Origin: Psychrobacter maritimus
GTDB taxonomy: Bacteria > Pseudomonadota > Gammaproteobacteria > Pseudomonadales > Moraxellaceae
Assembly: GCF_904846345.1 (NCBI RefSeq)
Contig: NZ_CAJHAJ010000004.1
Span: forward strand, 186,001-250,000
DNA: 64,000 nucleotides
Direction: 5' to 3'
The notes under the pieces were generated by a model, which saw only the letters and a program-made list of their open reading frames with translations, was not told where the DNA came from and did not search any database. Position numbers and translations under genes: made by a program. The first letter of the stretch is position 1. Each line of letters starts with the position of its first letter. Below are positions 1-64,000 of the stretch, one piece after another.

Positions 1-1
1 T

Positions 2-1087
2 AAAGAAGCGAAGCTTGCTACTTTACATGCTGGCACCTATTTATATGAAATTGGCGCCGCCCTTAAAGAGCATGGTTTGGCGTTAGAAAATATGGGCGAT
101 GTGCAAGCGCAAACTATCGCTGGTGCTGCCAGTACGGCGACCCATGGCACAGGAATTACTTTAGGCTCCATTGCCAATCAAGTAGTGACATGGGAGTGGG
201 TCGATGGCAAAGGAGAAGTACATACCCATCATCGCGGCGATCCGAAAACCGATGAGTTAGGTAATGCCTTGCATGCAAGCCTTGGTATGCTTGGTATTTT
301 TACCAAATTAACCCTTAAAGTAGTCGACCTATACGGGCTTAAAGAAGCCAATGAGGTGTTAGATTTTGAAGAAGGATTGGCGCGCTTTCATGAAACGGCG
401 CATAGCCATCGTCATTTAGAATGGTTTTTATTTCCTGGTACCAATAAAATTCAGCAAAAGACGCTGTCGGTGATAGCGCCCAAAGCCATGACGGGCACGC
501 AAAAGCTTAAAGACCATTTTGATAGCGTTGTTACCCTTAACGGCGCTTTTTATGTGCTGTGCGAGCTGGCACGTATGAAGCCGTCGCTGACCCAAAAGGT
601 GAGTGAAATCTCCGCAAACTCTATCCCTAATACCAAGCGTGAAGGTTATAGCTATGAGGTGTTTCCGACACCGCGCGGCGTCAAGTTCAATGAGTCTGAG
701 TACTTTATTAAGCTATCTGATTTTGATGAATGTATCTCAGAGGTCAATCATATTTTATTAAAAGACAATAAAGGCTCGCACTTTCCCATCGAAGTGCGCA
801 CGCATAAAGGCGAGACTGGTATGCTCAGTCCCACGCAGGGAGAGGATTGCGCGGTATTGTCCTTCCATGTCTATAAAGGCATGGACTGTGAGCCGTTATT
901 TAAATGGCTATATGATTATATGAAAAAATGGCAGGGTCGACCGCATTGGGGTAAAGTAAATAAATTGAACCATGTGGAGCTACAAAATCTGTATCCAAAG
1001 CTCAATCGCTTTTTAGAGATTCGCCGAGAGTTTGACCCTGATAATGTCTTTATGAATAGCTGGCTTGAGCAAAAATTTTGTATTTAA
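2..1087 (+). CDS. FAD-linked sugar-1,4-lactone oxidase (5'-partial)
   Basis: This is the C-terminal part of an FAD-binding oxidoreductase of the D-arabinono/L-gulono-1,4-lactone oxidase family, which oxidises aldonolactones. The reading frame is open from base 2, so the N-terminal FAD-binding half lies before the window and any start inside it is an artefact. Visible family signs are the HGTG segment of the FAD domain, about 50 residues in, and a GRPHWGK motif near the C-terminus typical of the ALO domain. The C-terminal FDPDNVFMN stretch also fits. A bidirectional terminator follows. The physiological substrate cannot be told from sequence. Confidence 0.85.
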   Translation, partial: KEAKLATLHAGTYLYEIGAALKEHGLALENMGDVQAQTIAGAASTATHGTGITLGSIANQVVTWEWVDGKGEVHTHHRGDPKTDELGNALHASLGMLGIFTKLTLKVVDLYGLKEANEVLDFEEGLARFHETAHSHRHLEWFLFPGTNKIQQKTLSVIAPKAMTGTQKLKDHFDSVVTLNGAFYVLCELARMKPSLTQKVSEISANSIPNTKREGYSYEVFPTPRGVKFNESEYFIKLSDFDECISEVNHILLKDNKGSHFPIEVRTHKGETGMLSPTQGEDCAVLSFHVYKGMDCEPLFKWLYDYMKKWQGRPHWGKVNKLNHVELQNLYPKLNRFLEIRREFDPDNVFMNSWLEQKFCI

Positions 1088-1122
1088 AGTATTCATAAAT
1101 GGCTTAAGTTTCAATCAGGCAT

Positions 1123-1153
1123 AAAAAAACAGCTCTTTAAGAGCTGTTTTTTT
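1123..1153. terminator. Bidirectional rho-independent terminator
   Basis: A perfect inverted repeat (AACAGCTCTT / AAGAGCTGTT) is flanked by A-tract and T-tract. It lies between two convergent genes (lactone oxidase and GST), so it can serve both. Confidence 0.85.
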
Positions 1154-1179
1154 ATATTAAACAATAAAAATTATTTGGC

Positions 1180-1815
1180 TTAACGCTTAATCGAGTCATC
1201 ATAATTGGCTTCCAAACGCATCGCACGCTGATAGCTATCTATACTCGCCAGTTGTAGCGCATATTGCTTGATATGCATATAGTCTTGTAACGCCCCACGA
1301 TGCGCGAGCATGATTAAGTCAAACGCTAGCATAAAGTCAGCACCGCTTAATTTGTTGCCGATGATAAATGCTTTGTCTTTGACTTCATCATTTAAATAGC
1401 TCAGTACTTTATGCTTTTCTTCGCTGATATAACCCGCCAAGAATTCATTATCGCCAACGCCTGCTTTAGTGGTAAACAGTTCAAGCAGTAGCGGTAACAT
1501 AAGCGAGCTTTCAGCAAAGTGAATCCACTGCAAGTAATGACCATACTCTGCACTATCGGTAGCAGGACGCAGGCGCTCGGGGGCAAAACGCTCAATCAAC
1601 ATCTCGATAATCGCCCCTGATTCGGCATAAAGCTCGCCATCCATCTCAATAACCGGAGACTTACCGAGGGGATGGATTGCTTTTAAACTGTCTGGTGCTA
1701 GATGCGTTTTGGTATCACGCTGATGGCTAATCAGCTCATAAGGTTGCCCCAATTCTTCTAATAGCCATAGCGTACGCAGTGAGCGCGATTGATTAAGATG
1801 ATGTAAGCGAATCAT
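1180..1815 (-). CDS. Glutathione S-transferase family protein
   Basis: This 211-residue protein has the normal GST length. The N-terminal thioredoxin-like domain begins MIRLHHLNQSRSLRTLWLLE, with the S/R-rich active-site segment followed by a conserved HPLGKSPVIEMDG (cis-Pro) and ESGAIIEML glutathione-binding region at about residues 47-75. An all-helical C-terminal domain follows. Only 29 bp separate it from the upstream DJ-1/PfpI gene on the same strand, so the two are probably co-transcribed. Together with the aldehyde, alcohol and MDR oxidoreductases nearby this suggests electrophile or aldehyde detoxification (inference). Substrate is unknown. Confidence 0.88.
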   Translation of the reverse strand: MIRLHHLNQSRSLRTLWLLEELGQPYELISHQRDTKTHLAPDSLKAIHPLGKSPVIEMDGELYAESGAIIEMLIERFAPERLRPATDSAEYGHYLQWIHFAESSLMLPLLLELFTTKAGVGDNEFLAGYISEEKHKVLSYLNDEVKDKAFIIGNKLSGADFMLAFDLIMLAHRGALQDYMHIKQYALQLASIDSYQRAMRLEANYDDSIKR

Positions 1816-1844
1816 GATATTAGCCTTTTTACGATGTTTTTATA

Positions 1845-2522
1845 TTATGCTTGCAGCTTAGCAAGTAAACGTTTAGCGGCTTCTTCTGATGACGCTGGGT
1901 TTTGACCGGTAATCAATAGGCCGTCTTCAACGACATACGATTCCCAATCCGCGCCTTTTTCATAGTGACCGCCATTAGCTTTTAATACGTCTTCCAATAA
2001 GAAAGGTACGACGTCAGTCAGGCCAACACCTTCTTCTTCAGTATTGGTAAAGCCAGTGACTTTTTTACCTTTGACCAAATACTCGCCATCGATTTTGACG
2101 TTTTTAAGCGCGCCAGGAGAGTGGCAAACAAAGGCAACAGGCTTGTCTTGCTTAACAAAGGTTTCAATTAACTCGATAGATTTTTTATCAACTGCCAAAT
2201 CCCACAATGGACCATGACCACCTGGATAAAAGACGGAGTCAAAATCTTCAGCTTTTACTTCAGCAAGCTTTTTGGTATTGGCAAGACGCTCTTGAGCTTC
2301 ACTGTCTTCTTTAAAACGTTTGGTATCTTTGGTTTGTGCATCTGGCGTATCACTACTAGGATCAAGTGGTGGTTGGCCGCCAGCAGGAGAGGCTAGAGTA
2401 ACATTGACACCAGCATCCAAAAAGGCATAGTAAGGGGCGGCAAATTCTTCTAGCCAAAAGCCGGTTTTTTTGCCTGTATCACCCAATTTATCGTGTGAGG
2501 TTAGTACCATTAAAATATTCAT
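1845..2522 (-). CDS. DJ-1/PfpI superfamily protein (Hsp31-like)
   Basis: A 225-residue class I glutamine-amidotransferase-like protein. The nucleophile elbow is FVCHSPGAL, with Cys133 and the following His134. FYPGGHGPLWDL (about residues 98-109) and the early GFWLEE acidic residues (24-26) complete the typical Hsp31/YajL-type active site. Family members act as glyoxalase III, deglycase or chaperone-like stress proteins. The gene starts at an ATG preceded by AAGGAC and sits just upstream of the GST gene. It belongs to the putative TetR-controlled aldehyde cluster. The exact activity is inferred from family only. Confidence 0.88.
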   Translation of the reverse strand: MNILMVLTSHDKLGDTGKKTGFWLEEFAAPYYAFLDAGVNVTLASPAGGQPPLDPSSDTPDAQTKDTKRFKEDSEAQERLANTKKLAEVKAEDFDSVFYPGGHGPLWDLAVDKKSIELIETFVKQDKPVAFVCHSPGALKNVKIDGEYLVKGKKVTGFTNTEEEGVGLTDVVPFLLEDVLKANGGHYEKGADWESYVVEDGLLITGQNPASSEEAAKRLLAKLQA

Positions 2523-2596
2523 AATTGTCCTTATTTATTATTTGTATTGTTTGCTAGGTTTTAATACTAATTTAATACCAAGTTCAGATATGTCGT

Positions 2597-2657
2597 AGCC
2601 AGCTTTGCTAAAGCTATGCAAAGACCATGATAAAGCTATCTTTGCTAAAAACTGGCT
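2597..2657. repeat. Imperfect inverted repeat in intergenic region
   Basis: The arms AGCCAG and CTGGCT bracket two copies of a TTTGCTAAA-like stretch in the 263-bp gap between the MDR and PfpI genes. There is no T-tract, so it is not a classic terminator. It may be an mRNA structure or the remnant of a dispersed palindrome. Confidence 0.35.
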
Positions 2658-2785
2658 GCTAACAGTATTAATGTTTTAAGCATTATTTTCAGTAGCTGTC
2701 TTAACGTATTATGTTGTTAAGTGGTTATCTGAAAGTTATTTAAAACTGGCTACTTTATACCTTTATATAAGTCGCTTGATATGAA

Positions 2786-3847
2786 CTACTGAACGTCAGC
2801 AACTTTAACCACGGTTTTACCGAAGTTTTTACCCTCTAGCATGTCAAAGAAAGCTTGTGGTGCTTGTGCTAAGCCATCCACGATATGCTCTTTGGTTTTG
2901 ACTTTACCTAACTCAACCCATTCGCCCATGGTTTTTAAGAACTCTGGGAAATGGTCGCCGTATTCTTCAAAGATGATAAAACCTTTGATGGTCAGACGCT
3001 GACTGAGAATATGACCCATCAACATACCTAGGCGGTCTTTGCCATCAGGAAGCTCGGTGGCGTTATATTGAGACACCAAGCCGCATACCGGAATACGTGC
3101 ATGGGCATTTAATAGCGGTAATACGCCATCGAATACCTTGCCACCGACGTTTTCATAATAGATATCGATACCATCTGGGCAAGCGTTTTTAAGCTGCTCG
3201 GCAAAGTCGTCTGCTTTGTGGTCAATACAAACATCAAAGCCCAACTCTTCGACCGCATAGGCGCATTTTTCCGCACCGCCTGCGACACCAACGGTACGTA
3301 AGCCTAAATGATTACCGACTTGTCCAACCGTTGCGCCTACAGGACCAGTTGCTGCTGCGACGACTAAGGTTTCACCTTTTTTTGGTTTACCGATATCGGT
3401 TAAACCCATATAACCGGTGAAGCCTGGCATACCGAGGACACCAAGACCATAAGAAGGATTGGACATATTTTTATCAAGTTTTAGCACGCCTTCGCCATCA
3501 CTGACGCTATAATCCTGCCAGCCTGAATTTGATACGACCAAATCCCCAACAGCAAATTTATCGATATTAGACTCGACAACTTGTGCAACCGTGCCGCCTA
3601 GCATGACATCGCCGACTTCTAATGGGTCAGCATAGCTTTTAGAAGCACTCATACGCCCGCGCATATACGGGTCAAGTGACATATATACGGTACGCAGTAG
3701 CATTTGCTTGTCGTTAGGAGTAGGGATGTTGCTAGTAGTTAGCTCGAAATTATCACTGGTTGGCGCGCCATTGGGACGGCTGGCAAGTTTGATTTGACGG
3801 TTTTGTTTTTGGTTTTGTTGGGTATTAAAATTATTATCAAAGCTCAT
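2786..3847 (-). CDS. NADP-dependent medium-chain oxidoreductase (CurA/LTB4-DH type)
   Basis: A 353-residue MDR-superfamily reductase resembling YncB/CurA and leukotriene-B4 12-hydroxydehydrogenase. Family signs are the YMSLDPYMRGRMS segment (about residues 55-67), the TGPVGATVGQVGNHLG nucleotide-binding loop, and DIYYENVGGKVFD in the Rossmann domain. No structural zinc cysteines are present, as expected for this zinc-free group. These enzymes reduce alpha,beta-unsaturated ketones or aldehydes with NADPH. The gene lies 131 bp downstream of the iron alcohol dehydrogenase, same strand, probably one transcription unit. Its ATG follows GGAGC, a good ribosome-binding site. Confidence 0.9.
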   Translation of the reverse strand: MSFDNNFNTQQNQKQNRQIKLASRPNGAPTSDNFELTTSNIPTPNDKQMLLRTVYMSLDPYMRGRMSASKSYADPLEVGDVMLGGTVAQVVESNIDKFAVGDLVVSNSGWQDYSVSDGEGVLKLDKNMSNPSYGLGVLGMPGFTGYMGLTDIGKPKKGETLVVAAATGPVGATVGQVGNHLGLRTVGVAGGAEKCAYAVEELGFDVCIDHKADDFAEQLKNACPDGIDIYYENVGGKVFDGVLPLLNAHARIPVCGLVSQYNATELPDGKDRLGMLMGHILSQRLTIKGFIIFEEYGDHFPEFLKTMGEWVELGKVKTKEHIVDGLAQAPQAFFDMLEGKNFGKTVVKVADVQ

Positions 3848-3978
3848 GTTAAAGCTCCTTATTGTAGTTATTGGTTGTAGTTATTCATTTTCGTTTTAAA
3901 GTTTTAAAGTCAGTAGCCACGCCAAAGTGAATGGCTACCGATTGTTGTGACAATAAAAAGTTATAAGTTTTTTGACGA

Positions 3979-5208
3979 TTAAGCTTTGCTGGTAACGGCG
4001 CGTTCTAAAATGCGGCGTGATACAGCTAAGTCATTTTTGCCATGTTCACCCAGTTTCACCATGTTATGTGCTTCAAGTTGCTTGATAATAGGGTCAATGG
4101 CTGACTCGGTTAATTCTGCATCTTCTAAGCTAACTGGCAATCCAAGCTCGCGGAAGAAGTTCTCAGTATGAACAATAGCAGTTTCGATGATGGTGTCATC
4201 GTCTAGTTGTGTACCGGTATCGTTATTATTGATACCCCAAACGTTACGCGCATACTGAAGCAGTTTGTCTTTTTTGCTGTCTTTAAGCTCGCGCAATACT
4301 GATGGCAGTACAATCGTTAGCGTACGGGCATGGTCAATTGCATGCAGTGAGGTCAGTTCATGACCAATCATATGCGTCGTCCAATCTTGCGGTACACCGG
4401 TACCAATCAGACCATTCAACGCCATGGTTGCTGTCCACATGATGTTTTTACGCGTTTCTAAATTCTCTGGATCTGCTTTGACTGCTGCGCCTTCTTCAAT
4501 CAGAATTTTAAGCAAGCTCTCAGAAAAGGCGTCTTGAACTTTCGCATTAACTGGATAGGTGAGGTACTGCTCCATCACATGGACAAAAGCATCCGCAACA
4601 CCGTTCATCACTTGACGTTCAGGTAAGGTTAAGGTTTTAGCAGGGTCTAAAATTGAAAATTTAGGGAAGGCAAGTGGATTACCAAACGGTAGTTTTGCTT
4701 GGCGTTCGCTATAATTAATCACGCCGCCTGAGTTCATCTCAGAACCGGTCGCTGGAATGGTCAGAACCGCGCCCAAATCAATCGCTGAATCGATATTTTT
4801 GCAATAACTGGTCAGCGCATCCCATGCTTTTTCACGAGAAACCGTACCATCGGTGCTGCCATCTTCAGTTAATGAAGAGATAAGCGCGACAAATTTACTG
4901 CCATCGATGACTGAACCGCCACCCACTGCTAGTAAGAAATCAATATTATGCTCGTTCACCATATCAGCGGCTTTTAGCAAGGTGGTGAATTCTGGATTGG
5001 CTTCAATACCACCAAACTCAAATACTTCACGTTTGCCATTTGCTGCTAGCGCATTCTTTACTTCATCTAACGTACCAGTACGCTGCGCTGAACCGCCACC
5101 ATAAGTGATTAGCACGCGTGCCTCTGTTGGCACGAGCTCTGATAGTTGTTTGATTTGACCTTCGCCAAAGACGATACGGACGGGATTGTAATATTGAAAG
5201 TTATTCAT
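3979..5208 (-). CDS. Iron-containing alcohol dehydrogenase (YqhD/BDH-like)
   Basis: A group III metal-dependent alcohol dehydrogenase of 409 residues. The frame runs open to 5307, but the ATG at 5208 is chosen because it begins MNNFQYYNPVRIVFGEG, the usual family N-terminus, and has AGGAA 7-8 bases upstream. Visible features are the VGGGSVIDGSKF NAD(P)-binding loop and metal ligands in DAFVHVMEQY, IGHELTSLHAIDHAR. YqhD-type enzymes reduce aldehydes with NADPH. A TetR-type palindrome lies about 120 bp upstream, next to a possible minus-strand -10 (TACAAT) at 5316-5321, which suggests direct repression by the neighbouring TetR protein. Confidence 0.9.
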   Translation of the reverse strand: MNNFQYYNPVRIVFGEGQIKQLSELVPTEARVLITYGGGSAQRTGTLDEVKNALAANGKREVFEFGGIEANPEFTTLLKAADMVNEHNIDFLLAVGGGSVIDGSKFVALISSLTEDGSTDGTVSREKAWDALTSYCKNIDSAIDLGAVLTIPATGSEMNSGGVINYSERQAKLPFGNPLAFPKFSILDPAKTLTLPERQVMNGVADAFVHVMEQYLTYPVNAKVQDAFSESLLKILIEEGAAVKADPENLETRKNIMWTATMALNGLIGTGVPQDWTTHMIGHELTSLHAIDHARTLTIVLPSVLRELKDSKKDKLLQYARNVWGINNNDTGTQLDDDTIIETAIVHTENFFRELGLPVSLEDAELTESAIDPIIKQLEAHNMVKLGEHGKNDLAVSRRILERAVTSKA

Positions 5209-5643
5209 AATATTCCTAGTTTCTAATGATAAAGAGATAAGTTGTGATGTAAGTGCTAATGAATGACGTCTTTTATATCGGATATGCGTCATAGCGATTA
5301 TTGCCATCTGTGCGCATTGTACATGAATTAGACCGGTCGTCTAGTTATTTTTTTATTAATTTTACAAAACTATCGTATAACCGAAAGTTATCGGTATTTT
5401 ATTGATAATTGCTTATTGGCGATTGAAAGCCCTCAATCAGCGTTATACGTTAGTGCTAACGGTTGGGTATTAACGAGAAGGTATTAATGGCTAGGTTGCT
5501 ATGGTTAAGGGGATAGCTGGTAAGCTAAGGCGGTAGCTAGTAGCTCAGCATTAACAACCTAGATAGATAGTCGCGATATCAAGTTTATTGACATCGGTTT
5601 TAGGGTGCTGATTTTATTAGCATTAATTTTATTTACACAGCGT
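5209..5643. other. Intergenic region between adh and tetR
   Basis: This 435-bp stretch holds the adh leader, a probable -10 element on the minus strand at 5316-5321, and one TetR-type operator. The remainder (about 5350-5640) contains short repeats of a TAGCTAGTAGCT kind but no convincing gene or terminator. Confidence 0.5.
5327..5344. promoter_or_regulatory. TetR-type operator, copy 1
   Basis: The sequence ATTAGACCGGTCGTCTAG contains the palindrome TAGAC-N5-GTCTA. An 18-bp copy with a single difference occurs at 6421-6438. This copy sits where the -35 region of the minus-strand alcohol dehydrogenase promoter would be. Binding by the adjacent TetR protein is inferred. Confidence 0.7.
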
Positions 5644-6246
5644 TTAGCGACCAAGTTGCGAGGTGGTCATCAGCCAAACTTCTGCTAATGGCGTATCGGT
5701 TTGACTGATCTTAGCGACTAAGCTGGCACCCAACCAAGCAAAATACCAACGCTTGGCCATACTTTCGGCGGCGATATTGTCAGGGTGAGGTATAGAACCA
5801 TCTGCCCAGCCTGCTTTTATTTGCACAGCAATCCAGTTGATGGTTTGTTGATAACCGGCATACAGAGCCTTACGCATGGTTTCTGAGATATCAGCCACTT
5901 CCGCACTGAGCTTTACTACCAAGCATTTCTCATGGTCACAGCCCTTTTGCTGGGTGTCATACCAGTTTTGAAAATAGTTATAAATCTTTTGTTGGGCACT
6001 GATTTTTTCAGCAGTAATCGCCTCGAGGCGATTTTTATAGTTGTCAAAATAGTGCTCGATGATGGCTTCACCAAAGGCTTCTTTTGATGCAAAGTAATGA
6101 TAAAAGGAGCCTTTTGGCACACCAGCGGTATCAAGTATTTGTTTGATACCGACTGCGGTAAAACCTTTTTGCGCAATGAGTTGATAGCCGATGGCTAACA
6201 GATGCGCTCTGGTATCTGATGGAGCAGTGGTTATAATAGCGGACAT
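5644..6246 (-). CDS. TetR/AcrR family transcriptional regulator
   Basis: A 200-residue TetR repressor. The N-terminal helix-turn-helix spans about residues 10-58 (RAHLLAIGYQLIAQKGF then GVPKGSFYHYFASKEAF). The C-terminal ligand domain contains cysteines in a GCDHEKCLVV segment that might sense electrophiles, as in NemR-like proteins; this is inference. The gene lies between the minus-strand alcohol dehydrogenase unit and a divergent aldehyde dehydrogenase, and near-identical palindromes occur on either side. It therefore probably represses both units and perhaps itself. The ATG at 6246 has GGAGAA upstream. Confidence 0.9.
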   Translation of the reverse strand: MSAIITTAPSDTRAHLLAIGYQLIAQKGFTAVGIKQILDTAGVPKGSFYHYFASKEAFGEAIIEHYFDNYKNRLEAITAEKISAQQKIYNYFQNWYDTQQKGCDHEKCLVVKLSAEVADISETMRKALYAGYQQTINWIAVQIKAGWADGSIPHPDNIAAESMAKRWYFAWLGASLVAKISQTDTPLAEVWLMTTSQLGR

Positions 6247-6644
6247 GAAGAGGATGTTCTCCTTAGATCTTTATTTGGTGATGTCTTTAAATTAAGTGAG
6301 ATAAAGCAGGGCTTCAAAGGTAATTTTTTAATCGAAAGAAAAATAATAATTTTGAGTGTTACGTTTTTTCAACAATACTTAGTGATAAATGATTCTTGTT
6401 TTTATGCTGACTATGTTAGCATTAGACCAGTCGTCTAGCAAGTTACGTTTGTTATCGATGGTTAATGGCAAATGGTTATTTTACACGATCGTTCCATAAA
6501 ACCATCATTTCCCAACATAACCATTGCACATAACTGTTTTGCAGTGTCCCTATTCCAAATGTAGCAGCTCGATGCTTTAATTAATTAAGTGTTTTAATGA
6601 ACCAAACGTTTTAAATAACAAACATAAAATAAATAAGGATTATT
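6247..6644. other. Divergent tetR/aldehyde dehydrogenase promoter region
   Basis: This 398-bp region between divergent genes contains the second TetR-type palindrome (6421-6438). A TAACAT hexamer that could be a minus-strand -10 lies next to it. No coding sequence is seen. Confidence 0.5.
6421..6438. promoter_or_regulatory. TetR-type operator, copy 2
   Basis: ATTAGACCAGTCGTCTAG matches the site at 5327-5344 at 17 of 18 positions. It lies about 175 bp upstream of tetR and about 207 bp upstream of the divergent aldehyde dehydrogenase gene. Confidence 0.7.
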
Positions 6645-8135
6645 ATGTCAACCGATACTAAGAATACTCAGCAGAGCGTATATAGCGATTTTCATTTGCA
6701 ATATATCGCAGGCTCATGGCAACAGGGTAAAGACGATAGCGTCAATACTGATGTCAATCCATATAATGGTGACACGCTGGTTGAGATTAAACAGGCGACG
6801 AAAGAGCAGCTTGATGAAGCCTATCAGGCAGCAAATGCGGCACAAAAACAATGGGCACAAAAGACGCCAGCTGAGCGTGCCAGTTTAATGTATAACGTCG
6901 TCAATGTCTTAGATCAGCGTCAAGACGAAATTGTCGATTGGCTCATCAAAGAGTCGGGTAGTACGCGTATCAAAGCAATGGTAGAGTTCGGTAGTGCGCG
7001 TGCAATTACCCTTGAAGCGGCCAGCTTCCCTAACCGTGTCCATGGTGAAATTCGCGCATCAAACACCCCCGGTAAAGAAAACTTCGTCTACCGTGAGCCA
7101 ATCGGTGTCGTAGCCGTTATTAGCCCATGGAACTTTCCGCTACATCTTACCCAGCGTTCTATCGCGCCTGCATTAGCCCTTGGTAACGCGGTCGTGCTTA
7201 AGCCTGCAAGTGACACACCTATTACCGGTGGTTTATTGTTAGCAAAAATATTCGAAGAAGCAGGTTTGCCAAAAGGACTGCTTAACGTCGTTGTTGGGGC
7301 TGGTAGTGAGATAGGGGACGCCATCGTCACTCATGATATCCCAAGCTTTGTCTCATTTACTGGTTCAACCTCAGTCGGCAAACATATTGGCGAGCTGGCC
7401 AATGGTTGCGACTACATCAAGCAAGTTGCGCTTGAGCTCGGCGGTAATAGCCCATTTGTGGTATTAAAAGACGCCGATATTGAGCAAGCGGTAAAAGCCG
7501 CAGCCTTTGGCAAATTCCTCCATCAAGGTCAAATCTGTCTCGCTATCAACCGTATTATCGTTGAAGATGAGATTTATGATGATTTTGTTGAGCGCTTCTT
7601 AGCTCATGTTAAAACCTTAAACGTCGGTGATCCGAACAAGCAAGATACGGCAGTCGGTCCAATTATTAATGAAAAACAAGTCAAGTCACTGCAAGAAAAA
7701 ATCGCTAAAGCACAGCAAGAAGGTGCCAAAATGATTTTGAGTGGTGAGATTAAAGGTCAGGTAGTACCGCCGCATATCTTTACTGAAGTGACGCGCGAGA
7801 TGGACTTGTCGCGTAATGAGGTGTTCGGGCCATTGGTCGGGATTATTCGTGCCAAAGATGAAGATGATGCGTTATCGATAGCCAATGACTCCATGTATGG
7901 TCTATCTAGTGCGGTATTTACAGCAGATATGCAAAAAGGTTTGCGCTTTGCTCGCGGTATCAGAGCGGGCATGACCCATATTAATGATATCTCAGTCAAC
8001 GATGAGAGCAACATGCCATTTGGCGGTGAGAAAAACTCAGGTATTGGTCGCTTTAATGGTGAGTGGATACTGGAAGAATTTACCAGAACGCATTGGATAT
8101 CAATGCAAAACGAACCGCGTCAATATCCGTTTTAA
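6645..8135 (+). CDS. NAD(P)-dependent aldehyde dehydrogenase
   Basis: A 496-residue aldehyde dehydrogenase of the benzaldehyde/salicylaldehyde-like group. It shows the SPWNFPLHL cofactor segment, the FTGSTSVGK loop, the catalytic Glu in LELGGN, and the catalytic Cys in [15 protein letters not shown]. The C-terminal [10 protein letters not shown] and [12 protein letters not shown] motifs are intact. It oxidises an aldehyde to the acid. The start has AAGGATT upstream. It is divergent from tetR with a shared operator, so its role is likely paired with the alcohol dehydrogenase in aldehyde clearance. The exact substrate is not determinable. Confidence 0.92.
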
Positions 8136-8203
8136 TCAGTGCATTCTAATCAACGCATTATGGATAAACGTACTTAGATGTAGTTAGATAAATGTTTCGA
8201 TAT

Positions 8204-8236
8204 AAAAAAAGACCGCCTGAATGGTGGTCTTTTTTT
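8204..8236. terminator. Bidirectional rho-independent terminator
   Basis: The stem GACCGCC/GGTGGTC (one G-U) with a TGAAT loop has A and T tracts on its two sides. It lies between the aldehyde dehydrogenase and a convergent small gene. Confidence 0.8.
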
Positions 8237-8278
8237 CTTATTTACACGCAATGATTCTAAAGTTTTATAGTTCTAATG

Positions 8279-8509
8279 TTATTTAGAATGAAAGCCTAGT
8301 AATGCTTCAATCTCTTCGATAGTCATATGTCGAACCAATGCTTGCTCTTCTACTGTCAGACGGTTGGTATGCTCTTTTATCATCGTATGGATGCTACGAG
8401 AGATCTCAGATGTCGTTGCATAATACATTTGCGGCTGTTCTTTGGTCAGTAGGGTCAAAAACCTATTAACGATTTTACGTTTTTCAATCGGTGCATGCGC
8501 TTCAGTCAT
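8279..8509 (-). CDS. Small hypothetical protein (76 aa)
   Basis: A 76-residue soluble, charged protein with no transmembrane segment and no family that I recognise. The start is well supported: AGGAG precedes the ATG by about 6 bases. The gene is bounded by a bidirectional terminator downstream and a gene-free region upstream. The C-terminal part (RLTVEEQALVRHMTIEEIEALLGF) is predicted helical from its heptad-like leucines and glutamates and could form a coiled coil or small helical bundle. No function is assigned. Confidence 0.65.
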   Translation of the reverse strand: MTEAHAPIEKRKIVNRFLTLLTKEQPQMYYATTSEISRSIHTMIKEHTNRLTVEEQALVRHMTIEEIEALLGFHSK

Positions 8510-8643
8510 GACAATCTCCTAAAAGTGAACCATTTACGCAGTCAAATTGACTGTGCTCATTACCTATGATGGTAATGGTGAGGGCAAATATCAAGCTATG
8601 TGTGACTTTAGAGTTTTATGCCGCTGTAAATTATAGAAGGTAA

Positions 8644-8713
8644 GTTATCGAATATCAGTTATCGAATATCAGTTATCGAACATCTGTTATCGAGTATAAG
8701 TTATTAAATACAT
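8644..8713. repeat. 14-bp tandem repeat, five units
   Basis: The unit GTTATCGAATATCA occurs at 8644, 8658, 8672, 8686 and 8700. The first two copies are identical and the following ones decay progressively. The array is non-coding, upstream of nnrS. Confidence 0.85.
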
Positions 8714-8856
8714 ATTGGGCTAAAATAACACTATCCATTCTAGCGCTTTATATCAATTATAGCTGTATATGATAACTGCTTTAATGAGTCACTACTTGAA
8801 TGAATCACTACTTGAATAAACCATAGCAGTCATATAGTTTAGGTGGCATTATAATT

Positions 8857-8879
8857 AACATTCATATAAAATGAATCTT
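8857..8879. promoter_or_regulatory. Probable NsrR operator upstream of nnrS
   Basis: The right half AAATGAATCTT matches the known NsrR half-site (AAATGCATCTT) at 10 of 11 positions. The left half AACATTCATAT matches AAGATGCATTT at 8 of 11, with the expected 1-bp spacer. It ends 39 bp before the nnrS ATG. An NsrR-like gene lies just downstream of nnrS. Confidence 0.5.
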
Positions 8880-8918
8880 TAAGACATACCTTCTAACTTT
8901 TATTATAAGAAGTCTGCT

Positions 8919-10172
8919 ATGCAATCAATTAATCTACCTAGCAAGCCACCAAGCTCGCCGCATCCCATACTCAATTTGAGCTTTCGGATATTTTTTAGCG
9001 CAGGGGCACTATTTGCCATTATAACCATGGCGTTGTGGGCATTTGTGTTTACCGGCCATACAGATATCGATGCGCAAACGTTGAATCCGCTGTATTGGCA
9101 TGGTCATGAAATGATTTACGGCTATGCGCTGGCCATCGTGGCGGGATTTTTATTGACAGCGGTAAAGACTTGGACGGGCGTTATGATGCCGCATGGCTAT
9201 AAGCTGCTCGGTATTTTTGTCTGTTGGTTGCTGGCGCGCTTGGGTTGGGTGGGATTTGGCTTAGGCATCACGATTGCTGGTAGCAGCGCGGCGTTACTAT
9301 ATGCGGCGGCGGTATTTGATTTATTGTTCATCGGCTCGATGGCTTTTGTGATTTTCCGTGCAGTATTACAAGTTAAGCAATATAAGCAAATGGGGATTTT
9401 AGCCAAGCTTGCATTATTAACAGTGGGCAATGCTTTGTGCTATTGGGGCATTATCAGCGCCAATATGAATCTGACCAAAGTTGGTGTTTATTTAGGTTTT
9501 TATTTGATTATCGGCTTGGTATTGACCATCGGTCGCCGCGTAGTGCCGTTCTTTATTGAGCGTGGTCTAAGTGTGGCAAATGCTCAAGGTGAAACCGAAG
9601 CAGTAACGGTACGTAATAATAAAGCGCAGGATATCGCAAGCTTATTGTTCTTTTTTGCCTTTTTTATCACTGATATGTTTTATCCCAATAAATACTTGCT
9701 GACCATCAGTGCACTTGGGGTGGCGGTGGTCAACATCGTACGCTTAGTTGGCTGGTATCATCGCGGCATTTGGCAAAAACCGTTACTATGGTCGTTATAT
9801 ATCGCCTTTTTAGGGATGTGTGTGAGCTTTGTATTGTACGCACTGCAGCCATGGTTAGGCTATAATCACAGCATTGCGGTACATGGATTATCGCTTTCCG
9901 GTATTGGCATGATGACGGTGGCGATGATGGCGCGGGTGTCACTCGGTCATACGGGGCGCAGTATCCATCAGCCACCCAAAATCGTCAATGCAATGTTCGT
10001 GCTTATGGTAGTGGCGTTTGTCAGTCGGGTATTTTTGCCATTAATCGATATGAGTCATTACTTATTATGGATTATGCTGGCACAAAGCGCTTGGATAGCT
10101 TGTTTTGCCTTGTTTTGTATCAGTTATTTGCCGATACTGGCACGCCCGCGACCAGATGGTTTATTTGGCTAA
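8919..10172 (+). CDS. nnrS: NnrS family membrane protein
   Basis: A 417-residue polytopic protein with about twelve hydrophobic segments. It has the family pattern of an N-terminal LSFRIFFSAGALFA, a WHGHEMIYGYALAIVAGF histidine motif (about residues 60-77), and GRRVVPFFIERG in the middle. HGLSLSGIGMMTVAMMARVSLGHTGR lies towards the end. NnrS proteins are haem- and copper-containing inner-membrane proteins that protect against nitric-oxide stress. An NsrR-type site lies immediately upstream, and an NsrR-type regulator gene follows 160 bp downstream in the same orientation. Confidence 0.92.
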   Translation: MQSINLPSKPPSSPHPILNLSFRIFFSAGALFAIITMALWAFVFTGHTDIDAQTLNPLYWHGHEMIYGYALAIVAGFLLTAVKTWTGVMMPHGYKLLGIFVCWLLARLGWVGFGLGITIAGSSAALLYAAAVFDLLFIGSMAFVIFRAVLQVKQYKQMGILAKLALLTVGNALCYWGIISANMNLTKVGVYLGFYLIIGLVLTIGRRVVPFFIERGLSVANAQGETEAVTVRNNKAQDIASLLFFFAFFITDMFYPNKYLLTISALGVAVVNIVRLVGWYHRGIWQKPLLWSLYIAFLGMCVSFVLYALQPWLGYNHSIAVHGLSLSGIGMMTVAMMARVSLGHTGRSIHQPPKIVNAMFVLMVVAFVSRVFLPLIDMSHYLLWIMLAQSAWIACFALFCISYLPILARPRPDGLFG

Positions 10173-10334
10173 TAAGGTGTTGAAACGGTTAAAATGCAAT
10201 TGATTTAAAATTTAAGTCATTTAAACGCTAAACAGCTTTAAAAGTTAAACAGTTTAAAAGCTAAAGCGACTTAAAACATAGCATTATTTCACATTATAAA
10301 GTTAATAGTTATAACAACCATTGGAGTGCAAAAA

Positions 10335-10922
10335 ATGCGACTGACCAACTATAGTGATTATGCGCTGCGCTCATTAATATATTTGGCGACCAAGCCTGAG
10401 CCGCACCTATTGGCAAATATTAGTGATATTGCCAACAGTTATCACATTTCTAGAAGTCATTTGACCAAAATTATTCATCAGCTCGGGCAACTTGGCTATA
10501 TAGATAGCGTGCGCGGTAAAAACGGTGGGATTCGCTTGGCGTGTGCGCCAAAAGACATCAATTTGGGGGTGTTAATCAAACAGATTGAGCCTGATTTTAA
10601 TTTGGTTGAATGTTTTTCGACCGATTTATTGATTAATCCTAAGCCTGACAATGCTAATTCTGACAGCTCTTTTAATGGTACTGATGATAATGCGGTTGCC
10701 AAAGATTTGTCTTTGACGCTGATTGATGAGGAAGCAAGTGCGGGGGTCAAGTCAGGCTGTATTATTAGTCCTGTCTGTCAGCTAAAACAGGTATTCTTTG
10801 AAGCGTTGACCGCTTTTATCAACGTCCTTGAGCGTTATACATTGGCAGATATTATCAGTAATGAGGCAGAGCTTGCGGAGTTATTGTTTTATAGAAATGG
10901 CCTAAATAGCTTTGTAAAATAG
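10335..10922 (+). CDS. nsrR: Rrf2-family regulator, NsrR-like, with cluster-loop insertion
   Basis: A 195-residue winged-helix Rrf2 regulator. The ATG at 10335 is chosen over an in-frame GTG at 10326 because it gives the canonical MRLTNYSDYALR start with GGAG 8 bases upstream. The DNA-binding helix lies around ISRSHLTKIIHQL and the wing at VRGKNGGIRL. Three C-terminal cysteines (93, 142, 148) correspond to the NsrR iron-sulphur ligands. However, 48 residues separate the first two where E. coli NsrR has four; the insert is polar and Asn/Asp/Ser rich. The YTLADI end matches NsrR. It probably senses nitric oxide and represses nnrS. Confidence 0.85.
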   Translation: MRLTNYSDYALRSLIYLATKPEPHLLANISDIANSYHISRSHLTKIIHQLGQLGYIDSVRGKNGGIRLACAPKDINLGVLIKQIEPDFNLVECFSTDLLINPKPDNANSDSSFNGTDDNAVAKDLSLTLIDEEASAGVKSGCIISPVCQLKQVFFEALTAFINVLERYTLADIISNEAELAELLFYRNGLNSFVK

Positions 10923-11021
10923 AAGCTTTATATAGTCAGTTCAAAATAAAAGCGCTACGTTATAGCTATGTGCGACTGGTATAAATTTTAAAGTGATTCT
11001 ACGATATATAAAATCGCCACA

Positions 11022-11064
11022 AAAAAAGGCTGCCCCGCTAGTAATAGTATGGGCAGCCTTTTTT
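11022..11064. terminator. Bidirectional rho-independent terminator
   Basis: GGCTGCCC pairs with GGGCAGCC across a 15-base loop, with A7 before and T6 after. It lies between nsrR and the convergent metallo-hydrolase-like gene. Confidence 0.85.
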
Positions 11065-11100
11065 ATTATCAATTTTTAAAGCATCTAAGCATCTAAGCGT

Positions 11101-11847
11101 TTAAGCATTTTCAAGCTTAGGACGGGCTTTATCAATGGCTTTTAATAAGGCTTTTTCAAACTCACCCTCTTTAAACTTCACTAAATAAGAATGCGCGGCA
11201 CAGAAGTTACGTACCTCGCGCCATTCGTGCGCCAGATTGGTCGCCCAGTCGCAATACTGCTTGCCAGCATTAGGCTCATCTTTTAGTGCTTTTTTGGTCG
11301 TTGGGTGCAATAACAGTTCCGGTAGCACCGCTTCTAGTAATTTGGTTGGTGGACTCATAAAAGTATCATCGACGTGCAAGCTTTTACTGGCAGGATGGAA
11401 TACCAACAGCGAGCCTGCATGAATCATCTCATTGGGCGAGATATAATGAATACCTTCTGACATAGAAAACTTCAGCTCAGGGTAGCGCTTGGCGACCGCA
11501 TCGCTTTCGACCAAATCGTCTGCCCATTGAATTTCGGGGATTTTTTTATGATGACGGCTACTGCCATAAAAAGTTGCTTGCGGGAAATCCTTTGCCATTT
11601 GTGCGCAGTGGACAGTATGAAAGGGGTGGACATTGAGGACCGCTTCGACATCTTGCCCATTGTTGGTTAAGGCCATTACCTCAGTGCGTACGTCGCCGGT
11701 GAGCTCGTAGCTGTCTAAAAATATAAAGCGACCTGAGGCTAATTTTACAAGCGAGCACTGAGTGCCTATATTTAGCACCCCGCCTAAGCGAAACGTGCCA
11801 CGAATATTCCAAAATCCTGCACCCAAATCATGTATTTTATCGGTCAT
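11101..11847 (-). CDS. Metallo-beta-lactamase-fold-like protein, uncharacterised
   Basis: A 248-residue cytosolic protein with no signal peptide. An initial beta-rich segment (residues 10-50, ending FIFLDSYEL) is followed by NVHPFHTVHC at about residues 77-86, in the place of a metallo-beta-lactamase HxHxDH motif, and then LHVDDTFMS near residue 160. This looks like an MBL fold with a degenerate metal site. Catalysis is therefore uncertain. The start is followed by normal coding sequence, and AAGGAAAAGC lies upstream of the ATG. It is separated by 314 bp from the upstream PETase-like gene. Confidence 0.65.
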   Translation of the reverse strand: MTDKIHDLGAGFWNIRGTFRLGGVLNIGTQCSLVKLASGRFIFLDSYELTGDVRTEVMALTNNGQDVEAVLNVHPFHTVHCAQMAKDFPQATFYGSSRHHKKIPEIQWADDLVESDAVAKRYPELKFSMSEGIHYISPNEMIHAGSLLVFHPASKSLHVDDTFMSPPTKLLEAVLPELLLHPTTKKALKDEPNAGKQYCDWATNLAHEWREVRNFCAAHSYLVKFKEGEFEKALLKAIDKARPKLENA

Positions 11848-12161
11848 TGATGCTTTTCCTTAATCGTTATTTTGTTAGTTTTCTAATTATTAGTAATAGC
11901 AATGAATTATGCATACGTTCTGATTATGGTTTTTTACGTGCGTAAAGTCTGTAAGGAAATAGATATCAGCCATATAGATGTGTAAATATTAAAAATTGGT
12001 TAGAGGACTGCCTTGACTGTAATGTAATTCAAAATAGCGTTCTGCTGAGATAACTTCTTCTTCCTTCTGTCTTTGCTGTCCTTGTTTGCTGTGTGCTTTA
12101 CACTCCAGAGGCTGCGCAAAACTTATCCCAGCTGCCCTGTATTGTTTTTAGCTTAAATTGA
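11848..12161. other. Intergenic region, nothing recognised
   Basis: This 314-bp AT-rich gap lies between the metallo-hydrolase-like gene and the 3' end of the PETase-like gene. No ORF, clear hairpin terminator or repeat was seen. Confidence 0.4.
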
Positions 12162-13166
12162 CTATACACAGTTTTTATAATCGTAAGCCGATATACGGGG
12201 GCTGTTGCCATAATTTTCATTGTTGCATAAAAATTTATCGAAGCGAGTATCACCATTTATGTAGCGATGCATCCAAGCAATACCTGGTTTACTGAGTAAT
12301 ATCTCGTTAAAGCGATAGCTTGGACAAAAGTGGCTGCCGTTTTTTATCTCAATTTTCATTTTTGCGCCAGCAGCATTATTATAAAACGGACTGCTGTACT
12401 TTTTATTAGAGGCAATGCGGTCATTTTGACAGGTAATAAATAAAGCAGGCGTGTCCATGTTGCCGTAGTCTTTATCATGATAGGGCGTTTGCGGAATAAT
12501 GGCCCGAATGTCACTGCGCTTGGTCGCTAACTGCAGCGCGCCACCACCCCCCATTGACCAGCCGATAGCGCCCAAACGTGTGCTATCTATTTGCGCACCC
12601 ACCGTACTATCGCTAAGAATATGATCGAGTGCGGCGCTCAACTGCGTCGCACGGCTATCGGGGTCATCATAAATAGAGTTGGTATCGATAGTAATCACCA
12701 CAAATCCCCAAGATGCCAGACGCGGCCCCCACCATTTGATAGAGGCTTCATAAGACACATAACCGGGAATCACCGCGATACCGCCTAACAAACCGCAGTC
12801 ACCAGCATTGGTTGGATAATGAATGGTTCCGCCGCCGAAGCCATTGGCTAGTTGCCGAGGAACAGATTTACTTGCCACCGTAAAAGGACCATTATCGCGC
12901 GTAGCTGACAGCTCAGCCGCTGTAATGACACTGTCAGGAATACAGTTTGAGGTAGGCGATGCTGATGTTGTCGTGGTTAAAGGTATTTTAGTTGCGGGCA
13001 CTTTGGTTGCTAAGGTGGCGGTTGACAGCTCATTAATTGAAAGCTTTTCAATTGCTGGCTGTCTAATTGGGGTTATTTCTTCTGATGTGACCGCTGCCAC
13101 ATGCATAGAAACAATCAGTGCGCCTGTCGCGGCAATCAATCTTGGATAAATAGCGTTGTTTAACAT
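12162..13166 (-). CDS. Secreted PETase-like polyester hydrolase (cutinase-like alpha/beta hydrolase)
   Basis: A 334-residue secreted hydrolase. Residues 1-25 look like a Sec signal, and residues 31-75 form a Thr/Ser/Pro-rich linker. From about residue 90 the protein follows the Ideonella PETase/cutinase fold closely (GPFTV, YPTNAG, IKWWGPRLASWGFVVITIDTN). Catalytic residues are Ser204 in GWSMGGGG, Asp249 and His279; Tyr136 fits the oxyanion position. Cys246/Cys281 correspond to the extra active-site disulphide of type II PET hydrolases, and Cys314/Cys333 to the C-terminal one. Tyr229 replaces the wobbling Trp185 and Phe280 replaces Ser238 of PETase. Natural substrates could be lipids or polyesters. 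No strong ribosome-binding site is seen at the ATG. Confidence 0.9.
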   Translation of the reverse strand: MLNNAIYPRLIAATGALIVSMHVAAVTSEEITPIRQPAIEKLSINELSTATLATKVPATKIPLTTTTSASPTSNCIPDSVITAAELSATRDNGPFTVASKSVPRQLANGFGGGTIHYPTNAGDCGLLGGIAVIPGYVSYEASIKWWGPRLASWGFVVITIDTNSIYDDPDSRATQLSAALDHILSDSTVGAQIDSTRLGAIGWSMGGGGALQLATKRSDIRAIIPQTPYHDKDYGNMDTPALFITCQNDRIASNKKYSSPFYNNAAGAKMKIEIKNGSHFCPSYRFNEILLSKPGIAWMHRYINGDTRFDKFLCNNENYGNSPRISAYDYKNCV

Positions 13167-13571
13167 GATAAAGGGTCTATTATTTGAGGTCTTTTTGTAT
13201 GTAAGGTTTATTCTGTGCGTTACTTTATTCTATGCATTACTTTGTCAGGCTAGGGCTAAAGTGGCGATATCAATCATAAATAGCAGGGCAAAATAATAGT
13301 AGACAGTAATCTATTAGCTGTCAAAAATATTAATCACCTCTACAGTGTTAAAATCAGCCTAGCGTTTTAGGGTTGGAAAATTTGTCATTAAAAGCACTTG
13401 AATAAAAATCCTTTATTATAAATAACATTCATAAATAGCATCGCGAATAACACACCGAAACCTGAGTCTGGTATTTGCTGTGATAAACTCACAAATCATG
13501 CATCGTTTTATAGTCAGTCATAAGTTTTATTATTATAACGATTTCATGCTATCGCTTTATTTCTCTCACCT
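13167..13571. other. Divergent promoter region, nothing specific recognised
   Basis: These 405 bp lie between the divergent PETase-like and MFS genes. They are AT-rich and should hold both promoters. No convincing operator palindrome or ORF was identified. Confidence 0.4.
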
Positions 13572-14924
13572 ATGCCGTCTAGCTTCCAGCTAAAAAAGGC
13601 GTCCAATATAGTCAGTCATACTTTGAATAATAATATAAATAACAGTATAAATAGCGACATCAATGTCAATGTTGATGGCAGTGGCAAAGATAGCAGCGCT
13701 ATCCGCCGCCATATTCAAACGCCCAATCAGCTACCTAAGCCGCCGCTGCCATTTGATGCGCCTTCATGGGTATTGAAGCTGACGATTGGCTTGATTGGGA
13801 TGTTTGCTTTTTTGCAGGTCTATTCTATTCAGGCTATTTTGCCAGTATTGATGGTGGATATGTCCGCAACTGAGGTGCAGGCGGGCATGATTGTCGGCGC
13901 TACCATATTGGCGATTGCTATCATGTCGCCATTTTTGGGCATGCTTTCTGATGCCGTTGGTCGTAAGTCATTTATCGTTGGGGCGCTCTTGTTTTTAGCG
14001 ATACCTACTGCGTTAATTGCCCAAAGTCCCAATATCGGCTGGATGGGCATGTGGCGGTTTATGCAGGGATTGTCTGTACCCGGTATTACGGTGGTGACGA
14101 TTGCTTATATCGGTGAAGAGTTTGAGGGGCGCGCGGTCACTGAGCTGATGTCGTTTTATGTCTCAGGCTCGGTACTTGGCGGCTTTATGGGGCGTTTTTT
14201 ACTGGGGCACTTGCATGAGCTCATTGGTTGGCGCGCCGGCTACTATGTAATGGCAGGTATGACGCTTGTCGGAGCGCTGTGGGTCGGTAAAATGCTGCCA
14301 TCGTCACGGCACTTTGTTGCCAATCCCAATTTTCGCTCAGCCATGCAGACCCTTGGTGAGCATTTAGTAAATCGCTATGTCGTCACGTCCTGCTTGCTTG
14401 GTGCTTGTGTCCTGTTTTCTTTGGTTGGCTGTTTTACCTTTATTAATTTGCATTTGGCCGATACACCTTATGAATTAAGCACAGGTGCGCTTGCCAATAT
14501 TTTTGCCGTGTATTTAATAGGGGTTATCATCACCCCATTATCGACGACGTTGCTACGCCGATTTGGCTCAGCGCGTACGGTTCGAGTAGCGATGGTTATC
14601 TCGATGCTTGGCGTGCTGTTAACATTGCTAACACCGCTTTGGGGAGTCGTGATAGGGCTTGCTGTTATGTCCACTGGCGTCTTTATTACGCAAGCTGCTA
14701 CCATCAGTTATATCGCGGTCAATGTTAAAAAAGGACGTTCATTGGCGTCGGGCTTATATTATATGGGTTATTACGCAGGTGGCACGATGGGCGCATGGCT
14801 CTGCGGCATCGCTTATGCGCGTGGCCAATGGTCGCTGACGGTTTGGTTATTATTGTTTGTACAAGTGCTGGCGTTATTGGTTGCTAGCATTGGGATGGTC
14901 AAAACAAATCCTCGCGCGAATTAA
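13572..14924 (+). CDS. Major facilitator superfamily transporter
   Basis: A 450-residue MFS protein with twelve hydrophobic segments after a polar, Asn/Ser-rich N-terminal tail of about 65 residues. The signature loop between helices 2 and 3 is visible as GMLSDAVGRKSFIVG, and RFMQGLSVPG lies in helix 4. It resembles the YnfM/DHA1-type drug or metabolite exporters. The substrate is unknown. The start at 13572 lacks a good ribosome-binding site, and a start nearer the first helix is possible. It is divergent from the PETase-like gene, but a functional link is not shown. Confidence 0.87.
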   Translation: MPSSFQLKKASNIVSHTLNNNINNSINSDINVNVDGSGKDSSAIRRHIQTPNQLPKPPLPFDAPSWVLKLTIGLIGMFAFLQVYSIQAILPVLMVDMSATEVQAGMIVGATILAIAIMSPFLGMLSDAVGRKSFIVGALLFLAIPTALIAQSPNIGWMGMWRFMQGLSVPGITVVTIAYIGEEFEGRAVTELMSFYVSGSVLGGFMGRFLLGHLHELIGWRAGYYVMAGMTLVGALWVGKMLPSSRHFVANPNFRSAMQTLGEHLVNRYVVTSCLLGACVLFSLVGCFTFINLHLADTPYELSTGALANIFAVYLIGVIITPLSTTLLRRFGSARTVRVAMVISMLGVLLTLLTPLWGVVIGLAVMSTGVFITQAATISYIAVNVKKGRSLASGLYYMGYYAGGTMGAWLCGIAYARGQWSLTVWLLLFVQVLALLVASIGMVKTNPRAN

Positions 14925-15307
14925 GAGGATTTTTTGATAGCGTTTTTTGAGCGCCTATTATTAAGAAAATGATTCTTTTAATAAACTGGCTGTTAGTGCA
15001 GCACATTTTAATATAGCAATTTTTAGCACTATATCTTTTCACTTAATATGGCCTTGTCATAACATAATAACTCGTGTGTTTAAATGCCAATCAACGTACT
15101 GGCCATCGTATGCTACTTACGCAAGCACGCTTTACATAGCCTAGGTTTTTTCTTACTATCAATAGAGCTTATCAAGAATGACGATAAGTATTGCCATCCA
15201 TTATAGCCACGCGTATATCGATAAAAATGCTCTGTTTTTATATGTTTTCTAAAATTTATTAATAGTGCTTTAAAATAATTAAAACCACCCACAAGGAAGT
15301 TAAATTT
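14925..15307. other. Intergenic region upstream of acyl-CoA synthetase
   Basis: This 383-bp AT-rich region has no ORF or terminator. It contains one copy of a recurrent AAACTGGCT motif near 14984. Confidence 0.4.
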
Positions 15308-16978
15308 ATGTCAAATATTTATCATAGTGCGCCGTCAGCCTACGATTATCCGCTAATCGTCAAGCAACTGTTAAATCGTGCCAAAACGGTATCGCTAGAG
15401 CAAGAAATCGTTTATGCCGATAAAAAACGCTTCACTTATAAAGAATTGTTTCAGCGTATCAATCGCTTAGCCAATGTTTTAGCAGATTTAAAGCTTGATG
15501 CGGGTGATGTGATTGCAGTCATGGATTGGGACAGTCATCGCTACTTAGAGTCATACTTTGCCATACCGATGTCAGAATATATTTTGCAAACCGTCAATAT
15601 CCGCCTGTCACCTGAAAAAATCCTTTATACCATCAACCATGCTAAACCAAAAGTATTGCTGCTCAATTCTGAATTTGCGCCCTTGGTGAAAGATTATCAG
15701 TTTGAAAACTCCAGCATTGAGCATATTATTTGGCTTGATGACAATGGCGTGACGCATGAAGGCGTCTTTGGCGGCAATCAAAATCGCGTCACCGGTGAAT
15801 ATGAAGCGCTCTTAGATGCCGCTAGTAGCGAGTTTGAATTCCCAGATTTTGATGAAAACACCATTGCCACCACCTTCTATACTTCAGGCACGACCGGCGA
15901 TCCAAAAGGGGTGTTCTTTAGCCATCGTCAATTGGTATTACATACGCTGACGGAAGCGGCGACACTAGGTATGCTGCCCAACAAGCAGGGCGTCAGTTAC
16001 GGCGATGTGTATATGCCGATGACGCCGATGTTCCACGTTCATGCGTGGGGTTTCCCGTTTACCGCCACTATGGTTGGTCTAAAACAAGTCTATCCAGGTC
16101 GCTATGCGCCCGATGTATTGATGGATTTAATCATCAATGAAAAGGTCAGTATCACCCATTGCGTACCAACGATTTTGCAGATGGTACTCAAAGAAGCGCA
16201 AGATCGCGATGCCAGTTTTAATGGGTTAAAAATGATTATCGGTGGCTCTAAGCTGACCGAAGGCTTAGCAAAAGCAGCATTGGCGCAAGATATCGAAGTT
16301 TATACTGGCTATGGTATGTCTGAGACCGCACCTCTTATTAGCTTGACAGAATTTAGCCTCAATGAGCCTGAAATGTCTGCAGAAGAAGATATCGCCCGCC
16401 GTTGTATGACCGGTAAGCCGGTACTGATGGTAGACGCTCAAGTATGGAATACTGACAATGAATCTGTCGGTATGGGTAAAGACAATACGGGCGAGTTGGT
16501 GCTGCGCGCGCCTTGGTTAACGCAAAGCTATCTGAAAAACGACGATGCGGGTAAAGAGCTGTGGGAAAATGGCTATATGCATACGCAAGATATCGCCTAT
16601 ATCCAGCCGGATGGTTATATTAAAATTACCGATCGTCTAAAAGACGTGATTAAATCAGGCGGTGAGTGGATATCGTCATTAGAGATTGAGACGATTTTAT
16701 CTTTACATCCAGCGGTGGCTGACGTGTCAGTGATTGGTGTGCGTGATAAGCAGTGGGGCGAGCGTCCGCTAGCCTTGATTGTGCTCAAACCTGCTTGCCA
16801 AGATACCAGCGCCGATGACATCAAAGCGATTGCCGAGCAAGCTGTTGAGCGCGGTATTATTCCTAAGTATGGCGTGCCAAGTCAGTTTAAATTCGTCGAT
16901 GAGCTACCAAAAACCTCGGTAGGGAAACATGACAAAAAAGTCATGCGCGAGATGTATGCCAATCAAACAGAGATGTAA
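15308..16978 (+). CDS. AMP-dependent acyl-CoA synthetase (medium/long-chain)
   Basis: A 556-residue member of the ANL adenylating superfamily, close to AlkK/medium-chain fatty-acyl-CoA ligases. It has the P-loop-like TFYTSGTTGDPKGVFFSH (about residues 190-207), the YGMSETAP motif, a TGELVLRAPW segment and the ITDRLKDVIKSGGEWIS hinge. The catalytic lysine is in KTSVGKHDKKVMR near the end. It activates a carboxylic acid to its CoA thioester with ATP. The start has AAGGAAG upstream. It lies before the propionyl-CoA synthetase and the valine operon, consistent with a short/branched acid catabolic region. Confidence 0.92.
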   Translation: MSNIYHSAPSAYDYPLIVKQLLNRAKTVSLEQEIVYADKKRFTYKELFQRINRLANVLADLKLDAGDVIAVMDWDSHRYLESYFAIPMSEYILQTVNIRLSPEKILYTINHAKPKVLLLNSEFAPLVKDYQFENSSIEHIIWLDDNGVTHEGVFGGNQNRVTGEYEALLDAASSEFEFPDFDENTIATTFYTSGTTGDPKGVFFSHRQLVLHTLTEAATLGMLPNKQGVSYGDVYMPMTPMFHVHAWGFPFTATMVGLKQVYPGRYAPDVLMDLIINEKVSITHCVPTILQMVLKEAQDRDASFNGLKMIIGGSKLTEGLAKAALAQDIEVYTGYGMSETAPLISLTEFSLNEPEMSAEEDIARRCMTGKPVLMVDAQVWNTDNESVGMGKDNTGELVLRAPWLTQSYLKNDDAGKELWENGYMHTQDIAYIQPDGYIKITDRLKDVIKSGGEWISSLEIETILSLHPAVADVSVIGVRDKQWGERPLALIVLKPACQDTSADDIKAIAEQAVERGIIPKYGVPSQFKFVDELPKTSVGKHDKKVMREMYANQTEM

Positions 16979-17078
16979 TCGCTTAGAGTGGTTAACTTTT
17001 AATGCGATTATGGCTAGCAAAATATCAAGTAGCTGACACGCTTAATAGTTGACCTTTATCATTAGCTCTGCTACATTT

Positions 17079-17107
17079 TAAACCGATACATAACGTATCG
17101 GTTTTTT
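17079..17107 (+). terminator. Rho-independent terminator
   Basis: AACCGATAC pairs with GTATCGGTT around ATAAC, followed by T6. It is placed about 100 bp after the acyl-CoA synthetase stop. Confidence 0.8.
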
Positions 17108-17192
17108 AGTTCTGGCAGGGATAGCCAGTTTTATATTATGATATTATTGAATAAGAGCGTATCTTATAAAGCATCATATTATGAAGTTATAT

Positions 17193-17252
17193 CTTATAAC
17201 ATCGCTTCTTATAACATCGCTTCTTATAACATCGCTTCTTATAACATTGCTT
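17193..17252 (+). repeat. 15-bp tandem repeat, four units
   Basis: The unit CTTATAACATCGCTT occurs at 17193, 17208, 17223 and 17238; the last copy has one change. It lies 50 bp upstream of the chosen start of the propionyl-CoA synthetase gene. Because 15 is a multiple of three, the frame stays open through it (a SYNIA repeat). Confidence 0.9.
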
Positions 17253-17302
17253 TTTATAAAAACTTACAGCATTACCCATCGTTTACGCTAAGGACAGCCA
17301 TT

Positions 17303-19387
17303 ATGAACGAGCAAGCTAACTCTCAAACCAGCAATCAAGCTGTGAATCACAATAATAATCAAAGCTTCAATCAATCCTCTAGCCAAAATTCTCAAGCGTC
17401 ATTTGATAGCAAGCAAACCTTTGCAGATATTTATCAGTCCTCCATTGATAATCGCGAGCAGTTTTGGGCTGAGCAAGCCAAGCGCATTTATTGGCATAAA
17501 GAGCCTGAGCAAATCCTTGATGACAGCAATCTGCCGTTTGCTCAGTGGTTCGTCGGCGGTGAGACCAACCTTTGTTATAACTGTGTCGATCGCCATCTTG
17601 CAGAGCGCGCAGAGCAGGATGCTTTTATTTGGCTATCCTCTGAGATTAACCAAGAATTAATCGAAACCTTTCCTACCGTCGTCGATGCTTTTAAAGATTT
17701 GGGCAATAACGTTGAGCTTTATACCGACTATACCAAGCGTCGCCTGACTTATAATGACCTTTATAAAGAAGTCAATTACTTTGCCGATGTACTGCAGCGT
17801 CATGGTATCGGCAAGGGCGATCGTGTCATCATTTATATGCCGATGATTTTAGAAGCGGCTTATGCCATGCTAGCCTGCGCGCGTATCGGTGCCGTACATT
17901 CGGTGGTATTTGGTGGCTTTGCTGCCCATAACTTGGCCATTCGTATGGATGACGCCGAAGCAAAAATGGTCATCACTGTCGATGCGGGTCTACGTGGCGG
18001 TAAGGTTGTTAATTATAAGAGCCTCGTCAATCAAGGCATTGAGCAAGCAACTCTCAAGCCTGAGCATGTACTAGTCGTCAATCGTGGTGTATTGCCGTTT
18101 GAGAAAAAAGCTATCGATGTCGATTATGCAACCCAGCGCCGTATCAGTTGTGAAGCCAATGCGATTGTTGAGCCAGTCTGGTTAGAGTCCAATACGCCAT
18201 CTTATTTGCTTTATACCTCAGGTACTACTGGTACACCAAAAGGTGTGCAGCGTGATACCGGCGGCCATGCAGTGGCGCTAACGACGTCTATAGATTATAT
18301 CTACGATGGCAAGGCGGGCGAGACCTTTTGGGCGATATCTGATATCGGCTGGGCGGTTGGGCATTCTTATAGCATTTATGCGCCATTGCTCGCTGGCATG
18401 ACCAGTGTGATGTATGAGGGCTTGCCACATCGTCCAAACCCAGGTATTTGGTGGCGGATTGTCGAAGCAAATAAAGTGAATATTCTATTTACCGCACCGA
18501 CGGGTGTGCGTATGCTGAAAAAACAAGATGAGACATGGATGACGCGCTATGATGTCTCTAGCCTTAAGTCATTCTTTTTAGCAGGTGAGCCACTTGATGA
18601 GTCAACAGCCAATTGGCTGACCAAGCATTTAGGGGTGCCAATTTTAGATCATTATTGGCAGACAGAATCTGGTTGGCCAATTTTGAGCAATACGCCCAAA
18701 TTTAATCATAAACCGCACAAACAAGGCTCGCCCGGTTATCCGATGTATGGCTATGATGCCCACGTCATCAATGAAGAAACCGGCGAGCTTTGTAAAGCTG
18801 GTGAAAAGGGCTTACTCGCCATTCGCGCTCCACTGCCGCCTGGTTGTCTCACGACTGTATGGCGTAATGACGAGCGCTTTATCAGCAGCTATTTTGGTCT
18901 GTTTGATGGCAAGCACTACTCTACATCAGACTATGCAGTGACCGACGACGACGGTTATTTTTATATTTTAGGACGCACCGATGATGTGATTAATGTCGCC
19001 GGTCATCGTATTGGTACGCAAGAGATTGAGGAAGCCATCAGTACCCATCCAGAGATGGCTGAATGTGCGGTCGTGGGTATCAAAGATCAATTAAAAGGCG
19101 AGTTGCCGATTGCTTTTTGTGTGCTAAAAGACCATGAGCAAGTGGCGACGACAGAAAACCGTTTCCGTATTGAGCAGCAAGTGATTGGTGCGGTAGTAAA
19201 ATCCTTGGGCGGTATCGCTCGTCCAGCCGCGATTTATTTCCCGCAAGCATTACCCAAAACGCGCTCTGGCAAAATCTTACGCCGCGCTATTCGTGCTTTA
19301 GCAGAAGGTAATGAGACGGGAGATATGTCAACGCTTGATAACCCAACAGCGATTGATGCGATTAAGCAGTCGATGAAAGACTATTAA
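17303..19387 (+). CDS. prpE: Propionyl-CoA synthetase / acetyl-CoA synthetase family
   Basis: An ACS-type AMP-forming synthetase. The ATG at 17303 (MNEQANSQTSNQ) with AAGGACA upstream is preferred over a frame opening at 17138 through a tandem repeat. The product has 694 residues, including a Gln/Asn/Ser-rich tail of about 35 residues before the QTFADIYQSSIDNREQFW core. Motifs are YTSGTTGTPKGVQRDTGGH, DHYWQTESGWP and GRTDDVINVAGHRIGTQEIE. The acetylatable lysine is in LPKTRSGKILRR. DAGLRGGKVVNYK and VVGIKDQLKGELPIAF favour the PrpE branch over acetyl-CoA synthetase. It would feed propionate from valine breakdown back to propionyl-CoA. Confidence 0.88.
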   Translation: MNEQANSQTSNQAVNHNNNQSFNQSSSQNSQASFDSKQTFADIYQSSIDNREQFWAEQAKRIYWHKEPEQILDDSNLPFAQWFVGGETNLCYNCVDRHLAERAEQDAFIWLSSEINQELIETFPTVVDAFKDLGNNVELYTDYTKRRLTYNDLYKEVNYFADVLQRHGIGKGDRVIIYMPMILEAAYAMLACARIGAVHSVVFGGFAAHNLAIRMDDAEAKMVITVDAGLRGGKVVNYKSLVNQGIEQATLKPEHVLVVNRGVLPFEKKAIDVDYATQRRISCEANAIVEPVWLESNTPSYLLYTSGTTGTPKGVQRDTGGHAVALTTSIDYIYDGKAGETFWAISDIGWAVGHSYSIYAPLLAGMTSVMYEGLPHRPNPGIWWRIVEANKVNILFTAPTGVRMLKKQDETWMTRYDVSSLKSFFLAGEPLDESTANWLTKHLGVPILDHYWQTESGWPILSNTPKFNHKPHKQGSPGYPMYGYDAHVINEETGELCKAGEKGLLAIRAPLPPGCLTTVWRNDERFISSYFGLFDGKHYSTSDYAVTDDDGYFYILGRTDDVINVAGHRIGTQEIEEAISTHPEMAECAVVGIKDQLKGELPIAFCVLKDHEQVATTENRFRIEQQVIGAVVKSLGGIARPAAIYFPQALPKTRSGKILRRAIRALAEGNETGDMSTLDNPTAIDAIKQSMKDY

Positions 19388-19430
19388 TCTAATAGCGTAT
19401 TAATTGAAAAAAGCCATGTATCTTAATATC

Positions 19431-19462
19431 GAAAAGCTCATGTACAATCATGGGCTTTTTGC
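19431..19462 (+). terminator. Rho-independent terminator
   Basis: AAAAGCTCATG pairs with CATGGGCTTTT around a short loop, with a T-tract. It lies 45 bp after the prpE-like stop. Confidence 0.7.
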
Positions 19463-19680
19463 TTTTTAGACTTATAAGATTTATAGATGGCTACAATCGT
19501 AAATAAAAGTTTAATAAACCACTTGACCCTAAAATTGATTTATTGCTATAGTCAATAATGATACGAAATAAATCATTTTAAAAATTAAGTTTGATTGATA
19601 AAAACTTATCGTTTTTATCTCTTTTTTGAATACTAGGACACCATAAAAGGGTAGTCTCGCAAACAAGATAAGGATATCTT

Positions 19681-21165
19681 ATGCACCACGTTAAACAGCT
19701 CATCAATGGTCAATTCGTTGATTCTAATACCAGTGAATGGATTGATATCACCGATCCCGCCACGCAAGAAGTCATCGCTAAAGTCCCGCAAACCACTGAC
19801 GATGAAATCAATCAAGCCGTCGCTGCCGCCCAAACAGCCTTTCAGACATGGCGCAAAACGCCAATCACCACGCGTGCGCGTATCTTTTTAAAGTATCAAG
19901 CACTCATACGCGATCATATGGATGAGCTGGCAGAAATCCTGACAGCAGAGCAGGGTAAAACCATTGCTGATGCGCGCGGTGATGTATTCCGTGGTTTAGA
20001 AGTGGTTGAGCATGCCGCAGGTATTGGCAATCTGCAAATCGGCGACTTCGTTGAAAATGTCGCCTCAGGCGTTGATACCTATAGTATCTGGCAGCCATTG
20101 GGCGTCTGTGCTGGTATCACGCCGTTTAACTTCCCAGCGATGATTCCACTATGGATGTTCCCAATGGCGATTGCCACGGGTAATACATTCATTCTAAAGC
20201 CTTCTGAACAAGACCCGATGGTGACTATGCGTCTGGTTGAGCTTGCCGTTGAAGCGGGCGTACCTGAAGGTGTACTCAACGTCGTACATGGCGGCAAGGC
20301 GACGGTTGATGCAATTTGTGATCACCCAGATATTAAGGCGGTTTCATTTGTTGGCTCTACCAACGTCGGCAAGCATGTCTATGAGCGCGCTAGTCAATCT
20401 GGCAAACGTGCCCAGTGTATGATGGGTGCCAAAAACCATGGCGTTATCCTACCTGATGCCAATAAAGAGCAAACACTCAATCAGCTAGCGGGTGCTGCAT
20501 TTGGTGCTGCCGGTCAACGTTGTATGGCGCTGTCAGTCGTGGTGCTAGTTGGTAAAGCAGGTGAGTGGGTTGATGATATTAAAGCTAAAGCAGAAGGCTT
20601 AGTGGTTTCAGCAGGTAAAAATGACAAGGATTTAGGTCCGCTCATTTCACCTGCCGCAAAAGCCCGTGTTGAGCATCTGATTGGTACTGGGGTAGAAGAA
20701 GGGGCAAGTTTAATATTAGATGGTCGCGGTATCACGGTTGAAGGCTATGAAAAAGGCAACTTCGTAGGACCAACTATCTTTGATAACGTCACCGCTGATA
20801 TGCAAATTTATCAGCAAGAAATCTTTGGGCCTGTTCTGTGTATCATGCGTGCAGCTGACCTTGATGAGGCGATTGAGCTGCTTAATGCCAATCCACATGG
20901 TAATGGTACGGCGATCTTTACTCAGTCAGGCGCTGCTGCGCATAAGTTCCAACAGGATGTGCAAGTAGGTCAAATCGGTATTAACTTACCAATTCCTGTG
21001 CCACTACCGATGTTCTCATTCTCAGGCTCACGTGCTAGTAAGCTTGGTGATCTCGGTCCTTATGGTAAGCAGGCAGTACAGTTCTATACTCAAACTAAGA
21101 CGGTGACTGCACGTTGGTTTGATGATGAGGCAAGCCGCGGTGTCAATACCACTATTTCAATGTAA
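19681..21165 (+). CDS. mmsA: CoA-acylating methylmalonate-semialdehyde dehydrogenase
   Basis: A 494-residue aldehyde-dehydrogenase-superfamily enzyme of the CoA-acylating MmsA type, converting (methyl)malonate semialdehyde to propionyl-CoA or acetyl-CoA. The family pattern includes [39 protein letters not shown] (the general-base Glu of ordinary ALDHs is absent, as expected) and the catalytic Cys in [11 protein letters not shown]. The [21 protein letters not shown]-terminal segment is characteristic. AAGGATATC precedes the ATG. It is the first gene of the valine catabolic run and acts on the product of MmsB at the far end of it. Confidence 0.95.
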
Positions 21166-21350
21166 TCGTTAATCCAATATATTGGCAGCATAGCGACAGT
21201 CTTACTTAATGTTTTTTAGCAAAAGCATAATTTATGATTGTCGTTATAGCGCTGCTATACTGTATAACCAACACGGTTTAAACCACAGTAGACTGACGGC
21301 TTATAACCTTCTCTCCACCATATTTGCTATGCAAGCACAAGGATGACCCT

Positions 21351-22511
21351 ATGGATTTCTCATTGACCGAAGACCAAATTGCCTTTCGCCAAACCGCTCG
21401 GCAATTTGCTCAAAAAGAGCTAAAGCCAAACGCGGCTGAATGGGATCGCACCTCGCACTTTCCAATTGATGTGATTAAGAAATCAGGTGAGCTTGGCTTT
21501 TTGGGGTTATATACCAATCCTGACTATGATGGTTTAGGGTTACCACGCTTAGACTCTGCCATGGTGTTTGAGGAGCTGGCATGGGGTGATACGGCAGTCG
21601 CTGCTTATATGAGTATTCATAACATGGCGAGCTGGATGATTGGTGAATATGGTAGCGATGCTTTGTGTAAAAAGTATTTACCCAATATGGTCAGCGGTGA
21701 GTGGCTTGGCAGCTACTGCTTAACTGAGCCGAATGCCGGTTCTGATGCCGCCTCATTACGCACCAAAGCCGACAAGCAAGGCGACTATTATGTACTCAAT
21801 GGCGAAAAAACTTTTATCTCAGGCGCAGGCTCGACTGACGTATTAGTGGTCATGGCGCGTACAGGCGGTGCAGGCCCAAAAGGGGTTTCAGCATTTGTGG
21901 TAGACGCTGACAGCGCTGGTATCGAATATGGTAAAAACGAGCATAAAATGGGCTGGAAAGCGCAACCAACCCGTACCATCAGCTTTAAAGATGTCAAAGT
22001 ACCAGCAGAAAATTTAATCGGTGAAGAAGGCCAAGGTTTTCGTATTGCGATGAAAGGCTTGGATGGCGGTCGTATCAATATTGGTATCTGTGCGGTAGGT
22101 ACGGCGCAGTCAGCGCTAGAGACAGCGACCAATTACGTGCAAGAGCGTAGCCAGTTTGGTAGCCCGATTGCCAGCTTACAATCGGTACAGTTTAAGCTTG
22201 CTGATATGCTCACACAAACTATTACCGCGCGGCAAATGCTTTATTTAGCAGCTAATAAAGTCGATAACAATGACTCGCAAGCATCTACTTACTGTGCGAT
22301 GGCAAAGCGTCTCTCAACGGATCTTTGTTTCGATGTTGCCAATGAAGCCTTACAGTTGCATGGCGGTTATGGCTATCTAAATGAGTATCCGCTTGAGCGC
22401 CATGTACGAGACTTGCGTGTGCATCAGATTTTGGAAGGCACCAATGAGATTATGCGAGTGATTGTCTCGCGTCAGCTTATGCAAGATGATGCACTGAGTC
22501 AATTGCGTTAA
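21351..22511 (+). CDS. Acyl-CoA dehydrogenase (isobutyryl-CoA dehydrogenase-like)
   Basis: A 386-residue flavoprotein. The frame opens at 21324, but the ATG at 21351 gives the normal MDFSLTEDQIAFRQTARQFA start with AAGGATG upstream. Family signs are YCLTEPNAGSDAASL, the FISGAGSTDV FAD/substrate segment, RRFG-like ERSQFGSPI, and LHGGYGYLNEYPLERHVRD. The catalytic glutamate is in ILEGTNEIMR, the position used by short/branched-chain dehydrogenases. In this operon it most likely oxidises isobutyryl-CoA to methacrylyl-CoA. Electrons would pass to electron-transfer flavoprotein, not encoded here. Confidence 0.9.
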   Translation: MDFSLTEDQIAFRQTARQFAQKELKPNAAEWDRTSHFPIDVIKKSGELGFLGLYTNPDYDGLGLPRLDSAMVFEELAWGDTAVAAYMSIHNMASWMIGEYGSDALCKKYLPNMVSGEWLGSYCLTEPNAGSDAASLRTKADKQGDYYVLNGEKTFISGAGSTDVLVVMARTGGAGPKGVSAFVVDADSAGIEYGKNEHKMGWKAQPTRTISFKDVKVPAENLIGEEGQGFRIAMKGLDGGRINIGICAVGTAQSALETATNYVQERSQFGSPIASLQSVQFKLADMLTQTITARQMLYLAANKVDNNDSQASTYCAMAKRLSTDLCFDVANEALQLHGGYGYLNEYPLERHVRDLRVHQILEGTNEIMRVIVSRQLMQDDALSQLR

Positions 22512-22643
22512 TCGTAGTACGTAGCTATTTTATGACAATACTTTTATAGCAATACTTTAAGTTCGCTATGGTTTTCTATGGCTATTTTACCTAGCGTCTC
22601 ACCAATAAATCGTACCAAATTCAGATAAAATAAAGGATTATTT

Positions 22644-23426
22644 ATGACGGATTATACCAATCTCAAGTTATCAATTGACGGTCACATTGCTACCGTAACA
22701 CTGAATAACCCACCAGCTCATACGTGGACGATGGACAGTCTGCCAGCGCTCAAACAGCTGGTCACTGACCTGAATGCAAATGATGATGTTTATGCCTTAA
22801 TCATTCATGGCGATGGTGAGAAATTCTTTTCAGCAGGTGCGGACTTAAATAATTTCTCAGACGGTGATAAAGGCCAAGCAATCAGCATGGCCATCGCTTT
22901 TGGTGAAGCGTTTGAAGCACTATCAGCGTATCGCGGTGTCAGTATTGCAGTCATCAACGGCTATGCGATGGGCGGTGGACTTGAGTGTGCGCTGGCCTGT
23001 GATATCCGTATCGCAGAAGCGCATGCACAGATGGCCTTACCAGAGACCGGCGTGGGTTTATTGCCATGCGCGGGCGGTACGCAGAATCTGCCTTTACTGG
23101 TTGGTGAAGGCTGGGCGAAACGTATGATATTGTGCGGTGAGCGCATCGATGCCGATACTGCATTACGCATTGGCTTAGTCGAAGAAGTTACGGCAAAAGG
23201 TGGCGGTTTACTAGCGGCGCAAGCGCTAGCGCAAAAAGTCGCTAAGCAATCACCTGTTGCCGTCAGTTACTCTAAACAGCTTATCCAAGCCGCAAGAAAC
23301 ACCCCGCCTGCACAAAACCTTATCCATGAGCGCGAAGCTTTTGTTAAGTTATTCGACACCAAAGATCAGCGTGAAGGTGTGCAAGCGTTCTTAGAAAAGC
23401 GTAAACCCAATTGGCAAAATAAATAG
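22644..23426 (+). CDS. Enoyl-CoA hydratase/isomerase family protein
   Basis: A 260-residue crotonase-fold protein. The oxyanion-hole segments are FSAGADLNNF (about residue 60) and YAMGGGLECALACDIRIAE (about residues 105-123), followed by ALPETGVGLLPCAGGTQNLP with the catalytic Glu region. It would hydrate methacrylyl-CoA to 3-hydroxyisobutyryl-CoA in valine breakdown. AAAGGATT precedes the start, and the next gene begins 58 bp downstream. It belongs to the same transcription unit as the acyl-CoA dehydrogenase. Confidence 0.9.
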   Translation: MTDYTNLKLSIDGHIATVTLNNPPAHTWTMDSLPALKQLVTDLNANDDVYALIIHGDGEKFFSAGADLNNFSDGDKGQAISMAIAFGEAFEALSAYRGVSIAVINGYAMGGGLECALACDIRIAEAHAQMALPETGVGLLPCAGGTQNLPLLVGEGWAKRMILCGERIDADTALRIGLVEEVTAKGGGLLAAQALAQKVAKQSPVAVSYSKQLIQAARNTPPAQNLIHEREAFVKLFDTKDQREGVQAFLEKRKPNWQNK

Positions 23427-23484
23427 GCCAAATTAAATCAGGCTTAGCGCTAATATTTTTCCTTTTAATTTTTAGGTTACTTTT

Positions 23485-24753
23485 ATGACAGCAGCGACGA
23501 CAGCGACGGACGATACTAATAATCAAAATCCTGTAGAAAACATCACACAAGAAGCGCCAGTATTGTTCAATACTGAGCCGACAGAATGTGGCTATCTTAT
23601 TGGAATAATGACGTTAAATACACCCAAATCTCTCAATGCGCTCAGTGTCGAGATGTGTCAGTTATTAGCCCAGCAGCTAGAGCAGTGGCAAAATGACGAT
23701 CAGATAGTGGCATTGGTATTAAAAGGAGCAGGAGAAAAGGCGTTTTGTGCCGGCGGTGATATCCGTAAGCTGTATGACAGTATGTCTACCAGTGCGCCGC
23801 TACCGAACCCTTATGCGACAGAGTTTTTCGGTCATGAGTATCGCCTTTATCGGCAGATGCATTTTTATCCAAAGCCGTTAATCCTCTGGGGCGACGGCAT
23901 TATTATGGGTGGCGGCATGGGTTTGATGGCAGGTTGTAGTCATCGTTTGGTCACTGAGTGCACCCGCTTTGCCATGCCAGAAGTGACTATTGGACTGTTC
24001 CCAGATGCTTCTGGTAGTTGGTTTTTGCAGCGTATGCCAGCTAAAACAGGTTTGTTCTTAGGGCTAACAGGTGCGATGTGTAATGGCAATGACGCTTTAT
24101 TAGCCAATCTTGCAGAGTATGCCGTTGCCAGTAGTGAATATGATGCCGTCATACAAGGTTTAAAACAGAGTAATTGGCAAGGAGCAGCAGGTAGTACCGA
24201 TAAATGTCACAACGATAGTGCCTACAGTATTGTTAGCCGTGCATTGGCAGCGCAACCAGTAGCAGAATTGCCTGCAAGTAAGCTTGCGACATATTGGAAA
24301 CCTATACAGCAGTTGATGAACAGCGGCGGACTGGGAGATATTGATGCACTTCTACAAAGTGACGAAGCGCTTGCAAAGCTAGATACAGACTTTGCAGCAG
24401 ACAGCTGGACGCAGCGCGCAGTAGATACGTATCGACATGGCTGCCCAGTTACCGCTGCTTTGACCTATGCGCTTTATCATAAAGTGACTGATTTGTCGCT
24501 AGAGCAAGTCCTGTATTTAGAGGCCAACGTAGCGGTGCATTGTGCGGCCAATCCTGATTTTAAAGAAGGCGTACGTGCGCTACTGATTGATAAAGACCGT
24601 AATCCGCAGTGGTCACGTTCACTGGCAGACTGTCTCAGTAGCGAAGGGCAGGCGTATATACATCAGCACTTTGTGAATCCTTATGCTAAAGGTGAGCATC
24701 CTTTAGGCGATTGGTTGGGTGAAGACGCTTTAGGCAGCCAGCTTGTACGCTAA
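23485..24753 (+). CDS. 3-hydroxyisobutyryl-CoA hydrolase-like protein
   Basis: A 422-residue crotonase-superfamily member, longer than simple hydratases and of the size of 3-hydroxyisobutyryl-CoA hydrolases. It shows AFCAGGDIRKLYD (about residues 87-99), the GIIMGGGMGLMAGCSHR oxyanion segment, and FAMPEVTIGLFPDASGSWFLQRMP. The C-terminal FKEGVRALLIDKDRNPQWS is the hydrolase-specific region. It would release free 3-hydroxyisobutyrate from its CoA ester. The short Ala/Thr/Asn-rich N-terminal tail of about 20 residues is not conserved in character. Confidence 0.88.
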   Translation: MTAATTATDDTNNQNPVENITQEAPVLFNTEPTECGYLIGIMTLNTPKSLNALSVEMCQLLAQQLEQWQNDDQIVALVLKGAGEKAFCAGGDIRKLYDSMSTSAPLPNPYATEFFGHEYRLYRQMHFYPKPLILWGDGIIMGGGMGLMAGCSHRLVTECTRFAMPEVTIGLFPDASGSWFLQRMPAKTGLFLGLTGAMCNGNDALLANLAEYAVASSEYDAVIQGLKQSNWQGAAGSTDKCHNDSAYSIVSRALAAQPVAELPASKLATYWKPIQQLMNSGGLGDIDALLQSDEALAKLDTDFAADSWTQRAVDTYRHGCPVTAALTYALYHKVTDLSLEQVLYLEANVAVHCAANPDFKEGVRALLIDKDRNPQWSRSLADCLSSEGQAYIHQHFVNPYAKGEHPLGDWLGEDALGSQLVR

Positions 24754-24849
24754 GAGCTTATCGGCTCATTATAAGAATCAGGTATAAATTAAAAAACGTT
24801 AAACTATGTGTAGCACTGTCTGCATAAGCAATCATCAAGGAGCGATGAG

Positions 24850-25803
24850 ATGGGAACAAAGGATTCAGGTTTAAGCAATAAAGAGTCAAACAATACTGCC
24901 AAGCCAAATATAGCCTTTATTGGGCTTGGCAATATGGGCGCACCGATGGCAGAGAACTTACTAAAGGCAGGTTATACGCTATCGGTTTATGATTTATCTG
25001 CGGAGGCGACCGCGCGCTTGCAACAAGCAGGTGCCAGTGTGGCTGCTAGTCCTAAAGATGCTGCAAGCAATGCACAAGTCGTCATTAGCATGTTGCCTGC
25101 GGGCAAGCACGTCCATTCTGTCTATCTAGGAAATAATGGGGCTGAAGGCCTACTAGCAGAACTGCCCAAAGGCACATTGGTCATCGATAGCAGTACCATC
25201 GCTGCAGCTGATGCAAGATTGGTAGCAGAGGCAGCAAGTAAGCTTGGCATAGACTTCTTAGATGCGCCAGTCTCCGGCGGTACAGGCGGCGCCATCGCTG
25301 GTAGTTTAACCTTCATCGTTGGTGGCAGCGACGATGCGTTCGCCAAAGCTGAGCCGATACTAGCCGTCATGGGCAAAAATATATTTCATGCTGGCGAGCA
25401 CGGTGCTGGACAAGTCGCGAAAATCTGCAACAACATGCTGTTAGGCATTCTAATGGCGGGAACGGCAGAGGCGATTAATTTAGGGGTTAAAAACGGCCTC
25501 GACCCTAAAGTGCTGTCAGATATTATGCTACAAAGCTCAGGTCGTAATTGGACGTTAGAGGTCTATAATCCTTATCCGCAAGTGATGGAAAATGTACCCT
25601 CTAGCAATGGCTATAAAGGTGGCTTTATGAGTAAGCTGATGCAAAAGGATTTAAACCTTGCAATGCAAACGGCTAAGGATACCGATGTTGAAACGCCTAT
25701 GGGTGCCAAAGCGACGGAGCTTTACGAAGCACATACGGTAGAAAATGGCGATAAGGATTTTTCTAGTATTATGGCGCGTCATGACAGTTCAGTATTGTCT
25801 TAA
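24850..25803 (+). CDS. mmsB: 3-hydroxyisobutyrate dehydrogenase
   Basis: A 317-residue beta-hydroxyacid dehydrogenase. After a polar tail of about 23 residues, the Rossmann motif FIGLGNMGAPMAENLLKAGY appears. DAPVSGGTGGAIAGSLTFIVGG is the substrate-binding loop, and the catalytic lysine is in GAGQVAKICNNMLLG. It oxidises 3-hydroxyisobutyrate to methylmalonate semialdehyde, the substrate of MmsA encoded four genes upstream. AAGGAG sits about 8 bases before the ATG. A strong terminator follows and closes the operon. Confidence 0.93.
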   Translation: MGTKDSGLSNKESNNTAKPNIAFIGLGNMGAPMAENLLKAGYTLSVYDLSAEATARLQQAGASVAASPKDAASNAQVVISMLPAGKHVHSVYLGNNGAEGLLAELPKGTLVIDSSTIAAADARLVAEAASKLGIDFLDAPVSGGTGGAIAGSLTFIVGGSDDAFAKAEPILAVMGKNIFHAGEHGAGQVAKICNNMLLGILMAGTAEAINLGVKNGLDPKVLSDIMLQSSGRNWTLEVYNPYPQVMENVPSSNGYKGGFMSKLMQKDLNLAMQTAKDTDVETPMGAKATELYEAHTVENGDKDFSSIMARHDSSVLS

Positions 25804-25882
25804 CGCCCTAAAAGATTAAAATTATTAATCGATTTTGAATAGAGTGCGTTTGCTAATTGTCGTCATTCTATTAACAAAGCAT

Positions 25883-25921
25883 AAAAAAGGTCTGCGCTAG
25901 TTTTATAGCGCAGACCTTTTT
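25883..25921. terminator. Bidirectional rho-independent terminator
   Basis: AAAGGTCTGCGCTA pairs with TAGCGCAGACCTTT around a short loop, with A and T tracts on its sides. It separates convergent mmsB and the iclR-type gene. Confidence 0.9.
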
Positions 25922-25956
25922 GTGTTCGATCATATTTTTTCTTAATGATACAGGCC

Positions 25957-26715
25957 CTAGTTTTGCAGCTCATACACCAAAGCTTGAATATCCTGCGCAG
26001 CTGTTTGCAAGCGCGGCACATGCTCCAGTAGCTCATCTAATGACACGCGGATGGTTGGGGCGTGAATATATAAAGAAGCCAAATAGCGTGATTTTTTATC
26101 CAGTACCGGTACCGACACGGCTACCATCTCTGAGATAAACTCTTCATTGTCGATACCGATACCGGTCTCCGCAATACGATCAAGCTCGGCATTTAACGCA
26201 TCAATATCCGTAATCGTATTTTTGGTAAATTTATCTAGTGGTAGTCCTTGCAGTATTTTAGCGCGGCTGGTCGCCGATAACTGGCTTAAATAAAGCTTAC
26301 CGGTGGCCGTACACCACATCGGTGATTTTGCGCCGACAGGGAGATAAATCTGTAACGGTAGCGAGGTCTTAGCACGATTGGTATACATCATGTCCATCTG
26401 ATAAGGAATGGCGATACCACAAGTCTCTTCAATCTCATCAACCAATTTGTGCAAAATTATTTGGCGCTCATTAAAGAATTGACGCTGCTGCCAAAGCTCG
26501 ACGCTCAAATTACGTACCCGTTTGCCAGGAATAATACCGCCACCAATATCAACCGTAACAAACCCTTCATCGACCAAATTTTGAATCAATCGATGAATGG
26601 TCGGTTTTGGGATATCAAGCTCTTGCGATAGCTCAAGTGGCGAGAGGGGCTTTGAAGCGTAAGATACGGCTTCGATAATCTCTAACACACGGGTAATCGA
26701 CGATACTTTAGGCAT
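25957..26715 (-). CDS. IclR family transcriptional regulator
   Basis: A 252-residue IclR regulator. The N-terminal winged helix (residues 5-70) contains SYASKPLSPLELSQELDIP and KPTIHRLIQNLVDEGF. The C-terminal effector domain shows the family pattern CTATGKLYLSQL and a DNEEFISEMVAVSVPVLD segment. It is convergent with the valine operon and may control it, since IclR regulators often lie beside the catabolic genes they govern; this is inference. No operator was identified with confidence. Confidence 0.9.
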   Translation of the reverse strand: MPKVSSITRVLEIIEAVSYASKPLSPLELSQELDIPKPTIHRLIQNLVDEGFVTVDIGGGIIPGKRVRNLSVELWQQRQFFNERQIILHKLVDEIEETCGIAIPYQMDMMYTNRAKTSLPLQIYLPVGAKSPMWCTATGKLYLSQLSATSRAKILQGLPLDKFTKNTITDIDALNAELDRIAETGIGIDNEEFISEMVAVSVPVLDKKSRYLASLYIHAPTIRVSLDELLEHVPRLQTAAQDIQALVYELQN

Positions 26716-27368
26716 ATAGATGGCTCAATAAGAATGATAAAAATAAAGCAGAAAACAAAAGACGCTGTAATTAGTTAGCTAAAGACCAGTAAATTCAAAG
26801 TCTAAAAGCAACTTTATGACTAAGACTAATTTAGCATATTATCGCGCTTAGACAAGCTTATATCTTATTAAATATAAACACATTTATCTACCATACTGCT
26901 ATTTATACTAAGTATTAACTAACAGCTTTCTAAATCATCTGGTTTTTAAGTTGTTTGGCTTCTAAATTATCAGTGATTAGGTAATGTTAGATACGTTAAC
27001 TCACAAACCACAACAAACTGTAGTAATAAACTCTATAACTGTAATTGAGTTAAAGTGTGACATAGGTCATTATACTGACATGTTTTGTAATACCTTTACA
27101 TGAGCGTTAAGCGATTCAATATTCGTGTTTGTGCTATTCAGTTGCTTTGAGAGTATTGTGTAACAGGAAAGCGAAGTTTTGCGGATTGGTGTAGCAATTA
27201 TTACAATATCTATGCAATCTTTACATAACGGCAAATAAAAAGCGCATCCATGGGGGTGACTTTTCAAGCCAAAATTGTTTTAATCTGCTCAACAAAATGG
27301 TTGTTTAAAAAAAGCTAAATTATCATTTTTTTACGGGCGAGTTATTTCACACTTTAGGAGAGTATTCT
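26716..27368. other. Long intergenic region upstream of OMP gene
   Basis: This 653-bp AT-rich region lies between divergent iclR-type and outer-membrane protein genes. A TGTGACATAGGTCATT stretch at 27056-27071 resembles a CRP/Vfr half-palindrome (TGTGA-N6-TCAnn), a weak match. No believable ORF was found. Confidence 0.4.
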
Positions 27369-28238
27369 ATGAAACTTATTAAATTAACGGCAATCTCTGC
27401 TGCTGTTTTAGCATCAAGTGCTGCATTGGCAGCTGAGCCAGTTATCGTTGTTGACGGTAATGAAGCAGTTGTATACGAAGCTGAGCCAGTAGCTGTTGCT
27501 TATCAAGCACAACCTGGTTATGCGTATGATGCTGACGCTGGTGTTGTAGGCAACACACTTGGTGGTACTAAAGGTTTCTTCAAACAAGTAGTAAACCCAG
27601 CATCTGTGAGTGCTGAAGTTGGTACTTTAGGTTATGGCGCTAACATCGGTTGGTCTCTAAACGAGAAAACTGAACTACAAGCTGGTTGGGCAGGTGGCGA
27701 TGTTGCTGATCTATTCGGCGGTGACTTTGATGCAAACGATGTAAACTATGAAGTTGATTCTGATTTTAGCAACCCATACCTAGGCGTACAATTACGTCCT
27801 ACTGGTAACTGGTTCACAATGGGTGCTGGTATCATCGTTCCTGATAATAGCTTTGATGTAACTGCTAACCCTAATGGCGGCGTTTATAAAGTTAATGGCG
27901 TGAAATATAATGCTGATGACGTAGGCGTTCTTAAAGGTAGTATGGATCATCGCAACAAGCTAGCCCCTTATGCTACTATCGGTTTCCGTCCTAATATTAC
28001 CAACAACTTTGGTTTGTTTGGTGAGATCGGTGCTGCATACATGGGTCAAACTGATGCAAATGTTACTGCAAGTAAGTCAGGTCCAGTACGTGTAGAAGAT
28101 GGCATTAATCCTGGTGGTACTGTTGTACCAGGACTAACTCCTGGCCAAGTAGCTAATTTAGCTAAAAATGAGCTTGAAGATAAAGATTGGTTAGAGTGGA
28201 TGCCAATTGTTAAAGTTGGTGCAACTTACCGCTTCTAA
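27369..28238 (+). CDS. Outer-membrane beta-barrel protein
   Basis: A 289-residue exported protein. Residues 1-21 form a clear Sec signal ending SSAALAAE. The mature part has alternating hydrophobic strands and many Gly/Tyr/Asn residues (for example SAEVGTLGYGANIGWSLNEKTELQAGW without long helices). It ends in a C-terminal Phe within VKVGATYRF, the signature of BAM-inserted barrels. AGGAGAG upstream of the ATG is strong, and the codon use suggests high expression. The specific family is not recognised with certainty. A terminator follows 45 bp after the stop. Confidence 0.85.
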   Translation: MKLIKLTAISAAVLASSAALAAEPVIVVDGNEAVVYEAEPVAVAYQAQPGYAYDADAGVVGNTLGGTKGFFKQVVNPASVSAEVGTLGYGANIGWSLNEKTELQAGWAGGDVADLFGGDFDANDVNYEVDSDFSNPYLGVQLRPTGNWFTMGAGIIVPDNSFDVTANPNGGVYKVNGVKYNADDVGVLKGSMDHRNKLAPYATIGFRPNITNNFGLFGEIGAAYMGQTDANVTASKSGPVRVEDGINPGGTVVPGLTPGQVANLAKNELEDKDWLEWMPIVKVGATYRF

Positions 28239-28282
28239 GCTAATCACAGTCTAAAGACTGTTTTTAGAAGATAAGTAGTAAT

Positions 28283-28316
28283 AAAAAAACGATCCTGAAA
28301 AGGGTCGTTTTTTTTG
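28283..28316 (+). terminator. Rho-independent terminator
   Basis: AAAACGATCC pairs with GGGTCGTTTT (one G-U), followed by a long T-tract. It terminates the outer-membrane protein gene. Confidence 0.85.
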
Positions 28317-28358
28317 TCTAAAATAAAGTCAAAATGATGTGCCTGCATTAAATACTTT

Positions 28359-29162
28359 TTAATAGACAATCACAGTCTGCTGCTCAGGTAATAAGACGAG
28401 ATAGTAACCGGTTTTATCATCGTTAAACGCTAACAAAGGTAGCTGTGCCTGTGCTTCGATACCGTTCACTAAACCAGTAATGAGATGGGAGTAATCCATA
28501 CCTAACCCTTGCGCAAGTTTATACTGATGAATCTTGATAAAACACTCTTTTATTTGCCATAGTAACTTAGCAACAGTATCACGTTGCATAAAAGTTAGAG
28601 CTTGTAAGATAGCAATCTCATTAGTATGGTAAAAGCGTTTTGCCACCCGCCACTCAACGTTATTGGTTTCTATATCGATGCCTGCCGATCGATGACAACT
28701 GATAACAACCGCAACTTTATTATCTAACCCGTTAAAAGATTTTTCTCCACTCGGCTGAGTAGAATTATTTTGACTGCTTGCCCCAGTATGACTAAAGCAC
28801 ACATAATATTGGCTGTTAACAAGTCGATAGGGGAAGCTTACGTCATCCAAACTGTCAATAATACTTAGCTTGTTAAGTAGAGATTGTAATAACAGGCGTA
28901 CACCAGCACGTTGCTGCTGGCGCTGTTGATAAGCGATTTTGCGCGCGGATAGAGAAACGTTAGAAATATGGTAGTGCCAAGTAATATGACTGAATTTATC
29001 AGTGTTGATATTCGATACGTTTGCGTTAAATAATGATGGTAAATTATCGAATAAGTGCAAAGACTCTAGAGGGCAAGACGCAGTTACCTGAGCCGTCGCG
29101 CACCACGTCGTGGAATCAAGTTGACTGTATTGAATATTATGTAATTTTAAGGTTGGCATCAT
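28359..29162 (-). CDS. 4'-phosphopantetheinyl transferase (Sfp/EntD-like)
   Basis: A 267-residue PPTase of the Sfp/EntD/AcpT group, which moves phosphopantetheine from CoA to a serine on carrier proteins. The motifs are visible: VCFSHTG (residues 121-127), GIDIE with the Mg-binding acids (161-165), and LLWQIKECFIK (201-211) with the WxxKE core. The N-terminal third is divergent. No polyketide or peptide synthetase is in the window, so its target is unknown; it might serve acyl carrier protein. The start has two adjacent ATGs and a poor ribosome-binding site. Confidence 0.85.
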   Translation of the reverse strand: MMPTLKLHNIQYSQLDSTTWCATAQVTASCPLESLHLFDNLPSLFNANVSNINTDKFSHITWHYHISNVSLSARKIAYQQRQQQRAGVRLLLQSLLNKLSIIDSLDDVSFPYRLVNSQYYVCFSHTGASSQNNSTQPSGEKSFNGLDNKVAVVISCHRSAGIDIETNNVEWRVAKRFYHTNEIAILQALTFMQRDTVAKLLWQIKECFIKIHQYKLAQGLGMDYSHLITGLVNGIEAQAQLPLLAFNDDKTGYYLVLLPEQQTVIVY

Positions 29163-29292
29163 TTATTTATAGTAAAGGCTATTAGCTTAAAGCTGTTGAG
29201 AGATAGGTTTCTTCGTATTTTTATGTAGATAAAGTCTACAGTTTGTCAGAATATAAACCACTTTTAACCATTCATTTTAGCGTAGCAGAATG

Positions 29293-29327
29293 CAAAAAGC
29301 CCAACAATATATTTGCTGGGCTTTTTG
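29293..29327 (-). terminator. Rho-independent terminator after pal
   Basis: CAAAAAGCCCA and TGGGCTTTTTG form the stem around a 13-base loop. It is positioned just after the pal stop on the minus strand. Confidence 0.8.
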
Positions 29328-29368
29328 TTACTCATTAATTTAGGCTAACAAAGTCTTATCAAAAGCGA

Positions 29369-29887
29369 TTAGTAAGACAATTCAGCACGGCGATTTTGTG
29401 CATAGGCATCTTCAGTCGTACCGGCTGCTGCTGGACGCTCTTCACCATAGCTGATGACACGGATGTTATTTACCGCAACACCTTGGGCAGCAAGATAATC
29501 ACGTGCAGCTTGGGCACGGCGCTCACCTAGGGCGATGTTATATTCACGGCTACCGCGCTCATCAGTGTGACCAGCGATAACAACACCAGCGTTTGGATTT
29601 GAGCTTAGTAGACCGGCATGTTGGTTTAATACGCCAGCCGCTTGTGAGGTGATTTCACTGCTATCAAAGGCAAAGTATACAACTGCTTGCAGGTTCTCAG
29701 CACCAGTAATAACAGCATTTGAGTTACCGACGATAACCGCGCCGTTATAACCCGCTTGACCACCTGGGATACCTAGTGGGGCCACGACAACTTCTGAAGT
29801 CGCGCGTTTGTTGGCACAACCTGATGCCAATACCACAGCACTTGATAATACTGCTAGAGCAGCGATTTTTGAAAAACTGGTTGACAT
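29369..29887 (-). CDS. pal: Peptidoglycan-associated lipoprotein Pal
   Basis: A 172-residue OmpA-domain lipoprotein. The signal peptide ends in the lipobox LASGC (residues 20-24, Cys24 acylated). The OmpA-like domain runs from VVYFAFDSSEI to the end, with the peptidoglycan-binding segment GHTDERGSREYNIALGERRA (Asp and Arg ligands of diaminopimelate) and RVISYGEERP. It tethers the outer membrane to peptidoglycan and works with Tol. The tol genes are not beside it: upstream on the same strand lies an unrelated unknown gene. AGGAGC precedes the ATG. Confidence 0.95.
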   Translation of the reverse strand: MSTSFSKIAALAVLSSAVVLASGCANKRATSEVVVAPLGIPGGQAGYNGAVIVGNSNAVITGAENLQAVVYFAFDSSEITSQAAGVLNQHAGLLSSNPNAGVVIAGHTDERGSREYNIALGERRAQAARDYLAAQGVAVNNIRVISYGEERPAAAGTTEDAYAQNRRAELSY

Positions 29888-30038
29888 AATGAGCTCCTAA
29901 AATTTTAATGACATTTGTTGTTGTAAACTGCTTTTGGTAAAACTTAGGCAATTGCTATCTACCATATACTAAATGTTACTTTATGTAAGTAGTATTACTG
30001 TAAATAATTCGAGAATTTACATATACCTATCCGATATT

Positions 30039-30704
30039 TTACCAACGGTTCTTACCCCAGTTTTCAGGGTTCGCCCAGTAATCAGCATTGAGCCAATTTG
30101 GCAACTGCTTATAATCGTACAAATTAAACTGCCAAAGTGTGGCGGATATGGGCGACGATACCTTCAATGAAGAAATTTCTCTTTGATGAGTGATATCCTT
30201 GTCTAAAGATGCTTCGCTCAAAATATCGAACGGTGTCAAACCGTAAGCGCGCAAATCTATTGCCTTATCAAGCACGATAAGTAAATGGGCAGCATAGATG
30301 TCCCGATAGCGCATGAGTAGGGGGATATACTGTTGTAGTAATTCTGCCGATAAGGTAGGTAGCCAAAAGCAGGCCAAATTATAACGCTCAGGCCGCGCTT
30401 GTTGGGTAAGCTCGGTTAAAGTCGCTATAGGCGATGCTGTCATTTCATCATTGTTTTCATCGTTCTTATAGAGACTATCAGGCGCGCTGCTTTTTATAAT
30501 GGCAATGCTATCTCTAAGTTGGGCTTGCAGATTTAAGCGTTCTTGCTTATCTGGTACGACCCACAATATTTCACCCTGATGATTATCGACAGAGGTTAGT
30601 TGCTCAGTTACTTGGCTTTGCGTCGGTGCGGCTAATGAAGGTAGTAACGCCTCAATATAAGCACTTAATAATGGTAAAGTAATATTTGAAGCATCAGTCG
30701 TCAT
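30039..30704 (-). CDS. Conserved hypothetical protein (221 aa)
   Basis: A 221-residue soluble protein with no signal or membrane segment. I do not recognise a named family with certainty. The arrangement of ILWVVPDKQERLNLQAQLRD near the start, YNLACFWLPTLSAELLQQYIPLLMRYRDIYA in the middle, and an aromatic, Asn/Trp-rich C-terminus (LPNWLNADYWANPENWGKNRW) suggests a degenerate nucleotide-binding or methyltransferase-like fold. The Trp-rich tail resembles those of uncharacterised proteins in related bacteria. It is upstream of pal on the same strand, 151 bp away. Confidence 0.7.
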   Translation of the reverse strand: MTTDASNITLPLLSAYIEALLPSLAAPTQSQVTEQLTSVDNHQGEILWVVPDKQERLNLQAQLRDSIAIIKSSAPDSLYKNDENNDEMTASPIATLTELTQQARPERYNLACFWLPTLSAELLQQYIPLLMRYRDIYAAHLLIVLDKAIDLRAYGLTPFDILSEASLDKDITHQREISSLKVSSPISATLWQFNLYDYKQLPNWLNADYWANPENWGKNRW

Positions 30705-30976
30705 AAGGTTGGTCGTTTAATTGGTAGTCAGGTTAGCAATCAGCCTATTAAATCATGTTAATAGACATTATCCAATGATTAACTGCTGTGATTGATAAAG
30801 GGGATAGTGATTAATAAACGAATAAAAAGGCGAGCGGTTCATGCTAGCCATGACTACTACCTGAGTAATAAATGCTAAGCTGGTTTTTATTCATCCTCGC
30901 ACTTGAAATTTGGTGGTTTAGGGCAATGTAGCTAAGTGTTGTAAGCTTTTTATCATAAATAATAATAGGAACTTCC

Positions 30977-33619
30977 ATGTCCACCACTGAAACCGCTGCT
31001 CAAATTATCAATCCTGACATGCCAGATGTGCCATCACATGCTCCAACTAAAATTCATTTAAAAGATTATAGACCATCAAGCTTTGATGTCGAAACCGTTG
31101 ATTTGGATATTAAGCTATTTGATGATCATGCCATTGTAGATAGTACTTTGGTGATGCAGCGTCAGACTGACGGCGACTTGGTGCTGTATGGCGAAGCGCT
31201 TGAGCTGATGTCTATTAAGCTTAATGATGAGCCGCTTGCTCGTAATCGTTATACGCAAGCTGAGGGCACACTAACCATTACCGATGCGCCAAAAAATACC
31301 AAATTACAGCTGCAAGTACGCATCCATCCGCATACCAATACGGCGCTTGAAGGCTTATATATTGCCGGTAGTGGTGACGATACCATGTTTGTCAGCCAGT
31401 GTGAGCCAGAGGGCTTTCGCAAGATTACCTTTTATCCAGACCGTCCTGATGTGCTCGCGATATTTACCACACGCTTAGAAGCCGATAAGCGTTTTCCAAC
31501 GCTACTGAGTAATGGTAATTTGCTCGAAGCGGGTGAAGTATTGGATGCACCTGAGCGTCATTATGCGATTTGGCAAGACCCGACCAATAAGCCAAGCTAT
31601 TTGTTTGCTTGCGTTATCGCTGACTTGGATGTATTGACTGATAGCTATACGACGAGCGAAGGGCGTGAGGTAATGCTTGAGCTCTATGCGAAGTCTGAAG
31701 ATATCGATAAATGTGCTGTCGGTATGCAAGCTTTAAAAGACTCCATGCAATGGGATGAGGTCAATTATGGTCGCGCTTACGATTTAGACCGTTATATGAT
31801 TGTGGCGGTTAGCCAGTTTAATATGGGCGCGATGGAAAACAAGGGTTTAAATATCTTTAACACCGCTTGTGTACTGTCTAGCCCTGAGACCACCACAGAT
31901 TCGCGCAGCTTTAGTGTCAAATCTATCATTGCCCATGAATACTTTCATAACTGGACGGGCAATCGCATTACGTGCCGTGATTGGTTTCAGCTGTGTCTAA
32001 AAGAGGGCTTTACCGTTTACCGGGATCAATCGTTTTCAGCCGACCAGCAATCAAGTGCCGTCCAGCGTATCGATGATGTGGCAACCTTGCGCGCGCATCA
32101 GTTTGCTGAGGATGCAGGACCGTTAGCGCACCCTGTACGCCCTGAAAGTTTCGTTGAGATTAATAACTTTTATACCACCACTGTCTATGAAAAAGGTGCT
32201 GAAATTGTCCGTATGATTGCCAATACGTTAGGGCCTGATAACTTCCGTAAAGGTACGGATGAGTACTTCCGTCGTTACGATGGGCAAGCAGTAACAGTTG
32301 AAGACTTTTTATCGGCGCTTAGTATTACCGATAGCAAAATTGAAGACTTTATCGACTGGTATCGTCAGCCCGGTACGCCAGTGGTCTCTGGTCACCAAAG
32401 TTATGACAGCGCGACGCAGACATTGACTATTACTTTGAGTCAGCAAACCCGTCATGTTGCAGGCTTTGATGCACCAAAACCATTGCCGATACCTGTAGCG
32501 ACCGCGCTATTTGATAAAGATTCTGGTGCTATCGTCGCCGAGCGTATGTTGCTGCTCGATCAAGCCACACAAACCTTTACCTTTGAAAATGTAGTAAGCG
32601 AGCCAGTAGTATCCTTGCTACGTGATTTTAGCGCCCCAGTACAGCTCAATTATGATTATCAAGATGAAGATTTGGCGTTTTTGCTTCAATATGAGAACAA
32701 TGGCTTTAACCGCTGGCAAGTGACGCAAATGCTCGTCAATCGCATTTTACTGCAAGGTCAAGGGGCGAAAAGCAGTCCTGAGATATATCTGCAAGCAGTG
32801 GCGCAGACCTTGCCGGAATTGGCTGCTAGTGATGCGATGTTGGCGGCGCGTTTGCTTGATATCCCATCTGCACCAGAGTTGGCATCTGCTATTCATAAAG
32901 ATTACGATCCAGAGCTGGTAAAAGCACAGCGTGAAGGCTTATATCAACAGCTGGCAGAGGCGCTAAAAGATCAATGGTCTGAGCTTTATAAGCAGCTACC
33001 GATGCAGGCTTATGAAGACAGTGCCGCCGCTCGTGGCACCCGTGCTTTACGTAATGTGGTACTCGATATGGCATTGACCGCCAACGTTACTGGTGCTCCT
33101 GAATGGGCGCAGCAGCAGTATGATAATGCCAGCTGTATGACAGAACGTTTTGGCGCGTTAAAAGTGATGGTCAATCATCAACTGGCAAATGCTGATGCCT
33201 ATTTGGCGGACTTTTATAAGCGCTTCCAAAATAATGATTTGGTTATTGATTTATGGTTCAGTGTGCAAGCCTCTGCTGACACGGTCACACCTGATACTAT
33301 TAAATTCTTACTTGCGCATGCAGATTTTGATTGGAATACGCCCAACCGTGTACGCTCAGTCATCAGCGCCTTTACCTCGCAGCCAACGGTCTTATGGACG
33401 GCAGAAGGGTTAGATATTTATATCGCTGTGATTAAAAAGCTGGATGACGCCAATCCTGTGTTAGCATCGCGTTTATTACAAGTGCTGGCACGTTGGAATA
33501 CCTTGGCTGAACCACGTCGTCAAATGGCGCATGAGCAGTTACTTGAACTGCAGAAGCAAGCGACTTCTAAGCACGTAATTGAAAGCTTAAACAGTGTTTT
33601 AGGGTCAGCGAGCGAGTAG
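30977..33619 (+). CDS. pepN: Aminopeptidase N (M1 family)
   Basis: An 880-residue M1 metallo-aminopeptidase, the usual PepN length, acting in the cytosol to release N-terminal residues from peptides. The GAMEN substrate-binding motif is at residues 284-288. The zinc site is HEYFH (320-324) with the third ligand Glu343 in LKEGFTVYRD, the exact HEXXH-X18-E spacing. The KSIIAHEYFHNWTGNRITCRDW surrounding is typical of the bacterial PepN clade. AGGAA precedes the ATG. A strong shared terminator separates it from the convergent DAHP synthase. Confidence 0.97.
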   Translation: MSTTETAAQIINPDMPDVPSHAPTKIHLKDYRPSSFDVETVDLDIKLFDDHAIVDSTLVMQRQTDGDLVLYGEALELMSIKLNDEPLARNRYTQAEGTLTITDAPKNTKLQLQVRIHPHTNTALEGLYIAGSGDDTMFVSQCEPEGFRKITFYPDRPDVLAIFTTRLEADKRFPTLLSNGNLLEAGEVLDAPERHYAIWQDPTNKPSYLFACVIADLDVLTDSYTTSEGREVMLELYAKSEDIDKCAVGMQALKDSMQWDEVNYGRAYDLDRYMIVAVSQFNMGAMENKGLNIFNTACVLSSPETTTDSRSFSVKSIIAHEYFHNWTGNRITCRDWFQLCLKEGFTVYRDQSFSADQQSSAVQRIDDVATLRAHQFAEDAGPLAHPVRPESFVEINNFYTTTVYEKGAEIVRMIANTLGPDNFRKGTDEYFRRYDGQAVTVEDFLSALSITDSKIEDFIDWYRQPGTPVVSGHQSYDSATQTLTITLSQQTRHVAGFDAPKPLPIPVATALFDKDSGAIVAERMLLLDQATQTFTFENVVSEPVVSLLRDFSAPVQLNYDYQDEDLAFLLQYENNGFNRWQVTQMLVNRILLQGQGAKSSPEIYLQAVAQTLPELAASDAMLAARLLDIPSAPELASAIHKDYDPELVKAQREGLYQQLAEALKDQWSELYKQLPMQAYEDSAAARGTRALRNVVLDMALTANVTGAPEWAQQQYDNASCMTERFGALKVMVNHQLANADAYLADFYKRFQNNDLVIDLWFSVQASADTVTPDTIKFLLAHADFDWNTPNRVRSVISAFTSQPTVLWTAEGLDIYIAVIKKLDDANPVLASRLLQVLARWNTLAEPRRQMAHEQLLELQKQATSKHVIESLNSVLGSASE

Positions 33620-33665
33620 GGTGAGTTAAATGACTCTATAACCATAAACTAAATTATTTTATAAG

Positions 33666-33704
33666 AAAAAGCCCGTCCGATATTATTATCGGACGGGCTT
33701 TTTT
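33666..33704. terminator. Bidirectional rho-independent terminator
   Basis: AAAAAGCCCGTCCGAT pairs with ATCGGACGGGCTTTTT around ATTATT. The stem is GC-rich and perfect. It lies between convergent pepN and the DAHP synthase gene. Confidence 0.92.
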
Positions 33705-33769
33705 ATGAAACGCTTAATAATGCTTAAAAAACTTAATGACGTTTGCTTATGGGCAATTGTTATTAAAAA

Positions 33770-34852
33770 TTAACGATTTGGTAATACGTCTTTAACCATA
33801 TCACGTAGATTGCGCATGGCAGTGACCGTACTATCCCAATCTAAGCAACCATCGGTGATAGATTTGCCATATTCAAGTTGGCTCAAATCAGCCGTCAGCT
33901 TTTGATTGCCGCCTTTTAAATGGCTCTCAATCATCAGACCGATGATAGACTTATTACCGTTTTTGATCTGCTCGGCAACGTTTTGGATGACCATTGGTTG
34001 CAGATACGGGTCTTTACCTGAGTTGGCATGGCTTGAGTCAATCATAATCTTACTATTGGTCTTGCCTTTAGCCAGCTCGTTTTCTACTTGCGCAACAGCG
34101 GTTTCATCATAGTTTGGCTTGCCATTACCACCGCGTAGTACCACGTGTGCGTAAGGATTGCCTTTTGATTTGATGATAGAAACTTTACCATCTGCTGATA
34201 AGCCAAGGAAGCTATGACCTTCTTTCACTGCTTGCATGGCATTAACAGCAACCGTCATACCGCCATCTGTACCATTTTTAAAGCCAACTGGGCACGATAA
34301 GCCTGAGCTCATTTCACGATGCGTTTGGCTTTCGGTCGTACGCGCGCCAATCGCTGACCAGCTAATCAAATCCTGCATGTATTGCGGCGTGTTTGGGTCT
34401 AATGCCTCAGTCGCACACGGCAGACCTTTTTCGTTCAAATCAAGTAGTAGCTTACGGGCAGTGCGCAGACCTTTTTCGATATCAAAGCTGTCGTTCATAT
34501 CAGGGTCATTAATCATGCCTTTCCAGCCAACCGTGGTACGCGGCTTTTCAAAATAGACGCGCATCACAACGAAGATGCTGTCTTCAATCTCTTTTGCCAA
34601 TACGGCTAAGCGATCGGCATACTCGTGGGCGGCTTTAATATCGTGAATAGAGCAGGGGCCAATAACCACAAATAGACGCTTGTCTTTACCATCGAGGATA
34701 TCTTGGATGGTATTGCGACCTTTTAGAACCGTGTTATAGGCGTCATTCGACAAAGGGAGCTCAGACTTTAGCTCAGCGGGAGTGATTAAAGGAATGAATT
34801 TTTCAATATTCACGTCGTCAATATCTGCATTATGGATAACTGGTGTTGTCAT
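33770..34852 (-). CDS. 3-deoxy-7-phosphoheptulonate (DAHP) synthase, class I
   Basis: A 360-residue AroF/AroG/AroH-type enzyme that joins phosphoenolpyruvate and erythrose 4-phosphate, the first step of aromatic amino-acid synthesis. Signature segments are VVIGPCSIHD (metal-binding Cys region, about residues 62-71), YFEKPRTTVGWKGMINDP, GARTTESQTHREMSSGLSCPVGFKNGT, and MIDSSHANSGKDP. Which aromatic amino acid inhibits it cannot be told reliably from this reading. It is a single gene between two intergenic regions; no leader peptide was seen upstream. Confidence 0.95.
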   Translation of the reverse strand: MTTPVIHNADIDDVNIEKFIPLITPAELKSELPLSNDAYNTVLKGRNTIQDILDGKDKRLFVVIGPCSIHDIKAAHEYADRLAVLAKEIEDSIFVVMRVYFEKPRTTVGWKGMINDPDMNDSFDIEKGLRTARKLLLDLNEKGLPCATEALDPNTPQYMQDLISWSAIGARTTESQTHREMSSGLSCPVGFKNGTDGGMTVAVNAMQAVKEGHSFLGLSADGKVSIIKSKGNPYAHVVLRGGNGKPNYDETAVAQVENELAKGKTNSKIMIDSSHANSGKDPYLQPMVIQNVAEQIKNGNKSIIGLMIESHLKGGNQKLTADLSQLEYGKSITDGCLDWDSTVTAMRNLRDMVKDVLPNR

Positions 34853-35329
34853 GGTTATATATCGTCTAGCTGATTTATAGGGATATTCATTATGCGGACA
34901 AAAGCGCCGGTTGACAAGGGCAGTCGCACAGTTAATTGACTGCTAACTGGAATACTGAGGTTAAAACTTCGTTATCATTGCCGAGTCTGAGCTATATGCT
35001 GGGGTTAATAGGTATCAAAATTAGGTGTTAAAATGAAAGTTAATTTTGTCTGTGCTAATGAATAAGCGTTATGCTTTTAGACAGTAATTATCGAGCTTTT
35101 ATTGGCTAATTTAGCTATTTTAAGCACTGTCACGTATGATGAGCTTATAAACAACCGCATTTAAGACTTATAAATTGAGCTTGAGCCTAATAAATGCTGC
35201 TAAGGTGGCTTTTAATAGGCATCTTATGAGCGATTTCATATACTATATTTTATAATATTCATATTGTGTTTTTTGTCCTATTTTAACTGTACTGCTTTGA
35301 TGGTACTAACTTGATATTGAGAGCTTGTC
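34853..35329. other. Divergent promoter region, DAHP synthase / lpxB
   Basis: These 477 bp contain a TATAAT hexamer at 35251-35256, but no well-spaced -35 was found. The stretch 34900-34945 has a short GC-rich segment with alternating CAGT/ACTG elements. No gene was seen. Confidence 0.4.
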
Positions 35330-36655
35330 ATGACAGATTCTGCTACGCCTCACCAACCTTCTGATTTAACGTCAGCGCCTGATGGCTATAATGCTTATGA
35401 GGCAATGCCTGCTGTGACGGGTGCGCCACTGGTCATAGGGATTGTCGCTGGTGAAGTGTCAGGGGATAGCTTGGGTGCAGATTTTATGCAGCAGATGAAT
35501 AACCTGCGCGATGATATCATTTGGGTTGGTGTTGGCGGCGCAAAAATGAAAGCGCAAGGGCTACAAAGTATTTTTCCATTATCGCGCTTGGCAGTCATGG
35601 GCTTGGTAGAAGTGATGGCGCAATTGCCTGATTTGCTTAAAGCGCGGCGTGAATTATTAACGGCCTTTAAAGCCGCCGATATTGATTGGTTTATTGGCAT
35701 CGATGCGCCTGATTTTAATCTCAGAGTGGCGAAGAAATTAAAGCCGCAAGGGGTGTTTTGCGTACAATATGTCAGCCCTTCTATCTGGGCATGGCGTGAG
35801 GCGCGTATTCATAATATCAAAGCGGCGACCAATTTGGTGCTTTGCTTATTTCCATTTGAGCTGCCGGTTTATGAGCGTCATAATCATCCGGCGATATGTG
35901 TCGGTCATCCGCTACTACGAACCATTGATCAGACGCTACTTGAGACGCCAGTCAATCAGCGCCGTAGCGAGTTGGTCTGGCATAATGACGGCTTGCAGCA
36001 ATTTTTTATCGACCGTTTTGATGATGTCAGCCAGCTTATCTGTGTCATGCCAGGCTCGAGACGCGGTGAAATTACAGCAATCTTGCCGCTCATGCTCGAT
36101 GGTATCCAAAAGCTGATTTTATTAGACCCAAAGCTGTGTTTTATCATTCCAACGGTCGATCAAAATCATCAATATATTGTGCAAGATGTCATTGATAAGC
36201 GCTCAGAGCAGCTGCGCGCGGCGATTGTGGTGGTCTATGATGACAGTCAGCCAACCTTTAGTCAGCAAGCGATGGCGGCATCAGACATGGTGATGCTGGC
36301 ATCGGGTACTGCAACCTTGGAAGCCATGTTGCTTGAGCGGCCTATGGTGGTGATTTACCAGTTAAATCAGCTGACCTATCAGATTGCTAAACGTTTGGTT
36401 AAAGTGCCTTATGTCGGTTTGCCTAATATTTTGGCAGATAGCGCGATTGTGCCCGAGCTTATCCAAGAGCAGGCAAGTGGTGATAACATCTGTCGTACCG
36501 TGATGCGTCTGCTGCAGCCTCGCGCCTATGCTGAGCAATTAAAGGCGCTCATTGATACCAAGCATCTATTACAACAGCAGAGCAATCATGACCCTGCTAA
36601 TAGCGTGATTGAACAGTGGTTTTTGCAGGATAATCACCAATCCCAAGTTCAATAA
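35330..36655 (+). CDS. lpxB: Lipid-A-disaccharide synthase
   Basis: A 441-residue GT19 glycosyltransferase that forms the tetra-acyl disaccharide 1-phosphate of lipid A. The usual pattern is visible: GIVAGEVSGDSLGADFM (about residues 36-52), IFPLSRLAVMGLVEVMA, GIDAPDFNLRVAKKLK, and YVSPSIWAWREARI. VCVGHPLL, MPGSRRGEI and ASGTATLEAMLLERPMVV follow. It carries about 30 extra N-terminal residues compared with E. coli LpxB. rnhB follows in the same direction, an arrangement seen in several proteobacteria. The envelope role matches the lpt/kds genes further along. Confidence 0.96.
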   Translation: MTDSATPHQPSDLTSAPDGYNAYEAMPAVTGAPLVIGIVAGEVSGDSLGADFMQQMNNLRDDIIWVGVGGAKMKAQGLQSIFPLSRLAVMGLVEVMAQLPDLLKARRELLTAFKAADIDWFIGIDAPDFNLRVAKKLKPQGVFCVQYVSPSIWAWREARIHNIKAATNLVLCLFPFELPVYERHNHPAICVGHPLLRTIDQTLLETPVNQRRSELVWHNDGLQQFFIDRFDDVSQLICVMPGSRRGEITAILPLMLDGIQKLILLDPKLCFIIPTVDQNHQYIVQDVIDKRSEQLRAAIVVVYDDSQPTFSQQAMAASDMVMLASGTATLEAMLLERPMVVIYQLNQLTYQIAKRLVKVPYVGLPNILADSAIVPELIQEQASGDNICRTVMRLLQPRAYAEQLKALIDTKHLLQQQSNHDPANSVIEQWFLQDNHQSQVQ

Positions 36656-36742
36656 AGGTAAGTTCCCTAAGCATAATTAAACTAGCTTCAATATCATTTG
36701 CATCACTCTTAAATTTTTTAATAAATAAGACAGTACAATTTT

Positions 36743-37615
36743 ATGAGTAACACACCTTGCAGCGCAAATCCTTTCACGCCAATTAGCATCTGTATCGAGC
36801 AAGTAGATATTAAAGGTCAATACATTCAACTGGCGGCTCCCATACATTTATTAGGTCAAATAAATTTATTTGAATTGCTGGCGCAATATCCGATAAATGA
36901 AGAGCGCGAACAAGCACCTATACAAATTGGTGTAGACGAAGCAGGGCGCGGACCTCTGCTAGGCAGTGTCAATGTTGCTGCTGCAATATTACCTGCTACT
37001 TGGTCAGGGCTAATCGAGGACGCGCCACTCAAAGGTACGCCATTATCTATATTGACGGATTCTAAGCAGCTGAGTGAAAAAAAACGCGACATTCTTTATT
37101 CATTGGTTCAGCAATATGCCGTCGGTCACATCGTCGCTGATATACCGGCAGCGGTCATCGACCAAGTTAATATTTTGCAAGCAACGATGCTGGGTATGCG
37201 CCTATGTACTGAGGTTTTGTTAGAAATAGTTGCCAAGCATCTTAATACCGGTGATAAAAGGCAGTTTGAGGTATTGATTGATGGCAATCGCTGTCCGGAT
37301 TTGGATTATGCAAGCCTTGCTAAATCAGGCATAGAGCGTTCAGTCATTGACTGCCAAGCGTGGGTAAAAGGCGATGCGCGTCATACCAGTATTGCGGCCG
37401 CTAGTATCTTAGCTAAAGTTAGCCGTGATAAAACTATGTATGCGCTTGATACTGAATATCCTGAATATGGAATTGCTAAGCATAAAGGCTATCCGACGCG
37501 CGCCCATACGGAAGCTATTTCAGCTCATGGTGTGTTAGCCGCGCATAGACGTAGCTTTGCACCGGTAAGAAAAGCGCTTGAAAACGTAACGCATACCGAG
37601 AGTGGCAATAGGTAA
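36743..37615 (+). CDS. rnhB: Ribonuclease HII with N-terminal extension
   Basis: A 290-residue RNase HII. The first catalytic acids are in [12 protein letters not shown] (residues 64-75), [12 protein letters not shown] follows, and later acids lie in [10 protein letters not shown] and [23 protein letters not shown]. It removes RNA from RNA-DNA hybrids and misincorporated ribonucleotides. About 60 residues precede the catalytic domain, whereas E. coli RnhB begins almost directly with it. No alternative start with a ribosome-binding site was evident nearer the core. It lies 87 bp after lpxB and is followed by a terminator. Confidence 0.94.
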
Positions 37616-37680
37616 GTGGTTAAGATATTTAGAAAATAGCCTAAGCAAATCTATTAGATAAATAGCTATCACTCAAATAT

Positions 37681-37714
37681 AAAAAACCACCTATTTAATA
37701 AATAGGTGGTTTTT
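37681..37714. terminator. Bidirectional rho-independent terminator
   Basis: AAAAACCACCTATTT pairs with AAATAGGTGGTTTTT. The repeat is perfect, between convergent rnhB and the DUF924-type gene. Confidence 0.9.
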
Positions 37715-37766
37715 AGTCCATTATTCAACAGTTAGGTTCTATTAAGGCTTAAAGTTTAATAACTGC

Positions 37767-38432
37767 TTAAAAAGACGAGTTGGGCTGCTGTAAAAACGCC
37801 TCTTCTTCGAGAGTTGATTCACGACCCAAGGTCTCATTGCGGTGCGGATAACGGCCAAACTTATCAATAATGTCTTTGTGGCGACGCTCAAAGTCTAAAG
37901 TGTCGGCATCGTTTAGTTGCTCAAAAAGTGGTAGATAACGTTTATGAATCATCGCTGATTCAGAATGCATAAACGGCATAATAATAAATTTACGCCACGG
38001 TGTTGGTAGAGTATCAAAATGTGGCTGCCCAATGGCTTCTTGTGCCAATACCAACGCCATACCATCTTGAGCAAACGCGCATGCTTGCTCGCGACATAAA
38101 TTACGCGAAAACTGATCTAAGACAATGATTTCAGCCAAGCGTCCCGCCAACGCTGTGATTGAGCTGTTACTATCGGCTGGCGCGTCTGCAATGCGCCACG
38201 TGACGCATTCGCCTTGTTTTGCGGCTTGCCAAATCTTGCCAAACTTATCATTTATCTGCTTATCAAAGTCATCATTTTGCGCAAACCAGTATGGCTCATT
38301 GTCTTTGTCAAACCAAAAATCCAACACGGCACGCGCCTCTGAATCAAGATGCTCTAAATTTATATTTTTGAGCTCGAGTGACGATAAATTGGTATGGCTT
38401 TTTGAGGTAGAATAATCGGTTGAGAGTGACAT
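37767..38432 (-). CDS. DUF924 family protein
   Basis: A 221-residue, all-helical, TPR-like protein. The DUF924 pattern is clear: AVLDFWFDKDNEPYWF near residue 38, IIVLDQFSRNLCREQACAFAQDGMALVLAQ, FIIMPFMHSESAMIHKRY, and FGRYPHRNETLGRESTLEEEAFL at the C-terminus. The function of the family is unknown. It starts with about 35 polar residues that are not conserved in style. It is divergent from the nspC gene. Confidence 0.9.
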   Translation of the reverse strand: MSLSTDYSTSKSHTNLSSLELKNINLEHLDSEARAVLDFWFDKDNEPYWFAQNDDFDKQINDKFGKIWQAAKQGECVTWRIADAPADSNSSITALAGRLAEIIVLDQFSRNLCREQACAFAQDGMALVLAQEAIGQPHFDTLPTPWRKFIIMPFMHSESAMIHKRYLPLFEQLNDADTLDFERRHKDIIDKFGRYPHRNETLGRESTLEEEAFLQQPNSSF

Positions 38433-38608
38433 AAGCTATTCTAATTGTGATGAATTTATACTACTATAGCGCACTTATTTGGCCCTGTCATTTGGCCTTG
38501 TCACAATGTGTGATAACGTGTCATGACTGTATCACAGTGCGCCATTAAGCCATCGTTAGCATTAAGCTATTATCGCCGTATATTGTTAAAGCTATTAGGT
38601 TATCTCTT

Positions 38609-39829
38609 ATGAACTCAACACCAGCTGTCTCTCTTGCCGCGCTGAAAACGCCTTACTATTTGCTTGATGAAGCGGCGATTGTCGCAAATATGCAGATTAT
38701 CGCTCGTCTGTGCGAGCTATCGGGCGCCAAGGCTTTACTCGCGCTCAAATGTTTCGCAACTTGGGGTGTTTTTGATGTGATGGAACCCTATTTGCATGGC
38801 ACTACCTCGTCTTCATTGAATGAGGTGCGATTGGGCTATGAGACTTTTGGTAATAATAATGCCGATAATGAAGACGATAACAAAGATAAAAAAGAAACCC
38901 ATGCCTACAGCGTCGCTTATAGCGCGGATGAAATCGACGAAGTATTAAGTTATGCAGATAAAATTATTTTTAATTCTATCTCGCAATTAAATGCGTTTAA
39001 AGATCAAGCAGCAGCAAAAAACATCCCAGTTGGATTACGCTTAAATCCAAAGACCAGTAATTCATCGTTTATTATCGCTGATCCTGCTCGTCCTTTTAGT
39101 CGCCTTGGTGAGCATGATAAAGATAAGATTGCAGCGGTACTTGTTGATATCACTGGGGTTATGATTCATAACAACTGTGAAAATGACAGCTTTGAGGCAT
39201 TTAGTGCAAGCTTGGCCGATATTGAAGCTAGATTTGGTGACGTCTTAGCACAGCTTGAATGGGTGAGTTTGGGCGGAGGTATTCATTTTATCGCGCCTGA
39301 TTATCCATTGGAAAAATTGGCAGACAGATTAAAAGGCTTTAGCGAAAAATACGGCGTACAAGTTTACCTTGAGCCGGGTGAGGCGAGCATTCATGGCGCT
39401 GGCTCATTGGTGACGACAGTATTAGATACCATGCACAATGAAAAAAATCTAGCCGTTGTTGATGCCTCTATCGAAGCGCATATGCTTGATTTGCTGATTT
39501 ATCGTGAGTCGGCGCCTATAGCGTCTATTAATGGTGAGTTCATGGCTATTGCACCTGTTAACAAAGACCAAGTAGATGATGCCGTCGATAACACCATTAT
39601 TTACGGTCGTTCTTGCTTGGCGGGTGATATTTTTGGCGAATATATTTTACCTAGCAATTTACAGATCGGCGATAAGATTGCGTTTGGTAATGCCGCAGGC
39701 TATACCATGGTGAAGAAAAACTGGTTTAATGGCGTTAATATGCCTGCAATTGTTATCCGTCGTCTGGACGGCAGTATCGATATTCAGCGCGAGTTTGATT
39801 ATCAAGATTATAAGGCGAGTTTGTCATAA
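38609..39829 (+). CDS. nspC: Carboxynorspermidine/carboxyspermidine decarboxylase
   Basis: A 406-residue PLP enzyme of the alanine-racemase-fold decarboxylase group. The PLP lysine is Lys47 in LLALKCFATWG. GLRLNPKTSNS, ISLGGGIHF-like VSLGGGIHFIAPDYP, LEPGEASIHG and the C-terminal GRSCLAGDIFGEY (substrate-binding Cys/Asp) are present. An acidic, Asn/Asp-rich insert at residues 82-98 is unusual. The enzyme decarboxylates carboxy(nor)spermidine to the polyamine. The dehydrogenase for the preceding step is encoded 271 bp downstream, so the pair forms a full two-step route. Confidence 0.92.
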   Translation: MNSTPAVSLAALKTPYYLLDEAAIVANMQIIARLCELSGAKALLALKCFATWGVFDVMEPYLHGTTSSSLNEVRLGYETFGNNNADNEDDNKDKKETHAYSVAYSADEIDEVLSYADKIIFNSISQLNAFKDQAAAKNIPVGLRLNPKTSNSSFIIADPARPFSRLGEHDKDKIAAVLVDITGVMIHNNCENDSFEAFSASLADIEARFGDVLAQLEWVSLGGGIHFIAPDYPLEKLADRLKGFSEKYGVQVYLEPGEASIHGAGSLVTTVLDTMHNEKNLAVVDASIEAHMLDLLIYRESAPIASINGEFMAIAPVNKDQVDDAVDNTIIYGRSCLAGDIFGEYILPSNLQIGDKIAFGNAAGYTMVKKNWFNGVNMPAIVIRRLDGSIDIQREFDYQDYKASLS

Positions 39830-39921
39830 CGCTGTTATGCTTGGCATTATTAAATCATACTGCCAAACAACTATCTAGAAATGAGGGTTGGTCTTGAATT
39901 TTCTAAGTTATGTTGTAATTT

Positions 39922-39952
39922 TTGCCGAAAAGTAAGTAAAAATTGTTATAAT
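39922..39952 (+). promoter_or_regulatory. Possible promoter before carboxynorspermidine synthase gene
   Basis: TTGCCG and a perfect TATAAT (39947-39952) are separated by 19 bp, slightly long. A transcript from here would have a leader of about 140 bases before the TTG start. Confidence 0.35.
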
Positions 39953-40100
39953 TGCCACTGGCAAAGGCAGTCGGATTTGTCTAACGGGTGCGTGGGTTTT
40001 CCTCGGTCTTCCTTTTTAATTCACGCATATCATTCACTCGTTTCTGTTTTGCATAGCCAATATCAATGGTATCGACAGGGACACAAAGGAGGATTGTTCT

Positions 40101-41375
40101 TTGAACACAAACCAACAAGCTAAGTCCAACAAAAAAGATGTACTTATCATCGGCGCAGGCGGCGTTGCTCAAGTGGTCGCGCATAAATGTGCGATGCATA
40201 ATGATGTGCTCGGCGAGATTCATATCGCCTCACGTACTAGAGATAAGTGCGATGCCATCGCCCAAAGCGTTAAAGACAAAGGTAGCTTTAAGCAAGCTGC
40301 TGTCTTGCATACGCATCAAGTCGATGCCATGGATAGCCAAGCGCTGATACAACTGATTCAAGATACTGGTGTGCAAATCGTTATCAATGTCGGTTCGGCA
40401 TTTGTAAATATGACGGTTTTGGAAGCTTGTATTGAGACGGGTACTGCGTATATTGATACCGCTATTCATGAAGATCCGCGCAAGATTTGCGAGACGCCGC
40501 CATGGTATGACAACTATGAATGGCAGCGTAAGCAGCGCTGTGCGGACAATAATGTCACGGCAATTTTAGGTGCAGGATTTGATCCCGGCATGGTCAACGC
40601 CTATGCGCGCCTTGGCTATGACATGATGGATGCAGGTTCTGTGACTGATATTGACATTATCGATATCAATGCGGGCAGCCACGGTAAGTACTTCGCCACC
40701 AACTTCGATCCTGAGATTAACTTCCGTGAATTTACTGGTACGGTTTATTCTTGGCAGGACAGTAAGTGGCAGTCGAATAAGATGTTTGAAGTAAAGCGTA
40801 CCGATGATTTGCCAGTCGTTGGTGTGCAAAACAGCTATTTAAGTGGTCATGACGAGATTCATTCTTTATCGGCTAACTTAGATGTGCCAAACATCCGCTT
40901 TTGGATGGGCTTTGGTGAGCATTATATTAATGTTTTCACCATGCTACAAAACCTAGGTTTATTGTCTGAGCAGCCGGTGATGACTGCGGAAGGGCAAGAA
41001 GTGATACCGTTAAAAGTGGTCAAAGCCGTGCTACCAGATCCAAGCTCGCTTGCGCCAAACTATACCGGCAAGACCTGCATTGGTGATAAGGTTAAAGGCA
41101 AAATCAACGGCGTTGATACCGAGGTATTTATCTATAATATCTCAGATCATAAAGAAGCTTATAATGAGGTCGGCAGCCAAGGTATCTCTTATACTGCTGG
41201 CGTGCCACCTGTCGCTGCTGCGATGTTAGTCGCAACTGGTGAGTGGGATGCGGGCAAAATGGTCAACGTCGAAGAGCTTGATGCCAAGCCATTTATTAAT
41301 CTATTGAATAAGATTGGCTTGCCAACGCGTATCAAAGATAGCGAAGGCGATAGAGCATTAGAGTTCGATATTTAG
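40101..41375 (+). CDS. Carboxynorspermidine/carboxyspermidine synthase (saccharopine dehydrogenase-like)
   Basis: A 424-residue saccharopine-dehydrogenase-family enzyme that condenses a diamine with aspartate semialdehyde reductively. The start is a TTG at 40101, supported by AAGGAGG ending 8 bases before it and by immediate entry into the Rossmann fold (LIIGAGGVAQVVAHKCA). Later motifs are GAGFDPGMVNAYARLG, DINAGSHGKYFATNFDPEINFRE and the C-terminal GISYTAGVPPVAAAMLVATGEW. It works with the decarboxylase NspC upstream. This indicates spermidine made without S-adenosylmethionine decarboxylase (family knowledge). Confidence 0.93.
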   Translation: MNTNQQAKSNKKDVLIIGAGGVAQVVAHKCAMHNDVLGEIHIASRTRDKCDAIAQSVKDKGSFKQAAVLHTHQVDAMDSQALIQLIQDTGVQIVINVGSAFVNMTVLEACIETGTAYIDTAIHEDPRKICETPPWYDNYEWQRKQRCADNNVTAILGAGFDPGMVNAYARLGYDMMDAGSVTDIDIIDINAGSHGKYFATNFDPEINFREFTGTVYSWQDSKWQSNKMFEVKRTDDLPVVGVQNSYLSGHDEIHSLSANLDVPNIRFWMGFGEHYINVFTMLQNLGLLSEQPVMTAEGQEVIPLKVVKAVLPDPSSLAPNYTGKTCIGDKVKGKINGVDTEVFIYNISDHKEAYNEVGSQGISYTAGVPPVAAAMLVATGEWDAGKMVNVEELDAKPFINLLNKIGLPTRIKDSEGDRALEFDI

Positions 41376-41393
41376 TCAGTAAGTTTATCTAAT

Positions 41394-41427
41394 AAAAAGC
41401 CTATCTTTTAAAGATAGGCTTTTTTTA
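41394..41427. terminator. Rho-independent terminator
   Basis: AAAAAGCCTATCTTT pairs with AAGATAGGCTTTTTT directly after the carboxynorspermidine synthase gene. It is bidirectional and can also serve htpX, whose stop lies about 118 bp away. Confidence 0.9.
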
Positions 41428-41544
41428 TGTTTGGTTGTAGTGTGACTTTACGGGAAGGTAAAGGAAGCTGATCCTGCCATGCGCTTTATCTACTCAACTG
41501 GGCGGGGCGCACCCTACGGCCTAAACAAATCATCACACTTTTTA

Positions 41545-42459
41545 CTATGCTTCCCGAGGATTATACTTCCTCAACGCCGCAATACGGTCATCCAGCGTTG
41601 GATGTGAGCGGAAAAGGTTAGCGATACTAAAGCCAGTAGATTGCCCAGACGAGATTGCAAATGCTTTCATGCTCTCTGGCATTTGATCTGGACGCTGTTC
41701 AGAAGGACGCAAGGCATCAAGTGCACTAATCATTTTGTCACGGCTGGCAAGCTTTGCACCCATCTCATCAGCGCGGAATTCACGTAGACGTGAGAACCAC
41801 ATAACGATGGCAGACGCCAAAAATCCAAGCAAAATATCCATCACGATACTCGTCACAAAGTAGCCAATGCCGGGGCTATCACTGGTATTTTTAAAGACAG
41901 TACGGTCGACGAAGCTGCCGATAATGCGCGCAAAGAACATCACAAAGGCGTTTACCACGCCTTGAATGAGAGCAAGCGTCACCATATCGCCGTTGGCCAC
42001 GTGACCGATCTCATGCGCCAATACTGCTTCTACTTCATCTTGATTCATATTCTGCAACAGACCAGATGAAACCGCGACCAGCGCTTTATTTTTATTCCAG
42101 CCAGTTGCAAACGCGTTCGGCTGGGAATTATTAAAAATTCCCACTTCTGGCATACCGATATTTACCGCTCGTGCTTGTTTAGCGACGGTATCTACCAGCC
42201 ATTGTTCCGTGGCGTTGCTTGGCGTTTCAATAACCACTGTCCCCGTTGATCTTTTAGCCATCCATTTTGAAATAAATAGCGAAACCATCGAGCCAACCAT
42301 GCCGTATATACCGCACATAATGGCAAGGCTGGTGTAATTTAGCCCGCCTGCGCCATGTACGCCACCAATCCCAAAAAATCTGGATAAAATACCAAACACG
42401 ATGCTAAATACCACAATGACCGCTAAGTTGGTCAACAAAAACAATCCGATACGCATCAT
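41545..42459 (-). CDS. htpX: Membrane protease HtpX
   Basis: A 304-residue M48 integral-membrane zinc protease that degrades damaged membrane proteins. Two N-terminal membrane segments (about residues 5-25 and 42-65) precede the zinc motif [10 protein letters not shown] (HEIGH 149-153). Two further hydrophobic segments follow, and the third ligand Glu is in [18 protein letters not shown] before the motif and the C-terminal [15 protein letters not shown] are family hallmarks. It is a single gene, divergent from the methyltransferase-like gene. HtpX is often under envelope-stress control; no regulatory site was identified here. Confidence 0.96.
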
Positions 42460-42737
42460 GACGCTAACTTCCTCATTAAATTCAACGACAGTGTTAGGAG
42501 CAATTCCTTTACCGTAATAAAGACTAAAAATTAAACAGAGGACAATTATAACCTTCTAGAAGTAATATAGGCGCCAATTCTAATATGAATAGTCACTTAA
42601 AACTTGTAAAGTAGGGGCAATAGCGGCGTAAAGTATTTAACTGATGAAAAGTAAAAGACAGAAAATTAAAAAATAATCAGTACTATGATAAGTAATTAAC
42701 CGCTCATATATCATTTAATCATATATAAGGTTTCATT

Positions 42738-43199
42738 ATGAACGCTCTAGCGCTTAAAGTACCACCAGTAGCACAAGTCATTATTACCGCTGCTGCCATG
42801 TATGGCGTCTCTAAAATGGTTCCTGCTTTGACGTTCTCACTCAACGGCTCAACTGCACTGGCAGTGGGTTTGGGTGTGATGGGAATGAGCTTAGGTGTCA
42901 TGGGTGTGACGCAATTTAAAAAGGCGCAGACCACACCCAATCCGCAGGCGCTTGAGAAAGTATCTAGTTTAGTAACCAGTGGCATATATCGATATAGTCG
43001 CAATCCTATGTATTTAGGCTTGGTGCTTATCTTATTAGGCTGGGCATTCTATCTGTCGCACTTTCTAGGGTTTGTGTTATTGCCCGTTTTTATACTTTAT
43101 ATGACACGTTTTCAGATACAGCCAGAAGAGCAAATGATGGCACGAAAATTTGGTAAAACTTATCAAGCATATCTAAATAAAGTGCGGCGCTGGATTTGA
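42738..43199 (+). CDS. Isoprenylcysteine carboxyl methyltransferase-family membrane protein
   Basis: A 153-residue integral membrane protein with about four hydrophobic segments. The signature SGIYRYSRNPMYLGLVLILLG (about residues 85-105) followed by EEQMMARKFGKTYQAYLNKVRRW is typical of the ICMT/PEMT-like methyltransferase family (SAM-binding RxxRNPxY and ExxL/F-x-Y motifs). The substrate in bacteria is unknown. It begins a run of small co-directional genes. The start has TAAGGTTTC upstream, a modest ribosome-binding site. Confidence 0.85.
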   Translation: MNALALKVPPVAQVIITAAAMYGVSKMVPALTFSLNGSTALAVGLGVMGMSLGVMGVTQFKKAQTTPNPQALEKVSSLVTSGIYRYSRNPMYLGLVLILLGWAFYLSHFLGFVLLPVFILYMTRFQIQPEEQMMARKFGKTYQAYLNKVRRWI

Positions 43200-43261
43200 G
43201 GTATAGTAAGTAAAGAGAGTTATTATGCATAAATGATCGATTAAATCAGGAAGATGACGTC

Positions 43262-43591
43262 ATGGAAATGAAAAACATACCTTTTGCTACTACCGACTGG
43301 ACGACAGTAGAAGCTGTGGAAATCAAAGGCGAAACGGGTACAGGATATTGGAAGACTCGTGAATTTGATTCTATCAATGTGCATATGGTTGAGTATTCTG
43401 CAGGCTACCTTGCCGATCACTGGTGCGATAAAGGGCATATTTTGTTTTGTATTGAGGGCGAGCTAAACACCGAATTAAAGGATGGGCGTACTTTTACCTT
43501 AACAGCCGGTATGACTTATCAAGTAGCGGACAATACGATTGCACATCGTTCATCAACGAAGACAGGCGCTAAGCTATTTATTGTTGATTGA
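43262..43591 (+). CDS. DHCW-type cupin fold protein
   Basis: A 109-residue single-domain cupin. YLADHWCDKGHILFCIEGEL (about residues 51-70) holds the family's DHxC-like motif and the histidines expected to bind a metal. The second cupin motif is less clear (GMTYQVADNTIAHRSS). The biochemical role is unknown. AGGAAG lies about 9 bases before the ATG. It sits 62 bp after the methyltransferase gene and 66 bp before phzF-like gene, so it is probably co-transcribed. Confidence 0.85.
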   Translation: MEMKNIPFATTDWTTVEAVEIKGETGTGYWKTREFDSINVHMVEYSAGYLADHWCDKGHILFCIEGELNTELKDGRTFTLTAGMTYQVADNTIAHRSSTKTGAKLFIVD

Positions 43592-43657
43592 TATTGGCGG
43601 TAACCTCATAAAGCTATAAAACCATAAAGTTATAAAAAATAACAGCGAGAATATAAA

Positions 43658-44464
43658 ATGCAGCTAGAAATCAATGTCATTGATGCTTTTACGGATACGG
43701 TTTTTAAGGGCAATTCAGCGGCGGTTATCATTACAGATGATTGGTTAAGTGATGATTTGATGCAATCGATTGCCTTTGAGAACAATTTATCTGAGACGTC
43801 CTTTATTGTTCTCGATGATGACGGCATTTATCATATCCGCTGGTTTTCACCATTGACTGAGATTGCATTTTGCGGTCATGCAACCTTGGCGTCAGCTTTT
43901 GTGTTATTTAACAAAAATCCTAGTATAGAAACCATTAATTTTTCCGCCAAAGCGGTTGGTGTTTTAACTATCGTGCAAACAGACGATGGCAAAATACAAA
44001 TGGATTTTCCTAATACTAAGCCTGAAAAGGTCAAAGATATTCCCGAGAGTTTGCTGGCAGGATTGTCTATTGCACCAGTCGAAGTTTATAAAAACACCCA
44101 AGCATATTTTGTGATTTATAATGCTGAAGCAGATGTCCTAAACGTAGAGCGCGATAACGAGCGACTAAAACAGCTTGCGCCATTAGATGTAGTGGTCACC
44201 TGTCAGGCTACCTCTGCTGACCACAAAGATTACGATTTTATCTCACGTTATTTTTGGCCAGCCAATGGTGGCGATGAAGACCCAGTGACAGGCTCGGCTC
44301 ATACTGCTTTAGCACCATTATGGGCGGAGCGTTTGGGTAAAAATGAATTGATTGCTTATCAAGCATCAAAACGAGGCGGTATTTTAGACTGTGTCGTCGC
44401 AGGTGACAGAGTAATGATTTCTGGCAATGCCGTACAGTATATGACAGGATTTATCACCGTTTAG
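43658..44464 (+). CDS. PhzF family isomerase-like protein
   Basis: A 268-residue protein of the PhzF/diaminopimelate-epimerase-like fold. The N-terminal VIDAFTDTVFKGNSAAV, the catalytic-glutamate segment ENNLSETSFI (about residue 45), FCGHATLASAF, and EDPVTGSAHTALAPLWAERLG are characteristic. PhzF proper isomerises a phenazine precursor, but no phenazine genes are nearby. This is one of the many PhzF-like proteins of unknown substrate. The next gene starts 6 bases after its stop, indicating an operon. Confidence 0.92.
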   Translation: MQLEINVIDAFTDTVFKGNSAAVIITDDWLSDDLMQSIAFENNLSETSFIVLDDDGIYHIRWFSPLTEIAFCGHATLASAFVLFNKNPSIETINFSAKAVGVLTIVQTDDGKIQMDFPNTKPEKVKDIPESLLAGLSIAPVEVYKNTQAYFVIYNAEADVLNVERDNERLKQLAPLDVVVTCQATSADHKDYDFISRYFWPANGGDEDPVTGSAHTALAPLWAERLGKNELIAYQASKRGGILDCVVAGDRVMISGNAVQYMTGFITV

Positions 44465-44470
44465 GAGTAG

Positions 44471-44809
44471 ATGGTTTTGACTGAGTTAAAAACCGTTGGA
44501 TTGTTTGCGCTGACCGCATTGGCAGAGATAGCAGGCTGCTATTTGCCTTATTTATGGCTGCGAGAAGGTAAGTCGATTTGGCTGCTTGTTCCGGGTGCGC
44601 TAAGTTTAGTTGCTTTTGTTTGGCTATTGTCTTTGCATCCAACCGCAGCTGGTCGAGTTTATGCCGCTTACGGCGGTGTTTATATTTCGATGGCAATTAT
44701 ATGGCTGTGGACAGTGAACGGCATCAGGCCGACCACGTGGGATATATTGGGTTCTATCGTCGCGCTGCTAGGCATGGCAATTATTATGTTTGCGCCGCGC
44801 AGTACTTAG
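44471..44809 (+). CDS. ynfA: YnfA family (UPF0060) membrane protein
   Basis: A 112-residue protein with four transmembrane helices of the small-multidrug-resistance-like YnfA family. The pattern [34 protein letters not shown] and AIIWLW matches well. The ATG at 44471 is only 3 bases after AGGAG, whereas the in-frame TTG at 44477 has an ideal spacing of 9. The TTG may be the true start, two codons in. It is translationally close to the PhzF-like gene (6-bp gap). Its cargo is uncertain. Confidence 0.93.
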
Positions 44810-44870
44810 CATAAAAACAGTAGTTAGTATGAAAATAATAGCTACTATAAAAACAGTATCTAGCATAAAA

Positions 44871-44912
44871 AATGCCAATCAAACCGTGAGGTTCAATTGG
44901 CATAGCTTTAAT
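44871..44912 (-). terminator. Terminator for the small basic gene
   Basis: ATGCCAAT-rich stem (ATGCCAATTGAACC with GGTTTGATTGGCAT on the minus strand, two mismatches) is followed by T6 on the minus strand. It lies 53 bp after the 40-residue gene. Confidence 0.6.
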
Positions 44913-44964
44913 TAGTATGGTTTAGATTAATATAGTTTCAGTTAGCATACTGATGCACTAAATA

Positions 44965-45087
44965 TTAATGTTTACCTAAGATACTGCCGTTGTCATCTTT
45001 TTTAGATTGCTTAGCGGCTTTTTTCTCTTTTGCCGTTAATAGCGGTTTCTTTTTTACGTTCTTTTTACTGTCTTGACCTTTACTCAT
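44965..45087 (-). CDS. Small basic protein (40 aa)
   Basis: A 40-residue, lysine-rich protein beginning MSKGQDSKKNVKKKPLLTAK and ending in GSILGKH. The minus-strand ATG has AGAGGAAA about 7 bases upstream, a strong ribosome-binding site. A terminator lies downstream, so this looks like a real independent gene. I recall similar small Lys/Ala-rich proteins in gammaproteobacteria (family memory, not searched). It has 14 lysines and would bind nucleic acid or ribosome-like polyanions, which is inference. Function is unknown. Confidence 0.7.
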   Translation of the reverse strand: MSKGQDSKKNVKKKPLLTAKEKKAAKQSKKDDNGSILGKH

Positions 45088-45476
45088 GGTATTTTCCTCT
45101 TGAGATAAGCCGTAATCCCTTTAAAACCAGTGTAAACAAGCTTAAAGGTTAGGTTATATGCTGATGACGCAAATTTTGCGTACTGCAATGAGTATAGGCT
45201 TAAGGTGTCGCAATAGATAGCGTCAGCACAATTCACCTACGATTGGATTTAGACATCTCTTTTTAATCCTGCTCCTCAAATTATTTTTGATAAATAGATT
45301 TGATAAAGGGGTGTTTAGTGTTATGGATTTATTTAGTCAATATGGCTATTAATAAGTGCTTACTTACGGAGTCATCGTGATTTGCTATAATGAGCCACAA
45401 GCCGATGAGTCGTCGCGGCAAGCTTTTGTAATACTCATATTTAGCACAACGATGCTTACTGTTTTGGTTGATTATT
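45088..45476. other. Divergent region between small gene and queD-like gene
   Basis: This 389-bp AT-rich spacer contains the promoter of the small basic gene and that of the following operon. No ORF with a ribosome-binding site or clear repeat was seen. Confidence 0.4.
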
Positions 45477-46100
45477 ATGCGTATCCGTAAACTGTTCAAA
45501 TTTGAAAATGCGCATATTGTGCGTAATTGTAGCTCAGAGCGCTGCAAGCATTCTATCCATGGTCATAGTTATCAAATCGAATTGATTCTTGAGGCTAAGC
45601 GCTTAGACCATGGGCAGATGGTCTATGATTTCGGTTTATTAAAATCGTCTATAAAAGATATTATCGACAGCTTCGATCATGCGATTTGCTTTTGGAACAA
45701 AGACGACCCTGAGTATATCGCCGCCTGCAAAAAATTCAGTGCACGCTGGATAAGCTTGCCGGTATCGCCATCAGCAGAGCAGTTCTCACGTGTGATATTC
45801 TTTTGGGCGCAAGAAATTCTAAAACAAACCCAAATGCAAAACGGTGAATCTGATGTCAGCGTTTACTCGGTGATTGCACACGAAACTGCAACCGGTTATG
45901 CGCAGTGTTTTGCTGACGATGTGGCCAATGAACAAATGGGCAAGCTTAATTTAGAAGCGTTTGAGTTTAGCGATCAGGTCAGCAGTGAATGGTATGACCC
46001 TGAGTTATATGCCAAGCTGATTCGCGGTGAGAATTTTGTTAACCCGTCAGTCACGATGCAAGTACAGACGCAAGTACAGGCAGGTAACTCTGATGTCTAA
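45477..46100 (+). CDS. 6-pyruvoyltetrahydropterin synthase / QueD-like protein
   Basis: A 207-residue T-fold enzyme of the PTPS/6-carboxytetrahydropterin synthase family. The ATG at 45477 (MRIRKLFKFENAH) is preferred over a TTG three codons earlier. Zinc ligands are His13, His28 and His30 (HGHSYQIELILEA), and a catalytic cysteine is Cys18 or Cys23. It is far longer than E. coli QueD (about 120 residues), with extra sequence in the middle and end. The role could be queuosine or pterin synthesis. Its stop overlaps the tsaE start by 8 bases, so they are co-translated. Confidence 0.83.
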   Translation: MRIRKLFKFENAHIVRNCSSERCKHSIHGHSYQIELILEAKRLDHGQMVYDFGLLKSSIKDIIDSFDHAICFWNKDDPEYIAACKKFSARWISLPVSPSAEQFSRVIFFWAQEILKQTQMQNGESDVSVYSVIAHETATGYAQCFADDVANEQMGKLNLEAFEFSDQVSSEWYDPELYAKLIRGENFVNPSVTMQVQTQVQAGNSDV

Positions 46101-46620
46101 TAGTATAAAAGAAGAAAAGAACGTTAAAGCGTTTACACTGTACTCTGAAGCCGATACCCAGAGTTTGGCAGCGCAATTGGCAACTTTACCAATATCCGGT
46201 AGCGTTTGGCTGGCGGGGGATTTGGGTGCAGGTAAAACCACGCTGACTCGTTATTGGTTGCAAGCGCTCGGACATACCGGTGCCGTTAAAAGCCCGACTT
46301 ATACCTTAGTTGAACCTTATAGTATCGAGCAAAATGATGGGTCAATTAAGCCAGTTTATCATACTGACTTATATCGTTTGCAAGATCCAGAAGAGCTGTC
46401 TTTTATTGGCTTTGATGAGTATTTAGATGAGCCAAATGCCTTGGTTATTATCGAATGGGCCAGCCGTGCGGACAGCTATTTACCGCCGCCGACTTTATTT
46501 ATTGATATGGTTCAAAGTGACAGCGTAGACAATAATAAAAAAGAAGCCCGTCAAGTTGAGCTACGACTATCAAAGTCAGGTCAAGCGCAAGGCTTAGATT
46601 TATCTTCTCTTAAGATTTAG
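46093..46620 (+). CDS. tsaE: tRNA threonylcarbamoyladenosine biosynthesis ATPase TsaE
   Basis: A 175-residue P-loop protein needed for the t6A modification at tRNA position 37 with TsaB and TsaD. The start at 46093 gives MSNSIKEEKN and has AGGTAA upstream, rejecting a longer frame from 46027. It overlaps the upstream queD-like gene (ATGTCTAA). The Walker A is AGDLGAGKTT (residues 41-50), followed by KSPTYTLVEPY and HTDLYRLQDPEEL. GFDEYLDEPNALVIIEWA is the Walker-B-like region. All are family hallmarks. Confidence 0.95.
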   Translation: MSNSIKEEKNVKAFTLYSEADTQSLAAQLATLPISGSVWLAGDLGAGKTTLTRYWLQALGHTGAVKSPTYTLVEPYSIEQNDGSIKPVYHTDLYRLQDPEELSFIGFDEYLDEPNALVIIEWASRADSYLPPPTLFIDMVQSDSVDNNKKEARQVELRLSKSGQAQGLDLSSLKI

Positions 46621-46704
46621 TTTGCATCTAATATCTGTAGCCAATGTAAATCACCAATAGCCGACAGTATCATTTATCACCACGCAAAATAACGATACCT
46701 CTTA

Positions 46705-48474
46705 ATGCCACAAATGCCAGACAACCATTCTCATACTCGCATCAAAAAACTATCGCCGCTGCTGATTAATCAATTGGCAGCAGGTGAGGTAGTAACGCGT
46801 CCAGCAGCCGTGGTTAAAGAGTTGCTTGAGAATGCGATTGATGCTGGTGCGACCAATATTGCGATTCATATTACCCAAGGTGGCATGGGGATGATTGAAG
46901 TGGTCGATAATGGCATGGGTATCCATCCTGATGATATGGTTATGGCGATTACCCGGCATGCGACCAGTAAAGTCGCGGATGTCGCTAATTTGCATGGTAT
47001 TACGACCTTAGGCTTTCGCGGCGAAGCATTGGCAGCAACGGCAGCGGTTTCTCGTTTGACCTTAACCAGTAGTCATGATGACAGTGGTGTTGGTCGCCAG
47101 TTGCAAGTCGCCGGTGTATTGGATGATGTGCCAAAGTTGCTGCCAGTTGTGCATAGTCGTGGTACGACCATTACCGTTAAAGATTTATACTTTAACGTAC
47201 CAGCCCGTCGCGGCAACTTAAAATCTATTGCCACCGAGTTTGGTCATATCGAAACGATAGTGCGAGAAGTGGCTTTAGCGCGCGCAGATGTGGCGCTGAC
47301 GCTGTTTCATGATAATAAAAAGCGGCTGTCTCTTTCTTCAAGTGCAAGCTCTTCAAGAGTCATGTCTGCAAATGATAACAGCAACAATAATGCTGATCGT
47401 CTGCCCTTATCGCGTCTCGAGCAAGCGACTGGGCTACCATTAACGGATAACGCCTTAGAAATATCCATAGACCTCACCAGTTTAATGCAGTCGCCTAAAG
47501 CCTACATTAATAGTAGCTTTAGCGCTCAAGCAAGCATTAATGGGTGGTTATGGCCAATCACTGATTCGCAGGATGCTTTACCAAAGTTAATCTATGTGAA
47601 TGGACGACTGGTTAAAGAAGCATTGATTAGCAATCAGCTACGCCAACTTGCTCAAAGCGCAAAGTTAGCAGGTATTGGCTATGCGCTTTATTTTGATCTG
47701 CCAACTGAGTGGCTTAATATTAATGTACACCCATCTAAACAGCGTATCAAAATCAGTCCATTGAACAACATCATGGCGCATCTCAGTCATGCGATTCGGA
47801 CAAAGCTTAAAAATGTAATTAGCAAAAAGACCATTAATTCCGTTAATGATGATAGTCAGGTATTAAATAATAGTCTGTCTATAAATAATACCTTCGCTGC
47901 TCAAATGGAACAGACATCATCGACTACTCATTCAACCAAAAGCCAGCAAGTCCAAGCACCCAAACAGCCCTATCAGTTATCAGAAAATACGCCTACTTCT
48001 CAAACCGTAGACACATTATTTGTTTCTGAAAACATCAGTCAAAATACCCGTAATATCTCTAACGATGTAGCAATAAATTCGACATCTTTGCCTTATTGTC
48101 TGGACGTGATTGACGATTTAAATAGGGTGTTAACTGAATCTGCTAGTACGACATACATCGAAGATAAAGCGCTGCCGCTGTTATTGTTTTATTACCAAAG
48201 CCAACATTTACTGATTAGTGCAGCAGATTGGCAGGCAAAGCTCAGGTCATTATTTGAGTCACATGTATTTCGCGATAGGGCATTTAAAAATGAAAAGATG
48301 TTGAACAGCGCAGCGGCCATTAATCAGCAACTTGCTACCGTGAGCATGCAAATGTCACCGCAAGACTTAATGATTTTCATAGCAGATATGGAAAGCGTAC
48401 TTGTTAAACATGCGATCAAATCTATGGATAGCCATCGATTGGTTTCATTGATGCTGTCATCTGCCCCTGAGTAA
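46705..48474 (+). CDS. mutL: DNA mismatch repair protein MutL
   Basis: A 589-residue MutL. The N-terminal GHKL ATPase is complete: VVKELLENAIDAGAT (about residues 37-51), VVDNGMGIHPDDM, ATSKVADVANL, GFRGEALAATAAVS, and VPARRGNLKS. A Ser/Asn/Gln-rich linker of about 80 residues follows. The C-terminal part, from about residue 455, is short and shows no DQHA(X)2E(X)4E endonuclease motif, in line with the nicking-deficient E. coli-type MutL or a degenerate dimerisation domain. It is followed by miaA, as in many gammaproteobacteria. Confidence 0.96.
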   Translation: MPQMPDNHSHTRIKKLSPLLINQLAAGEVVTRPAAVVKELLENAIDAGATNIAIHITQGGMGMIEVVDNGMGIHPDDMVMAITRHATSKVADVANLHGITTLGFRGEALAATAAVSRLTLTSSHDDSGVGRQLQVAGVLDDVPKLLPVVHSRGTTITVKDLYFNVPARRGNLKSIATEFGHIETIVREVALARADVALTLFHDNKKRLSLSSSASSSRVMSANDNSNNNADRLPLSRLEQATGLPLTDNALEISIDLTSLMQSPKAYINSSFSAQASINGWLWPITDSQDALPKLIYVNGRLVKEALISNQLRQLAQSAKLAGIGYALYFDLPTEWLNINVHPSKQRIKISPLNNIMAHLSHAIRTKLKNVISKKTINSVNDDSQVLNNSLSINNTFAAQMEQTSSTTHSTKSQQVQAPKQPYQLSENTPTSQTVDTLFVSENISQNTRNISNDVAINSTSLPYCLDVIDDLNRVLTESASTTYIEDKALPLLLFYYQSQHLLISAADWQAKLRSLFESHVFRDRAFKNEKMLNSAAAINQQLATVSMQMSPQDLMIFIADMESVLVKHAIKSMDSHRLVSLMLSSAPE

Positions 48475-48574
48475 GTGTGTATCTAACGGCATAAAAAATA
48501 TAATAAGCAAATTTTAGCAGTGACAAGTCGCAAATTTCCTTAGTGCTAATCATATAATTAATAAAGGCAATTCT

Positions 48575-49744
48575 ATGCAAATTTCGTCTGACAGCTTATC
48601 TTATCGCCTCAATTCCAAGCTAACGGATAATAGCGTGGTGTGTTTGATGGCACCAACCGCGAGTGGCAAGACTGCACTGGCTTATGAGTTATTTGATACG
48701 GGGCGTTACGAGCTGATTTCGGTCGATTCAGCATTGATATATCGTGATATGAATATCGGTACGGCGAAACCAACGGCTGTTGAGCTGGCGCGCTATCCGC
48801 ATCATTTAGTCGATATCATTGACCCGATGCAGAGCTATAGCGTCGCTGAGTTTGTGCATGATGTTGCCCGTTTGATTGATAGCTGTCATGAGAATGGCAA
48901 AATTCCCTTGCTCGTCGGTGGTACCATGATGTATTACATGGCGCTCATTGATGGGCTATCGCCAGTCCCAGACAGTGATGATAACGTGCGCGCACGCGTG
49001 GAGCAGTGGCGGCAAGAGGAGGGTATTAGTGCGCTGTATGACTATCTTGGTAAGATAGATCCAATAAGCCATGAGCGTCTTAATGCAACGGATACTCAGC
49101 GTATTACTCGAGCGCTTGAAGTCTATCTACAAACCAACATACCCATCAGTGATTGGCAAAAAAAGCCTAAAAAAGCCTTGGCTCATAATCCCAATCAAAA
49201 TTGGCATGCGTTGGCAGTGATGCCTGATCGCCCATGGTTGCATAAGCGTATTGAGCAACGTTTGGATATCATGTGGAATGAAGGATTGGTCGCTGAAGTG
49301 ATAGGATTGCTTGAGCAGTATCCACTGACGCCCAATTTGCCATCGATGCGCTGTGTTGGCTATCGGCAAGTATTGGAGTATCTCTTGCATATTAATCACC
49401 CAGTATTTGAGCAAGCACATTTAGATAAAGCACAGTTTTATGATGCTTTTGGTCAATTAGATGCTTCAATAAGTGGGCAGATAAGATCCGAGCGCACAGC
49501 TCAGCTAGCCATTCAAGCGCCCGAGCACACTAGCCGGACTGAGGCGCTTGCTTGTCAGCAAATGCAAAATAAGGCATTATATGCGACAAGACAGCTAGCA
49601 AAGCGCCAATACACTTGGCTGCGTAAACTTACTCAATTGTCTGATTTATCTGGTGATGTGTCTAACAATGATAAGCAAATAGACAATGCTATAACGATAA
49701 AAACGTTTGATACCATGGCACAGGTGCGAGATTATTTATATTGA
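48575..49744 (+). CDS. miaA: tRNA dimethylallyltransferase
   Basis: A 389-residue MiaA that adds a dimethylallyl group to A37 of tRNAs reading UNN codons. The P-loop is MAPTASGKTALAYEL (residues 25-39), with VDSALIYRDMNIGTAKP, HHLVDIIDP and VGGTMMYYMALIDGLS. The C-terminal ATRQLAKRQYTWLRKL is intact. Between GYRQVLEYL and that motif there are about 60 residues (271-332) where E. coli has about ten, making it longer than usual (about 316). Order mutL-miaA-hfq is conserved in gammaproteobacteria. Confidence 0.95.
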   Translation: MQISSDSLSYRLNSKLTDNSVVCLMAPTASGKTALAYELFDTGRYELISVDSALIYRDMNIGTAKPTAVELARYPHHLVDIIDPMQSYSVAEFVHDVARLIDSCHENGKIPLLVGGTMMYYMALIDGLSPVPDSDDNVRARVEQWRQEEGISALYDYLGKIDPISHERLNATDTQRITRALEVYLQTNIPISDWQKKPKKALAHNPNQNWHALAVMPDRPWLHKRIEQRLDIMWNEGLVAEVIGLLEQYPLTPNLPSMRCVGYRQVLEYLLHINHPVFEQAHLDKAQFYDAFGQLDASISGQIRSERTAQLAIQAPEHTSRTEALACQQMQNKALYATRQLAKRQYTWLRKLTQLSDLSGDVSNNDKQIDNAITIKTFDTMAQVRDYLY

Positions 49745-50148
49745 TGCCTATTTATATCGATGCCTGCTTACATTGCTGACGGATTAAACCGATAGCGGAA
49801 TTAGCAAGACGTAAAAAATAATGACAATTAGTTTCAAAGTATAATGTAGATAGCTGCTATAATTTAAACCCAGTAGCACAGTGGGAATTATATTTATATA
49901 ACCGCTTGTTTAATGGTCATTAATTAACGTTTGTTGATAAAATGGCTTTTGAAACAAGTGGTTACTTAATAATTTACAATAATAACGTATTCACGATAAA
50001 GTGGAATCACTTAACAACAATGAGCGCTTATTTAGATACGTTTTATAAATAAAACTTATTATTGTATCTGCCCTTAGCCATTATAATTAAAGCGACACTT
50101 AAAATAATTGGCATTAAAAATAATTATACAATATTTAGGAGAGATTTC
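49745..50148. other. Intergenic region upstream of hfq
   Basis: This 404-bp, very AT-rich spacer lies between miaA and hfq. It probably contains a separate hfq promoter. No terminator, repeat or small gene was identified. Confidence 0.4.
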
Positions 50149-50688
50149 ATGTCAAAAGGACAAACCTTACAAGATCCGTTCTTGAATTCGCTGCGCAAAG
50201 ATCGCATCCCCGTTTCTATCTTTTTGGTAAATGGTATTAAACTACAAGGTCAAATCGAGTCATTTGACCAATATGTGGTATTGCTAAAAAATACCGTTAG
50301 CCAAATGGTTTATAAACATGCCATCTCAACAGTAGTGCCAGCGCGCAATCCTAGAAGTAGCACAGCAACTGGCACCAGTACAGCCACGCCAAGTGCCGCA
50401 CCCGTTGGTTATCAAGGTGGTGGTATGAGTAGTGGCTTTGAGCGCGGTAGTAACCTTGCGAGCACAGGTGGTTTTGAAGAGCGCGGTTTTGCCAATCGTA
50501 GTGGCTTTAATCGTGGCGGTTTTAGCCAAGGTCAAGAGCGCGGTTTTGAGCGTGGCAGCTTTGGTCAAAGTCAAGAACGCGGTTTTGAGCGCGGTGGTTT
50601 TGGTCAAGACCGTGGTTTTGAGGCGCCGTCAGATAATGCGGGCTTCGAAAATAAACCAAATGACGATACTGACGACAGTAATAACTAA
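50149..50688 (+). CDS. hfq: RNA chaperone Hfq with long repetitive C-terminus
   Basis: A 179-residue Hfq. A longer frame from 50062 was rejected because the ATG at 50149 has AGGAGAG upstream and gives the canonical [19 protein letters not shown]. The Sm core (residues 1-69) contains [20 protein letters not shown] and [10 protein letters not shown]. The 110-residue tail is Gly/Phe/Arg/Glu rich, with repeats around ERGFERGxFGQ, and ends acidic (DDTDDSNN). It mediates small RNA-mRNA pairing as a hexamer. The long glycine-rich tail resembles those of Acinetobacter and Moraxella Hfq rather than E. coli's short one. Confidence 0.96.
50437..50625 (+). repeat. Degenerate coding repeat in the hfq tail
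   Basis: Tandem variants of a unit encoding (Q)ERGFERGxFGQ recur at the DNA level (for example GAGCGCGGTTTTGAGCG motifs). The region is internal to hfq and probably prone to slippage or recombination. Confidence 0.75.
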
Positions 50689-51117
50689 AATCTACGTTGA
50701 AAGTACTGTGTTTAAGTTTTATGCCTAAAATATCGTACTCAAGAGGTTGTGCTTGCAATAATGGGCTAGAAACATATTGCTCAAATCTAAAGTAACGCTT
50801 AATTAAAAAGTATGTTATTAAGATGTTCTATATCTGATTAAGACCTACTATATTATAGTGGGTTTTTTTTGTATAAATAGACGTATAATTGCATCTATCA
50901 ATGCCAATGTTAGTGCTAAAATGATGGCATATCATCATGCGCGATACTATTAAGCTAGAGCGTTATTAATCGAGAGCATAGTATAGTAAAATATTCTATT
51001 GATTCATCGCATATTCCAATTTGAAGAATTTAAAGTCATTAAATTTTAAGTTATATAATTAAAAATTACTAAATTGAAAGTCGCTGAATGTAAAGTCACT
51101 AAATATCGAGCTGCTGT
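50689..51117. other. Intergenic region hfq-kdsD
   Basis: This 429-bp AT-rich gap contains a terminator (50842-50870). From about 51005 to 51110 there is an array of loosely repeated AAATT/AAAGTCACTAAAT elements just before kdsD. No gene was seen. Confidence 0.5.
50842..50870 (+). terminator. Rho-independent terminator after hfq
   Basis: ACCTACTA pairs with TAGTGGGT (one G-U) around TATTA, followed by T8. It is 150 bp downstream of the hfq stop. Confidence 0.75.
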
Positions 51118-52110
51118 ATGAGTAATCCCCAACGCAATTTAACCCATCAACAATTTATTAGTACTGCTATCGAAGCGATTCATACTGAGATGGCGGCACT
51201 AGAATTGTTAACTGAGCAAATCGATGATAGATTTGCCCAAGCCTGCGATATTATCTTAGCTTGTCAAGGGCGAGTGGTGGTGACGGGAATGGGTAAGTCG
51301 GGACTCATTGGGCGCAAAATAGCAGCGACCTTTGCTTCTACGGGTACGCCAGCATTTTTTATGCACCCAGGTGAAGCAGGGCATGGTGATTTAGGGATGT
51401 TAGTACAGGGCGACGTCTTACTTGCCATCTCAAACTCGGGTGAATCGGACGAGATTAGAATGCTGCTACCCGTAGTTAAGCGCTTGAATATTCCGCTGAT
51501 TAGTATCAGCCGAGACAAACGCGGCATGCTACCACGTGCAGCGGACATCGTTCTGACGCTTGGTAAATCACAGGAAGCTTGCCCGCTTAATCTTGCCCCG
51601 ACTTCTAGTACCACGGCGACTTTGGCATTAGGCGATGCGTTGGCAGTAGCTTTGGTTCATGCCCGTAACTTTACTTCAGAAGATTTTGCATTATCGCATC
51701 CCGCTGGCGCGCTAGGACGACAGCTACTGACGCGCGTTGAAGATTTGATGCATACCAATTCAGAAAACTTACCGCTGATTAATCAACAAGCGCCACTACA
51801 AGACGCTTTATTTACTATGTCGGCTGGGCGTTTGGGTATGACAGTGGTCACTGATGACGAACAAAAAGTGGTCGGTGTATTTACCGATGGTGATTTGCGC
51901 CGCGGCTTAGAGAAAGGCATTGATTTGCAAACTCCGATGCGTGATTTGATGGTAAGCAATCCACGTCGCGTCAGTAAAAGCATGCGCGCATCAGATGCGC
52001 TAAGTGTGATGAATGAAAATGGGATTAGCCAGCTGCTGATTATTGATGAGGCAGAGCGCTTGGAAGCCGTCATTACGGTGCATGATTTATTACAAGCCGG
52101 TGTGAAGTAA
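51118..52110 (+). CDS. kdsD: Arabinose-5-phosphate isomerase
   Basis: A 330-residue protein with an N-terminal SIS domain (VVVTGMGKSGLIGRKIAATFASTGTP, about residues 51-76; HPGEAGHGDLGM; ISNSGESDEI) and two C-terminal CBS domains (EDLMHTNSENLPLI and MVSNPRRVSKSM). It converts ribulose 5-phosphate to arabinose 5-phosphate for Kdo synthesis. kdsC, lptC, lptA and lptB follow in the same direction, the conserved Kdo/LPS-transport order. The start follows a repetitive AT-rich leader with no obvious ribosome-binding site. Confidence 0.96.
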   Translation: MSNPQRNLTHQQFISTAIEAIHTEMAALELLTEQIDDRFAQACDIILACQGRVVVTGMGKSGLIGRKIAATFASTGTPAFFMHPGEAGHGDLGMLVQGDVLLAISNSGESDEIRMLLPVVKRLNIPLISISRDKRGMLPRAADIVLTLGKSQEACPLNLAPTSSTTATLALGDALAVALVHARNFTSEDFALSHPAGALGRQLLTRVEDLMHTNSENLPLINQQAPLQDALFTMSAGRLGMTVVTDDEQKVVGVFTDGDLRRGLEKGIDLQTPMRDLMVSNPRRVSKSMRASDALSVMNENGISQLLIIDEAERLEAVITVHDLLQAGVK

Positions 52111-52207
52111 GTACCGCATTAACAATGATGGCATTCATGACTATTGTATTAATAAGTACTATATTAATAACAACCATATTAAAAAAGCCTTTAACAAGAG
52201 AGCACTG

Positions 52208-52774
52208 ATGCAAGACTTAATAAAAAAAGCCGGACAGGTAAAGTTATTGGTCATGGATGTTGACGGTATTTTGTCAAACGGTCAAATTATTTATGATGCC
52301 AATGGTATTGAAACCAAGGCCTTTTCAGTACAAGATGGCGTGGGCGTTAAGTCGTTGGCACGTTATGGTATTTTAACCGCTATTATTACCGGTCGTAGCA
52401 GCCCTATGGTAGACAAGCGCGCTGCTGAGATAGGTGTCAATCACATTGTCCAAGGTCGTGATGATAAGCTGATAGCTCTAAACGAGCTATTAGCCACGCT
52501 TGATCCTGCGCTCAATATCACCGCTGCCGATTGTGCCTATATGGGTGATGATTTACCCGATATTAAAGCCATGCAAACCGTTGGTTTTGCTGCAACTGTT
52601 CCAAATGCGCATGCAGAAGTCATAAAACGCAGCCATATGGTGACCACGCGCGCAGGCGGCACCGGCGCTGTACGTGAAATATGTGATCTGATTTTAAAGG
52701 GTCATGGCCACTATCAAGACTTTATTGCGTCTTATACGCTTGATGAAGCCAAAACTCAGGATAACTTGTCGTGA
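52208..52774 (+). CDS. kdsC: 3-deoxy-D-manno-octulosonate 8-phosphate phosphatase
   Basis: A 188-residue HAD-family phosphatase that removes phosphate from Kdo 8-phosphate. The catalytic aspartates are Asp17 and Asp19 in VMDVDGILSNG. ITGRSSPMVDKRAAEIG and YMGDDLPDIKAMQTVGFA are the other HAD motifs, and TTRAGGTGAVREICDLIL is typical of KdsC. Its stop overlaps the lptC GTG start by 4 bases (GTGA), a translational coupling signal. It lies 97 bp after kdsD in the same cluster. Confidence 0.96.
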   Translation: MQDLIKKAGQVKLLVMDVDGILSNGQIIYDANGIETKAFSVQDGVGVKSLARYGILTAIITGRSSPMVDKRAAEIGVNHIVQGRDDKLIALNELLATLDPALNITAADCAYMGDDLPDIKAMQTVGFAATVPNAHAEVIKRSHMVTTRAGGTGAVREICDLILKGHGHYQDFIASYTLDEAKTQDNLS

Positions 52775-53355
52775 ATACTCGTGTTTTAATCGTTCTTGCG
52801 TTGATTCTCGCTGTGATTGCTGGCTGGTTTTTTAAGCAGCAAGGAGAGATTACGCCACCGGTCAGTATCGAAGCGACGGATGTTGATTATGAAGCCACCG
52901 ATATCAAGGCGGTGCAGACCAATGAGAAAGGTGAAACTGAGTACGAGCTGAGTGCTGAATCATTGACCCACAATCCTGTGACCAATAAGGATGAGATGAA
53001 AGGCATTACGATGAATTGGGAGCCTTCAGATGAGCAGCGCTATCGTATTGAAGCGGGCAGTGCCGCTATCAGTCAGCAGACGGGTGAAATGAGCTTATCA
53101 GGCGGTTTCTCCTTGGTCAGCGAAGGTAAAGCCGGTGCGTCCGATGTTGAACCTATTAAAGTGACGGGTACTACATTAAAAGGCAATACCAAGTCAGGTC
53201 AAGTTTATAGTGATGAGCCAGTCAAAGTCGAGCAAGGTATGAATCGCTTTGAGGCCTCTAGCATGACTGCCAATCTTGAAACTGGTGATTATGAATTTGG
53301 CAAGGTTGCGGTTGCCTTTACGCCAGCGAAACGCCAAGACAAAGCCTTGTTTTAA
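52771..53355 (+). CDS. lptC: LPS export system protein LptC
   Basis: A 194-residue bitopic inner-membrane protein. The GTG start at 52771 overlaps the kdsC stop. A single N-terminal membrane helix (residues 3-20, VLIVLALILAVIAGWFF) is followed by a periplasmic beta-jellyroll domain (TDVDYEATDIKAVQTNEKGETEYELSA). It passes lipopolysaccharide from the LptBFG transporter to LptA, encoded next. No Cys or lipobox is present. The length matches the family. Confidence 0.93.
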   Translation: MNTRVLIVLALILAVIAGWFFKQQGEITPPVSIEATDVDYEATDIKAVQTNEKGETEYELSAESLTHNPVTNKDEMKGITMNWEPSDEQRYRIEAGSAAISQQTGEMSLSGGFSLVSEGKAGASDVEPIKVTGTTLKGNTKSGQVYSDEPVKVEQGMNRFEASSMTANLETGDYEFGKVAVAFTPAKRQDKALF

Positions 53356-53513
53356 TAGCGACTTAAGCTTCAAATTAATATCAGCTGCCGCTTTAATATT
53401 GTCCTAATCACCCAATTATTTTAGCCTCTATACTGATATTAGATGCATATTAACAGCAGCACCTAGCAGGAAGTTTGCAAACTCTACTACCCATAATGAC
53501 ACGAGTAACTTTT

Positions 53514-54083
53514 ATGAAATCCACTTTTTTGCCTACTTTACGCTTGCTATCGACGCACTCTATTCAAGTATCAAACGGATTACGTGCGCTGCCGATGGTG
53601 ATGCTGTTAGCCTTGCCGTTATATAGCCATGCCTTGCCATCAGATGCCAATCAAGAAATCAAATTATTGGCCGATAAAGCCACTTATAGCGAACGCACAG
53701 GAATTACCAGCTATTCGGGTACGGTAGTGATTACGCAAGGGACGTTCAAGATGACCGCTGATAATATTACGGTCAATTTATCACAGGGTCGCAGTATCAA
53801 TTCGGCCGTCGCAACCGGTCGTCCAGCCACCATGCAGCAGGTGGTTACACAAGAAAAAGGCTTGGCAAAAGGTCAGGCCAATAAAATCGACTATAACGCG
53901 GTCACAGGTATCGTTACGCTTACGGGTAATGCAAAACTGGTACAAAATGGCGCAAGCTTTGCCGGTAATGTCATTCGTTATAGCTTAAAAGCGGGCGATG
54001 TAGAAGCAACCGCTGGTGGCAATCAACGCGTAGAGTTGGTTTTCCCGCCTAATAACAGCACCAATCAAAGCAGCATACGCTAA
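53514..54083 (+). CDS. lptA: LPS transport periplasmic protein LptA
   Basis: A 189-residue periplasmic protein. The ATG at 53514 is chosen, giving a basic and then hydrophobic signal region ending near YSHALPSD. A start at 53475 would add a soluble N-terminal tail. The mature OstA-like domain shows LLADKATYSERTGITSYSGTVVITQGTFKMTADNI and GNAKLVQNGASFAGNVIRY. It bridges LPS across the periplasm between LptC and LptD. It lies 158 bp after lptC and before lptB. Confidence 0.9.
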   Translation: MKSTFLPTLRLLSTHSIQVSNGLRALPMVMLLALPLYSHALPSDANQEIKLLADKATYSERTGITSYSGTVVITQGTFKMTADNITVNLSQGRSINSAVATGRPATMQQVVTQEKGLAKGQANKIDYNAVTGIVTLTGNAKLVQNGASFAGNVIRYSLKAGDVEATAGGNQRVELVFPPNNSTNQSSIR

Positions 54084-54237
54084 GTAATTAAACCGATTAA
54101 CATGTTAAATGACAATTGATTAGATGGCTAATATTGCTCAATGAATTAAAATCTTTAAACCTATAAGCCGTCCATATTTAAGCTATCCATATTAGTGCTT
54201 GAGTGTTGCAACTTTACAAGTAAGTGATGAGTAAGTT

Positions 54238-55044
54238 ATGAGTGATATTAAAAATAATGTTGTTAATAGCAATGAGCTTAATAGTGACTCTGTAGCGTCA
54301 GCTAATAGCTCTGAACCTGTCGCTCGTTTAACGATGCAAAATTTAGGTAAGCGCTATGGTAAACGCTGGGTGGTGAAAGATGTGTCATTCTCTGTTGAAC
54401 AAGGGCAAGTCGTTGGACTACTAGGTCCAAACGGCGCGGGCAAAACCACCAGCTTTTATATGGTGGTAGGACTGGTCAACATGGACAAGGGCCGTGTGAC
54501 CTTAGGAAAAATGGATTTATCCAAATATGCCATGCATGAGCGTGCGCGCGCCGGTATCGGCTATTTGCCGCAAGAAGCGTCTATTTTCCGTAAATTATCT
54601 ATTGAAGACAATATCTTAGCTATTCTGCAAACTCGTAAAGAGTTGAGCGCCTCTGAGCAGCGCCAAGAGCTTGAAAAATTGATCGGTGAGTTCCATTTAG
54701 AACATGTACGCAAATCACTGGGCATGAGTGTCTCAGGTGGTGAGCGCCGTCGCTGTGAGATTGCGCGCGCTTTGGCTGCTGACCCCAAATTTATCTTATT
54801 AGATGAGCCTTTTGCAGGTGTTGACCCTATCTCTGTAGGGGATATTAAAGACGTTATTTTAACCCTAAAAAATCGTGGTATTGGAGTTTTAATTACTGAC
54901 CATAATGTACGTGATACTTTAGCAATTTGTGAAAAAGCCTATATCGTTTCAGAAGGCGCTATTATTGCTGAAGGGACGTCGAGCGAAGTATTAGAAAATG
55001 AATTAGTAAAATCTGTTTACCTTGGTAAGGATTTTCAGGTATAA
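54238..55044 (+). CDS. lptB: LPS export ABC transporter ATPase LptB
   Basis: A 268-residue ABC ATPase that powers LPS extraction with LptFG. Walker A is [13 protein letters not shown] (residues 63-75). The Q-loop is [20 protein letters not shown], the signature [16 protein letters not shown], and Walker [13 protein letters not shown]. The H-loop is DHNVRDTL. About 28 polar Asn/Ser-rich residues precede the usual start, so the true start could be internal, though no better candidate was found. It closes the kds/lpt block. Confidence 0.96.
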
Positions 55045-55339
55045 AAAATCTCATGTCTTAATTAATATAATTTTCTAAAACCTCATCTGTATTTTTAGCC
55101 AAATATTTCGTTATTAGGCAGACCTTCAACGGATATTTGGTGATTGCTTTTTTATAAGAGCAGTTTTTGTCAGTACATTCTTTGCAAGCACAGTCCTCTA
55201 TAAATTACCGCCTGACTCTACAGGCTGATATATCATCTCCACTGCTCTTATATTAAAGCTCCTATAGAGCTTCATAAATTCTATTTATTATTCTTTATTT
55301 ATTACTTTCGATTGACCAGCTGAATAAGGTTCATACGTT

Positions 55340-56779
55340 ATGGCAAAAAATAAAAGTAGCTATGTCTGCCAAGGCTGCGGTGCACATTTTGGTAAATGGT
55401 CGGGACAGTGCTCTGATTGCGGCGAATGGAACAGCTTAGTTGAAGCCCCAAATGTCAGCATGCCTCATCATAACAAAAGCACTGCTAAACCAGCAGCAAA
55501 TCGTGCAACACCTCGCTCGTCGGGTGGAGCACCAACCGGGAACTATTCCGGCACACATAGTGCAGTCATGCCACTCAATGCCGTAAGCGTAGGTTTAGAT
55601 ACGCGTTTACCAACCGGTATCAGTGAGTTTGATCGGGTATTAGGTGGCGGATTGGTGGCCGGTTCTGTCGTTTTGATAGGTGGTGACCCAGGTATCGGTA
55701 AATCGACGATTTTGCTGCAAACAGCGACCAATATGGCAAAGGCTGATTCATTGGCGGGTAGTGCTCTGTATGTGACGGGTGAGGAATCATTGGCGCAGGT
55801 GGCTATGCGTGCTAAACGTTTAGATTTGCCTGCTGATAGGTTGCGCGTGCTCGCTGAAACCAATGTAGAGACTATTTGTGCCGCATTAACCCAAGAGCAG
55901 CCTGCGATTGCTATTATTGACTCGATTCAGACCATTTATACCGATGCCATCAATTCGGCACCGGGCGGTGTCAGTCAGATTCGCGAGTCGGCGGCTATTT
56001 TGACCCGTTATGCCAAGCAAACCGGTACGGCATTATTTTTAGTGGGGCATGTGACCAAAGAAGGAACGCTGGCAGGGCCGCGTGTGCTTGAGCATATGGT
56101 TGATACGGTTTTATATTTTGAAGGTCAGTCTGACTCGCGTTTTCGTATGATACGCGCGGTGAAAAACCGTTTTGGCGCGGTCAATGAGTTAGGAATTTTT
56201 GGCATGACTGATATGGGGCTTAAAGAGGTCGCCAATCCGTCAGCGATATTTTTAAGCCGTTATGACAAACCCGTGGCAGGCTCTGTGGTCATGGTGAGCC
56301 GTGAAGGTACCAGACCGCTACTGGTGGAAGTACAAGCCTTGGTTGATGATTCACAAGGCTCACCGAGGCGCATGGCATTGGGACTAGATTTTCAGCGGTT
56401 ATCAATGTTACTTGCGGTCATGCATCGCCATGGCGGTATCCATACCAGTGGACAAGACGTCTATGTCAACGTCGTCGGCGGCGTGAAAGTAATAGAAACA
56501 GGGTCTGATTTGGCAGTGCTCTTAGCTTGTGCCTCTAGTATCAAAGAAAAACCTTTACCGTCATCACTGGCTGTCTTTGGTGAAGTCGGTTTGTCCGGTG
56601 AAATTCGCCCTGTACCTAATGGTCAAGAACGCTTAAAAGAAGCAATGAAGCACGGCTTTAAAAATGCGATTATTCCTAAAGCCAATGCGCCTGCTAAAGA
56701 CGCGCCGCAGTTCAAAGGTATCAATGTGATTGCAGTAGAACGCTTAGATGATGCGATTGAAAGGGCGTTTGAGCTATAA
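55340..56779 (+). CDS. radA: DNA repair protein RadA
   Basis: A 479-residue RadA/Sms helicase-like protein that aids branch migration in recombination. The C4 zinc finger is Cys10-x2-Cys13 with Cys24-x2-Cys27. Walker A is GGDPGIGKST (residues 114-123), AIIDSIQTIYTD is Walker B, and the RadA-specific KNRFG motif is at residues 275-279. The C-terminal Lon-like domain contains DLAVLLACASSI and GEVGLSGEIRPVPN. Length and order match the family. Confidence 0.97.
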   Translation: MAKNKSSYVCQGCGAHFGKWSGQCSDCGEWNSLVEAPNVSMPHHNKSTAKPAANRATPRSSGGAPTGNYSGTHSAVMPLNAVSVGLDTRLPTGISEFDRVLGGGLVAGSVVLIGGDPGIGKSTILLQTATNMAKADSLAGSALYVTGEESLAQVAMRAKRLDLPADRLRVLAETNVETICAALTQEQPAIAIIDSIQTIYTDAINSAPGGVSQIRESAAILTRYAKQTGTALFLVGHVTKEGTLAGPRVLEHMVDTVLYFEGQSDSRFRMIRAVKNRFGAVNELGIFGMTDMGLKEVANPSAIFLSRYDKPVAGSVVMVSREGTRPLLVEVQALVDDSQGSPRRMALGLDFQRLSMLLAVMHRHGGIHTSGQDVYVNVVGGVKVIETGSDLAVLLACASSIKEKPLPSSLAVFGEVGLSGEIRPVPNGQERLKEAMKHGFKNAIIPKANAPAKDAPQFKGINVIAVERLDDAIERAFEL

Positions 56780-56827
56780 GGTTTTAATAGCAAACCCTTT
56801 TATATTCATAATTAAAATTTACACAAC

Positions 56828-56866
56828 AAAAAAGCGCCTAACTTTGAATGAGTTAGGCGCTTTTTT
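56828..56866. terminator. Bidirectional rho-independent terminator
   Basis: AAAAGCGCCTAACT pairs with AGTTAGGCGCTTTT around TTGAATG, followed by a T-tract. It lies between convergent radA and rlpA. Confidence 0.92.
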
Positions 56867-56947
56867 ATTTGAAGCTAAAAGTATGGTTTTTCTATAACAC
56901 GAAACCGTTAAGGGCTTAAAACGCTATTGTTCTAAGACGTTAATGGT

Positions 56948-57568
56948 TTAAGAGGATGGGCCTGAAACACGTTCAATAGCCACGTTACCCACACCTTTAC
57001 CAGTAATACCAAGTTGTTTGGCCGCACCATAAGACAAATCTAACACACGGTTACCATGGAACGGACCACGATCATTTACTTTTACCACAACGCTTTTACC
57101 ATTGTTTTTATTGGTCACTTTAACGTAGCAGTTCAGTGGTAGTGAACGGTGCGCAGCGGTTAGGCCATTCATATCAAAAGTCTCACCGCTAGCGGTTTTG
57201 CGACCATGAAACTGACGACCATACCAAGAGGCTAAGCCGGTTTGTTTAAATTTGCTCACAGAGTTAGAGGCGACTGCTGTTAGACGTTCTAGCACGTCTT
57301 CGTCTTTAGATACTTGTGCGGTGTCACTGGCCAACAGTGAGCTGCTCAGTGCCAATGAAGTAGGTTGGCGGGCAGACTTAACTAAGCTTGATGCGCCGTC
57401 GTGCTGACGACTAAGTTCACCGAGTACACGGTCAATATGGGAGGCGTTATCTTGCGAGATCATTGCAAGGGAGGTTTTTGATTCTACCGCATTTGCATTA
57501 GAAGCGACTGCAGAGCCAGCAAATAAAACGGCTGACATTGTAAGTAAACCAGATAAACGCTTATTCAT
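56948..57568 (-). CDS. rlpA: RlpA-like septal peptidoglycan protein
   Basis: A 206-residue exported protein. The signal is in residues 1-28 (LLTMSAVLFAGSAVASNANA). The double-psi beta-barrel domain shows GLASWYGRQFHGRKTASGETFDM (about residues 112-134), TAAHRSLPLNCYVKVTNKNNGKSVVVKVNDRGPFHG and LDLSYGAAKQLG, the RlpA fold. No lipobox cysteine and no C-terminal SPOR domain are evident, so it resembles the shorter RlpA-like members. The fold's conserved acidic residue in the DRGPF loop is present. It may be a lytic transglycosylase for denuded glycans. Confidence 0.9.
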   Translation of the reverse strand: MNKRLSGLLTMSAVLFAGSAVASNANAVESKTSLAMISQDNASHIDRVLGELSRQHDGASSLVKSARQPTSLALSSSLLASDTAQVSKDEDVLERLTAVASNSVSKFKQTGLASWYGRQFHGRKTASGETFDMNGLTAAHRSLPLNCYVKVTNKNNGKSVVVKVNDRGPFHGNRVLDLSYGAAKQLGITGKGVGNVAIERVSGPSS

Positions 57569-58550
57569 AAATACCTCTATAACTTATACATCAAAACTTA
57601 ACACTAAAAACCTCTTAGATGGAGCGAGGCAGCGTTAGACCAATCTAACCCAGCCGCAAACCCTAAAACCGAGATCAATCACCTTTCTCATAATGACTGA
57701 CGTTACTGCCCGGCTTCAATAAATTTTAATATATGGTAATTTTTATTTCATCATCATAAGTGAGTAGGCGTTTATGATTTAGGGACAAATCACCAAACTT
57801 AACTTATGACACGCTCAAATGATAGTTAACAATATGAATTAAATAACGCATCAACCACTAAAATGGGATACTGCTATTCGATAACCAAACTTTCACACAA
57901 TGCTAAATTAATAAAGAGTTTAAAGTGTATTACGTATTACTTTGTTATTAAACCGTTAATTAAGTAGTAACTTTGAAAGTCTGAAATCTACAAGTTGCTA
58001 ACTATACGGAGGAGCTACAACGACAATATAATTGAATGATAAGTTTGTTAGTAGCTATGTACGGGTTATGTATCATATCTACCATAAAACGAGGTTAACG
58101 CAATTATTTGTAAAAAACAAGGAATAAAACCTCTCAGTATGAGTGGACTAATAGTGGGTTTTTATAGGGTTGTAGTTGGTAGGTTATTGGTATAAATTGT
58201 AATAATAACAATGACTTATGATTATTAATAAGTGCGTGATGTTAGGGTTTTTATGACAATCTATGTAGAATTGATTACAAATAAAATTAGGTTAAACCAG
58301 CAAATATCCGCCTAATTTTGCAAATTCTGTGTTGATATGGAATAAAGGCTGAATGAATGCTGATGGCAAATTCTTCCTAAATTTGCCCACCGGTTTGCTG
58401 CCTAATGACTTTTTAAATGACTAAATTGGATGCTTAATAGCGTGTTTGTGTCGTTATTTTAACCAATGCTAAAACGGCCATTAAGCATAAAAATTGCTAT
58501 ACATAATTCACTTTGCAAGTTGCTTCATTTGCAAGTTGCTTAAAAAAGCA
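57569..58550. other. Long gene-free region (982 bp)
   Basis: The longest non-coding stretch in the window lies between rlpA (minus) and rodA (minus). It is AT-rich with stop codons in all frames. Two tiny frames, at 58036 and 58353, lack proper ribosome-binding sites. The rlpA promoter must lie near its start. No clear hairpin-plus-T terminator or repeat was recognised. Confidence 0.5.
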
Positions 58551-59693
58551 TTAATCAGATTTATGAGTATGGATTGACATCAATAAGCCGAAACCTGCCA
58601 TTAAGGTAACGATAGCTGTACCACCATAACTAATAAAAGGCAAAGGCACACCGACAACCGGCAAAATGCCGCCGACCATACCGACATTGACGAAAACATA
58701 GACAAAAAAGGACATAGCAATCGCGCCTGCCAATAATCGACTATAGGTATCAGGATGGGTGAACGCAATATATAAGGCACGAGTCAGCACACAGGCATAA
58801 ATAGACATGAGTAATATCACGCCAAGCAGGCCAAATTCTTCAGAAAAGGCGGCAATGATAAAGTCAGTATGACCTTCTGGTAAAAAATGTAGATGAGACT
58901 GCGTGCCTTCTAGATAGCCTTTGCCAGTGAGGCCGCCTGCACCAATAGCGGTCTTGGATTGAATGATGTTCCAGCCAGCTCCTTGGACGTCAGCCTCAGG
59001 ATTAAATAGGGTTAAGACGCGCGTACGTTGGTAATCATGTAATAAGAAATTCCAAGCGAAGGCGACCAAAGGCACTGCCAAAGCCGCTGCACTCGCAATC
59101 AATCGCCACGAAAGCCCTGCCAAAAACAACACAAAAATGCCACTGGCCGCGACCAGTAATGAAGTACCAAGGTCAGGTTCTTTAGCGATTAACAATACCG
59201 GCACTACGATTAACGCCAAAGTGATGGCAATGCTGGATAGTGAGGGCGGCAAGTCACGTTTGGATAAAAACCACGCACACATCATCGGCATGCCAAGTTT
59301 CATAAACTCTGAAGGCTGCACACTGCCAAATCCCGGTAAGTTAATCCAGCGCTGCGCACCCATGCGCACCTCGCCAATGATATCAACCAGTACCAATAAT
59401 ATCAGCCCTAACACATAAAATATGGGGGTAAAGGTGCGATAGAGGCTAGGCGGTATCTGCGCCATGATAAACATCACCGTAAAGGCAACGCCATAGCTGA
59501 CCATTTGGCGTATGACCATGTCGCTATCTTGGCCGGATGCGCTGTATAAAATTGTCAAACCAATACAGCAAACCGTTAATAGCAGTAGGGTTAGCCACGG
59601 GTCAATATGAGTACGTTGCCATAGTGTCGGCGCATGACCTTGACCTAGATGATGGCTCTGACGTGAAAAACGGTATTGCGGGTTAGAAGACAT
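58551..59693 (-). CDS. rodA: Rod-shape-determining SEDS protein RodA
   Basis: A 380-residue SEDS-family peptidoglycan glycosyltransferase with about ten membrane helices. The frame opens at 59870, but the ATG at 59693 (MSSNPQYRFSRQ) gives normal length. Key motifs are RWINLPGFGSVQPSEFMKLG (about residues 109-128), LIAKEPDLGTSLLVAASG with the catalytic Asp, GAGGLTGKGYLEGTQSHLHFLPEGHTDFI, and the C-terminal PLPFISYGGTAIVTLM. It elongates cell-wall glycan strands with a class B PBP. It is divergent from the M15-like peptidase. Confidence 0.93.
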   Translation of the reverse strand: MSSNPQYRFSRQSHHLGQGHAPTLWQRTHIDPWLTLLLLTVCCIGLTILYSASGQDSDMVIRQMVSYGVAFTVMFIMAQIPPSLYRTFTPIFYVLGLILLVLVDIIGEVRMGAQRWINLPGFGSVQPSEFMKLGMPMMCAWFLSKRDLPPSLSSIAITLALIVVPVLLIAKEPDLGTSLLVAASGIFVLFLAGLSWRLIASAAALAVPLVAFAWNFLLHDYQRTRVLTLFNPEADVQGAGWNIIQSKTAIGAGGLTGKGYLEGTQSHLHFLPEGHTDFIIAAFSEEFGLLGVILLMSIYACVLTRALYIAFTHPDTYSRLLAGAIAMSFFVYVFVNVGMVGGILPVVGVPLPFISYGGTAIVTLMAGFGLLMSIHTHKSD

Positions 59694-59985
59694 AGGCAAA
59701 ATGTGACTGGCAGTTGGTGTGAAAGAAAAGTCAGGTTTGACGGATAAAGATAATAGATCAGCAATTAAGCAACTAATCACTAAGCAAGCGGCGATTATAA
59801 GGCGTTCATTTAACCAGATAATAGCGAATAAAGTAACTTGCTGGTAATAAAGTAACGTCAATATGAACATTATAAGGATAAGTGTTAATAACGAATAGGT
59901 GACCGCTGATTCGCTGCGATAGTTTAGCCTGCTTGCTTAAAATTTGATAGTATCGATAAAACGTTTTTAGCGGTAGTTTCTAATA

Positions 59986-60975
59986 ATGATAAAGACAAAA
60001 AAATCTGTTTATAGGCAAATATATAAGCCTGTTATTGCCCTATGTATTTGTGCCAGCAGTGTCTCGGCTTCTGCCGCTATTATAAGTGATAATAGTGAGC
60101 GCCGTATCCAAATCCGCCATGGCAGTAGCGCTACTGATAGCACTTCTAACGCCTATATCACGCCTGCTAGAAATTATGACAGTCAAAGCAATAGTTATAG
60201 TGGCGGCGCGACAATATTAAGCGAGGGCAGAAGTGGGTCAAATAGCTTAGGCGGCGATAGTATGCAAGGGCTCATTCAACAAAAACAGCGTGAATTTAAT
60301 TTTGATAGTGGTTTGTCGATAGAAGAGAGCAAACGCGTCATTACCAATAAAGTTACGCCACGTTATAACACCACTTATAACACTGGTAATAATAACTTCG
60401 GAAATAGTAATTATAACGATTTTACCAGTATGGATTTTAATACGTGGTTAAATAGTAATAGCTACCGCGCCGGACAAGTGGCCAATTATCAGCGCTATTT
60501 AAGCTCAAGAGTGGGGGCACAAAACGTCCCGCCCTTATCACAGCTGCTAACGACTGCCCGTAGTTGGGATAAATGCGGCTATGAGCCTTATCAGCTACCG
60601 CCGCAGGAGCTATGGGCGAATATTGTGCCGACCTTGCAGCTTTATAGTCAGCTCAAAAACCAAGGTATCTTGCCTGCCAATACCGAGATACGTTCAGTCT
60701 ATCGCAGTCCTGGGTTAAATGGCTGTGCAGGCGGGGCAAACGCCAGTAAGCACATGACCGCCGGCGCGATGGATATTTGGGTGCCAGAATATGAAAGTAG
60801 TCCATGGCAATTGAGTCGCATGCAAGACAGCTTATGTGAGTTTTGGCAATATCAGGGTCAATCGCACAACTTTGGCCTAGGATTATACTCTACCGGTGCG
60901 ATTCATTTAGATACTGATGGTTATCGTAAATGGGGCTTTAATCATGCCAGTAGCAGCTCTGCTTGCCGCTATTAA
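59986..60975 (+). CDS. Exported M15-like D-Ala-D-Ala peptidase family protein
   Basis: A 329-residue exported protein with a signal peptide (residues 10-31, IYKPVIALCICASSVSASAA). A long Ser/Asn/Tyr-rich, low-complexity region follows (about 40-160). The C-terminal domain shows the peptidase M15-type zinc pattern: SKHMTAGAMD with His256 and Asp263, and a C-terminal His307 in GAIHLDTDG. It is preceded by EIRSVYRSPGLNGCAGG. Such enzymes cut peptidoglycan stem peptides or bind them. It is divergent from rodA and lies beside M16 peptidases, suggesting a cell-envelope neighbourhood. Confidence 0.8.
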   Translation: MIKTKKSVYRQIYKPVIALCICASSVSASAAIISDNSERRIQIRHGSSATDSTSNAYITPARNYDSQSNSYSGGATILSEGRSGSNSLGGDSMQGLIQQKQREFNFDSGLSIEESKRVITNKVTPRYNTTYNTGNNNFGNSNYNDFTSMDFNTWLNSNSYRAGQVANYQRYLSSRVGAQNVPPLSQLLTTARSWDKCGYEPYQLPPQELWANIVPTLQLYSQLKNQGILPANTEIRSVYRSPGLNGCAGGANASKHMTAGAMDIWVPEYESSPWQLSRMQDSLCEFWQYQGQSHNFGLGLYSTGAIHLDTDGYRKWGFNHASSSSACRY

Positions 60976-61011
60976 ATAGTATATTTTTAAAAACTATATC
61001 GTGAATTAAAG

Positions 61012-61047
61012 AAGCTCAGCCAGTAAATATTACTGGCTGAGCTTTTT
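61012..61047. terminator. Bidirectional rho-independent terminator
   Basis: AAGCTCAGCCAGTAA pairs with TTACTGGCTGAGCTT, followed by T6 on the plus strand. It lies between convergent M15-like and M16 genes. Confidence 0.88.
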
Positions 61048-61147
61048 TATCGAGTTTAATTTTTATAGATAATTGATTATCAATAAAGGTATATCAACGC
61101 TCAATCGATATTCTTAAATGCCTATAAAGAACACGCTATCAGGCTTA

Positions 61148-62698
61148 TTATTTTTTCTTAGACGTCTTCTCATCCCAAGGGTTAACCTCACCAACGGTAA
61201 CGATTAAAAAGTCGTCAGGTTTTAAGGTGTCGCGCAGGGTTTGGTTGACCTCTGACAGTTTAACCTGTTCGATACGACTGACATAATTGGTCAGATAACT
61301 GTTAGGTAGCTGATAAAAATTCATCATGCCAAGTAGACTATTGATTCCTGCGTTACTGGCGAAACCCATCGGGAAGCTGTTTTTTAAATTATCCGTGGTC
61401 AATCTCATCTCATCGCTGGTGATACCTTTATCTAACGTCTCATTAATCACCGCCAAGCTGGCATCAATCGCCGCGCGCGCTTTATCATTACGAGTCGAAA
61501 AACCAATCTGATAAGGTCCGCGCGCCAGCATCGGGTTCATAGAGCCTGAAATGCCATAGGTATAACCAAGGTTTTGCCTGACTTCGGTCATCAAGCGCGC
61601 GTTAAAATCGCCTCCTGCTAATACTTCATTACCGACGGCAAAGTTGGTTTGCTTTTGCTGCGCTTGGGGGTCAGTGGCGCGCTTATCGCCCAATTGCCCC
61701 ATTAATACCGTGGTTTGACTACTAGGAAACGGAATATGAATGTGCTGAGATTGGGTTAATGGTTTTGGTTCGGGTAGGGTAGTCGCCGCTTGGCCCGCTG
61801 GCAAGTCAGCCGTTATTTCTTCAGCCAAATTTTTTGCTTGTGCCAAAGTCAAATTACCAGTCATGGCAAGCGACGCATTGGCGGCGACTAGATAGCGGTT
61901 TTTAAAGTCGATTAACTGTTGTCTTTTAATATTAGGAACCGTTTCAAGCGTGCCAACCGATGGATGGGCGTAAGGATGGTCGCCATAGAGTGCCTTGCTA
62001 AAGGCAATGCTAGCAAGACTGCCTGGGTCTTGTTTTTGCTGTTGTAAACCGACCAGTAAGCGTGCTTTATTACGGGCTAATATTTGCTCGTCAAAGCTGG
62101 GTTCAGTAAGCATTTGCGTCATTAAGTCAACGGCAGGCAGTAAATGCTTATCATCAGATAAGCTACGCAACGAGACAATAAACATGTCTTTATAAGCGCC
62201 ACTGCTTAGATTGATACCCAAGGTTTCGACCGCCCGCGTGAACTCATTTTCATCTAAGCGTTTAGAGCCTTGTTCAAGCATCGTCGCGGTCATATTGGCG
62301 ATACCAAAGCCTGATTTACTGATACTACCATCACGTGCGCTACCGGCGTTAAAGCGCAAATCAATATCGACAATGGGTAAGGTAGTCGTCGGTACAAAAA
62401 GCACAGGAATACCGGCTTTGGTCTTAAAGGTTTGAATCTTTGGAACAGTGACTTCTAAAGGTTTGGCATTATCAAGGCTACTAAGCTTAGCTAAAGCGGC
62501 AATAGGCGCGCTAGTATCGACTGCGGCAGCCGGCGTGCGAGCATCTTCGCCGCCCGCCATATCTGCCTGAGCGATAGTAGTCAAGGTCATCATCCCAAAG
62601 AATGCACAAGCACTCAAATAAGGAAGCTGCTTAACATTAGATGAGAATTTGGTTTTCTTAAGAAAAGGTATTTGAGTCATGTCTTTCTTCTTATTCAT
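61148..62698 (-). CDS. M16 family peptidase, non-catalytic partner
   Basis: A 516-residue M16 (insulinase-like) protein with a basic start and hydrophobic segment at residues 25-45 (LSACAFFGMMTLTTIAQADM) that looks like an export signal. The M16 fold is visible (VDIDLRFNAGSARDG; YGDHPYAHPSVGT). The zinc motif is absent: the HxxEH position reads ATMLEQGSK. It therefore resembles the inactive subunit of heterodimeric bacterial M16 pairs. The catalytic-type partner is encoded directly upstream, 51 bp away, on the same strand. Confidence 0.88.
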   Translation of the reverse strand: MNKKKDMTQIPFLKKTKFSSNVKQLPYLSACAFFGMMTLTTIAQADMAGGEDARTPAAAVDTSAPIAALAKLSSLDNAKPLEVTVPKIQTFKTKAGIPVLFVPTTTLPIVDIDLRFNAGSARDGSISKSGFGIANMTATMLEQGSKRLDENEFTRAVETLGINLSSGAYKDMFIVSLRSLSDDKHLLPAVDLMTQMLTEPSFDEQILARNKARLLVGLQQQKQDPGSLASIAFSKALYGDHPYAHPSVGTLETVPNIKRQQLIDFKNRYLVAANASLAMTGNLTLAQAKNLAEEITADLPAGQAATTLPEPKPLTQSQHIHIPFPSSQTTVLMGQLGDKRATDPQAQQKQTNFAVGNEVLAGGDFNARLMTEVRQNLGYTYGISGSMNPMLARGPYQIGFSTRNDKARAAIDASLAVINETLDKGITSDEMRLTTDNLKNSFPMGFASNAGINSLLGMMNFYQLPNSYLTNYVSRIEQVKLSEVNQTLRDTLKPDDFLIVTVGEVNPWDEKTSKKK

Positions 62699-62749
62699 AA
62701 GGTCATAAGTATCGGGTTTTTGCCAAGGTAACTAGAGAGCATGTTGATG

Positions 62750-64000
62750 TTATTTAGCTTTACTTACCGCTTCTTTAGTAGCATCATTTTTATTAACGGT
62801 GTCTTCGCTCATCTTATCTTGGCTAGCTTTATCTTTATCGGCAGTCTCTTTAGGCGGGATGATATGCATCACCGTTAAATTGTCTTTGACCAAATACTTT
62901 TTACTTGCCGCTTGGATATCCGCAATCGTTACGCTATCAAGCTTGGTTGGCAATTTGGCCAGTAACCTATCATCAAGACCGATAGATTGCAGTGAGCCAA
63001 TCATACGCGCCTGACCTTCCATGCTGTCCTGTGCATACACCAAACCGGTGACAGTATTGGTTTTGGCGCGCTCGATTTCATCGGCAGCAATCGGGTCGGT
63101 CGATAGTTTATTAATCTCATTAATGATGGCTTGTTGTGCTTGCGCTAAGCTGACGCCTTCGCGCGGGGTTGCTTGTATCAAAAACAGTCCATCGCCGCGA
63201 TCAAGCAAATCGTAAGACGTACCAACTGTGGTGAGTAGACCTTGCTCGCGTACCAGTCTGCTCTCTAAACGTGCTGATAAACCGCCGTCTAGCACATCTT
63301 GCGCAAGTGATAGCGCATAGGCTTGTTTTTCATTATTAGCACCAGCGCTCACCAGACTGGGCACGTTATAACCCATTAATAAAACTGGCACTTGCACCGC
63401 TTGCTCAGATTCTACTTGCTGATAACCGCGAAAGCCCTTTTGAGTGACCGCAGGACGCTTGGGTAGCGCGCTTGGTTTTAGCGCCCCAAAGTAGCGTTTA
63501 ACCTGCGCCAATACTTCGGTTGGTTCCACATCACCGACGATAACCAACGTCGCATTATTGGGCGCGTACCATATTTTATACCAGTCTTTTAAATCGTTAA
63601 GAGTAATCGATTCAAGCTCGCTCATGGGTCCAATGACCGATTCACCTTTCGGGCTGTTCGGCAATGCCAGCAAGCGAAAGGACTCATAAGCTTTGGCAAG
63701 GGGGTTGTCATCCGTACGCTGACGACGCTCTTCCATCACCACTTGATGCTCTTTGGCAAACGCTTTGTCATCAAATATTAAGTTTTTCATGCGATCCGCT
63801 TCTAGCTCTAAAGCTAACGGCAAACGATTGGCAGGGAATAGCTCGTAATAGCCAGTATAGTCGTAACTGGTAAAGGCATTATTAACGCCGCCAAATTTAG
63901 CAATCAAACGCTCATAATCGTCGCTTGACACATCAGTGGTGCCTTTAAACATCATATGCTCTAGCACATGGGAGATGCCACCTTTATCAAGTGGCTCATC
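62750..64000 (-). CDS. M16 family zinc metallopeptidase (5'-partial)
   Basis: The window ends inside this gene; the frame is open to base 64000, so its N-terminus is missing. The first visible residues include GGISHVLEHMMFKG, an intact HxxEH inverted zinc motif, with the downstream acidic ligand in LALELEADRMKNLIFD. About 416 codons are seen. A Lys/Asp/Ser-rich tail closes the protein. It is the catalytic member of a two-gene M16 pair, probably periplasmic as its partner has a signal. Substrate is unknown. Confidence 0.9.
   Translation of the reverse strand, partial: DEPLDKGGISHVLEHMMFKGTTDVSSDDYERLIAKFGGVNNAFTSYDYTGYYELFPANRLPLALELEADRMKNLIFDDKAFAKEHQVVMEERRQRTDDNPLAKAYESFRLLALPNSPKGESVIGPMSELESITLNDLKDWYKIWYAPNNATLVIVGDVEPTEVLAQVKRYFGALKPSALPKRPAVTQKGFRGYQQVESEQAVQVPVLLMGYNVPSLVSAGANNEKQAYALSLAQDVLDGGLSARLESRLVREQGLLTTVGTSYDLLDRGDGLFLIQATPREGVSLAQAQQAIINEINKLSTDPIAADEIERAKTNTVTGLVYAQDSMEGQARMIGSLQSIGLDDRLLAKLPTKLDSVTIADIQAASKKYLVKDNLTVMHIIPPKETADKDKASQDKMSEDTVNKNDATKEAVSKAK

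Follow-up and report, generated by a model that had tools for sequence, protein, structure and literature searches.

The 64,000-nucleotide stretch of Psychrobacter maritimus DNA analysed here (the window) carries an open reading frame of 334 amino acids plus a stop codon, beginning with ATG, where the original prediction had placed a gene for a PETase-like secreted polyester hydrolase without naming the strand, which is the minus strand (Table 1). An ORF of 108 amino acids on the opposite strand (12823..13149) overlaps it. A scan counted 9 promoter-like sites, where shuffled sequences averaged 5.3 (sd 2.0), and 0 terminator-like sites, where shuffling gave 1.5. Elsewhere in the window, the propionate-CoA ligase ORF 17138..19387 has SYNIA repeats at its beginning, encoded by a 15-base tandem repeat of 4.5 copies (17192..17259); the genuine start codon of this ORF probably lies further in. 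At 8919..10922 an NnrS gene stands beside an Rrf2-family regulator, for which the best match is NsrR at a score below that model's cut-off; the two are perhaps a nitric-oxide response pair.

Table 1. Features of the hydrolase locus, with positions in the window and the evidence for each
Feature	Position	Strand	Evidence
Gene of the Mors1 clade, for a probable polyester hydrolase / lipase	12162..13166	minus	ORF, PDB sequence match, PF12740
Signal-like N-terminus, residues 1-27	13086..13166	minus	judged by eye
Thr/Pro-rich linker, residues 28-73	12948..13085	minus	low model confidence, poor conservation
Predicted catalytic alpha/beta-hydrolase core, residues 74-334	12165..12947	minus	PDB sequence match, model, structure search
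Cys75 (Mors1 Cys60), presumed third disulphide	12942..12944	minus	alignment, excerpted PMC11509169
Cys124 (Mors1 Cys109), presumed third disulphide	12795..12797	minus	alignment, excerpted PMC11509169
Tyr136 (IsPETase Y87)	12759..12761	minus	alignment
Nucleophile elbow Trp203-Ser204-Met205 (IsPETase W159-S160-M161)	12552..12560	minus	alignment
Tyr229, subsite I (IsPETase W185, Mors1 Tyr214)	12480..12482	minus	alignment, excerpted review PMC11509169
Cys246 (IsPETase C203), presumed partner of Cys281	12429..12431	minus	alignment, excerpted PMC11509169
Catalytic Asp249 (IsPETase D206)	12420..12422	minus	alignment
Catalytic His279 (IsPETase H237), Phe280 (S238), Cys281 (C239)	12324..12332	minus	alignment, conservation
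Cys314 (IsPETase C273), presumed C-terminal disulphide	12225..12227	minus	alignment
Cys333 (IsPETase C289), presumed C-terminal disulphide	12168..12170	minus	alignment
Neighbour, 248 amino acids, downstream of the hydrolase gene	11101..11847	minus	model like metallo-beta-lactamase-fold proteins

With a score of 296.9 bits (E 1.7e-88), where the curated cut-off is 28, the protein matched the PET hydrolase family of Pfam (PF12740). Because the same family also matched in 6 of 14 control genomes, exceeding the cut-off in 4 of them, we regard the Pfam label alone as unspecific, and give more weight to the PDB match and to the individual residues. The closest sequence in a PDB search with the protein was 8spk (E 7.9e-139). 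With these two scores and the low dN/dS of the core (given below), coincidence can be dismissed as the source of the resemblance. The NCBIfam equivalog for bis(hydroxyethyl) terephthalate hydrolase (NF051441) scored 248.1 bits, below its cut-off of 520. Structural modelling had been proposed as a check on the original prediction, and the resulting AlphaFold model (30 sequences; mean pLDDT 76.9, pTM 0.79) matches the PET hydrolase fold: PET hydrolases and cutinases came first in a structure search, and 8spk, which is the nearest solved structure by fold as it is by sequence, was matched with a Z score of 40.4 and an rmsd of 1.8 over 263 residues. On the basis of this fold match, Ser204, Asp249 and His279 are predicted to come together as a catalytic triad. 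An ordinary carboxylesterase was set aside on the PF12740 score, the PDB sequence match and the fold match.

The entry 8spk is titled "Crystal structure of Antarctic PET-degrading enzyme" and its molecule is named Lipase 1. From the title, the name and the numbering (model residues 44..307 against 56..319), which places Cys60, Cys109 and Tyr214 at the expected sites, we infer that 8spk is Mors1, the enzyme of Moraxella sp. TA144 (P19833). Our protein is identical to it at 196 of 261 aligned core residues (75%), and has in common with it the fold, the triad, the Trp-Ser-Met elbow and all six cysteines, which are the only cysteines that it contains (75, 124, 246, 281, 314 and 333). As excerpted, a review (PMC11509169) describes Tyr214 and Asp153 of Mors1 as replacements of two conserved subsite I residues, and gives the enzyme a Cys231-Cys266 bridge at the active site and, as the third, one between Cys60 and Cys109; adding 15 to the Mors1 numbers gives Tyr229, Asp168, Cys246-Cys281 and Cys75-Cys124 in the 334-residue protein. 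At the IsPETase positions W185, Q119, S238 and S242-G243, both proteins have Tyr, Asp, Phe and Tyr-Arg, respectively. Counting against a Mors1-like reading is the quarter of aligned core residues that differ.

Every residue named by the original prediction is present at its given number in the alignment with the PETase of Ideonella sakaiensis (IsPETase), to which the protein is 42.0% identical (118 of 281 aligned residues). The two share the triad, the residues equivalent to Tyr87, Trp159 and Met161, and both cysteine pairs of IsPETase, and they differ at Trp185 (Tyr in our protein), Ser238 (Phe), Gln119 (Asp) and Ser242-Gly243 (Tyr-Arg), as well as in the extra cysteine pair and long linker of the Psychrobacter protein; on IsPETase, Cys75 aligns with Tyr32 and Cys124 with a gap. 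Cys246 and Cys281 align with C203 and C239 of IsPETase, and the protein thereby has the second, active-site cysteine pair of type II enzymes. The loop following the catalytic His is one residue shorter than in IsPETase in an alignment that holds no type I sequences; for an exchanged loop region, the excerpted text of PMC11509169 gives 15 residues in Mors1 against 13 in LCC. In subsite II, Phe280, Tyr284 and Arg285 are unlike their IsPETase equivalents, and the same excerpts liken subsite II of Mors1 to those of other type IIa enzymes; a research paper assigns PE-H to type IIa and IsPETase to type IIb. Among other characterised enzymes, PET6 of Vibrio gazogenes (7z6b) is 52.1% identical over the 236 residues compared, and has Phe at the S238 position, as our protein does, but Trp at the W185 position, unlike our protein. 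PET6 too has a third disulphide near its N-terminus, according to the review excerpts (PMC11509169).

A further comparison was made with the M5-PETase pattern as given in an excerpt of PMC12224614. The protein has the elements G-x-S-M-G and [PG]-G-[YF] and the full triad. The tail of the pattern is printed there as DxDxR(Y)xxFxC, to which the NGDTRFDKFLC of our protein gives no letter-for-letter match; the tail of 8spk, NNDTRFDKFLC, likewise fails it, and the TA144 sequence is counted as M5 in that same excerpt.

The original prediction had also proposed a phylogeny including Moraxella TA144 lip1. In a maximum likelihood tree of 59 rows, our protein and other Psychrobacter proteins, 17 rows in all, form a clade (100/98), which joins a 7-row group holding Mors1 to form a 24-row clade, starred in the tree (98/92), in which all rows besides Mors1 come from Psychrobacter. 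The rows were drawn from the PETase family only, with no carboxylesterase among them, so that this placement with Mors1 is not in itself a test of grouping with carboxylesterases. The nearest kin of Mors1 in the set are the proteins of L017, L039 and L018 (88-92%), and our protein is a cousin in the sister clade. With the active-site cysteine pair aligned, the tree joining the protein to Mors1 and PET hydrolases and cutinases leading the structure matches, the type II polyester-hydrolase reading of the original prediction is supported.

The Moraxella TA144 enzyme itself nests among Psychrobacter rows, at 92% to L017. In a family sample of 249 genomes from 16 genera, the hydrolase was found in Psychrobacter only, in 45 genomes, and in none of the 15 other genera sampled (E 1e-20). 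Given the nesting and the lack of matches in those 15 genera, TA144 may be a Psychrobacter.

Three features had been singled out in the original prediction as setting the enzyme apart, and all three prove to be shared. Tyr229 is the equivalent of Tyr214 in Mors1, and the Cys75/Cys124 pair is the equivalent of the Cys60-Cys109 bridge of the Mors1 crystal structure, as described in the review excerpts; all three residues are invariant in the 39 Psychrobacter rows, a count that includes our own protein and omits the incomplete L036, as does the tree. Outside Psychrobacter, Tyr229 occurs in 6 of the 16 rows compared, which come from Pseudomonas and further members of the Pseudomonadales. Position 280 is Phe in 35 of the 39 Psychrobacter rows (Leu in 3, Ser in 1) and in 16/16 of the others, so that Phe280 is the common state and Ser238 of IsPETase the exception.

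A Psychrobacter PET hydrolase is, moreover, already in print. The genome paper of P. nivimaris LAMA 639 names one, at 69.5% to the Moraxella enzyme in the excerpted text (PMC8857425); it belongs to another subclade (L023) and has Asn at the position of Asp168 and His at that of Tyr284. An ISME J paper, too, reports PETase genes of Moraxellaceae members that are transcribed (excerpt of PMC12224614). With its flagged features shared with Mors1, the observation is real but ordinary.

Residues of the substrate site vary across the Psychrobacter set, with Asp, Asn, Arg, Gln or His at 168, Phe, Leu or Ser at 280, and Tyr, His or Ser at 284. The L035 protein has Gln168, Ser280, Ser284 and Gly285, as IsPETase does at the aligned places, and keeps Tyr229. 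P. glacincola ACAM483 carries two PETase genes, L035:7923-8810 and L017:8001-8933. The alignment omits ORFs shorter than 250 amino acids (fragments in L036 and L043), and L056-L062, among the 61 loci collected, gave no ORF match and were left unused. In L036 and G048, whose coordinates fit one record, the hydrolase is split across two frames, through either a genuine mutation or an error in sequencing.

The core is preceded by the Thr/Pro-rich linker of about 45 residues noted in the original prediction, which we place at 46 residues with 32.6% Thr plus Pro, against 11.1% in the core. In the AlphaFold model pLDDT is below 50 over the N-terminal 44 residues of what is presumably the mature chain, and among relatives the linker varies in both sequence and length; N-terminal lengths of 116 (nine rows) and 124 (one row) were taken from the longest ORF and are likely overlong. 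The core is under purifying selection, with dN/dS of 0.027-0.060 against seven relatives, and the linker drifts: its ratio is about 0.3-0.6 in six relatives (zero silent differences were counted with L015), over 22-46 codons. Taken together, the low model confidence, the divergence and the selection ratios are more in keeping with a spacer than with a binding module. GspD secretin, the one secretion gene looked for, is present in the same genome (516.5 bits; cut-off 351.35), and together with the N-terminus that appears signal-like by eye it makes export of the product likely.

The hydrolase gene was found in 50 of 105 Psychrobacter genomes (E 1e-20); its absence from the other 55 indicates that it is non-essential in the genus. 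The positions found in these genomes agree with named Psychrobacter records; G024:C6:79238-80239, for instance, corresponds to L015 of P. immobilis S3 (98.5% identical). An MFS transporter gene is present at 35 of 39 Psychrobacter hydrolase loci; L016 and L035 represent other sites, and the flanks of L035 differ. For comparison, we picked by hand 16 loci from genomes that were among the neighbour matches listed and had no hydrolase match, all of them chosen as holding the neighbour gene described below. The MFS gene lies nearby in 13/16, which implies that the site exists without the hydrolase in those species. On a tree of two neighbour genes with 48 rows (13 of the 16 hydrolase-free loci and 35 of 40 hydrolase loci, our own included, the others having no usable neighbour copy), hydrolase presence changes at least seven times, and at least three of the changes are forced by well-supported branches. 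Repeated loss is the simplest reading of this pattern, and exchange at the site may be another. A plasmid-borne gene was rejected as a candidate: tblastn against plasmids gave 5 records, all below 60% identity and none covering 80% of the query in one place.

Downstream of the hydrolase lies a gene whose 248-residue product had no significant Pfam or NCBIfam match (DUF4336 at E 0.17). Its model (mean pLDDT 76.3, pTM 0.80; residues 162-188 below 50) resembles metallo-beta-lactamase-fold proteins at TM 0.49-0.57 on its own length, rmsd at least 5.9 and identity 8-16% among the 50 matches listed, and the protein probably has that fold in diverged form. One to three homologues follow the hydrolase on the same strand at 36 of the 39 Psychrobacter loci (short in L011 and L036), with gaps of 120-1624 bases between hydrolase and neighbour. 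In one subclade (L006, L008, L009, L010, L013, L014, L020 and L038), an opposite-strand ORF of 263-264 amino acids separates the two genes.

This recurrent arrangement raises the idea that the hydrolase pairs with its neighbour, which would process the products released, and it gains from L035, a second PETase locus where, despite the other flanks, two genes of the neighbour family also come after the PETase gene. We nevertheless judge such a pairing improbable, since the neighbour family is in 96 of the 105 Psychrobacter genomes and the hydrolase in 50, the neighbour stays beside the MFS gene in 13 of the 16 hand-picked hydrolase-free loci, it has no signal sequence by eye, and the gaps speak against a single operon in many loci. 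Its presence in hydrolase-free genomes weakens the case for a dedicated partner gene. We attach a similarly small probability to the fuller proposal that the hydrolase acts on a natural polyester derived from a host or from the habitat and that the neighbour finishes the breakdown of its oligomers; if that were true, Psychrobacter would have a natural polyester-use module whose residues 168, 280 and 284 differ between lineages so as to suit the polymer at hand.

In PET hydrolases of this family, the catalytic Ser attacks the ester, His and Asp relay the proton, and the acyl-enzyme is then hydrolysed. In the protein described here, Ser204, His279 and Asp249 would cleave esters through such an acyl-enzyme, with the oxyanion held by the backbone of Met205 and Tyr136. 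Three disulphides (75-124, 246-281 and 314-333), if formed as the aligned cysteines suggest, would brace the core. Export would proceed through Sec and then, presumably, the type II secretion system, and the linker would be the spacer that remains once the signal peptide is removed. The native job would most likely be the extracellular scavenging of acyl esters and aliphatic polyesters, substrates that we infer, and PET cleavage would be a side activity.

What is known of Mors1 bears on these proposals. According to the excerpts of PMC11509169, polycaprolactone clearing by Mors1 is at its best at 25 C, a temperature at which PET also loses weight, and amorphous PET film is eroded by 1.98% within 6 days. 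MoPE, which is the same Moraxella enzyme, is described in excerpted text as hydrolysing PET weakly. With such close kinship, a Mors1-like activity of our protein is likely, and polyester activity at low temperature may be expected by extension from Mors1. We are highly confident that the product belongs to the Mors1 clade and is a secreted ester hydrolase, and less sure that it has a useful polyester activity.

That second point is where a different reading enters, one compatible with the first: the enzyme may act mainly as a lipase or esterase on lipids in soluble or emulsified form and lack any useful activity on polyesters, and shared ancestry would then account for its resemblance to PET hydrolases. 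The TA144 gene entered the literature as that of a lipase (a reference in the excerpt of PMC12224614) and 8spk is named Lipase 1; in the text excerpted, monomer release from PET by MoPE was almost 300-fold below that by engineered LCC; and no tannase-family (MHETase-like) gene was found in any of 105 Psychrobacter genomes. A tannase-family gene was likewise found in none of 14 control genomes, and the tannase model matched in 3 of 114 genomes of a class sample, 2 of them above the cut-off. Set against the lipase reading is Mors1 itself, 75% identical and with the same aligned subsite residues, which in the excerpts of PMC11509169 acts on both polycaprolactone and amorphous PET film. We consider a lipase without useful polyester activity possible, though somewhat unlikely.

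Far more doubtful, to the point of being scarcely credible, is a dedicated plastic-degrading enzyme adapted to PET, for all that the family and the catalytic residues are those of tested PET hydrolases. The gene occurs across the genus, in most cases at the same site (the MFS gene at 35/39 loci), and its core is kept by purifying selection. The TA144 sequence was already out in 1990 (again as referenced in the excerpt of PMC12224614). The lack of an MHETase-like gene in the 105 genomes also argues against use of PET, as does the presence in the genome itself of a single gene resembling a ring-hydroxylating dioxygenase alpha subunit. On the genus-wide spread, the 1990 sequence and the absent tannase-family gene, we reject adaptation to plastic as the native role.

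The gene probably encodes a secreted enzyme that cuts esters and polyesters and is a close cousin of Mors1, the plastic degrader from the Antarctic that has been characterised in the laboratory. Most likely this enzyme is a cold-active lipase/polyesterase that belongs to the Mors1 clade, is secreted and cleaves PET incidentally, and our best guess for the native role is the hydrolysis of natural esters. The distribution suggests that Mors1-type polyesterases are a Psychrobacter trait, carried by roughly half of the species searched (50/105) and mostly at one site. The Psychrobacter set further offers natural variants, at positions 168, 280 and 284, for probing what tunes the hydrolysis of polyesters in the cold.
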